This document shows, piece after piece, positions 1 to 36,907 of a stretch of DNA of 36,907 bases. The DNA lies in the NCBI GenBank assembly GCA_015056005.1, contig SVHB01000019.1, forward strand, positions 1-36,907, read 5' to 3'. The stretch comes from Clostridiales bacterium (lineage in GTDB: Bacteria; Bacillota; Clostridia; Christensenellales; UBA1750). The notes under the pieces were generated by a model. It was not told the DNA's origin, did not search any database, and worked only from the letters and a program-made list of their open reading frames with translations. A program made the translations under genes and the position numbers. Each line of letters opens with the position of its first letter. Position 1 is the stretch's first letter.

Positions 1-1335
1 CCTCTTTGCGTATGCGTCGATAAGCTTGACCCTGTGAGGATGGATATCGCAGGAGGTTACTCTGCCGGTGCCGTTTAACAGATCGCCGATATAGCAGCTC
101 TTGCCGCCGGGAGCAGCGCAGGCGTCGAGCACGCGCGCGCCGTTTTTGACCTTCAGAAGATCGCAGGCAAGCATGGAAGCTTCGCCGATAATGGATATCT
201 GACCTCTTGCAAAAAGCTCGCTTTGCGCCATTGCGCCGCCGGATACGATATAAGCATCGGTATATTCGGACTTTCTGTATTCAAGCTTGGAAGCGTCAAG
301 CCATTTTTCCAACATTTCGTTTGAATATTTGGTTTTGCCCGCGCGCACTGCCATGCCGCTCTTGCCGTCGGAGGAAAGGAATTCCTTTGCGCCCTCAACG
401 CCCATTTCTCCCACCAGCGATTCAAGCAGCCACATGGGGGTAGAGGTCTCGATAGAGAGCCTTTCCATTGGATCTTCGGGCAGCTCTCTTACGCCGTTTC
501 TCATAAAGGAGCGCAGTATGCCGTTGATAACGGGGCAGAGCCTTTCAAGCCCGCGTGATCTTACAAGCTCAACAGCCTCGTTGCAGATGGCGTTCGGGGG
601 GATCCTGTCAAGGAACAGCTTCTGATATACTGCCATTCTAAGGATCTCCAGAACATCCGCTCTGGTGAAGGGCTCGCGGACAAAGGGAGCTATCACATAA
701 TCAAGATAAAGCCTTTTTTCAATGGAGCCGTAGAAAAGCTCGGTGCAGAGTCTTCTGTCTTCATCGGAAAGCTGAGTCTTTTTAAGCACGCCGTCAAGCG
801 CAAGACCGGTATATGCCTGATCCTCTTCAACCGCCAGCAATGCTTCCAGCGCTGCAATGCGCGCAGGAGAAGCGCCCCTTGGTGCTCTTTCCTCCAAAGG
901 ACGGGGACGCCTTGACCTGAACTCGCCGCCATCCTCCCTGAAAGGCTTTCTTTCGCCGTTTTCGCGGTCGAAGGGCTTTCTTTCACCGTCACGGCTAAAG
1001 CTTCTGCGCTCGCCGTCGCGGCTGAAGGGTTTTCTATCGCCGTTACGGTCAAAGCTTTTCCTTTCACCGTCTCGATCAAACGGCTTTCTTTCGCCGTCGC
1101 GCTCAAAAGGCCTGCGCGGTCTGTCAAAGCCGCGCTTTTCGTCGCCCTTGCGCTCAAAAGTTTTTTTCTCACCGTCGAAGCGGCGCTTTTCGCCGTTGTA
1201 AGGCTTCTTTTCGCCATTATTTCTGTCAAAATGCTTCTTTTCGCCGTTATAGCGATCGTTGTGCTTTCTCTCGCCGTTATACGAGCGTTTTTCGCCGCTG
1301 TGTTCGTTTTTGTCAAATGTGCTACGCTTATCCAT
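1..1335 (-). CDS. rsmB: 16S rRNA m5C967 methyltransferase RsmB, 3' end cut by window, with a long repeat-rich N-terminal extension
   Basis: The reading frame is open from an ATG at 1335 (upstream AAAGGA) to the window edge, 445 codons. Residues about 157-290 read as the NusB-like RNA-binding domain of RsmB/Sun, and residues 402-412 carry the SAM-binding signature LDACAAPGGKS. The PCQ/catalytic cysteine region lies outside the window. The family methylates C967 of 16S rRNA before 30S assembly is complete. Residues 1-155 are unusual: a hydrophilic tract rich in Arg, Lys, Asp, Glu, Gly and Phe, built on a nine-residue DGERKPFDR-type repeat, where ordinary RsmB starts almost directly with the NusB domain. 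The gene begins 22 nt after the fmt stop and is the last visible gene of the yicC-rsmB operon. The enzyme assignment is secure; the role of the extension is unknown. Confidence 0.95.
   Translation of the reverse strand, partial: MDKRSTFDKNEHSGEKRSYNGERKHNDRYNGEKKHFDRNNGEKKPYNGEKRRFDGEKKTFERKGDEKRGFDRPRRPFERDGERKPFDRDGERKSFDRNGDRKPFSRDGERRSFSRDGERKPFDRENGERKPFREDGGEFRSRRPRPLEERAPRGASPARIAALEALLAVEEDQAYTGLALDGVLKKTQLSDEDRRLCTELFYGSIEKRLYLDYVIAPFVREPFTRADVLEILRMAVYQKLFLDRIPPNAICNEAVELVRSRGLERLCPVINGILRSFMRNGVRELPEDPMERLSIETSTPMWLLESLVGEMGVEGAKEFLSSDGKSGMAVRAGKTKYSNEMLEKWLDASKLEYRKSEYTDAYIVSGGAMAQSELFARGQISIIGEASMLACDLLKVKNGARVLDACAAPGGKSCYIGDLLNGTGRVTSCDIHPHRVKLIDAYAKR
937..1098 (-). repeat. Tandem 27-bp coding repeat within rsmB
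   Basis: Six consecutive units of nine residues are encoded, RsmB residues 80-133: DGERKPFDR, DGERKSFDR, NGDRKPFSR, DGERRSFSR, DGERKPFDR and ENGERKPFR. More diverged NGEKK/GEKR units continue upstream to about 1305. The last unit has slipped slightly in register. Codons vary between copies, which suggests the repeat is kept at the protein level and is not a very recent DNA duplication. Confidence 0.9.
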
Positions 1336-1357
1336 TATGATTTTCCTTTCGGTTTAT

Positions 1358-2287
1358 CTATTTTGCAAAGGAGCCTGCTGTAATATTATGGCCTCTGAGA
1401 TAATCGGACGCATTTATCGCTTTGCCGCCGGGAACCTGAATGATCTTTGCTTCCACAGCGCCCTGTCCGCAGGCGATCACGAGCCCGTTTTTGGGATCGG
1501 CAAAGAGAACTTCGCCGCATTTTCCGCTCAGCTCGGTTCTGATAACGGTCTTATATATCTTTGTGACCTGACCTTCCAGTTCACAAAAAGCTATCGGCCA
1601 TGAATTCATTCCTCTTACAAGATCGTGCACCTGCTGTGCTGTTTTTGAAAAATCGATCTTTGCGTCCTGCTTTTCTATCATGGAGCAATGAGTCGCCTTT
1701 TCATGATCCTGCGGGGTCCTTGTAACGCTTCCGTCCTCGATCGCCTTCAAAGTCTTGATTATGGTCTTTGCGCCCAGCTCGGAGAGCCTGTCGAAAAGCT
1801 CGTCGGCGGTCTCGTCAGGCAGGATATCAATGGTATCGCACATTATGATATCGCCCTCGTCAACGCCCCTTGAGGTATACATGGTGGTGACGCCCGTCTG
1901 CTTTTCGCCGTTTATTATAGCCCACTGTATGGGAGCTGCGCCCCTGTATTTGGGCAGTATCGAAGCATGGATATTGACCGTGCCCAGCGGCGGTACTTCA
2001 AGATTCTTTCTGGAAAGTATCTGACCGAAGGCCGCAGTCACGCAAAGATCGGGCTTGAGGCTCCTTAAAGTATCAAGACCTTCCTGTTTGCTGATCTTTT
2101 CAAACTGGAACACCGGGATCCCAAGCTCCTGAGCGCAGACCTTTGCTTCGCACGCAGTGAGCTTCTGCTTTCTGCCGACGGGTCTGTCGGGCTGGCAGAA
2201 TACGCCAACGACCTCATAGCCGTTTTCGACAATAGCTCTGAGCGGCTTTTCGGCAAAATCGGGAGTGCCCATAAAAACTATGCGCAT
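1358..2287 (-). CDS. fmt: Methionyl-tRNA formyltransferase
   Basis: This 309-residue protein has the usual length for Fmt, which formylates initiator Met-tRNA using 10-formyl-tetrahydrofolate. The N-terminal formyltransferase fold starts MRIVFMGTPDFA. The catalytic set is visible as N105 and H107 in NIHASILPKYRGAAPIQ, and D146 in the DEGD segment. The C-terminal half (about 205-309) is the tRNA-binding OB-like domain. It starts one nucleotide after the def stop codon. The def-fmt pair is the classic arrangement linking addition and removal of the N-formyl group, and rsmB follows, as in many bacteria. Confidence 0.97.
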   Translation of the reverse strand: MRIVFMGTPDFAEKPLRAIVENGYEVVGVFCQPDRPVGRKQKLTACEAKVCAQELGIPVFQFEKISKQEGLDTLRSLKPDLCVTAAFGQILSRKNLEVPPLGTVNIHASILPKYRGAAPIQWAIINGEKQTGVTTMYTSRGVDEGDIIMCDTIDILPDETADELFDRLSELGAKTIIKTLKAIEDGSVTRTPQDHEKATHCSMIEKQDAKIDFSKTAQQVHDLVRGMNSWPIAFCELEGQVTKIYKTVIRTELSGKCGEVLFADPKNGLVIACGQGAVEAKIIQVPGGKAINASDYLRGHNITAGSFAK

Positions 2288-2288
2288 C

Positions 2289-2747
2289 TTATTTCTTCAC
2301 CTCGGGCTTATTCATCTTATCGATATAAAGAATGCCGTCCAGATGATCGGTCTCATGGCAGATACACCTTGCCATAAGGCCGCTTGCCTTCATTGTGAAG
2401 GGCTTGCCGTTTCTGTCAATAGCTTCAACGGTCACATACATCGGGCGCTTCACAGTGTCGTTTGGTCTGTCGGGAACGGAAAGGCAGCCTTCGGGACCGT
2501 CCTGTTCGCCGGACATCTCGGTAATTACGGGGTTAATGAACTCTACCAGCCCCTGACCGCAGTCAGCCACGAAAATTCGCTTGAGCACGCCCACCTGAGG
2601 CGCTGCAAGTCCGGCGCCCTGAGCCTCTCTGAGGGTCTGGATCATATCGTCCAGAAGGGTGATGGTACGCTTATTTATAACTTCTACTTCCTTTGAAACC
2701 TTGCGCAGGGTCTCGTCACCTATGGTGATTATCTTGCGGATAGCCAT
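2289..2747 (-). CDS. def: Peptide deformylase
   Basis: This 152-residue metalloenzyme removes the formyl group from nascent proteins. All three family motifs are present: GAGLAAPQ (44-51), EGCLS (86-90) with metal ligand C88, and HETDH (131-135) supplying H131, H135 and the catalytic E132. The length fits a type 1 enzyme. It lies 30 nt downstream of the priA stop and almost touches fmt, so the two enzymes of the formyl-methionine cycle are probably translated together. Confidence 0.97.
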   Translation of the reverse strand: MAIRKIITIGDETLRKVSKEVEVINKRTITLLDDMIQTLREAQGAGLAAPQVGVLKRIFVADCGQGLVEFINPVITEMSGEQDGPEGCLSVPDRPNDTVKRPMYVTVEAIDRNGKPFTMKASGLMARCICHETDHLDGILYIDKMNKPEVKK

Positions 2748-2777
2748 ATTTATTACCTCTGTAAATTGATTTTATTA

Positions 2778-4985
2778 TTAAAGCATGCTCTGCGGATTTA
2801 TCTCAAGCTCGCATTTTGCGCCTTTGTAACCTTCCTGCGACAGAGCGCTTAAAAAGTCCAGTATTTCCTCGCTCCGTGCAGCCGATATCTTAAAAAATAT
2901 CTGCCAGCGATGATTGCCCTTGATATAGGCTATCGGGGCTTCCATGGAGCGATAATGCAATACGTTTTTTCTTTGCTGCGGGTTTTCGCTTATCCAGCTT
3001 TCAAAAGCCGAGTTCGCCTGCTTTGCGGCCTGCATGAGCTTTCCTTCGTCCGGACCCGAAAACAAAAGCCTTGCATACACGGTATACGGAGGGAAGAGTC
3101 CTTTCCTTCTGTAACCTATCTCCTGCATATAAAAAGCTCTGTAATCCTGCTTTGCCGCGTATTGAACGGCGTAATGATCGGGATCGTAAGTCTGGAAAAA
3201 CACCTTTCCGGGGAGCTTTGCGCGCCCTGCTCTGCCCGCGACCTGAGTCAGTAACCCGAAAGCTCTCTCGGGGCTTCTGTAATCGGGCATCGAGAGCATC
3301 ATATCGCAGGAAACCACGCCCACAACGGTAACGCTTGGGAAATCATGCCCCTTTGCTATCATCTGGGTGCCGATGAGCAGCTGCGCCCTTCCCTCTCTGA
3401 ACTCGGTCAATATCTTCAGATGTCCGTCCTTGCCTGCTGTGGTATCAGCGTCCATCCTCGCGACTGTGATCCCGGGGAAGAGCTTGTTTATCTCGTCCTC
3501 GACCCTTTCGGTACCCGATCCGAAATAACGGATAAGGTTTGAACCGCATTCCGGGCAAGTTTTGGGCGGCGGGCACGAATAACCGCAGTAATGGCATCTA
3601 AGCTGCGAGTCGCCCTGATGATATGTCATGGCAACATCGCACGCAGGGCACTTTACCGTTTTTCCGCAGGAGCGGCAGGAAACAAATGTATTATAGCCGC
3701 GCCTGTTCATAAAAAGCATCGCCTGCTGCCCTTTTTCAAAGCATTCTCTGAGCGCTTTTATAAGCGCGCCCGAGAACATCGAGCGGTTGCCCTTTACCAG
3801 TTCCTCGCGCATATCTACTATGTTGACCTCAGGCAGCGGCTTTCCGTTAACCCTGCCGTGAAGCTCGATAAGGTTATAATAGCCTCTGAGCGCGTTATGG
3901 TATGTTTTTATCTGAGGAGTCGCACTGCCCAAAACCAGAACCGCGCCTTTTTGAGCGCATCTTTGGACCGCAACCTCTCTTGTGTCGTATTTGGGAGTTT
4001 TTTCGGAATTATAGCTGGTCTCATGTTCCTCATCGACAACTATAAGCCCAAGATCGGAAACAGGAGCGAACACTGCGCTTCTTGCGCCCACAACGACCTG
4101 CGCCTGTCCCGTCCTTATCCTCCACCATTCATCAAAGCGCTCGCCTGCGGAAAGCCGCGAATGCAGCACAGCGGCGTTATCGCCGAATTTCTGGCTGAAC
4201 CAATCTACCATCTGGGGCGTGAGCGCGATCTCCGGCACAAGGATTATCGCCTGTTTTCCCATATCAAGCGCTTTTCTGACCAGGTGGCAGTAAACCTCGG
4301 TCTTGCCCGATCCGGTAACGCCGTTGAGCAAAAACCTGCCTCCGCCGCTTTCCATAGCAGCGCTCATCTCGTCTATGGCGCTTTTTTGAGCTTCGGTGGG
4401 CGTAAACAGCGGCTGCATCGGCATATATCCGCCCGAAAACGGGCTTCTGCGCAAAGGCTTTTCGATAACCTCGACATACCCCTTCTTTTCAAGGGCTTTA
4501 ACAGCAGCATAGGAATCGGGCAAAGTGCTCAAAAACATCTCTCCGCCCATGCTTTCGATAGTTCTTAATACCTCAAGCTGCTTTTTGGCTCTTGAAAGAT
4601 CCGCATCATCGGCGCTTTTTTTAAGCCTTACAGCCTTTCTGACCAAAGGACCTACGGCATTTTCGCCGCGCATCTGCGCAGGTATCATAAGCCGCAGGCA
4701 GTCCACCAGCATGCAGCGGTATTTCTTTTTCATCCAAACCGCAAGGTCGATCAGCTCGGGCAGCACGGCGGGTTCTTCGTCGAGCTTTGAAATGATGCTC
4801 TTTATCTTTTCTTCGGGATAATCGGCTTCATCCTTGAGCTCAACAACATAACCTTCGATATTCCTTTTGCCGAAGGGCACTATGACCCTGTCGCCTATCT
4901 CGACCTCAAAGGGAGTTTTGTAGATATAGCGCTTGTCCATGCCGGAGACGGCAACTTCGACTATGACATCGGCATACTTATGCAT
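2778..4985 (-). CDS. priA: Primosomal protein N' (replication restart helicase PriA)
   Basis: This 735-residue superfamily 2 helicase recognises stalled forks and reloads the replisome. The N-terminal 3'-DNA-binding domain covers about residues 1-105, followed by a winged-helix part. Walker A is GVTGSGKT (222-229) and Walker B is DEEH (318-321). An inserted zinc-binding region has cysteines at 437, 440, 446, 449, 464, 467, 477 and 480, as in other PriA proteins. Helicase motif V/VI sequence GTQMIAKGHDFP and QVAGRAGR lies toward the C-terminus. The ATG at 4985 overlaps the end of coaB by 8 nt, so translation is probably coupled. The coaBC-priA-def-fmt order is common in Firmicutes. Confidence 0.97.
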   Translation of the reverse strand: MHKYADVIVEVAVSGMDKRYIYKTPFEVEIGDRVIVPFGKRNIEGYVVELKDEADYPEEKIKSIISKLDEEPAVLPELIDLAVWMKKKYRCMLVDCLRLMIPAQMRGENAVGPLVRKAVRLKKSADDADLSRAKKQLEVLRTIESMGGEMFLSTLPDSYAAVKALEKKGYVEVIEKPLRRSPFSGGYMPMQPLFTPTEAQKSAIDEMSAAMESGGGRFLLNGVTGSGKTEVYCHLVRKALDMGKQAIILVPEIALTPQMVDWFSQKFGDNAAVLHSRLSAGERFDEWWRIRTGQAQVVVGARSAVFAPVSDLGLIVVDEEHETSYNSEKTPKYDTREVAVQRCAQKGAVLVLGSATPQIKTYHNALRGYYNLIELHGRVNGKPLPEVNIVDMREELVKGNRSMFSGALIKALRECFEKGQQAMLFMNRRGYNTFVSCRSCGKTVKCPACDVAMTYHQGDSQLRCHYCGYSCPPPKTCPECGSNLIRYFGSGTERVEDEINKLFPGITVARMDADTTAGKDGHLKILTEFREGRAQLLIGTQMIAKGHDFPSVTVVGVVSCDMMLSMPDYRSPERAFGLLTQVAGRAGRAKLPGKVFFQTYDPDHYAVQYAAKQDYRAFYMQEIGYRRKGLFPPYTVYARLLFSGPDEGKLMQAAKQANSAFESWISENPQQRKNVLHYRSMEAPIAYIKGNHRWQIFFKISAARSEEILDFLSALSQEGYKGAKCELEINPQSML

Positions 4986-5640
4986 TCTTACCCTTCAAAA
5001 GCTCAAAAGCCTTTTCTACTATGATGCCCGCAAGCTCGGTTTTGGACATCAGGGGATAATCGAACCTTTCCTCCATCGTCATAATGGTGGCGATGTTCGT
5101 ATCCACGTTGAACCCGGCGCCGGGCTTAGTAACATCGTTTGCAACGATCATATCTGCGTTCTTTTTCATGAGCTTGCCCTTGGCGTTATCTATCACGTCA
5201 TTGGTCTCGGCCGCAAAAACCACGAACACCTGATCATCGCGCTTGTTTTTGCCGATGGTTGCGGCAACATCCGGATTTTCTACAAGGCGGATAACCATAT
5301 CGTCGCCGCCCTTCTTTTTCATCTTAACGGGGCTGACGCTTTCGGGTCTGTAGTCGGCGGGAGCCGCAGACTGAATGACTATATCAGCCTCGGGCGCAAA
5401 TTTCAGCGCCGCATCAAGCAGATCCAGAGTGCTTTCTATATCCACCTTTTCCGCTCCTTCGGGCGCAGGAATGGACACGGGGCCCGAAATGAGGATGACC
5501 CTTGCGCCCATATCCAAGGCTGCCTTGGCAATGGAATAACCCATTTTACCGGAAGAAAAATTGGATATATAGCGAACAGGGTCTAACCGTTCCCGGGTAG
5601 GCCCTGCAGTAACTACTACGGTTCTGCCTGTCAAAATCAT
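4978..5640 (-). CDS. coaB: Phosphopantothenate--cysteine ligase (CoaB), free-standing
   Basis: This 220-residue protein corresponds to the CoaB half of the bifunctional CoaBC (Dfp). It joins cysteine to 4'-phosphopantothenate in coenzyme A synthesis. Family signatures are TAGPTRERLDPVRYISN near the N-terminus followed by SSGKMG, the AAPADYRP loop, and the FAAET and ANDV segments. The chosen start is the ATG at 5640, which overlaps the coaC stop as ATGA. A TTG three codons upstream also keeps the frame but is less likely. In most bacteria the two activities are fused, so here the fusion point is occupied by a stop-start junction. Separate coaB genes are known in streptococci and enterococci. 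The frame contains no disruption. Confidence 0.93.
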   Translation of the reverse strand: MILTGRTVVVTAGPTRERLDPVRYISNFSSGKMGYSIAKAALDMGARVILISGPVSIPAPEGAEKVDIESTLDLLDAALKFAPEADIVIQSAAPADYRPESVSPVKMKKKGGDDMVIRLVENPDVAATIGKNKRDDQVFVVFAAETNDVIDNAKGKLMKKNADMIVANDVTKPGAGFNVDTNIATIMTMEERFDYPLMSKTELAGIIVEKAFELLKGKNA

Positions 5641-6191
5641 TTTGCACAAAGCAGTTGCACCGCCTTTTCAACTATTTCAGAAGCATCGACAAGCCTGCCA
5701 ACGCCAAGATCCCCGTTTGCCAGCCTGCCCTCGCCGGGGCCGATGAACTCATAGCCAAGCTTTTTGAGCTCTTCGATATTGCGCTGGGTGATGGGGTTCA
5801 AATACATATTATGGTTCATCGCAGGGGCAATAAGCACCTTTGCGGTAGTTGCCATAACGGTGGTGGTGAGCATATCATCGGCAATACCCGCATATACCTT
5901 GCCGATAAAATTCGCGGTGGCGGGAGCGATAACAAAAAGATCGCTGCGCTTTGCTATTGAGATATGCTCCACTTCCCAAGACCTTATCCTGTCGAACATG
6001 CCGACGCTTACGGGGTTGTTTGAAAGGATCTCAAAGGTCAAAGGAGTAACAAACTCGGTTGCGTTTTCGGTCATGATAACGGTAACATCGGCGCCGAGCT
6101 TTCTAAGACCAGATACGACCTCGCATGCCTTATAAACAGCGATGCCGCCGGTCACGCCGACACAGACCTTTTTGCCCTTGATGCTTTCCAT
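5637..6191 (-). CDS. coaC: Phosphopantothenoylcysteine decarboxylase (CoaC), free-standing; Asn at the usual active-site Cys
   Basis: This 184-residue flavoprotein corresponds to the CoaC half of CoaBC and decarboxylates phosphopantothenoylcysteine. Visible motifs are GVTGGIAVYKA (FMN binding), the catalytic-His segment VEHISIAKRSDLFVIAPATA with H76, and PAMNHNMY with N126. In the flexible clamp the family normally has an ACG triplet whose Cys (C158 in E. coli) completes catalysis; here the sequence reads GRLANGDLG, with N159 in that place. The start is the ATG at 6191, placed by homology, one nucleotide after the rpoZ stop (TAATATG). A GTG at 6233 would add 14 unrelated residues. It ends in an ATGA overlap with coaB. 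Confidence 0.9.
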   Translation of the reverse strand: MESIKGKKVCVGVTGGIAVYKACEVVSGLRKLGADVTVIMTENATEFVTPLTFEILSNNPVSVGMFDRIRSWEVEHISIAKRSDLFVIAPATANFIGKVYAGIADDMLTTTVMATTAKVLIAPAMNHNMYLNPITQRNIEELKKLGYEFIGPGEGRLANGDLGVGRLVDASEIVEKAVQLLCAK

Positions 6192-6192
6192 A

Positions 6193-6399
6193 TTATTCTG
6201 CGTCAGCGGGACGCCTGTAACCCACGTTGCCACGCTCGATCTCGTTTAATGCGATAGCGATGGGCTTGGATTCGTTGATATCGATAAGGGGCTCATCACC
6301 GTTGACAAGTTCACGGGCGCGCTTGGAGGCGAGCACAACGAGGCTGTAACGGCAGTCAACTTTGTTTACAAGTTCTTTGATGGGGGGCTGAATGATCAT
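6193..6399 (-). CDS. rpoZ: DNA-directed RNA polymerase omega subunit
   Basis: This 68-residue protein has the omega fold: PPIKELVNKVDCRYSLVVLA followed by SKRARELV and a KPIAIALNEIERG helix. Omega assists folding and assembly of the beta' subunit of RNA polymerase. It follows gmk, the common bacterial order. The start overlaps the gmk stop as ATGA (6396-6399), which points to translational coupling. Confidence 0.95.
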   Translation of the reverse strand: MIIQPPIKELVNKVDCRYSLVVLASKRARELVNGDEPLIDINESKPIAIALNEIERGNVGYRRPADAE

Positions 6400-7025
6400 A
6401 ATAAAGTTTCCTCCTCCAAGGCTTTAATGAAAAGTTTCATTTCGTCGTTGTTGAAATATTTTTCGCCGTTTCCTGCAAGGATATCTTCGATCCTGTCTGC
6501 GGCCTGAGCGATCGTATCGTTGATAATGATATATTTGTAGCTGTTTGCCTTCGGTATTTCCTTATAGGAGATCGCAAATCTTTCGGCTACCTTGCCCGCG
6601 GTCTCCGTGCCTCTGCCCGCCAGACGCCTGTAAAGCTCCTTCATGGAAGGGGGCAGAATGAAAAGAGAGATAACATCCTCGGGCTTGCTGTTTGCCATTA
6701 CGTTCAATGCGCCCTGAGTATCGATCTCAAGGATAATATGCTTGCCGGCATTTAGCCTTTCTTCCACATAATCCTTCGGGGTACCGTAGCTTGTGGAATA
6801 AAGCCTTGCGTACTCAAGGAAACCGCCTTTTTCCGCGTTTTCGTCAAACTCCTGCTGAGTTTTGAAGAAATAATGCACTCCGTTTATCTCGCCCTCTCTG
6901 GGGGCTCTGGTGGTCCAGGAAACGGAATACTCTATATCGTCTCTCCTGCTCCTGAGCTCGCCTATCACCGCGCCTTTTCCTGTGCCGGAAGGAGCGCTGA
7001 TCAAAAGTATCTTACCCTTCTTCAT
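6396..7025 (-). CDS. gmk: Guanylate kinase
   Basis: This 209-residue enzyme converts GMP to GDP with ATP. The P-loop is [11 protein letters not shown] (10-20), with Ala where many family members have Gly. The GMP-binding region includes [19 protein letters not shown] and the [15 protein letters not shown] segment, and the lid contains RLAGRGTET. The ATG at 7025 lies inside the 3' end of remA (14-nt overlap) and is preceded by a strong GGAGGA ribosome-binding site within remA. The remA-gmk-rpoZ order is typical of Firmicutes. Confidence 0.97.
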
Positions 7026-7290
7026 CGGGAATCTCCTCCATCTTTGCAGCGGGTTTTCCGTCCAGCCTGCCCGCGATGGTCTCGGGCTGCACGGGAGAAA
7101 GTATGACCTGATTGCTGTCGGTTATAATGACCGCGCGGGTGCGTCTACCGTAGGTCGCGTCGATAAGCCTGCCGGAATCTCTCGCTTCCTGAATAATGCG
7201 CTTTATGGGAGCGGATTTTTCGCTGACGATGGCGATGACTCTTCCTGCCATTACCATATTGCCGTAACCGATATTTATAAGCTTATACAT
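7012..7290 (-). CDS. remA: RemA-like DNA-binding regulator (DUF370 family)
   Basis: This 92-residue protein matches the RemA/YlzA family. It starts [20 protein letters not shown] and has the conserved segment [20 protein letters not shown], then [15 protein letters not shown]. In Bacillus subtilis RemA activates extracellular matrix genes and osmoprotection genes as an oligomeric DNA-binding protein; whether the role is the same in Clostridia is not known to me. The sequence has no signal peptide or membrane segment. It begins 7 nt after the yicC stop and overlaps gmk. The conserved family neighbourhood (yicC-remA-gmk) supports the call. Confidence 0.92.
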
Positions 7291-7297
7291 CTTGCAC

Positions 7298-8170
7298 CTA
7301 TTCTATGTTCTGGACCTGCTCGCGGATCTTCTCTATCTCCGCCTTGATATCAACAACGAGCTGTGCGATTGTGATATCGGAAGCCTTGGAGCCGATGGTA
7401 TTGGTCTCGCGGTTGAGCTCCTGCACGATGAAATCGAGCCTTCTGCCGGTAGCTTCACTCTGATCATAAGTTTCGCGGATGGCCTTTACATGGCTGATTA
7501 TCCTTGTGAGCTCCTCGGCGATGCTTGCCTTATCGGCGAAGATGGCGACCTCCTGAATGAGCCTTGCTTCGTCCAAAGCAACATCGCCCATCAGCTGCTC
7601 AAGCCTTGCTTTGAGCTTATCCTTGTATTCGGATACGACCAGAGGCTCTCTTTTTGCTATCATATCGCGCTTTTCCATGATGATATCAAGCCTTGAGTCG
7701 ATATCGGCCATGAGCCTTGCGCCTTCCTGAGCCCTGCCCGCTTTCATCTGAGCGGCAGCATCGGCAAAAGCGGATCTTACGACCCCTATAATTGCTTCCT
7801 GATCGTCCTGATTATCGCTGAGCTTTACAGCGTCGGGGATCCTTAAAACATCCTGCACTGAAAGCTTGCCGGGAACGCCGAGCTCGTTTATCTGCTCGAC
7901 CGCCTTCTGGTACGCTTCGATCGCCGCAACGTCGACCAGAGCCTGCTTGGAATCGGTCCTTGTGTTCTGATAGGTCAGATATACATCGATATGACCGCGG
8001 GTAAAAGCCCCTTGAAGCAGCTTTCTAAGCTCATCTTCAAGATAGGACATCGCCCTTGGCATTCTGAAGGAAAGGTCAAGGAATCTGTGGTTGACGCTCT
8101 TGAGCTCAATAGTGATCTCGCGTCCGTCCACACAGCAGGTACCCCTGCCGAAACCTGTCATGCTGTTCAT
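7298..8170 (-). CDS. yicC: YicC/YloC-family endoribonuclease
   Basis: This 290-residue protein opens with the family hallmark [10 protein letters not shown] and has [15 protein letters not shown] shortly after. The C-terminal DUF1732-type region is visible in [20 protein letters not shown] and the closing [15 protein letters not shown] helix. YicC proteins cleave RNA, and E. coli YicC promotes decay of a small RNA. The gene leads the yicC-remA-gmk-rpoZ-coaCB-priA-def-fmt-rsmB cluster and has its own promoter at 8212-8240. Confidence 0.94.
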
Positions 8171-8211
8171 AATGAAATCCCTTTCGCTAAAGTCGGTTTC
8201 TTCAAAAGAAT

Positions 8212-8240
8212 ATTATATCACATCTGCCCGTTCATATCAA
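8212..8240 (-). promoter_or_regulatory. Sigma-A-type promoter for yicC operon, inside the 3' end of truA
   Basis: On the minus strand a TTGATA box (8240-8235) is followed after exactly 17 nt by TATAAT (8217-8212). The -35 box and spacer overlap the last codons of truA. The predicted start of transcription, about 8205, leaves a leader of roughly 35 nt before yicC, with an AAAGGGAT ribosome-binding site. Confidence 0.8.
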
Positions 8241-8997
8241 GATTTTTGCCAAAACACGGGCAATTATAGTACACCTCGTTGAGGGTGAGCCCCTGAGGTT
8301 CCGCGGTGAAACCCATAAGGGTGCGCTCACCTGTCTCAAGCGCATTTTTTATGTCATTCGGGGACATTTTGCCCTGACCTACGTTTATGAGCGTACCCGC
8401 CATGATTCTCACCATGTTGTAAAGGAAACCGTTTCCCTTAACATCAAGCGCTATCAGGTTCCCCTCCTTGCTCACGTTAAAGGAATATATTGTCCTTACC
8501 GTGGTCTTGGCGCTCGACCCTGCCGCCATAACGCTCTTGAAATCGTGAGTTCCCACAAAAACATTTGCGCCTTCCTGCATTGCATTTAAGTCGAGTTTAT
8601 GAGGAACATACATACTATAATTTCTCATTATAGCAGAATTATGGTTATCGTTATAAATGCGGTAGGTATAATGCTTGCCCTTTGCCATAAACCTTGCGTG
8701 GAAATCATCCTGAGCGATCTCTGACGCCGCTATCCTTATATCGGGCGGGAGATGCGTATTGAGCGCAAGGAAGAGCTTTTCGGGCGGTATTTTTGTTTCA
8801 CTGTCAAAATGCGCCACCTGCCCAAGAGCATGCACTCCGCTGTCTGTGCGGCTCGCGCCCGTTATGCCGATTTTTTCTCCCGTCAGCTCAAACAGCGCCT
8901 TTTCGATCTTTTCCTGCACAGTCATGGCGTTTTTCTGGCGCTGCCAGCCGCCGTATGCGGTTCCGTCATATTCTATTTTCAAGCGAAACCTGTTCAC
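8218..8997 (-). CDS. truA: tRNA pseudouridine(38-40) synthase TruA
   Basis: This 259-residue enzyme isomerises uridines 38-40 in the tRNA anticodon arm. It begins with the family motif KIEYDGTAYGGWQRQKN, and the catalytic aspartate is D52 in GASRTDSGVHALGQ (the usual form is GRTDAGVHA). The later motif FLYNMVRIMAGTLINVGQGK is also typical. The start overlaps the ecfT stop as ATGA, so it is coupled to the ECF transporter genes, an arrangement conserved in Firmicutes. Confidence 0.97.
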   Translation of the reverse strand: MNRFRLKIEYDGTAYGGWQRQKNAMTVQEKIEKALFELTGEKIGITGASRTDSGVHALGQVAHFDSETKIPPEKLFLALNTHLPPDIRIAASEIAQDDFHARFMAKGKHYTYRIYNDNHNSAIMRNYSMYVPHKLDLNAMQEGANVFVGTHDFKSVMAAGSSAKTTVRTIYSFNVSKEGNLIALDVKGNGFLYNMVRIMAGTLINVGQGKMSPNDIKNALETGERTLMGFTAEPQGLTLNEVYYNCPCFGKNLDMNGQM

Positions 8998-9797
8998 AGG
9001 ACGCTCCTTTCAACTATGACCAGAGCCAGCACCACAAACGAGAGGGCAATAGCGGTATAGTCCCTCTTTTCCATTTTGAGGGTCTTCATTCTCGTACGGT
9101 TTACATCGCCGCGATAGCATCTGCTCTCCATAGCCATCGCAAGCTCATCTGCCCTCCTGAAAGCGCTTACAAAAAGCGGCACCAGAAGAGGAATCATCGC
9201 CTTGGCTCTTTCAAAAATATTGCCCGATTCAAAGTCTGCGCCTCTTGCGATCTGCGCTTTCATGATCTTGTCGGTCTCTTCAAGCAAAGTGGGGATGAAC
9301 CTGAGCGCAATGCTCATCATCATCGAAAGCTCGTGCACGGGGAATTTGATCTTTTTAAGCGGCTTTAACAGCCTTTCAAGCCCGTCCGTGAGCGCCATAG
9401 GCGAGGTCGTGAGAGTCAGAAGCGAAGTGCCTATGACCAGAAACACCAGCCTTAAAGCAAAATACACGGCGTTTATAAGGCTTTCTTTATATATCTTTAT
9501 AAACTTCCATTCAAATATCAGGTTTTCACCCTTTGTAAAGAATATGTTGAGTGTGAAGGTAAAGATACAGATGAACAGTATCGGCTTTAAGCCCTTCATT
9601 ATGTACTTGAAAGGCACCTTGGACATTCTGGCTATCGCAAGCACGCAAAGCAGCAGCAGTCCGTAGCCCACGACCGAGCGTACCATGAACACGGCTATAA
9701 TATACAAGACCGTCAGCACGAGCTTGACCCTTGGATCTACCCTGTGTACGACAGTATCACCGGGGAAAAACTGGCCGATGGTGATATCACCCAGCAT
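8994..9797 (-). CDS. ecfT: ECF transporter transmembrane subunit EcfT
   Basis: This 267-residue membrane protein has about five to six hydrophobic segments and the two cytoplasmic coupling motifs of EcfT: AQIARGADF and a second one in AMESRCYRGD. These touch the two ATPases. It is the shared scaffold of energy-coupling-factor importers for vitamins and metals; the substrate is set by S components encoded elsewhere. It overlaps the end of ecfA2 by 11 nt, and truA follows with an ATGA overlap. Confidence 0.95.
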   Translation of the reverse strand: MLGDITIGQFFPGDTVVHRVDPRVKLVLTVLYIIAVFMVRSVVGYGLLLLCVLAIARMSKVPFKYIMKGLKPILFICIFTFTLNIFFTKGENLIFEWKFIKIYKESLINAVYFALRLVFLVIGTSLLTLTTSPMALTDGLERLLKPLKKIKFPVHELSMMMSIALRFIPTLLEETDKIMKAQIARGADFESGNIFERAKAMIPLLVPLFVSAFRRADELAMAMESRCYRGDVNRTRMKTLKMEKRDYTAIALSFVVLALVIVERSVL

Positions 9798-10647
9798 TCA
9801 TACCACCTCCGAGGATCTTTTTCAGGCTGTCTTTGAGCTGCTGCGCTGTATAGCAAAGCCCAGTATTTATGCCTTTTTCCATGAACATGTGGGAAAGCTT
9901 CACGCTTTTGGGAACGTCAAGACCGATCTCAATAAGCTTATCCGGCTCCATGAAAACTTCCTGAGCGCTTCCCTCAACCGCTATCCTGCCGCTTTTGAAG
10001 GCAATAATGTGATCTGCATATTTGGCAACATCGTCCATGGAGTGAGATACCATGATAATTGTTTTGCCAAGCTTATGCCAAGCCTCTATAAGAGCGAGTA
10101 TCTCGTCCCTGCCCCTTGGGTCAAGACCTGCGGTGGGTTCGTCAAGGATGAGGATATCGGGGCGCATTGCGAGCACGCCCGCGATCGCGACCCTTCGCTT
10201 CTGCCCGCCGGAAAGCTCAAAGGGCGATTTTTCCTTCATTGTTTCAAAATCGAGGTTTACAAGCGCGCAGGCTTCCCTTACGCGTTCATCGATCTCCTCT
10301 TCGGAAAGCTTTAAGTTCCTTGGACCAAAGGCGATATCCTTATATATGGTTTCTTCAAAAAGCTGATACTCCGGGTACTGGAAGACAAGACCGACCATTC
10401 TTCGGGCCTGCTTCATATCGGCATCCTTTTGGGTGATGTCGATGCCGTTTACGGTTATACTGCCCGAGGTAGCCTTGATCAGACCGTTGAAATGCTGCAC
10501 AAGTGTAGACTTGCCGCTGCCGGTATGGCCGATTATTGCGGCAAATTCGCCGTCGTTTATGGTCAGGCTCACGTTATCCAGCGCAACATGCTGATACGGC
10601 GTACCGGGCATATATACATGCGTGAGATCCTTTACAACAAGCGACAT
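9787..10647 (-). CDS. ecfA2: ECF transporter ATPase EcfA2
   Basis: This 286-residue ABC ATPase has Walker A GHTGSGKST, the signature ELSGGQKRR, Walker B ILILDEPTAGLDP and a switch histidine in MVSHSMDD. It pairs with EcfA1 to power the ECF module at the inner face of the membrane. The ATG at 10647 overlaps ecfA1 by 16 nt and is preceded by GGAGG. The order ecfA1-ecfA2-ecfT distinguishes the two ATPases; the second in the operon is called EcfA2. Confidence 0.95.
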   Translation of the reverse strand: MSLVVKDLTHVYMPGTPYQHVALDNVSLTINDGEFAAIIGHTGSGKSTLVQHFNGLIKATSGSITVNGIDITQKDADMKQARRMVGLVFQYPEYQLFEETIYKDIAFGPRNLKLSEEEIDERVREACALVNLDFETMKEKSPFELSGGQKRRVAIAGVLAMRPDILILDEPTAGLDPRGRDEILALIEAWHKLGKTIIMVSHSMDDVAKYADHIIAFKSGRIAVEGSAQEVFMEPDKLIEIGLDVPKSVKLSHMFMEKGINTGLCYTAQQLKDSLKKILGGGMNAG

Positions 10648-11465
10648 ACTGCCTCCACAAGCTCCTCGTCATTTATTATATCTTTAGGCAAATCAAAGCC
10701 CAGGCTTCTTATTTCGTGCGCAAGCTCTGTAGCCATGGGCACATCAAGGCCGATGCTTTTGAGCTCATCCACCTTAGAGAAGACCTCTCTTGGTGTACCG
10801 ATATTCACGATCCTGCCTTCGTCCATAACGACTATCCTGTCCGCCAGCGCGGCCTCTTCCATAAAATGGGTGATAAGAACTATCGTTATGCCGAGTTGTT
10901 CGTTCATTTTTTTAACGGTCTCTATTACCTCTACCCTGCCGACAGGATCAAGCATGGCGGTGGGCTCATCCAGCACTATGATCTTGGGCTGCATTGCAAG
11001 CACACCCGCGATAGCGATGCGCTGCTTCTGCCCGCCCGAGAGCATATTGGGGGAAGTATCGGAAAACTTGCCCATTCTGACCGCATCAAGAACACTGTCC
11101 ACGCGCTTTCTTATTTCAAGCGGTTCTATTCCCAGATTCTCAAGACCGAAAGCGATGTCTTCTTCAACGATGGTTGCGACCATCTGATTATCGGGGTTCT
11201 GAAATACCATCCCACATCTTTGCCTTATGTCAAAAACGCTGTCATCGTCGCTCGTATCATAACCGCACACAGTCACCTTGCCCTTGGTCGGAATGTACAG
11301 AGCGTTCATCAGCTTGGCAAGGGTAGACTTGCCGCTGCCGTTATGGCCCAGGACAGCTATAAACTCGCCCTCGTATATATCAAGGGAAACCGAACTTACA
11401 GCAACGCTTTCCTGGGATGTGTCATAGTTATAGTCTATTTCGTTTAATCTGATAATAGCTTCCAT
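10632..11465 (-). CDS. ecfA1: ECF transporter ATPase EcfA1
   Basis: This 277-residue ABC ATPase shows Walker A GHNGSGKST, a Q-loop in VFQNPDNQMV, the signature MLSGGQKQR and Walker B IIVLDEPTAMLDP. The ATG at 11465 was chosen because GGGAGG lies 8 nt upstream; a start at 11489 would precede this site and add eight residues not typical of the family. It is the first gene of the ecfA1-ecfA2-ecfT-truA operon and has a near-consensus promoter just upstream. Confidence 0.95.
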   Translation of the reverse strand: MEAIIRLNEIDYNYDTSQESVAVSSVSLDIYEGEFIAVLGHNGSGKSTLAKLMNALYIPTKGKVTVCGYDTSDDDSVFDIRQRCGMVFQNPDNQMVATIVEEDIAFGLENLGIEPLEIRKRVDSVLDAVRMGKFSDTSPNMLSGGQKQRIAIAGVLAMQPKIIVLDEPTAMLDPVGRVEVIETVKKMNEQLGITIVLITHFMEEAALADRIVVMDEGRIVNIGTPREVFSKVDELKSIGLDVPMATELAHEIRSLGFDLPKDIINDEELVEAVCRLL

Positions 11466-11492
11466 AAACGCATCCTCCCATAAAATCATATT

Positions 11493-11521
11493 ATTATACC
11501 ACAGTCAACAAATATTTTCAA
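11493..11521 (-). promoter_or_regulatory. Sigma-A-type promoter for ecfA1-ecfA2-ecfT-truA
   Basis: On the minus strand TTGAAA (11521-11516) and TATAAT (11498-11493) are separated by exactly 17 nt. The predicted start lies about 20 nt before the GGGAGG ribosome-binding site of ecfA1, giving a very short leader. Confidence 0.85.
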
Positions 11522-11548
11522 TATAAACACCAAAAATCGCCTGTATAT

Positions 11549-11582
11549 TCACAAAAAATTAAGCGGACAATTTCTTGTCCGC
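11549..11582 (-). terminator. Intrinsic terminator after the lipoprotein gene
   Basis: An 8-bp perfect stem GCGGACAA/TTGTCCGC (11582-11575 with 11570-11563) closes a 4-nt loop. On the minus strand it is followed by a T-rich run, TTAATTTTTT. It lies 16 nt past the lipoprotein stop codon and ahead of the ecfA1 promoter. Confidence 0.85.
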
Positions 11583-11598
11583 AAACTGATCATATAAG

Positions 11599-12405
11599 CT
11601 ATTTGGTGAATTGTGCAGTCAGGTTTTCTTTTACTATCCTGTATTCTCCCTTGGGCAGCTCGCCATACATTTTGATATATATATCCTCATTTGCAGTGCC
11701 GCCGTCAGCAAGCTCCATTGCAATGCTTGTGAAACCCCAGTTGTTGGAGGGCTCTGCGGGGATATCGTACCATACCCCGTCTATTTTTGCCTGAACAGCA
11801 AAGGAAGTACCGTACACAAAGCTTTTGCCGCTCCCGTTGCTTATCTGCACTTTTATCACATCTTCTTTAATGCTCATTATCTCCATTGTAAGACCTTTAG
11901 GCTCATCAAATTCCTTGCTTTCGCTTAAAAGCTGCTTATTCCAGCCGTTTTGATTTTTGGTAAGATAATACCCGCAAGGCATCCCGGATGCGCTTATTAT
12001 CTCGCTTCTGTTTTCCCAGTTATAGCCGACCTTTAGCTTTTCAAAGTCAAAATCAAATTCATAAACGCTGCCGTCTCTTAAATACAGATATCCGTTTGAC
12101 CATGAAGCGAGTATCCCCATGCCATCATCGCTTCCCATTTCCAGCCCGTATATCGGCAAAGTCACTTCAATATCGCTTATATCTTCGACCTTCTTTGCAG
12201 CGACATCAGAGAGCATTTCTATGATCTCCTGCTGATCCGGGATACTGTATATCCAACCGGTCCATCCCTCAAGATCGTCATAATAATAGAAGCTCAGGAC
12301 GCTCGTTTCGGGAGAAGCCGCCTTAAACATATCATTTCCCGCTTTGCAGGCAAAAAGACCCAGCGACATAAATACACACAGAATAAATACTATCGCTTTT
12401 TTCAT
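11599..12405 (-). CDS. Lipoprotein with C-terminal Ig-like domain, function unknown
   Basis: The 268-residue protein starts at ATG 12405, 9 nt after an AAGGAG site. The signal peptide MKKAIVFILCVFMSLGLFAC ends in a lipobox-like LFAC with C20 as the expected lipidated residue, so the mature protein should be anchored outside the membrane. Residues about 30-160 contain no motif I recognise. Residues about 165-265 resemble a bacterial Ig-like domain (the Big_14 type) with SGKSFVYGTSFAVQAKIDGV, a WYDIPAEP segment, and the closing pattern LPKGEYRIVKE. It is transcribed divergently from the DMT permease and ends at its own terminator. Confidence 0.8.
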   Translation of the reverse strand: MKKAIVFILCVFMSLGLFACKAGNDMFKAASPETSVLSFYYYDDLEGWTGWIYSIPDQQEIIEMLSDVAAKKVEDISDIEVTLPIYGLEMGSDDGMGILASWSNGYLYLRDGSVYEFDFDFEKLKVGYNWENRSEIISASGMPCGYYLTKNQNGWNKQLLSESKEFDEPKGLTMEIMSIKEDVIKVQISNGSGKSFVYGTSFAVQAKIDGVWYDIPAEPSNNWGFTSIAMELADGGTANEDIYIKMYGELPKGEYRIVKENLTAQFTK

Positions 12406-12428
12406 TGATCTCACTCCTTTTTATTTTG

Positions 12429-12440
12429 ACGAAGTTTCGT
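12429..12440. promoter_or_regulatory. Imperfect palindrome between divergent lipoprotein and permease genes
   Basis: The 12-nt sequence ACGAAGTTTCGT is nearly self-complementary and lies 24 nt upstream of the lipoprotein start. It could be a small operator or a hairpin in the lipoprotein leader. I see no second copy nearby, so this is a weak call. Confidence 0.25.
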
Positions 12441-12467
12441 TCTAAAAGGTTTCGGGTATTTTTGGAA

Positions 12468-12496
12468 TTGCCGAATTTTGGAAAATATGTTATAGT
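12468..12496 (+). promoter_or_regulatory. Sigma-A-type promoter for the DMT permease
   Basis: TTGCCG (12468-12473) and TATAGT (12491-12496) have exactly 17 nt between them. The expected start, about 12503, gives a leader of roughly 25 nt with GGAG before the ATG at 12528. Confidence 0.75.
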
Positions 12497-12527
12497 TATC
12501 ATCACCAAAATATTCGGAGTGATGATG

Positions 12528-13400
12528 ATGTCAGCCATACTGATCGCAGTTATTATTCTGCTGTACAGCTTCCAGACTCTTTTCTGCAAGCTGTTCACTG
12601 ACCGCTATCCCGGCAAAAGCGAGCTTTCCTCGCCCGTTTTCTGCGTTATAGAAGGCGTATTCATAACCCTGTTCACCTTTGCTTTCAACGGATTCAAATT
12701 CGCCTGCGCGCCGCTTACGCTTCTTCTTGGCGTATTGAACGCCGCAATGCTCTTTGGCTACAACACCTCGCTCATAGCCGCAGGCAAAAAAGGTTCCTTT
12801 GCCTTTATGAACGTCTGTATGCTCTTTGGCGGCATAATCGTACCTTCCGTATACGGCGTTATCTGGCTCTCAGAGAGCATGTCAGCATTAAAGCTGATCG
12901 GCGTTGCCGTGATGCTCGTTGCCTGCGTTCTGATGAACCTTGACGAAATAAAGCTCAAGAATACCCCTGCGATATACTATGTTTTCTGCCTGCTTCTGTT
13001 TATCTTCAACGGCATGTACGGTACCTTTGTCAAAATGCAGTCTGTTTGGGGTCCCGATCAGAAACAGGAAATGATCATGATAACCTTCCTTATCATGGGC
13101 GTTATCGCATTTATAGAGCTTTATTCCAAGGAGAAAAAAGACACCGCAAGAGCGTTCACTCTCAATAAAAAATGCATCGCACCGCTTGTTATATGCCTGC
13201 TCTCCGCAGCGCTTGCGATCAACCTTCTGATGTTTATCCTTCCCCTTATCGACACTGCAGTGCTTTACACCATCGAAAACGGCGGTGTGCTCATTCTTTC
13301 AGCAATATACTCCGTTGTGCTCTTCAAGGAAAAGCTGCGCACACCCAAGCTCATCGGCATCCTGCTCGCAGTTATCAGCATAACCGTACTGAGCATATAA
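12528..13400 (+). CDS. EamA/DMT-superfamily membrane permease
   Basis: The 290-residue protein is almost entirely hydrophobic, with about ten predicted membrane segments in two similar halves. The pattern near the ends of each half (PSVYGVIWLSESMSALKLIG and VVLFKEKLRTPKLIGILLAV) is the typical EamA signature of drug/metabolite transporters. The substrate cannot be told. Three in-frame ATG codons follow each other at 12522, 12525 and 12528; the last is 8 nt from GGAG and was chosen. It is a single gene on the plus strand between two minus-strand genes and ends at a bidirectional terminator. Confidence 0.85.
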   Translation: MSAILIAVIILLYSFQTLFCKLFTDRYPGKSELSSPVFCVIEGVFITLFTFAFNGFKFACAPLTLLLGVLNAAMLFGYNTSLIAAGKKGSFAFMNVCMLFGGIIVPSVYGVIWLSESMSALKLIGVAVMLVACVLMNLDEIKLKNTPAIYYVFCLLLFIFNGMYGTFVKMQSVWGPDQKQEMIMITFLIMGVIAFIELYSKEKKDTARAFTLNKKCIAPLVICLLSAALAINLLMFILPLIDTAVLYTIENGGVLILSAIYSVVLFKEKLRTPKLIGILLAVISITVLSI

Positions 13401-13408
13401 AAGCATAC

Positions 13409-13438
13409 AAAAAAAAGAGGCTTAGCCTCTTTTTTTTA
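13409..13438. terminator. Bidirectional intrinsic terminator between convergent permease and peptidase genes
   Basis: An A-run, the stem GAGGC/GCCTC extended by A-T pairs with a TTA loop, and a T-run form a hairpin that works on both strands. It ends the plus-strand permease gene and the minus-strand peptidase gene, whose stop codon lies inside the tail at 13436. Confidence 0.88.
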
Positions 13439-14554
13439 TTTGTTATATACCCATCTGTTCTGGCTGGAGGAGTATCTGTAATGATCGGTTATCCAGTCGT
13501 TGTATCTGGTTGCGCGCTTTGAATAGGAATATCTGGTGGTCACGATATGACCCTGACTGTCTTCCTTGAAATATTTGAACTGAAGCTTGGGCATATAGGT
13601 GCTGTTCATATAATACTCGAGGGTGGGCAGATCCTTGTTGTTTGCATCGCGGATTGCAAAATGGAGGTGGATACCGCTGGAGTTGCCGGTGCTGCCCATT
13701 CTTGCGATGGTCTGACCGGCCTTTACATAATCACCTTCCTCGACTTTAACGGTCTTGGGATCAAGGTGAACATAGGCGGTAATGCGCACAACTTCTTCAC
13801 CCTTCACATTGAAGGTATGCTTGATCTTTATATAGCAGCCGTCGCAGCTTCTGGTTGAGCAGGTAATTCCCGAATGTCCGCAGTAGTGAACGTCCATTAC
13901 AACGCCGTCTGCAGCCGCTACGATCTCTCTGGTCTCATATCTGGTGGTCATGCCGTCATGGTTGATGTCCAGTGCGTTTCTCAGAGAACCATGGTATCCG
14001 CCGTCATAATAAAGGTCCATAGCGGTAATCGCAAAGCTGCTGCCCGAATAAGATGAGGATTCCTTGACAGGCCATACAAAGCTTATACCGCTGGTGGAAG
14101 CAGGAGGAGTAACAACTGCAGGTGTCTCGTTCTTTTCCTCAACCTTTTCCTGCTGCCTTGTCTGTTCATTTGAAGAAACTTCAGTATATACGCCGCTGCC
14201 TACAGTAAAATACACTCTGTTGCTGTAATTGCTGGAGCCCGAGCCGCCCAAAGCCTTTACATTTGCTCTGTAAGCACCGTCAGGAAGCTTCTTTGCAACA
14301 TAATAAGCATTTATTACTTCGGTATCAATAACGATATTATCGCTGCCGTAGGGGCTTTTTGAGATGCATACTTCATACTTGCTTGCGCCGCTGATCTCAT
14401 CCCAGCTTATGACAACGCTCTCACCCGGCTTAAAGCTTTCACCGTTGGTAAATATCTCAGGCGTTCTGAGCCTTGCGGATGCGGTTGCGGGCAGGATCGC
14501 CATCACCATCAGCACAGACAATATTGCGCACAACAAACGTGTTCTTATCTTCAT
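13436..14554 (-). CDS. Exported M23-type (LytM-like) peptidase-like protein with a fibronectin-III-like domain
   Basis: This 372-residue protein starts at ATG 14554 behind GGGAGG. Residues 1-28 form a Sec signal peptide ending near ATASA. Residues about 30-118 look like a fibronectin-III-like module (GESVVISWDEISGASKYEVC). A Glu/Thr/Pro-rich linker (125-155) follows, then an M23-like domain (about 158-305) with YVHLDPKTV (H263) and GIHLHFAI (H296, H298). The usual first zinc motif HxxxD appears as R192-N-A-L-D196, so the first ligand looks altered; H188 is nearby and might replace it. Four cysteines (C225, C232, C237, C240) form an extra cluster. The C-terminal tail is Tyr/Arg-rich. M23 enzymes cut peptidoglycan cross-bridges; activity here is uncertain. 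Confidence 0.85.
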   Translation of the reverse strand: MKIRTRLLCAILSVLMVMAILPATASARLRTPEIFTNGESFKPGESVVISWDEISGASKYEVCISKSPYGSDNIVIDTEVINAYYVAKKLPDGAYRANVKALGGSGSSNYSNRVYFTVGSGVYTEVSSNEQTRQQEKVEEKNETPAVVTPPASTSGISFVWPVKESSSYSGSSFAITAMDLYYDGGYHGSLRNALDINHDGMTTRYETREIVAAADGVVMDVHYCGHSGITCSTRSCDGCYIKIKHTFNVKGEEVVRITAYVHLDPKTVKVEEGDYVKAGQTIARMGSTGNSSGIHLHFAIRDANNKDLPTLEYYMNSTYMPKLQFKYFKEDSQGHIVTTRYSYSKRATRYNDWITDHYRYSSSQNRWVYNK

Positions 14555-14597
14555 AATATCCTCCCGGATAAGCAAAATTGCAAACTAAGACTTATAA

Positions 14598-14626
14598 ATA
14601 CTAACATATGCATATTATTTTGTCAA
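14598..14626 (-). promoter_or_regulatory. Consensus sigma-A-type promoter for the M23-like gene
   Basis: On the minus strand TTGACA (14626-14621) and TAGTAT (14603-14598) are 17 nt apart. The spacer contains the perfect 10-bp palindrome ATATGCATAT (14606-14615), which could be a repressor site or just AT-rich sequence. Confidence 0.82.
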
Positions 14627-14680
14627 GAAAACAGGCTTTTTGTCTTTGCTGAAAATAGTTTCCAAGAAGTTTTAGAACGT

Positions 14681-14719
14681 TAGAAATAAAAAAACAGCGT
14701 CTGCACAAACAGACGCTGT
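14681..14719 (-). terminator. Terminator of the S10-spc-alpha superoperon
   Basis: A perfect 10-bp stem ACAGCGTCTG/CAGACGCTGT (14719-14710 with 14703-14694) with a 6-nt loop is followed on the minus strand by TTTTTTTATTT. It lies 11 nt beyond the rplQ stop codon. Confidence 0.93.
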
Positions 14720-14730
14720 AATTCGTTCAA

Positions 14731-15240
14731 TTAAACGAGCTCGAGGGTGACCATATCGGCGCCGTCGCCCTTGCGGGGGCCTTTACGGATAATGCGGGTG
14801 TAACCGCCCTTCTGGCCTTTCTCCTCAGCGCGCTTCTTGTACTTGGGGCCATACTCGCGGAAGATCTTCTCTACCAGGGGATGCTTAACGCCCTTGGTCC
14901 TGTCGCGGTATTCAGCCTTGTCCTCGTCAGCCTTCTGAACATCGGGAATCCTGTAAAGGAAAGCCATCATTGCTCTGCGGGCAGCGAGCTTGCTGGGAGC
15001 ATCGTTGGTGAAGGTGGCAGTGATGGTCTGACCCTTCTCGTTGTTGATCTCCTTGGTTACTTCGACGGTGTTGTCGCACTCATCGATAGCCATGGTGATA
15101 TACTTTTCAGCTATTTTGCGAACTTCCTTGGCTCTCTCAAGCGTAGTATCGAGCTTGCCGTACCAAAGAAAATAAGAAACCTGGTTTCTAAGAAGCGCCT
15201 TGCGCTGATCTGCAGGCCTTCCCATTTTGCGCTGGGCCAT
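14731..15240 (-). CDS. rplQ: 50S ribosomal protein L17
   Basis: The 169-residue protein starts MAQRKMGRPADQRKALLRNQ and has the L17 core segment LERAKEVRKIAEKYITMA. It is longer than the roughly 115-130 residues of many L17 proteins, because of an inserted region around residues 55-80 and a basic tail ending DMVTLELV, as in other Clostridia. It lines the exit side of the large subunit and is the last gene of the alpha operon, directly before the terminator. Confidence 0.96.
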   Translation of the reverse strand: MAQRKMGRPADQRKALLRNQVSYFLWYGKLDTTLERAKEVRKIAEKYITMAIDECDNTVEVTKEINNEKGQTITATFTNDAPSKLAARRAMMAFLYRIPDVQKADEDKAEYRDRTKGVKHPLVEKIFREYGPKYKKRAEEKGQKGGYTRIIRKGPRKGDGADMVTLELV

Positions 15241-15278
15241 TATCGGGAACCTCCTAAAAATCTATCTGTGGGTGCCGC

Positions 15279-16223
15279 TTACTCGTCAACCGAGCGCAGA
15301 CGCAGACCCAATGCGGCAAGCTTCTGCTCGACTTCTTCGAGGGACTTCTTGCCAAGGTTGCGGACCTTCATCATATCGTCTTCGTTGCGCTGGATAAGCT
15401 CATAAACGGTATTGATGTTGGCACGCTTTAAGCAGTTATAAGCACGTACGGACAGGTCAAGTTCTTCAATGGTCATGACCTGTACCTTTTCCATCTTCTT
15501 GTCCTCAGGCTCGTTGAAATCGATCGGAATGACATTGTCAGTCAGATAGACGAAGAGCGCGAGCTGTTCGCTCAGAAGCTTTGCAGCGCTGGAAACAGCT
15601 TCGTCGGGCTTGATGGAACCGTCTGTCCATACTTCAAGGGTGAGCTTGTCATAATCGGTGACCTGACCCACTCTGGTGTTTTCAATGGTATAATTAACCT
15701 TGTAAACGGGAGTGAAGATGGAGTCTACCGGAATAACGCCGATGGGAAGACCGTTTTTCTTGTTCTTGTCAGCGGAGACATAGCCTCTGCCGGATTCAAG
15801 GGTCATTTCCATGTTGAGAGTTGCACCCTCTGCAAGAGTAGCGATAACAAGATCCTTATTGATGATCTCAACTTCTTCGTCTACTACGATGTCGCCTGCG
15901 GTAACTACTGCAGGACCCTTTGCATTGATGGTAACGGTTTTTACGTTATCGGTAAACATCTTGGCGGAAAGCTCTTTGAGGTTGAGAACGATCTCCGTGA
16001 CGTCTTCCTTGACGCCGGGTACGGTCGAAAACTCATGCTGTACGCCGTCGATCTTAACGGTAGAAATTGCAGCTCCGGGAAGGCTGGAAAGCAGTACTCT
16101 TCTAAGAGCATTGCCCAGAGTAAGTCCGAAGCCTCTTTCAAGAGGTTCTACCACAAACTTGCCGTACTGGTTATTGTCGGATATTTCAAGGCATTCAATC
16201 TTGGGCTTTTCCATCTCGATCAT
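15279..16223 (-). CDS. rpoA: RNA polymerase alpha subunit
   Basis: This 314-residue protein has the N-terminal assembly domain, with the conserved [20 protein letters not shown], and a flexible linker near residue 235. The C-terminal domain (about 245-310) has the helix-hairpin-helix [20 protein letters not shown] that contacts UP elements and activators. The length matches the family. The GGAGGATG site lies just ahead of ATG 16223. Its place between rpsD and rplQ is the standard alpha-operon order. Confidence 0.98.
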
Positions 16224-16270
16224 AGAGCATCCTCCTTAAACTAAGACAAAAGTGAGCGCTCTCAAAAATC

Positions 16271-16897
16271 TTACCTGGAATAGAACTCAACAATGAGATG
16301 CTCTTCGATAGTCAGATCGATATCTTCCTTGGTGGGCATTGCAGTAACAGTGCCGGAAAGCTCTGCTGCGTTGATGGTGAGCCACTTGGGAACGATCTTG
16401 CCGGTGCCTTCGCGCATAGCCTTGAACTGTTCAACGTCGTAGCTGCGCTCGCGGATAGCGATAACATCACCCATATCTACGAGGTAGGAAGGAATGTTGA
16501 CCTTCTTGCCGTTTACGGAGATATGACCATGGAGAATGAACTGACGAGCCTGTGCACGGCTGTTGCCGAAACCGAGACGGTAGACAACGTTATCAAGCCT
16601 GCGCTCCAGCAGCTGGAGCATGTTTTCGCCGGTAACGCCCTTCATGTTCTCGGCCTTGTCGAAGTAACGGCGGAACTGCTTTTCCATAACGCCGTAGGAC
16701 TTCCTGACCTTCTGCTTCTCACGAAGCTGGGTGCCGTATTCGCTCATCTTACGAGCTCTGGCCTGACCGTGCTCACCGGGAACGGTAGCTCTCTTGGTCA
16801 GAGCGCACTTTGCGCCATAGCAGCGGTCGCCCTTGAGGAACAGCTTAGTGCCCTCGCGGCGGCAGATGCGGCAAACGGATTCAGTATATCTTGCCAT
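16271..16897 (-). CDS. rpsD: 30S ribosomal protein S4 (zinc-binding C+ form)
   Basis: The 208-residue protein starts [20 protein letters not shown]. Four cysteines (C9, C12, C26, C31) form the zinc site of C+ S4 proteins. The S4 RNA-binding domain is visible around [20 protein letters not shown] and [20 protein letters not shown]4 starts 30S assembly and in many bacteria represses its own operon, which matters for the structured gap before rpsM. In Bacillus rpsD is separate; its position inside the alpha operon fits Clostridia. Confidence 0.98.
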
Positions 16898-16916
16898 TTT
16901 TTATGTTCCTCCTGTA

Positions 16917-17318
16917 CTACACTCTTCTGCGCTTGGGGGGGCGGCAGCCATTGTGGGGAACGGGAGTGACGTCCTTGATCATGGTTACGGAAAGACCCGC
17001 TGCCTCAAGAGAACGGATAGCAGCTTCTCTGCCTGAACCGGGGCCTTTTACATAGACCTCAACGGTCCTCAGGCCATGTTCCATAGCTGCCTTAGCGGCA
17101 GTTTCAGCGGCAGTCTGTGCTGCGAAGGGAGTGGACTTCTTGCTTCCACGGAAGCCGAGGCCGCCTGCGGAAGCCCAGGAGAGAGCATTGCCCTGGGTGT
17201 CGGTGATGGTTACGATGGTGTTATTGAAAGAGGAACGAATATGTACGGCGCCACGCTCAACGTGCTTGCGCTCCTTGCGGCGACGAACGACCCTCTTGGT
17301 CTTGCTGACGTTAGCCAT
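16917..17318 (-). CDS. rpsK: 30S ribosomal protein S11
   Basis: The 133-residue protein contains the S11 signatures [20 protein letters not shown] and [20 protein letters not shown], and ends in a basic CRPPKRRRV tail. It sits on the platform of the small subunit next to the mRNA exit. It lies between rpsM and rpsD with about 20-nt gaps and a clear Shine-Dalgarno site, in the normal alpha-operon order. Confidence 0.98.
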
Positions 17319-17337
17319 TTTTTGTTAGCCTCCCTAA

Positions 17338-17706
17338 TTACTTTTTCTTGCCGGCAGCCTGCTTCTTCGGGCCCTTACGGGTACGGGCATTCTGCTTGGT
17401 GTTCTGACCGCGAACGGGCAGGTTACGACGATGACGTACACCGCGATAGCAGCCGATTTCAACAAGGCGCTTGATGTTCAGGGAAACTTCACGACGAAGG
17501 TCACCTTCGACCTTCAGGTTGGAGTCAATATAGTCACGAAGCTTTGCAACTTCGTCTTCAGTGAGATCTTTGATTCTGGTATCAGGATTTACGCCGGTAG
17601 AAGCCAGAATATCACAAGCGGTCTTGTGACCGATGCCGTGAATGTAAGTTAAGCCATACTCGACGCGCTTCTCTCTGGGAAGGTCAACACCTGAAATACG
17701 TGCCAT
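17338..17706 (-). CDS. rpsM: 30S ribosomal protein S13
   Basis: The 122-residue protein starts [20 protein letters not shown], has the H2TH segment [14 protein letters not shown], and ends with the basic [20 protein letters not shown] tail that contacts tRNA. GGAGG lies 12 nt before ATG 17706. It is preceded by the largest gap of the superoperon, a structured 219-nt region, so its translation may be specially controlled. Confidence 0.98.
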
Positions 17707-17925
17707 TTATCTTTTGCACCTCCGGATAATTTAGGAAACGTAGGAACTATATGTAGGCACTTGGGATCACCCGCGGGTAAGGCGAGTGCAGCCGCTCCCT
17801 TATGCTTTCATATCTTATTTAGGTCGCCGTCTTGCGGTCATGCCCGCTTCCGACGATAATTACGCACCAAAAGCGACAACGCGCATACTTCGCCCGTGGT
17901 CGCTTTTGGTAAATAAACTTGTTGA
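17707..17925 (-). promoter_or_regulatory. Structured intercistronic leader before rpsM (candidate r-protein autoregulatory RNA)
   Basis: This 219-nt gap holds no convincing gene. On the minus strand it can form: a perfect 12-bp stem ACCAAAAGCGAC/GTCGCTTTTGGT (17910-17899 with 17877-17866); a second helix, CGTC/GACG enclosing GCGG/CCGC (17855-17828); and near the start codon GGGA/TCCC (17799-17796 with 17766-17763), whose loop sequence GCACT (17789-17785) can pair with AGTGC at 17761-17757, a pseudoknot-like layout. The GGAGG of rpsM lies just after. In E. coli, S4 binds a pseudoknot at this same place in the operon. No T-run follows the long stem, so it does not look like a terminator. Confidence 0.55.
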
Positions 17926-18039
17926 TTAACCCTGCTTCTGCTTATGCTTGGGGTTTTCGCAGATGACCATGATTCTGCCCTTGCGCTTAATGATCTTGCA
18001 CTTTTCGCACATGGGCTTAACGGAAGGTCTGACTTTCAT
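17926..18039 (-). CDS. rpmJ: 50S ribosomal protein L36 (zinc-binding C+ form)
   Basis: Reading the minus strand from ATG 18039 gives a complete 37-residue protein, [20 protein letters not shown] followed by [17 protein letters not shown]. Three cysteines (C11, C14, C27) and H32 form the zinc site. This is exactly the usual length. An AGGAGG site precedes it. It lies between infA and rpsM, the conserved position. Confidence 0.97.
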
Positions 18040-18066
18040 GCTATTTTCCTCCTATTGTACAACGGA

Positions 18067-18288
18067 TCAGGCTTTGCCTCTCCAGGTGATACGACCCTTG
18101 GTAAGGTCGTAAGGAGAAAGCTCGATGGTTACTTTATCGCCGGGTATGATACGGATGAAGTTCATACGCAGTTTGCCTGATATATGCGCAGATACTTTAT
18201 GACCGTTGGGGAGCTCTACCTGAAATACAGCGTTGGGATAGGCCTCAGTAACGATGCCCTCAACTTCAATGACGTCATCCTTGGACAA
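18067..18288 (-). CDS. infA: Translation initiation factor IF-1
   Basis: The 73-residue protein has the single OB-fold of IF-1: [20 protein letters not shown], then [19 protein letters not shown] and the closing [14 protein letters not shown]. It binds the A site of the 30S subunit during initiation. It begins 2 nt after the KOW-domain gene and precedes rpmJ, the standard infA-rpmJ pair. Confidence 0.98.
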
Positions 18289-18290
18289 GA

Positions 18291-18581
18291 CTAATCCTCC
18301 TTAGTAGTTTGGCGCGGATCTTCGCACGTTTTCAGCGCCTTGCTAATATCGCTGTCGGTTATGCACCCTGCCGATATTTTCTGCGCAATTTCCGGAAAAT
18401 ACTCTTTTTGGCAGATAACGTGCCTTGCCTTTTTTTTCTTAGGCTTATCTATTTTACGCCTTTTGCCGTCAGAAATCAAGAGGTAATTTTCATTCTGAAG
18501 GCCAATTATCATAAAAATTTCGCCTTTATCGTGTCCTGCTCTTGAAACACACACACGACCTATATTATATTCTACATTCAT
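18291..18581 (-). CDS. KOW-domain RNA-binding protein, L14e/L6e/L27e-like
   Basis: This 96-residue basic protein starts [20 protein letters not shown], a KOW motif, followed by [20 protein letters not shown] and a lysine stretch (KPKKKKARH). Bacterial proteins of this type, related to the archaeal/eukaryotic L14e group, sit between map and infA in many Clostridia and are annotated as putative ribosomal or RNA-binding proteins; their exact role is not settled. The start overlaps the map stop as ATGA, and infA follows 2 nt later, so it is produced together with the translation genes. Confidence 0.85.
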
Positions 18582-19351
18582 GCCGAAATTCCTTCTTTTC
18601 CTTCAGGAATTGTTAAAATTATCGGATCATTTTTTGTGATCAATATAGTGTGTTCATAGTGTGAAGCAGGTTTGCCGTCCTTGGTCGAAACAGTCCAGCC
18701 ATCATCATGCTGATACACGGCTCTGTCACCTAAGGTGATCATTGGTTCGACCGCAATGGTCATGCCCTCTCTTAGCCTCATGCCGGTGCCGGGCGTTCCG
18801 TAATTTGGAACCTCGGGATCCTCGTGCATCTCACGACCGATGCCGTGTCCGCACAATTCTCTGACCACACCGTAGCCAAACTGCTCAACATAGCGCTGAA
18901 CCGCAGCGGATACATCATGCAGCCTTGCACCGTCTTTGGCAAATTTGATCGCATACCAGAAGCTTTCCTCAGTCCTTTTGATGAGCTTATATACCTCATC
19001 ATCCACCTGCCCTACGGGCACTGTGAAAGCGCTGTCGCCGTGATAACCGTTGACTATCGCACCGCAGTCGATCGAGATGATCTGACCTTCCTTTAAGATG
19101 CGCTTTTTCTTTGGTATACCGTGAACGACCTCGCCATCTATGCTTGCGCATATTGTCCCGGGAAATCCTCCGTAACCCTTGAAGGACGGTATCGCGCCCG
19201 CCTTGATAATAGTCTCATAAGCGATCTCATCGAGTTCCCATGTGGAAACCCCGGGTCTGACTGCTTCCTTGACTGCAGCAAGCGCGTTATAGGTTACCTC
19301 GCCGGCGAGCTTCATATTGGCTACAGCCGACGCATTTTTAATGGTTACCAT
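18578..19351 (-). CDS. map: Type I methionine aminopeptidase
   Basis: The 257-residue enzyme removes initiator methionine after deformylation. All catalytic residues are present: H78 in EVVHGIP, D95 in SIDCGA, D106 in HGDSAF, H169 in GHGIGREMHEDP, E202 in VEPM and E233 in HYEHT. No N-terminal zinc finger is present, so it is a type Ia enzyme. It follows adk by 8 nt and is translationally coupled to the KOW gene by ATGA. The secY-adk-map order is typical of Gram-positives. Confidence 0.97.
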   Translation of the reverse strand: MVTIKNASAVANMKLAGEVTYNALAAVKEAVRPGVSTWELDEIAYETIIKAGAIPSFKGYGGFPGTICASIDGEVVHGIPKKKRILKEGQIISIDCGAIVNGYHGDSAFTVPVGQVDDEVYKLIKRTEESFWYAIKFAKDGARLHDVSAAVQRYVEQFGYGVVRELCGHGIGREMHEDPEVPNYGTPGTGMRLREGMTIAVEPMITLGDRAVYQHDDGWTVSTKDGKPASHYEHTILITKNDPIILTIPEGKEGISA

Positions 19352-19359
19352 CTTATCAA

Positions 19360-19983
19360 TTAACCATTGATGGCATCAACGATATCAGAAGTTACCTTAT
19401 CGATATCCTGGAAACCGTCGATTTCCTTGAGGATGCCCTTGCCGGAATAATAGTCGATGAGGGGCTGAGTGCTCTTGTTATAGACAGCAAGACGATTGCG
19501 GATGGTATCCTCGTTATCGTCAACGCGCTGAATAAGAGTAACGCCGCACTTGGGGCATTCAGGCTTGTCGTAATTGCTTACATGAGTGGTCTCACCGCAT
19601 GCGGGGCAAACACGACGACCGGAAAGACGCTTGACCAGCTTTTCGCCGTCAACATCGATATTCACAGCCATGGTGATGGTGGTGATGGTGTCAAGAGCTT
19701 CTGCCTGAGCAAGAGTTCTGGGGAAACCGTCGAGGATATAGCCGTTTGCGCAGTCGCTCTGGGCAATTCTTTCCTTAACGATACCGATAACGATCTCGTC
19801 GGGCACAAGATTGCCGGCATCCATATATGCCTTTGCCTTCAGACCGATCTCAGTCTGGTTGCGAATAGAGGCACGAAGGATATCGCCGGTAGAGATATGA
19901 GGAAGGCTCAGGCTCTCGCTGATGCGAGAAGCCTGAGTGCCCTTACCCGCGCCGGGAGGGCCAAGAAATACGAGATTCTTCAT
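19360..19983 (-). CDS. adk: Adenylate kinase, zinc-lid type
   Basis: The 207-residue enzyme interconverts AMP, ATP and ADP. The P-loop is GPPGAGKGTQ (8-17), the AMP site includes ISTGDILRA and LDGFPRT. The lid carries four cysteines (C126, C129, C143, C146), the structural zinc site found in many Gram-positive adenylate kinases. It starts 17 nt after secY and belongs to the superoperon. Confidence 0.98.
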   Translation of the reverse strand: MKNLVFLGPPGAGKGTQASRISESLSLPHISTGDILRASIRNQTEIGLKAKAYMDAGNLVPDEIVIGIVKERIAQSDCANGYILDGFPRTLAQAEALDTITTITMAVNIDVDGEKLVKRLSGRRVCPACGETTHVSNYDKPECPKCGVTLIQRVDDNEDTIRNRLAVYNKSTQPLIDYYSGKGILKEIDGFQDIDKVTSDIVDAING

Positions 19984-20000
19984 ATTTATAACCTCATTGA

Positions 20001-21260
20001 TTAGCGCAGGAAGCCCTTATAGTGACGCATGAGCATCTGAGATTCGATCTGCTTGGCGGTCTCGATGGATACGGATACGGCTATAAGGATACCGGTCGCA
20101 GTGAACGGGGAAGCGCTGCCGGTCAGTGCAATAAACAAAGAAGGTATTACTGCAATGATTGCCAGGAATACAGCGTTGAAAGCATTGAGCCTATTGGAGA
20201 CACGCTTGATATAATCGGAAGTGGGTCTGCCGGGACGAATGCCGGGGATGAAACCGCCGTTCTGCTGGATGTTCTTGGAGATCTCAACAGGGTTGAAGCT
20301 GATGAGACTGTAGAAGAACGTGAATGCAATGATCAGGCCTGCAAAAGTGATCAGGTACACCGGATGGGTGGAAGAGAACACTCTGTTGAGCCAAAGGGTG
20401 AACTTACCATTAGGCCAGAAGTTAGCTATGATGAGCGGGAACTGGATAATGGAAGAAGCAAAGATCAGGGGCAGCACGCCAACAGAATTGACCTTGATGG
20501 GAAGGAAAGTGCTCTGGCCGCCGTACATCTTCCTGCCGACTACGCGCTTGGCGTACTGAACAGGGATCTTACGCTGACCGAGGTCAACGCAGATAACGCC
20601 CACGATGAGACCGACGATCGCGATAACGATGATAGGAGCGGTCCACAGAGATGCGGGATTATCGATGTAGGAGGTGATCATGTTGCCGAACTGAGTGGGC
20701 AGTGCAGCTACGATGCCGACGAAGATCAGCAGGGAGATGCCGTTACCGATGCCATTCTCGGTGATGCGCTCGCCGACCCACATTGCAAATGCGGTACCGG
20801 CTGCCATGCACAGAGCGATGGTCAGATAGGTAAAGAAGTTGGGGCTGATAACAGCGTCCTTACCCATGCCGACGATGATACCGATAGCCTGGATAGCGCC
20901 CAGAGCAACGGTAGCATATCTGGTAATGGAAGAAAGCTTTTTGCGGCCCTCCTCACCCTGCTTGGAAAGCTCTTCGAGCTTCGGGATAGCAATGGTGAGC
21001 AGCTGGATAACGATGGATGCGGTAATGTAGGGAGATACGCCCATCGCCAGCAGAGTGAAGCTTGCGAAGTTTCCGCCGTTGAGCATGTTGAGGATGCCCC
21101 AAAGATCGGAGTTGGAAACCGCTTGCTGAATGTAAGCAACATTTACGCCGGGGGTCGGCACGACGCCGACCAGGCGATAAATGAGAAGCATAAACAGGGT
21201 ATAGAGGATCTTCTTGCGTAGTTCTTCGACTTTCCAAGCGTTACGAAGGATCTCCAGCAA
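20001..21260 (-). CDS. secY: Protein translocase channel subunit SecY
   Basis: The 419-residue membrane protein has ten predicted transmembrane segments. The N-terminus (EILRNAWKVEELRKKILYTL) and early segment MLNGGNFASFTLLAMGVSPY are typical, as are GIRPGRPTSDYIKRVSNRLN (the cytoplasmic C5 loop region) and the C-terminal ETAKQIESQMLMRHYKGFL. It forms the plasma-membrane channel with SecE and SecG and works with SecA or the ribosome. It follows rplO with no gap, as is usual in the spc operon. Confidence 0.98.
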   Translation of the reverse strand: MLEILRNAWKVEELRKKILYTLFMLLIYRLVGVVPTPGVNVAYIQQAVSNSDLWGILNMLNGGNFASFTLLAMGVSPYITASIVIQLLTIAIPKLEELSKQGEEGRKKLSSITRYATVALGAIQAIGIIVGMGKDAVISPNFFTYLTIALCMAAGTAFAMWVGERITENGIGNGISLLIFVGIVAALPTQFGNMITSYIDNPASLWTAPIIVIAIVGLIVGVICVDLGQRKIPVQYAKRVVGRKMYGGQSTFLPIKVNSVGVLPLIFASSIIQFPLIIANFWPNGKFTLWLNRVFSSTHPVYLITFAGLIIAFTFFYSLISFNPVEISKNIQQNGGFIPGIRPGRPTSDYIKRVSNRLNAFNAVFLAIIAVIPSLFIALTGSASPFTATGILIAVSVSIETAKQIESQMLMRHYKGFLR

Positions 21261-21261
21261 T

Positions 21262-21705
21262 TTAGATCACCTCTACCTTCCCACCGCTTGCAAGAATTTT
21301 TTCCTTAGCAGATTCGGAGAACTTAGCTGCCTTAACGGTCAGAGCCTTGGTCAGTTCGCCATTGCCAAGAACCTTAACGCCATCGAAGGTCTTCTTTACA
21401 AGACCAACAGCCTGGAGGGCTTCGACGTCGATCACGCTGCCGGCCTCGAATGCTTCGAGATCGGATACGTTAACAACTGCATACTTGGTTTCGTATCTGA
21501 AGTTGTTGAAACCTCTCTTGGGGATACGGCGATACATAGGAGTCTGGCCGCCTTCGAAGCCGGGACGCTTGCCGCCGCCGGAACGAGCCTTAGCACCTTT
21601 GTGACCTTTACCGGAGGTTTTGCCCAGACCGGAACCCGTGCCGCGACCCAGACGCTTAGCAGCGACTCTGGAGCCTTCAGCAGGGGACAATTCATGTAAT
21701 TTCAT
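21262..21705 (-). CDS. rplO: 50S ribosomal protein L15
   Basis: The 147-residue protein has the glycine/basic N-terminus [20 protein letters not shown] followed by [17 protein letters not shown], and the conserved [17 protein letters not shown]. It is a late-assembly protein of the large subunit. It precedes secY directly and follows rpmD by 13 nt, in the spc operon order. Confidence 0.98.
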
Positions 21706-21718
21706 GTTGTACCTCCAA

Positions 21719-21901
21719 TTATTCGGCGATTTCTTCTACCTTGACCAGATGCTTGACCTTGAAGATCATGCCACGGATGCAGGGGTTATCTTCCTTGATA
21801 ACGCTCTGGTGGATCTTCTTCAGACCGAGGGCCTGAATGGTGGCTTTCTGGTTCTGGAGGCATGCGATAGTGCTCTTAACCTGAGTAATCTTAAGCTGCA
21901 T
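21719..21901 (-). CDS. rpmD: 50S ribosomal protein L30
   Basis: The protein is 60 residues, the normal size for L30, beginning [20 protein letters not shown] and containing [18 protein letters not shown] and [14 protein letters not shown]. The ATG at 21901 was chosen because GGAGGG lies 7 nt upstream; an ATG at 21916 would sit before this site and add five residues. It lies between rpsE and rplO. Confidence 0.97.
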
Positions 21902-21915
21902 TTTGTTTCCCTCCA

Positions 21916-22488
21916 TTAACCAAGAATTTCTTCTACGGTCTTGCCGCGCAGCATAGCAGTCTGCTCTGCAGTCTTCAGCTGTGCAAGGCCCTTAATGGTA
22001 GCTTTAACAACGTTGATGGAGTTGTTGCTGCCGATGGACTTAGTGAAGATGTCCTTAACGCCGGCCAGCTCGAGAACTGCACGAGCGGGACCACCGGCGA
22101 TAACGCCAGCACCCTGAGGAGCGGGGAGAAGCATGACCTTAGCGGTGCCGTACTCGCCGATAGACTCATGAGGAATGCTGGTGCCAACCAGAGCGACGTT
22201 AACGAGGCTCTTCTTGGCGTCTTCCTTAGCCTTGCGGATAGCTTCGGGAATTTCGGTAGCCTTACCGATACCTGCGCCTACCCTGCCCTTTTCATCGCCG
22301 ATAACGACGAGAGCTGCAAAGCGGAAGTTACGGCCGCCCTTAACAACCTTGGTTACACGGTTGACGGCGACAAGTTTTTCTTTGAATTCCGGTTCTTCAA
22401 CCACCTGGGGCTGACGGCGGCGATCATTGAAACGGCCGCGATTGTTGCCCTGCTGGTTGTTGCCGAAACGATTTTCATTGCGCTGCAT
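21916..22488 (-). CDS. rpsE: 30S ribosomal protein S5 with Asn/Arg/Gln-rich N-terminus
   Basis: The 190-residue protein has the normal S5 core: [20 protein letters not shown], the [14 protein letters not shown] loop and the C-terminal [21 protein letters not shown]5 helps mRNA unwinding and decoding fidelity. The first roughly 32 residues are low complexity ([20 protein letters not shown]), longer and more Asn/Arg-rich than the short acidic starts of many S5 proteins. The start is followed in frame without any alternative near the core except internal ones. Confidence 0.97.
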
Positions 22489-22505
22489 TTTACGTCCTCC
22501 CTGTG

Positions 22506-22874
22506 TTAGAAGTTGAGACCGGCTTCACGAGCGCCGATAGCAACCTGTTCGACTCTGCCGGTGTAGATATAGCCGCCGCGGTCGAAGACCACTTCGTCAA
22601 TACCCTTTTCCTTGCAACGCTCAGCGGCGAGCTTGCCGACCAGCTTAGCTGCGCCCTTCTTATCAACTTCATTCAGCTGCGCAGCGAGTGCCTTATCCAT
22701 CGTGGAAGCAGATACCAGGGTGTTGCCGCAGGTATCGTCTATAACCTGCACATAAATGTGCTTGAGGCTGCGGTATACGCACAGACGGGGGCGCTCGGCG
22801 GTACCGGAGACCTTTTCACGGACTCTCTGGTGCCTGATTACGCGAATCTGATTTTTATCCTTCTTAGAAATCAC
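22506..22874 (-). CDS. rplR: 50S ribosomal protein L18
   Basis: The 122-residue protein contains [20 protein letters not shown] and the ending [20 protein letters not shown] typical of L18, which binds 5S rRNA with L5. The start codon is GTG at 22874, preceded by AAGGGGTG, which is unusual among the ATG-started genes of this operon. It lies between rplF and rpsE. Confidence 0.97.
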
Positions 22875-22887
22875 TGCTTTTCACCCC

Positions 22888-23430
22888 TTATTTCTTACCG
22901 GCTTTGCCTTCCTTACGTGCAACATACTCGTCATGGTACCTAATGCCCTTGCCCAGATAGGGTTCCGGGGGACGTACTTCACGGATGTTAGCAGCGATCT
23001 GGCCGACAGCCTCTTTTGAAACGCCCTTAACTACGATCTGAGTCTGGGTGGGAGTCTCAAAGGTGATACCGTTTTCCATCTTGAAAATAACAGGATGGCT
23101 GTAACCGATTTCGATTACGAGCTCCTGACCCTTAACGGAGGCCCTGTAACCGGTACCAACCATATCAAGGGTCTTGCTGAAGCCTTCGGAAACACCAACA
23201 ACCATGTTGTTGATCAGAGTCCTGGTCAGGCCGTGCAGCGCGCGGTGCTCTTTGTTATCAGAGGGACGGGTAACTACGATAGTGCCGTTCTCTTCTTTAA
23301 TATTCATTTCCATGTTGAAACTGCGGGTAAGCTCGCCTTTGGGGCCTTTGACGGTAAGGGTGTTACCCTCGCCCAGCTTAACAGAAACGCCCGCAGGAAT
23401 AGCAACAGGAAGTTTGCCGATACGAGACAT
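22888..23430 (-). CDS. rplF: 50S ribosomal protein L6
   Basis: The 180-residue protein begins [20 protein letters not shown] and ends with the diagnostic [20 protein letters not shown]. It binds 23S rRNA near the GTPase-associated centre. Length and position between rpsH and rplR are standard. Confidence 0.98.
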
Positions 23431-23460
23431 GTTTTACCTCCTAATTTCTCGAAGTACCTA

Positions 23461-23859
23461 CTACCAGATGTAGCAGAGAACCTCGCCGCCCACAGAATTC
23501 TTTCTAGCCTGTTTGTCCGTCATAACACCCTGAGAGGTGGAGATGATGGCGATGCCCAGACCGCCCAGTACCTTCGGGATCTCTTCTGCCTTGGCATACA
23601 TACGCAGGCCGGGCTTGGAGATACGCTTGAGACCGGTAATAACGCTCTTCTTGTCAGAAGTGTACTTGATAGTGATCTTGATCTGACCCTGGAGACCGTC
23701 ATCTATAAAATCAACGGCTTTTACAAAGCCTTCGTCCAGCATGATCTGTGCGATCGACTTGAGCATGTTGGAAGCGGGGATGGTTACCTGTTCGTGCCTT
23801 GCGACGATAGCATTGCGAATGCGCGTCAGCATATCGGCGATAGGATCGTTAACCAGCAT
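23461..23859 (-). CDS. rpsH: 30S ribosomal protein S8
   Basis: The 132-residue protein starts [15 protein letters not shown] and has the C-terminal signature [21 protein letters not shown]8 organises the central domain of 16S rRNA; in E. coli it also represses the spc operon by binding near rplE. The gap to rpsN is 18 nt with a good ribosome-binding site, and I see no obvious S8-like target there. Confidence 0.98.
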
Positions 23860-23877
23860 GTTTTGACCTCCTTCTTC

Positions 23878-24063
23878 TTACCAGCTAGCCTTGCGCACGC
23901 CGGGGATCTGACCCTGGTATGCGAGCTCGCGGAAGCAAATGCGGCACACGCCGTACTTACGAAGTACGGAATGAGGACGACCGCAGATGCGGCAGCGGGT
24001 GTATGCCCTGGTCGAGAACTTTGCAGGACGAGACTGCCTGACTTTCAAACTCGTTTTTGCCAT
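23878..24063 (-). CDS. rpsN: 30S ribosomal protein S14, zinc-binding type Z
   Basis: This is the short 61-residue form. Two CxxC pairs (CRIC at 24-27 and CRIC at 40-43) bind zinc. It starts [20 protein letters not shown] and ends [11 protein letters not shown]. The short zinc form in the spc operon is characteristic of Firmicutes and Actinobacteria and supports the taxonomic call. Confidence 0.98.
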
Positions 24064-24080
24064 AACCTAGCCACCCTTTC

Positions 24081-24623
24081 TTAAGCCTGCATGAAAGGCA
24101 TGCCCATGAGTCTGAGCAGCTCTCTTGCTTCTTCATCGGTCTTGGCGGTGGTGACAAAGATGATCTCCATGCCGCGGACCTGATCTACCTTATCGTAGTC
24201 GATTTCGGGGAAAATGATCTGCTCTTTCAGACCCAGCGAGTAGTTGCCGCGGCCGTCAAATGCCTTGACGGAAACGCCACGGAAGTCGCGGATACGGGGA
24301 AGAGTGATGCTCATTACCTTATCAGCGAAATACCACATACGATCGTTACGAAGGGTGACCTTTGCGCCAACGTTCATGCCCTGACGGAGCTTGAAGTTTG
24401 CGATGGACTTCTTAGCCTTGGTAACAAGGGGCTTCTGACCGGTGATAGCAGCGAGATCTGCTACAGCGGCGTCCAGAGCCTTGGGATTATCCTTGCAGTT
24501 GCCCAGACCCATGTTGACAACGATCTTGTCGAGCCTCGGAACCTGCATGGGGTTTTCATAGTTGAACTTCTGCTTGAGGGCAGGAACTATTTCAGTTGCG
24601 TATCTATCCTTTAATCTAGGCAC
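24081..24623 (-). CDS. rplE: 50S ribosomal protein L5
   Basis: The 180-residue protein contains [34 protein letters not shown] and the closing [20 protein letters not shown], all typical for L5. It binds 5S rRNA and forms the bridge to S13. It lies between rplX and rpsN with short gaps. Confidence 0.98.
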
Positions 24624-24641
24624 AGTACTTTACCTCCTATA

Positions 24642-24956
24642 TTACTTGTCGAAGGTGTCGCCGCAATGCTTGCACACGCGGGTCTTCGTGCCGTCCTCAG
24701 CAACCTTGAACGCTCTGCGGGTAGCCTTGTTGCACTTGGTGCAGTAAAGCATAACCTTGCTGACGTTGATCGGGGATTCCTGATGGATGATTCCGCCGGG
24801 GGCATCAGCGGTGCGGGGCTTCTTGTGCTTAGTGGAAATATTGACGCCTTCTACGATGACCTTGTTATCCTGGGGCATTGCGACAAGAACCTTGCCCTTT
24901 TTGCCCTTATCCTTGCCGGAAATAACGACAACAGTATCGTTTTTCTTTACATGCAT
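24642..24956 (-). CDS. rplX: 50S ribosomal protein L24
   Basis: The 104-residue protein has the KOW start [20 protein letters not shown] and the [19 protein letters not shown] segment. A C-terminal zinc-ribbon-like pair, CTKC and CKHC, is present, seen in the C+ variants of L24. L24 is an early assembly protein near the exit tunnel. Confidence 0.98.
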
Positions 24957-24968
24957 GTTATTGCCCTC

Positions 24969-25337
24969 CTACAGAACTTCGGGAGCCAGAGAAACGATCT
25001 TCATGAAATCCTTCTCACGCAGCTCGCGAGCCACCGGCCCAAAAATACGGGTGCCGACGGGGTTCTTGTCTTGCTTGATGATAACAGCAGCATTGTCGTC
25101 GAAACGGATGTAGCTGCCATCGGGACGGCGAATCTGCTTGGTGGTGCGAACGACAACAGCCTTAACAACGTCGCCCTTCTTTACGGAGCCGCCGGGGGTA
25201 GCAGTCTTAACAGATGCTACGATAACGTCACCGATACCGCCAGACCTTCTGAAGGAGCCGCCAAGCACGCGGATGCACATGATCTCTTTGGCGCCGGTGT
25301 TATCGGCAACCTTGAGCCTTGACAGTGGTTGTACCAT
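24969..25337 (-). CDS. rplN: 50S ribosomal protein L14
   Basis: The 122-residue protein starts [20 protein letters not shown], has [19 protein letters not shown] and [20 protein letters not shown], the L14 signatures. It interacts with L19 and with the silencing factor RsfS. It opens the spc segment, 22 nt after rpsQ, with no separate promoter visible. Confidence 0.98.
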
Positions 25338-25359
25338 TTATTTTTCCTCCTTATTCGGT

Positions 25360-25620
25360 CTACTTCGCCTTTTCGACTATCTCAACCAGTCTCCAGTGCT
25401 TTTCACGGCTGAGGGGACGGGTTTCCATAACGCGTACTACGTCGCCGATATTGCACTCGTTGTTTTCGTCGTGTGCCTTGATCTTGGAAGTAGTGTTAAG
25501 GATCTTGCCATACATGCCGTGCTTAACTCTGTTCTTTAATGCAACAACGATGGTTTTGTCCATCTTGTTAGATACTACAGTGCCGATACGCTCTTTGCGC
25601 AGGCCTCTGACTTCTGCCAT
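25360..25620 (-). CDS. rpsQ: 30S ribosomal protein S17
   Basis: The 86-residue OB-fold protein contains [20 protein letters not shown] and the C-terminal [20 protein letters not shown]. It is a primary binder of 16S rRNA helices 7 and 11. It lies between rpmC and rplN. Confidence 0.98.
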
Positions 25621-25643
25621 TTTTTATTGCTCCCTTCCGAGAA

Positions 25644-25844
25644 TTAGGCTCGAGCCGAAAGCTCGCGCTGACGCAGTATGGTCTTAACGCGTGCTATGTT
25701 GCGCCTGGTGTCTCTTATAACAAGAGGATTGGAAAGCTGACCGGTGGCCAACTGGAAACGGAGGTTGAAAAGCTCTGCCTTGAGTTCCTTGACCTGAGCT
25801 TCGAGCTCGTCATTGGTCATATCGAAATACTTATTAGCCTTCAA
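25644..25844 (-). CDS. rpmC: 50S ribosomal protein L29 (start codon uncertain)
   Basis: The coiled-coil protein contains [20 protein letters not shown] and [18 protein letters not shown], typical of L29 at the exit tunnel. The start is ambiguous. No ATG occurs in the expected place. TTG at 25844 would give a start (M)[13 protein letters not shown] that matches the usual MKA-type beginning of L29 and has a GGGTGG site upstream; GTG at 25856 or 25853 would give 70 or 69 residues. All options overlap the 3' end of rplP, so translation is coupled to it. Confidence 0.93.
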
Positions 25845-26283
25845 CTTCTTCACCACCCTTATCAGTTTCTACGATTTCTTCACGCTTGATGATCTTGGTT
25901 CTTACGGGAAGCTTATGAGATGCAAGACGCATAGCTTCCTTAGCGGTCTCTTCGGGAACGCCGGCGATCTCAAAAAGAACTCTGCCGGGCTTGACCACTG
26001 CTACCCAGTATTCGGGAGAACCCTTGCCGGAACCCATGCGGGTCTCTGCGGGCTTCTTGGTAATGGGCTTGTCGGGGAAAATCTTGATCCAGACCTGACC
26101 GCCGCGCTTGATGAAACGGGTCATAGCAACACGAGCTGCTTCGATCTGGTTAGCGGTGATCCAGCAGGAGTCCAGAGTGACCAGACCGTAATCACCGTAT
26201 GCGAGGAAGTTACCGCGATGCGCAGTGCCTCTCATCTTGCCGCGCTGCTGCTTGCGGTGCTTAACTCTTTTGGGCATTAACAT
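25834..26283 (-). CDS. rplP: 50S ribosomal protein L16
   Basis: The 149-residue protein begins [20 protein letters not shown] and has the diagnostic [20 protein letters not shown]. It supports tRNA accommodation in the A site. GGAGG inside the end of rpsC is 10 nt from ATG 26283, favouring this start over the ATG two codons later. The acidic tail ([11 protein letters not shown]) overlaps the start of rpmC. Confidence 0.97.
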
Positions 26284-26286
26284 TGC

Positions 26287-26955
26287 TTATTTACCTCCCT
26301 CGGCGGTTTTGGGCGCCTTCTTAGCGGTGGGCAGGACCTGACCTTTGTAGATCCAAACCTTTACGCCGATGTTGCCATAGGTAGTATTGGCTTCTGCGAA
26401 GCCGTAGTCGATGTTTGCGCGCAGGGTCTGCAGCGGGATGGAGCCTTCATGATAGCTCTCGCTGCGTGCGATTTCAGCGCCGCCGAGACGGCCGTTGCAC
26501 TGCATCTTGATACCCTTGGCGCCGGCCTTCATGGAACGACCGATGCACTGCTTCATTGCGCGGCGGAAAGATACGCGCTTTTCAAGCTGCTGTGCTACGT
26601 TCTCAGCTACCAGCTGAGCGTCCATTTCAGGAGCCTTAACCTCGTTGATGTCGAGGGAGACGGGCTTGCCGATGAAGGTTTCAACTTCCTTCTTCAGCTG
26701 CTCGATGCCCGCGCCGCCCTTGCCGATAACGATACCGGGCTTAGCGGTGAAGATGATAACGCGGACCTTGTTAGCTGCGCGCTCGATATCGATGCGGGAG
26801 ATACCGGCGGCCATCAGCTTATTCTTCAGCATTTCGCGAAGCTTGTAGTCCTCGATGAGGTTGTTCGCGAAGTCCTTCTTATTGGCGTACCAATGCGTCG
26901 ACCAATCTCTGATAACGCCGACTCTTGCGCCAACGGGATTTACTTTCTGACCCAT
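26287..26955 (-). CDS. rpsC: 30S ribosomal protein S3
   Basis: The 222-residue protein has a KH domain with the [20 protein letters not shown] loop and the C-terminal signature GYGFAE-like [21 protein letters not shown]3 is at the mRNA entrance and contributes to helicase activity. It lies between rplV and rplP in the S10 operon order. Confidence 0.98.
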
Positions 26956-26970
26956 TGTGACTCTCCTCTC

Positions 26971-27357
26971 TTATTTGACCTGGTCGAGAATGACGGTGAC
27001 GTGGCTGGTGCGCTTCAAAATGGAATACGCCATGCCGCGGCCGTGATGCTGGAAACGCTTGAGAGTGGGACCCTGGTTTGCGAAGCATTCCGCAACGTAG
27101 AGGGTGCTGCGATCCATCTCAAGGTTGTTCTCTGCGTTAGCGATCGCGCTGCGCAGAACCTTCTCAACAACAGGAGAGGCTGCCTTGGGGGTGTACATCA
27201 GGATTGCCAGAGCATCGTCCACCTTCTTGCCGCGGATCAGATCGATAACGATCCTGACCTTGCGGGAGGAGATGCGGACGTGCTTAGCGGTAGCGCGGGG
27301 ACGCCTGTCAGCGTTTTCCCTGCGGGCTATCGCCTTTTCACGGGTATTTTTAGCCAT
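26971..27357 (-). CDS. rplV: 50S ribosomal protein L22
   Basis: The 128-residue protein contains the L22 core [20 protein letters not shown] and the loop and tail [19 protein letters not shown], the hairpin that reaches into the exit tunnel. About 20 extra basic residues precede the core ([20 protein letters not shown]), a common Clostridia form. It lies between rpsS and rpsC. Confidence 0.97.
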
Positions 27358-27372
27358 TTCTACTCCTCCTTA

Positions 27373-27645
27373 TTATCTGGTGGTCTTCGCGCCGGCGTGG
27401 CCGCGATAGGTCCTGGTGGGAGCGAACTCACCGAACTTGTGGCCAACCATTTCCTCGGTTACATATACCGGAACATGCTTGCGGCCGTCGTGAACGGCTA
27501 CAGTGTGACCAACGAACTCAGGGAAAATAGTGGAGGAACGAGACCAGGTCTTGAGGACTTCCTTCTTGCCCTGGGCGTTGAGCTCCTGCACTCTCTTAAG
27601 AAGGACGGGCTGAATGAAAGGTCCCTTCTTGACTGAACGTGACAT
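27373..27645 (-). CDS. rpsS: 30S ribosomal protein S19
   Basis: The 90-residue protein starts [20 protein letters not shown] and has the signature [20 protein letters not shown]. It forms a head complex with S13. The length and position after rplB are standard. Confidence 0.98.
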
Positions 27646-27663
27646 TAGTTGTGCCTCCTTCTA

Positions 27664-28497
27664 TTACTTGCCGTTGCGACGCCTTACGATGAACTTGTCG
27701 CTGGGCTTACGATGCTTACGGGTCTTGTAACCCATGGTGGGCTTACCCCAGGGGGTAACAGGGCTGGGCATACCAACGGGGGACTTGCCTTCACCACCGC
27801 CGTGGGGATGATCGTTCGGGTTCATGACAACGCCTCTGTTGTGAGGACGGAAGCCCATGTGACGAACGCGGCCGGCCTTACCGAGGTTAACGTTCTCGTT
27901 GTCGGTGTTGCCGATCATGCCGATAGTTGCCTTGGACAGCATCGGGATCCTGCGAACTTCGCCGGAGGGCAGACGAACCTGAGCGTAGTTGCCTTCCTTA
28001 GCCATGAGCTGAGCGGAGTTGCCGGCTGCGCGGACCAGCTGGCCGCCCTTACCGGGGATGAGCTCGATGTTGTGGATCAGAGTACCTACGGGGATGTTCT
28101 TGATAGGAAGCGCGTTGCCGGGCTTGATATCAGCGTTCTCGCCGGAGATAACGGTGTCGCCGACCTTGAGTTCAAGGGGAGCGATGATGTAACGCTTCTC
28201 GCCGTCAACATAGTTGAGCAGAGCGATGAATGCGGTGCGGTTGGGATCGTATTCGATAGCAGCGACCTTAGCGGGGATGTTGTCCTTGTTGCGCTTGAAG
28301 TCGATGATACGATACAGACGCCTGTTGGCGCCGCCGCGGAAACGAACGGAGATCCTGCCCTGGTTGTTGCGGCCCGCTTTGTACTTGAGGGTCTGAGTCA
28401 GGGATTTTTCAGGCTCCTTCTTGGTGATCTCTTCATAAGTGAGAGAGGTCATGAACCTGCGGCCCGGAGAAGTCGGTTTATACTGTTTGATAGCCAT
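27664..28497 (-). CDS. rplB: 50S ribosomal protein L2
   Basis: The 277-residue protein starts [20 protein letters not shown] and contains [20 protein letters not shown] and the highly conserved [10 protein letters not shown] segment that carries the histidine linked to peptidyl-transferase function. The basic tail ends [15 protein letters not shown]. It joins the subunits and is encoded between rplW and rpsS. Confidence 0.98.
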
Positions 28498-28524
28498 TTT
28501 ATATATCCTCCTTGCTCTATGGGC

Positions 28525-28821
28525 TTAGTCGACCATACCGTCGAAGAAAGCGATGCTCTTCGAATCAGCGGTCAGGCGGACATAGGCTTTCTTAACTTCG
28601 GGCCTGCGGCCTTCGTATCTGCCCATGCGCTTCATCTTGCCCTGGACGCGAAGGGTGTTGACCTTTGCGACCTTAACGCCGAAGATCTCTTCGATAGCGT
28701 TCTTGATCTCGATCTTGTTGGCGTCTACTGCAACTTCAAAAGTGTAGAGCTTCTTGGTCAGATAATCGTACGTCTGCTCGGTGAGAACAGGACGGCGGAT
28801 GATATCATGTGCGTTTTTCAT
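28525..28821 (-). CDS. rplW: 50S ribosomal protein L23
   Basis: The 98-residue protein has [20 protein letters not shown], then the [20 protein letters not shown] helix and [21 protein letters not shown]23 docks trigger factor and SRP at the tunnel exit. The start overlaps the last base of the rplD stop (TAATG), a coupling arrangement. Confidence 0.98.
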
Positions 28822-29444
28822 TACGCGTACACCTCCTGGATCTGCTCGACCGCATTCTTGACAACGATGAGCTTATCGTGTCCGAGGATGTCAACTACGT
28901 TGATGGTGTTGACGTAAGCGGTCTTGAGGCCGGGGATATTGGCGCTGGCGCGAAGAACGGTTTCGTCCTTGGTGTCCAGAACCAGCAGAGCCTTCTTCTC
29001 AACGGCCAGAGCCTTGAGAACCTTTGCCATCTCCTTGGTCTTGGCTGCATCAAGCTTGAGAGCGTCGAGGACGATCAGCTCGTTCTCGTTGACCTTGCTG
29101 GTCAGAGCGCTCTTAAGAGCCAGACGACGGATCTTCTTGTTAACCGTCATGGAGAAGTCACGGGGCTTGGGAGCGAATACTACGCCGCCCTTGATCCACT
29201 GGGGAGCGCGGGTAGAGCCCTGACGAGCACGGCCGGTGCCCTTCTGACGATAGGGCTTCTTGCCGCCGCCGCGGACTTCGCTGCGGGTCAGAGTGGATTT
29301 GGTGCCGACGCGCTTATTGTTGAGCTGAGCGCGAACTACGGTGTGAAGAGAAGCCTTGGAGATCTCAACTGCGAAGATTTCGTTCATGAGCTCCATCTCG
29401 CCTACCTGAGCACCCTGCATGTTATAAACTGCTACTTTAGGCAT
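28821..29444 (-). CDS. rplD: 50S ribosomal protein L4
   Basis: The 207-residue protein contains the extended loop [20 protein letters not shown] that lines the exit tunnel and is where macrolide-resistance changes are found in other bacteria; this loop looks normal. In E. coli L4 also represses the S10 operon by binding its leader. It follows rplC by 14 nt and is coupled to rplW. Confidence 0.98.
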
Positions 29445-29458
29445 TGTTTAGTCCTCCT

Positions 29459-30100
29459 TTAGCCCTTGACCGTGTTGCGGATGATGACCAAGGAGCCGTT
29501 TGCGCCGGGAAGAGCGCCCTTGATGAGCACGAGATTGCGCTCAGCGTCTACCTTGACAACTTCGAGATTCTGAACGGTTACACGCTCGGAACCCTTGTGA
29601 CCGGCCATCTTCTTGTTCTTGAAGACACGGGAAGGATTGGTGTTAGCGCTCATAGAGCCCTGGCCTCTGTGGTACTTGGAACCGTGAGCCATGGGACCGC
29701 GGGTCAGACCCCAGCGGGTGATAGCGCCGGTAAAGCCCTTACCTTTGCTCTTGCCGATAACGTCAACCTTGTCGCCTTCCTGGAATACGTCTGCCTTGAT
29801 AACCTGGCCAACTTCCATATTCTCTGCGTCATCGAGTCTGAGCTCGCGCAGGAAGCGGGTGGGCTTAACGCCCGCCTTTTCAAAGTGACCTAGCTCGGGC
29901 TTGTTCTTGAGTTTTTTGGCGCGATTATCTTCGAGGGCCAAAAAACCGACCTGAACTGAAGAATAGCCATCGCGCTCAACGGTCTTCTTCTGCACAACGG
30001 TGCAGGGACCGGCTTCAACGACGGTTACGGGGACGACGTGACCATCATTGGAGAAGATCTGCGTCATACCCAGCTTCTTGCCGAGAATCGCCTTTTTCAT
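29459..30100 (-). CDS. rplC: 50S ribosomal protein L3
   Basis: The 213-residue protein starts [20 protein letters not shown] and contains [20 protein letters not shown] and [20 protein letters not shown], the loop that approaches the peptidyl-transferase centre. It is an early assembly protein and the second gene of the S10 operon. Confidence 0.98.
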
Positions 30101-30119
30101 GTTCTTACCTCCAAAAATA

Positions 30120-30428
30120 TTACAGTTTAATCTCGATGTCTACACCGGCGGGAAGATCGAGTCTCATGAGAGCGTCCACAGTACGGGGAGTGGGGCTCAT
30201 GATGTCGATCAGACGCTTATGGGTGCGCATCTCGAACTGTTCGCGGGAATCCTTGTACTTGTGAGGGCTACGAAGGATAGTTACAACTTCCTTTTCGGTG
30301 GGCAGCGGAATCGGACCGGAGATCTTGGCGCCGGTGCGCTTTGCGGTCTCAACGATGCGCTCGCAGCTCTGATCGATCAGAGTGTGCTCGTAAGCCTTCA
30401 GCTTGATACGGATTTTCTGGTTGGCCAT
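30120..30428 (-). CDS. rpsJ: 30S ribosomal protein S10 (NusE)
   Basis: The 102-residue protein contains [20 protein letters not shown] and the signature [20 protein letters not shown]. Besides its place in the 30S head, S10 acts as NusE and bridges NusG and NusB in antitermination. It is the first gene of the superoperon, with GGAGG before ATG 30428 and a long leader. Confidence 0.98.
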
Positions 30429-30603
30429 TTATTTTACCTCCTTGCAGCTTGTACTTGATGTACACTTAGCCGTGTGTGCCGCGCTCATATTTTTCCGAAG
30501 CAGTTTCCTGCCCCTTCAATTGCCGTAGCGCGCAGCCGCAGTCCCTGAAAATTACCCGGCGGCCAAGCCGGCAACCTTTCAGATCATCCCTAATACGGCA
30601 ACC
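30429..30603 (-). promoter_or_regulatory. Structured 5' leader of the S10 superoperon
   Basis: From the predicted start near 30603, about 175 nt precede rpsJ without a credible ORF. On the minus strand a large stem-loop forms between 30582 and 30545: CTGAAA pairs with TTTCAG around an inner CCGGC/GCCGG helix. A smaller hairpin, TGTAC-ATCAA-GTACA, lies shortly before the GGAGG of rpsJ. S10 operon leaders in E. coli bind L4 for feedback control. Whether this one binds a ribosomal protein is an inference from position and fold only. Confidence 0.55.
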
Positions 30604-30609
30604 TAAACT

Positions 30610-30638
30610 AGTATACAATAACTTTTAGAAAATTGCAA
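30610..30638 (-). promoter_or_regulatory. Strong sigma-A-type promoter of the S10-spc-alpha superoperon
   Basis: On the minus strand TTGCAA (30638-30633) and TATACT (30615-30610) are separated by exactly 17 nt, in an A/T-rich upstream setting. No other strong promoter is obvious before the 32 downstream genes, so this probably drives the whole cluster, with possible read-through from further upstream. Confidence 0.85.
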
Positions 30639-30669
30639 TACCTTTTTTACTGATTTTTTAATATTTTTC

Positions 30670-30690
30670 AAAAAAATTCGAAGTTTTTTT
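30670..30690 (-). terminator. Weak AT-only hairpin after the AraC-type gene
   Basis: Seven A, a TTCGAAG core and seven T can pair into a weak hairpin just beyond the stop codon at 30695. The stem has almost no GC pairs, so it may not end transcription efficiently, and read-through into the S10 promoter region is possible. Confidence 0.3.
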
Positions 30691-30694
30691 ACAC

Positions 30695-31483
30695 CTATGA
30701 ATATAAACCCCTGCCCTGCCGCCTGTATTCCATTGGTTTCATCCCCGTCAGCTTCGTAAACGCCCTGTGAAAGCTCCTTTCGCAGGAAAACCCGCTTTCA
30801 AGAGCAATGACACCTACCGGCAGATCCCCTGTCAGCAAAAGCTTTTTGGCGTGTTCCACCCTTATACCCGACAGCAGAGAATGAAAGCTCAGCCCCGGAA
30901 TAGCGCATACGGTATGGGAAATATATCCGCTGCTGTACCCAAGAGCCCTTGAAGCTGAGGCAAGCGATATATCCTCCCTGAAATGTTCGCTTACATACAG
31001 TATAACAGATGAAAGCACTCCCGTAATATCCCTTGCATCGCCCTCGCCCAAAGTTCTTAAATACTCCTCCATCAATACACAAAGCCCCGCCCTTATGCTC
31101 AACTCGTCCCTTTTATCGTTCATAACAAGCTTTTCTATCAAATAATCAAAAACAATTTTTGAAGGAGAAAACACGCTTCCGACTTTCTCGAAAAGTTCGC
31201 TTTCAGAAACAAGATGGCTGACAAGATTATTTGAAAACACGCATATCCAGAGCCTGCAGGTCTTTGCAGTAGAAAACCCGTGCGCCGTAAACGGAGTGAT
31301 AACAGCCGCCTGCCCCGCCTTCACAGAATGTACAGCGGCATCTATGGTTATGTCGATCTCTCCGTCAAGCACTATCACCGCCTCGGTGTATTGATGAATG
31401 TGCATCGGGATATTGTACGGCTTATTGTGCATCCTGCACCTGAAAGCGGACTCATATCCAAAATTGTCCGTCTGAACCAGCAT
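30695..31483 (-). CDS. AraC-family transcriptional regulator with cupin-like sensor domain
   Basis: This 262-residue protein has an N-terminal cupin-like half with the PMHIHQYTEAVIVLDGEIDI pattern and KAGQAAVITPFTAHGF, suited to binding a sugar-like effector. The C-terminal half (about 155-258) has two helix-turn-helix units, the first in LASASRALGYSSGYISHTVC and the second in IALESGFSCERSFHRAFTKL, followed by GMKPMEYRR, the AraC signature. It is transcribed divergently from the GH5-like glycosidase with only 106 nt between start codons, so it most likely controls that gene. The effector is unknown. Confidence 0.9.
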   Translation of the reverse strand: MLVQTDNFGYESAFRCRMHNKPYNIPMHIHQYTEAVIVLDGEIDITIDAAVHSVKAGQAAVITPFTAHGFSTAKTCRLWICVFSNNLVSHLVSESELFEKVGSVFSPSKIVFDYLIEKLVMNDKRDELSIRAGLCVLMEEYLRTLGEGDARDITGVLSSVILYVSEHFREDISLASASRALGYSSGYISHTVCAIPGLSFHSLLSGIRVEHAKKLLLTGDLPVGVIALESGFSCERSFHRAFTKLTGMKPMEYRRQGRGLYS

Positions 31484-31524
31484 AACTCCGCCTTCTTTCC
31501 CATTTACAGCAATTTCTGTCTAAA

Positions 31525-31553
31525 AATATAGCGCTATTGTCTTGATATGTCAA
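31525..31553 (-). promoter_or_regulatory. Consensus sigma-A-type promoter of the AraC-type gene
   Basis: On the minus strand the perfect -35 TTGACA (31553-31548) is 17 nt from TATATT (31530-31525). The spacer includes most of the palindrome ATAGCGCTAT (31528-31537), a possible operator. It overlaps the opposite-facing promoter proposed for the glycosidase. Confidence 0.82.
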
Positions 31554-31570
31554 CCGATTATGTGTTAAAA
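31542..31570 (+). promoter_or_regulatory. Candidate promoter of the GH5-like gene
   Basis: TTGATA (31542-31547) and TTAAAA (31565-31570) are 17 nt apart. The -10 box is weak, which would fit a gene that needs activation. The region overlaps the -35 box of the AraC gene promoter, so both could not be occupied at once. Confidence 0.5.
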
Positions 31571-31589
31571 CTTCAATGGAGGTGTTATT

Positions 31590-32714
31590 ATGGGCAGATG
31601 GACAATAGAAAGAGCATGGAAATGGTATAACGAAAAACCGTGGATCAGGGGCTGCAATTTCATGGGCAGCGACTGCATCAACAGAATAGATCAATGGCAG
31701 GAATACGGCTTTGAAGAAAAGCTTAAAACAGCGGACAGAGAATTTGCCCTGATGGAATCAATAGGCTATAACTCTATCAGAATAATCATCGAATACGAGG
31801 TCTGGGACAGGCAGCACGACGGTTTCATGGAAAGGCTTGACCGATACCTTGCCTGCGCCAACTCTCACGGCATCACCGCAATGATAGTGCTTTCAAACGA
31901 ATGCTCCGTGCGCACACCCACCTATGTTCCGCCCGTTTTCGGCGAGCAGCTCTGGCAGCCCGGCTATCACGGCGGCAAGGATTTCAAGACATGGTATCAG
32001 AACAACGGCGACAACCGCTATTCCATCCTTGATGATCCCACGATCGCCCCAAAATATTACGAAATGGTGCGCGAGATCATCACCGAATATAAAAACGATG
32101 AGCGCGTACTTGTCTGGAACATAATGAACGAGCCCGGCAACGGCAGGGGCAGCAAGAGCCTTCCCCACCTCAAAAAATTCTTTGAGATCGGCTGGGAGAT
32201 CGATCCCATACAGCCTCTCACCGCCGATGTTTGGCGCGGCATGAAGGACGGCAGACCCACTTCCGAAATAGAATGCTTCGCCTTAGATAATTCCGACGTC
32301 ATCAGCTATCACAGCTACCAGAATTATTATAAGAATGTGCTCATCATAAAGCAGCTCAAGGAATACGATCGTCCCATCTTCAACACAGAGTGGCTCTCCA
32401 GGATCGCGGGCAATACCCTGCAGGAAATGCTGCCCCTTTTCTACCTTGAAAACATTGGCAGCTACAACTGGGGCTTTGTCGCAGGCAAATACCAGACCTA
32501 CGAGCCTTCCCAAGGCGTTTGGAAAAAATACGAAGAGCAGGGCTATGACGCGGTCAAGCACCTTGACTTCACCAAATGGCAGCATGACCTCTATCGCCCG
32601 GGTGGTCGTTTCCCCTACGATCCCGCCGAAATAGAGATCATCAAAGAGCTCGGCAAGCTCGCCGACGAAAAACAAAAAGCCTTAGTAAACTTCGACGGCG
32701 ACGATTTTGCATAA
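31590..32714 (+). CDS. Cytosolic GH5-like glycoside hydrolase (cellulase/xylanase superfamily)
   Basis: This 374-residue TIM-barrel enzyme starts RWTIERAWKWYNEKPWIRGC. The acid/base Glu is E181 in VWNIMNEPGN and the likely nucleophile is E267 in RPIFNTEWLSR; SYHSYQN contains the conserved H241. This is the pattern of GH5/clan A retaining glycosidases, and similar proteins are often annotated as 1,4-beta-xylanase. There is no signal peptide or binding module, so it should work inside the cell on imported oligosaccharides or glycosides; the exact substrate cannot be told. The ATG at 31590 follows GGAGG. It is a single-gene unit ended by a strong hairpin and probably controlled by the divergent AraC-type protein. 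Confidence 0.85.
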   Translation: MGRWTIERAWKWYNEKPWIRGCNFMGSDCINRIDQWQEYGFEEKLKTADREFALMESIGYNSIRIIIEYEVWDRQHDGFMERLDRYLACANSHGITAMIVLSNECSVRTPTYVPPVFGEQLWQPGYHGGKDFKTWYQNNGDNRYSILDDPTIAPKYYEMVREIITEYKNDERVLVWNIMNEPGNGRGSKSLPHLKKFFEIGWEIDPIQPLTADVWRGMKDGRPTSEIECFALDNSDVISYHSYQNYYKNVLIIKQLKEYDRPIFNTEWLSRIAGNTLQEMLPLFYLENIGSYNWGFVAGKYQTYEPSQGVWKKYEEQGYDAVKHLDFTKWQHDLYRPGGRFPYDPAEIEIIKELGKLADEKQKALVNFDGDDFA

Positions 32715-32721
32715 ACTAAAA

Positions 32722-32750
32722 GCGAGGACTATTTTGTCCTCGCCTTTTTA
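32722..32750 (+). terminator. Intrinsic terminator of the GH5-like gene, between convergent genes
   Basis: A perfect 8-bp stem GCGAGGAC/GTCCTCGC with a TATTTT loop (32722-32743) is followed by CTTTTTA. It reaches the last codons of the MATE gene on the other strand. On the minus strand the tail TTTTAG could give partial termination for the MATE gene. Confidence 0.88.
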
Positions 32751-34118
32751 TACAATACCTGTTTTCATGCGCCCGGATACTTTTTTCTTGTGTATCATAA
32801 AGCAGATGTAATGCGCTATAAGCGTTGTCGTCCATGATATCGGATAGGCGATATACAGCACAAACTCGGTATGGAAAGCAGCAAACACCGTGAATATCCA
32901 GATCATTCTGAACACACAGATTCCGAGTATCGAAGTGATCATCGGTGTCACCGCATTTCCGAGTCCTCTTAAACAATACACATATACCTCACCGACATCC
33001 GAGATAAAGCAAGGTATGACCATTATATACATCCTGATCACCGCCCAATCTACTACCGCTGTATCAGATGTATATATCCCTATCAGAGGTCTTGCAAACG
33101 CTACTGCAAGTATACCCAGCGTCAGCCCTGTGCAGGTCACCAGCATCGCCGCACTTAACGCGATCCTTGAAAACCTTTCATATTTCCCCGCGCCGTAGTT
33201 CTGCGCTGTAAAACTCATCGCTCCCTGATAAAACCCGCTCATAGGAACCGAAACAAACCCTTCGATGTTTCCCGCAATGCTGTTGCCCGCTATCGCCGCC
33301 GAACCAAAGCTGTTTATCGCCGACTGTATCATAGTATTTGATACAGTAAACATCGAGGTCTGCAAAACAGCGGGCAAGCCTACTTTGATAATCTCCAAAA
33401 ATTTATCCTTGCATATTTTCAGTTTCTTTATATCTATACCGATATCGCCGTCATATTTCACCAAATATCCAACTATCAATGCGGTAGATAAGCTTTGAGA
33501 CAAAACCGTTGCCGCCGCAACGCCCGCAACACCCCATTTCAGTATCGGCACAAATAAAAAATTCAGCGCCACGTTCAGCGCTCCCGACAGCATCAGATAA
33601 TAAAGAGGTCTTTTGGTATCGCCAACGGCTCTCAAAATCGCAGCGCAGAAATCATACAGCAAAGTAATGGGCGCGCCTGCAAGGCAGATCGAAATATAAA
33701 GCACCGCAAGATCAAGTATATCCGCCGGCGTGCTCAGCGCCCTGAGCAGAGGTCTTGCCGCGGGTATGCTCACCATGGCTACCAATACCCCGCCCAATAC
33801 CGCCATCAAAACCGATGTATGCACGCTTTGCGATACATCTTCCTTTTTGCCCGAACCGAAATACCTTGCAGTTGCCACGTTCGCACCCACCGAAAAACCC
33901 ATAAATAGGTTTATGAGCAACGTATATACCTGTCCGGTCGCACCGATCGCTGCAAGAGCCTGCGCTCCCACAAACCGTCCGATCACTATCATATCCGCAG
34001 CGTGATACAAAAGCTTCAGCACCGTCGAACAGATTATCGGCACAGCAAAGCGTATAAGGTTTATAAATATCGGTCCGTTTATCATTTCGATCTCGTATTT
34101 TTTTGGGGATCGAGCCAT
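32748..34118 (-). CDS. MATE-family efflux transporter
   Basis: The 456-residue protein has about twelve hydrophobic segments in two related halves. Family patterns include INGPIFINLIRFAVPIICST near the N-terminus, MIVIGRFVGAQALAAIGATG, and NFLFVPILKWGVAGVAAATV. MATE proteins use Na+ or H+ gradients to export cationic drugs or metabolites; the substrate here is unknown. ATG 34118 is 8 nt after GGAGG, preferred over a start two codons upstream. It lies downstream of the polyol dehydrogenase on the same strand with a GC-rich hairpin between them. Confidence 0.92.
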   Translation of the reverse strand: MARSPKKYEIEMINGPIFINLIRFAVPIICSTVLKLLYHAADMIVIGRFVGAQALAAIGATGQVYTLLINLFMGFSVGANVATARYFGSGKKEDVSQSVHTSVLMAVLGGVLVAMVSIPAARPLLRALSTPADILDLAVLYISICLAGAPITLLYDFCAAILRAVGDTKRPLYYLMLSGALNVALNFLFVPILKWGVAGVAAATVLSQSLSTALIVGYLVKYDGDIGIDIKKLKICKDKFLEIIKVGLPAVLQTSMFTVSNTMIQSAINSFGSAAIAGNSIAGNIEGFVSVPMSGFYQGAMSFTAQNYGAGKYERFSRIALSAAMLVTCTGLTLGILAVAFARPLIGIYTSDTAVVDWAVIRMYIMVIPCFISDVGEVYVYCLRGLGNAVTPMITSILGICVFRMIWIFTVFAAFHTEFVLYIAYPISWTTTLIAHYICFMIHKKKVSGRMKTGIV

Positions 34119-34145
34119 CAGCAAATCCTCCGAAAGCTAAACTTA

Positions 34146-34168
34146 AGCCCGCCTCAAAGAGGCGGGCT
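34146..34168 (-). terminator. GC-rich hairpin between polyol dehydrogenase and MATE genes
   Basis: A perfect 10-bp stem AGCCCGCCTC/GAGGCGGGCT with a 3-nt loop lies 18 nt after the dehydrogenase stop. On the minus strand it is followed by TAAGTTTAG, a weak T-run. It probably ends or attenuates transcription, leaving reduced read-through into the MATE gene. Confidence 0.65.
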
Positions 34169-34186
34169 ATATTATTTAAGATGATA

Positions 34187-35716
34187 TTACTTGATCTTTG
34201 CGATGAGCTCGTCAACGATAGCAAGCAGGTTAGCCTTGGTCTCGTCATCCAGCTCTTTGCCCATGATGGACTTGTCCTCGATGAGGGGCTTGAAAGCTTC
34301 TGCGGAGGGAACGCCGGCAAGAGCATCCTGACCGCACTTGAGGAGAGTGTCACGGATGGGATCGTCGCTCAGCTCATAGGTTACGCCGTTGACGTCCTTC
34401 TGAGTGGTGTATGCGAATACACCGGCAACAGCCTTGAGGACCCACTTGAGGTCTTCTGCGCCGAAGCCCTTTTCCTTGGCTTCCCAATAGGTCTCCATGA
34501 ATCTGGGAAGAACCTTGGTGGAGCAGCCGATAGCGATACGCATGGGATCGTCGGGGATGTTGGGGTTGTTGAGACGGGTGTAAGTATCGGCAGCGAACTG
34601 CTCGATGGACAGTCTCTCGGGCTCTTCGATGGTGCCCTTAACGAGCTTGATGATATTATCGATGATATCGGTAATATTCTTGTCCTGCATTGCCTTGTAG
34701 ATGGAGTACTCGCCTCTGTAGCCGTGTACAACACCGTAACCTGCAATGGTGGAATGGCTCATGTTGAGGATACGAAGCTTCATATCTTCGTACTTCTTAA
34801 CATCTTCGAAGTCCTTGCACATGAAGACGCCTTCTGCCTTCTCGAACTCGGGACGGCCTGCGGGGAAGCAGTCTTCGATGCACCAGTAGCGGTTGAGCTC
34901 GGTAACAACGACGCTGGAGTGGATGTCAGCCTTTGCCATATCGGCAAATACGTTGGCATCGGGAGAAACGGCGATACGGTCGACCATGGTGTTGGGGAAG
35001 CCAACTCTGGTGCGGTCGGCGATATAAGCCTCAAAGCCCTTGGGAGCAAAGCCCTTTGCTTCCCATTCCTTAGCGAAGGTGCGGACAACAGCTGCGGTGA
35101 AGAAGCCGTTCTTGGAGAAGTTGGTGCAGGAGACCAGAGCAAAGTTCAGACCGGCATTGTAACGCTCGATGAGGAAGCGGGTCCACTTAGCGGGGTCGGA
35201 ATTGATGGTGCCGTTTGCAAGGTCGTCGATAACGCGCTGGTTGGAGGGCTCAGCATAGTCGCCGCCGAAGTAACGCATGCCGTAAACGCTTTCGGGAGCG
35301 TTGATGGTTGCATACTGGACTCTGGGATCTCTTGCGTAGTCAAGCAGACGCTCCCAAGCCATAGACTTGTCGGAGTTGTCAAGGAACAGAGCTTCCTTGA
35401 TAGCGCCCTGGAACTTGAGCTCGGCTTCGCCCTTCTTGCTGCCGTAGATAACGTGAGTGCACAGGAAATCGTTGGCTACAAGGCCGTTGTAGTAGGGCTG
35501 GGAGAAGGTTTCAATGCCGCAGACCATACCGGCGGTGCCGCCCTGATCCATGATGTCCTGAAGGATATCGGCAAAGTGACCAAAGCCCATTCTGCCAAGA
35601 GAGAAGCAAATGGCGGTTACGGGAGTGGTGTTTCTGTCATACTTGGGAAGCACGCAATTATCTTTGCCTGCCCAGAATTCTTTTTCAGCCAGAAGGCCGG
35701 AAGACAATACTCGCAT
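34187..35716 (-). CDS. Mannitol dehydrogenase-family (long-chain polyol) oxidoreductase
   Basis: The 509-residue protein belongs to the polyol-specific long-chain dehydrogenases. The C-terminal domain has the catalytic pattern KxxxxNxxH as K313, N318, H321 (KLRILNMSHS), which matches Lys295/Asn300/His303 of Pseudomonas mannitol 2-dehydrogenase. VSCTNFSKNG and GFPNTMVDRIAVSP are the expected family segments. The N-terminal Rossmann loop is GRMGFGHFAD, somewhat different from the usual GxGxFxRxH form. Such enzymes reduce fructose to mannitol, or act on related polyols or uronate-derived sugars, with NAD(H); the substrate is not decided. ATG 35716 is chosen by its AAAGGTG site. Codon choice resembles the ribosomal genes, suggesting high expression. 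Confidence 0.87.
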   Translation of the reverse strand: MRVLSSGLLAEKEFWAGKDNCVLPKYDRNTTPVTAICFSLGRMGFGHFADILQDIMDQGGTAGMVCGIETFSQPYYNGLVANDFLCTHVIYGSKKGEAELKFQGAIKEALFLDNSDKSMAWERLLDYARDPRVQYATINAPESVYGMRYFGGDYAEPSNQRVIDDLANGTINSDPAKWTRFLIERYNAGLNFALVSCTNFSKNGFFTAAVVRTFAKEWEAKGFAPKGFEAYIADRTRVGFPNTMVDRIAVSPDANVFADMAKADIHSSVVVTELNRYWCIEDCFPAGRPEFEKAEGVFMCKDFEDVKKYEDMKLRILNMSHSTIAGYGVVHGYRGEYSIYKAMQDKNITDIIDNIIKLVKGTIEEPERLSIEQFAADTYTRLNNPNIPDDPMRIAIGCSTKVLPRFMETYWEAKEKGFGAEDLKWVLKAVAGVFAYTTQKDVNGVTYELSDDPIRDTLLKCGQDALAGVPSAEAFKPLIEDKSIMGKELDDETKANLLAIVDELIAKIK

Positions 35717-35749
35717 GATAATATTCACCTTTCATCAATAGTTTTTTTC

Positions 35750-35778
35750 AGTTTACCACATTATGTAAGTATTTGCAA
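35750..35778 (-). promoter_or_regulatory. Sigma-A-type promoter of the polyol dehydrogenase gene
   Basis: On the minus strand TTGCAA (35778-35773) and TAAACT (35755-35750) have exactly 17 nt between them. The predicted start gives a leader of about 27 nt. It lies directly after the tuf terminator region, so the gene has its own transcript. Confidence 0.8.
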
Positions 35779-35812
35779 GGCAATCCTTGCGGATTCGTTA
35801 TTTAATATAAGA

Positions 35813-35860
35813 AAGCGGCAGCCGTTTTATACGACCGCCGCTTGTACCGCCAAAAGGCGG
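35813..35860 (-). terminator. Terminator region of tuf (two hairpins)
   Basis: On the minus strand, after the tuf stop, a small CCGCC/GGCGG hairpin with a TTTT loop (35860-35847) is followed by a longer stem AAGCGGC/GCCGCTT with inner pairing (35843-35813) and then TCTTATATT. The T-run is short, but the stems are strong. Confidence 0.65.
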
Positions 35861-35874
35861 GTGAAAGGCTTTAA

Positions 35875-36907
35875 TTATTCGATGATGGAGCCAACAACGC
35901 CGGCGCCAACGGTACGGCCGCCTTCACGGATAGCGAAGCGCAGACCTTCTTCGGTAGCGATGGGGGTGATCAGCTTGATGGTCATGTCGACGTTGTCGCC
36001 GGGCATTACCATTTCAACGCCTTCGGGCAGCTGGATGTTGCCGGTAACGTCGGTGGTTCTGAAGTAGAACTGGGGACGATAGCCGTTGAAGAAGGGAGTA
36101 TGACGGCCGCCTTCATCCTTGGTCAGTACGTATACCTGGCCGGTGAAGTGGGTGTGGGGCTTGATGGAACCGGGCTTTGCCAGTACCTGGCCGCGCTCGA
36201 TCTCAGTGCGCTGTACGCCACGGAGCAACAGACCTACGTTGTCGCCTGCTTCTGCCTGGTCAAGCAGCTTGCGGAACATTTCAACGCCGGTAACAACGGT
36301 GGAACGGGTTTCGTCCTTCAGACCAACGATTTCAACGGTGTCGCCCATCTTGATGGTGCCGCGCTCAACTCTGCCGGTTGCAACGGTACCACGGCCGGTG
36401 ATGGAGAATACGTCTTCAACGGGCATAAGGAAGGTCTTGTCGGTGTCGCGCTCGGGAGTGGGGATGTAGCTGTCAACTGCTTCCATCAGATCGAAGATGC
36501 ACTGGCACTGCTCGGTGCCGGCTACTACATCGTGCTCTGCTGCGTACTCAAGAGCTACGAGAGCGGAGCCGCGTACGATCGGAATGTCGTCGCCGGGGAA
36601 CTCGTAGGAAGAGAGCAGATCGCGTACTTCCATCTCAACCAGCTCGAGGAGCTCGTCGTCGTCAACCATGTCGCACTTGTTAAGGAAGACGATGATGTAG
36701 GGAACGCCAACCTGACGGGCGAGCAGGATGTGCTCACGGGTCTGGGGCATGGGGCCGTCTGCTGCGGATACTACCAGGATTGCGCCGTCCATCTGTGCTG
36801 CGCCGGTGATCATGTTCTTAACATAGTCAGCGTGGCCGGGGCAGTCAACGTGTGCGTAGTGGCGGGTCTCGGTCTGGTACTCAACGTGTGCGGTGTTGAT
36901 GGTGATA
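35875..36907 (-). CDS. tuf: Elongation factor Tu, N-terminal part cut by window
   Basis: The frame is open to the window edge, beginning in the segment [20 protein letters not shown], so about the first 60 residues (including the P-loop) are missing. Visible are G3 [14 protein letters not shown]4 NKCDMVDD, the beta-barrel domains with [11 protein letters not shown], and the C-terminal [13 protein letters not shown]-Tu delivers aminoacyl-tRNA to the ribosome. In Firmicutes tuf ends the str operon (rpsL-rpsG-fusA-tuf), usually just before rpsJ; here four other genes separate them. The coding part shows strongly biased codons, as expected for a very highly expressed gene. Confidence 0.98.

Follow-up and report, generated by a model that had tools for sequence, protein, structure and literature searches.

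A conserved candidate S4-binding leader upstream of rpsM in the alpha operon of Clostridia

The gap between rpmJ and rpsM in a Clostridiales alpha operon contains a conserved RNA element (17749-17813, minus strand) that we read, with a probability of roughly 0.83, as a cis-acting regulatory leader that binds ribosomal protein S4 and lowers expression of rpsM-rpsK-rpsD-rpoA-rplQ. The window, meaning the whole 36,907-nt stretch of DNA analyzed, holds one copy of this widespread element, for which Rfam 15 has no family. It appears to be a real S4-type leader, apparently undescribed when set against the Bacilli leaders as fetched here. Such a leader would explain the balancing of the alpha operon in a large part of Clostridia and would link the clostridial operon to the known rpsD control of Bacilli. 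It would also give a natural relocation series in which to follow the persistence of an RNA–protein regulatory contact as operons are rearranged.

Table 1. Positions of the candidate leader, its parts and the neighboring genes in the window
Feature	Coordinates	Strand	Basis or remark
Entire conserved element P1 - GCGGCUG - P2 - P1', candidate S4-binding leader	17749..17813	−	R2 match 17758-17804
P1 5' strand AUAUG aaa GCAU aa GGGA	17796..17813	−	Fold; P1 position covaries in relatives
5'-side bulge GCGGCUG, proposed S4 recognition sequence	17789..17795	−	Conserved heptamer
P2 hairpin CACUCGC-CUUACCC-GCGGGUG	17768..17788	−	6/6 modelled P2 pairs changed on both sides
P1 3' strand UCCC aa GUGC cua CAUAU	17749..17766	−	Fold and covariation
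Hairpin with perfect 12-bp stem	17866..17910	−	Not conserved; similar stem only in L008
rpsM Shine-Dalgarno GGAGGUG	17717..17723	−	Sequence; 10 nt 5' of ATG, 25 nt 3' of element
rpmJ (L36)	17926..18039	−	NCBIfam TIGR01022
rpsM (S13), first gene 3' of element	17338..17706	−	NCBIfam TIGR03631
rpsK (S11)	16917..17318	−	NCBIfam NF003698
rpsD (S4), proposed ligand; third gene 3' of element	16271..16897	−	NCBIfam NF003717/TIGR01017
rpoA	15279..16223	−	NCBIfam NF003515
rplQ (L17)	14731..15240	−	NCBIfam TIGR00059

The genes infA, rpmJ, rpsM, rpsK, rpsD, rpoA and rplQ, identified through NCBIfam, form a cluster on the minus strand. The rpmJ–rpsM gap on this strand spans 17707-17925, exactly the 219 nt in which the original prediction had placed an autoregulatory RNA, and its coding-strand fold beats dinucleotide shuffles modestly (z −2.74, 4/200). 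The perfect 12-bp stem named there exists (ACCAAAAGCGAC/GUCGCUUUUGGU); 12 bp is reached in 1 of 500 shuffled gaps, in which the longest perfect stem averages 6.2 bp. A second helix with an internal loop, also predicted, is found in the MFE structure of the gap. The 12-bp stem has a counterpart in one other genus of the family only (10 bp, in L008) and was dropped as the functional part since it is conserved no further. It is a local decoration with a U-rich 3' arm that may serve as a weak terminator, or as a hairpin for processing, downstream of rpmJ.

Conservation lies in a different part of the gap. Across gaps of the window's own order, 84–469 nt long, the shared arrangement is P1, the 5'-side bulge GCGGCUG, a variable hairpin P2 and P1'. 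In the predicted fold of the window, the two P1 strands pair through symmetric 3x3 and 2x2 internal loops, and a single A separates P2 from the P1 3' strand, a spacing of one or two bases in relatives. The P2 loop differs in length and sequence from family to family. Within this otherwise variable hairpin, five loci from different families (L001, L008, L037, L039 and L053) have the loop CCUUACCCG (or CUUAACCCG) in common, which may have a partner or be inherited. Taken by itself, the window element has an ordinary folding energy (z −1.4, 46/500), and its pair probabilities in context are 0.1-0.24, so the element is visible only by comparison, and it is on comparison that the case rests.

Covariance models from which the window was left out recover this site. 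Model R1 was built from 16 MAFFT-aligned members and model R2 from 57 rows, and each returns the site as the sole match in its own 2.5-Mb genome (R1, 16.3 bits, E 9.5; R2, 28.9 bits, E 0.0155; E 2.3e-4 when R2 searches the window alone). Across the class, matches with E up to 0.037 fall without exception between rpmJ and rpsM. The first MAFFT alignment, A1, mixed P1 registers and was replaced by the one-register seed A2; GCGGCUG is invariant in both, and a further alignment, A4, includes one stray row (L068:901–947). Among the 57 sequences, all 14 modelled pairs have changes on both sides, and 95.4% of cells are paired, against 34–47% after shifting one side by 1–3 columns, in an alignment that was fitted to the structure. 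No shuffle reaches the covariation score of this alignment. A plain MAFFT alignment of 26 sequences, not fitted to the structure, gives 80.4% paired versus 38–50% slid. For another 29 sequences, the window among them and most of the rest drawn from Bacilli or from elsewhere in the class, the figures are 94.9% and 29–49% in an alignment still made to the model, and all 14 modelled pairs covary there too.

Enrichment points the same way. Of 156 distinct rpmJ-rpsM gaps that reach 70 nt, 112 contain GCGGCUG (2.75 expected), the commonest 7-mer once the last 30 nt are excluded, and 97 contain the full motif (0.75 expected). Gaps shorter than 70 nt carry the heptamer in 0 of 116 cases. As judged by comparing sequences, then, the element exists, both of its helices are kept by compensatory change, as looked for in an S4 leader, and its position is fixed 5' of the operon's first gene. 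The relatives' gaps had been singled out as the place where the idea could fail, through a lack of compensatory changes or through mostly short gaps, and neither outcome was found. The pseudoknot proposed beside the Shine-Dalgarno site fares differently: no conserved pairing was found there, conserved pairs being confined to P1 and P2.

The element is present in all 11 genomes of the window's own family, in 16 of 19 in the remainder of the order sample and in 30 of 67 loci of the class sample, where 24 of those without it have gaps shorter than 70 nt. Other classes of the phylum have it in 4 of 89. It spans Clostridia and part of Bacilli, rather than being lineage-specific as originally supposed. 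Variants of the heptamer occur in those other classes of the phylum, such as GCGGCUA in L159 and L163. Two genomes of family f34 whose rpmJ-rpsM gaps lack the GCGGCUG element (L286 and L309) share a different sequence just 5' of the Shine-Dalgarno site, CCUGUCUAUAUCAC...GUGACGGAAGAUAGGAG, which looks like another candidate rpsM leader. Known RNAs also lie near two of the fetched loci: a Clostridiales-1 RNA (RF01699; L032, 344-496, minus strand) and a TPP riboswitch (L361, 2221-2329, plus strand).

Ligand candidates encoded in the operon are S13, S11, S4 and L17. In the first set of loci, rpsD lies downstream in 83 of the 83 motif loci with enough downstream sequence, which is weak evidence alone because most loci without the motif also have rpsD downstream. 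More telling is the position of the heptamer when rpsD moves. In Clostridia, rpsD stays in the alpha operon, which is not the case in Bacilli (PMC10931766). We scanned the 260 nt upstream of 44 Bacilli rpsD genes that lie outside the operon; these are not all independent, about ten being from one family. GCGGCUG is found in 36 of these 44 solo rpsD leaders (0.32 expected), and in 31 it sits in a loop whose closing stem has six or more pairs (0 expected). The stems of these hairpins vary around a constant heptamer, as in CUAACAGGACAGCGGCUGAACUUUCCUGUUAG and CCUGUAUGGACAGCGGCUGAUAAUGCUAUACAGG; the heptamer occupies the apical loop and P2 is missing, leaving a stem plus seven bases as the part common to both arrangements. 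For three of the solo-rpsD genomes (G669, G710 and G746), the only ones for which the rpsM gap was fetched, that gap is 19–22 nt long and lacks the heptamer, and the rpsD leader carries it. Conversely, where Bacilli keep rpsD inside the operon, the P1–GCGGCUG–P2 element precedes rpsM in 7 of 8. The heptamer is thus on rpsD when that gene is solo and before rpsM when rpsD is in the operon, indicating that the element goes with rpsD and that S4 is the likely ligand. The exact heptamer is absent from 8 of the 44 solo leaders, including the Bacillus-like L318 and L319. In these two loci, as in L392 and L393, GUAACCC or GUAACUCC precedes a small hairpin whose loop contains GGCUGC or UGCUGC, which may be a degenerate version of this site.

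That the ligand is not S4 but a different operon-encoded protein (S13, S11 or L17) seems improbable. S13, named as an alternative in the original prediction, would suit an element directly 5' of rpsM, yet it is disfavored, as the others are, by the solo-rpsD Bacilli, which bear the heptamer hairpin on rpsD and none in the three rpsM gaps fetched. Also favorable to a different ligand is family f56 (L312, L336 and L343-L346), the exception to a location 5' of the S4-encoding transcription unit, as expected of an S4 leader. In part of this family rpsD is gone from the alpha operon; its distant position was located in one case, G083. Three f56 genomes (L336, L343 and L344) have no rpsD downstream of rpsM-rpsK and still carry GCGGCUG 5' of rpsM, which lowers confidence in S4. 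Within the same family, L343 and L344 have a weak P2 or none, and L345 and L346, where rpsD is also out of the operon, have lost the element altogether; of the five f56 genomes without an operon rpsD, four have it reduced or missing. We read the orphan elements as remnants, or as a sign of control in trans by S4.

A non-regulatory structure (for instance a site of RNase processing or mRNA stability, or else a terminator or attenuator between the rpmJ and rpsM parts) is very unlikely. It would fit the location within a co-directional gene cluster and the U-rich 3' arm of the neighboring 12-bp stem; a plain processing or terminator stem, however, is not expected to have an invariant unpaired heptamer, still less one that recurs in rpsD leaders. 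A search of the coding strand of the window found no terminator-like site. Promoter-like sequence precedes the element in 9 of the 37 motif gaps with room for it (0.6 expected), which argues against this reading and suggests that the element often lies in a 5' UTR. No promoter-like sequence was found on the coding strand of the window gap, and here the element therefore probably lies within a longer transcript. A chance structure, or decoration that does nothing, is consistent with the unremarkable folding energy (z −1.4) and is scarcely credible given the covariation, the unique genome match and the enrichment. An autoregulatory RNA bound by the S4 encoded downstream, as first proposed, is thus favored by the covariation, the conserved heptamer and the way the element follows rpsD; one part that does not stand is its seat, the conserved portion being distinct from the 12-bp stem.

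Under S4 control, free S4 would recognize GCGGCUG as presented by the variable stem P1, which in this case carries P2 on top. Once S4 outnumbered 16S rRNA it would bind the leader, and expression of the rpsM-rpsK-rpsD-rpoA-rplQ unit would fall. We infer that S4 binds the element; by analogy with the S4 leaders reported from E. coli and B. subtilis, and less firmly, binding may repress translation of rpsM and the coupled downstream genes. Since the element ends 25 nt 5' of the Shine-Dalgarno sequence, occlusion would not be direct, and the likeliest route to repression would be altered folding of the intervening stretch or altered ribosome loading. Helix 18 forms part of the S4 site on 16S rRNA and has a GGCUA bulge flanked by two helices; GCGGCUG may, speculatively, imitate this bulge. 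It is about an even bet that a single S4 recognition element, a stem plus GCGGCUG with its bulge imitating helix 18, has been carried through Firmicutes and relocated with rpsD, standing before rpsM in the alpha operon of Clostridia and some Bacilli and on rpsD where that gene has left.

For Bacillus subtilis and other Bacilli, an S4 leader upstream of rpsD was reportedly described by Grundy and Henkin in 1991 and 1992 and by Deiorio-Haggar in 2013. The clostridial element resembles the Bacilli rpsD leader in having a stem that presents GCGGCUG (in 31-36 of the 44 fetched solo leaders), in its presumed ligand and in the lack of a reported pseudoknot. In those Bacilli, rpsD is separate from the alpha operon, and the apical loop of one hairpin in a larger folded leader holds the heptamer, whereas in the element described here the heptamer bulges from the 5' side between P1 and P2 and the element stands alone 5' of rpsM. 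Around its heptamer hairpin the Bacilli rpsD leader is larger and multi-helical, with a conserved GUAA; by inspection, the rpsM leaders appear to share only P1/P2. Bacillus-like rpsD leaders differ further in missing the exact heptamer. In B. subtilis, S4 acts on the rpsD leader to repress translation of S4 itself, with no pseudoknot involved (PMC10931766). The paper that describes RF03140 states that the Bacilli-type S4 leader is absent from Clostridia (PMC7247131).

No Rfam 15 family reaches its gathering score in the window or 20 relatives, the comparison suggested originally. The S4-Clostridia r-leader RF03140 (Eckert & Weinberg 2020) shares the same gap and the same proposed ligand and differs in consisting of two adjacent hairpins with GAAAG and CCCCAAUUAG, another fold. 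Membership in this family, which is rare (5/291 class genomes), was rejected, with no match in the window, its own genome or the 20 relatives at the cut-off of 37.5 bits. The best match at a lax threshold, to the E. coli alpha operon ribosome binding site (Alpha_RBS, RF00140), was likewise rejected, being at chance level (14.1 bits against a cut-off of 38) and aligning only the rpsM coding start. The likeness to E. coli is that S4 would exert its control from the rpsM end of the alpha operon. In E. coli, the ribosome is trapped by S4 on a pseudoknot (PMC10931766) that takes in the rpsM start, unlike the P1 and P2 helices of the clostridial element.
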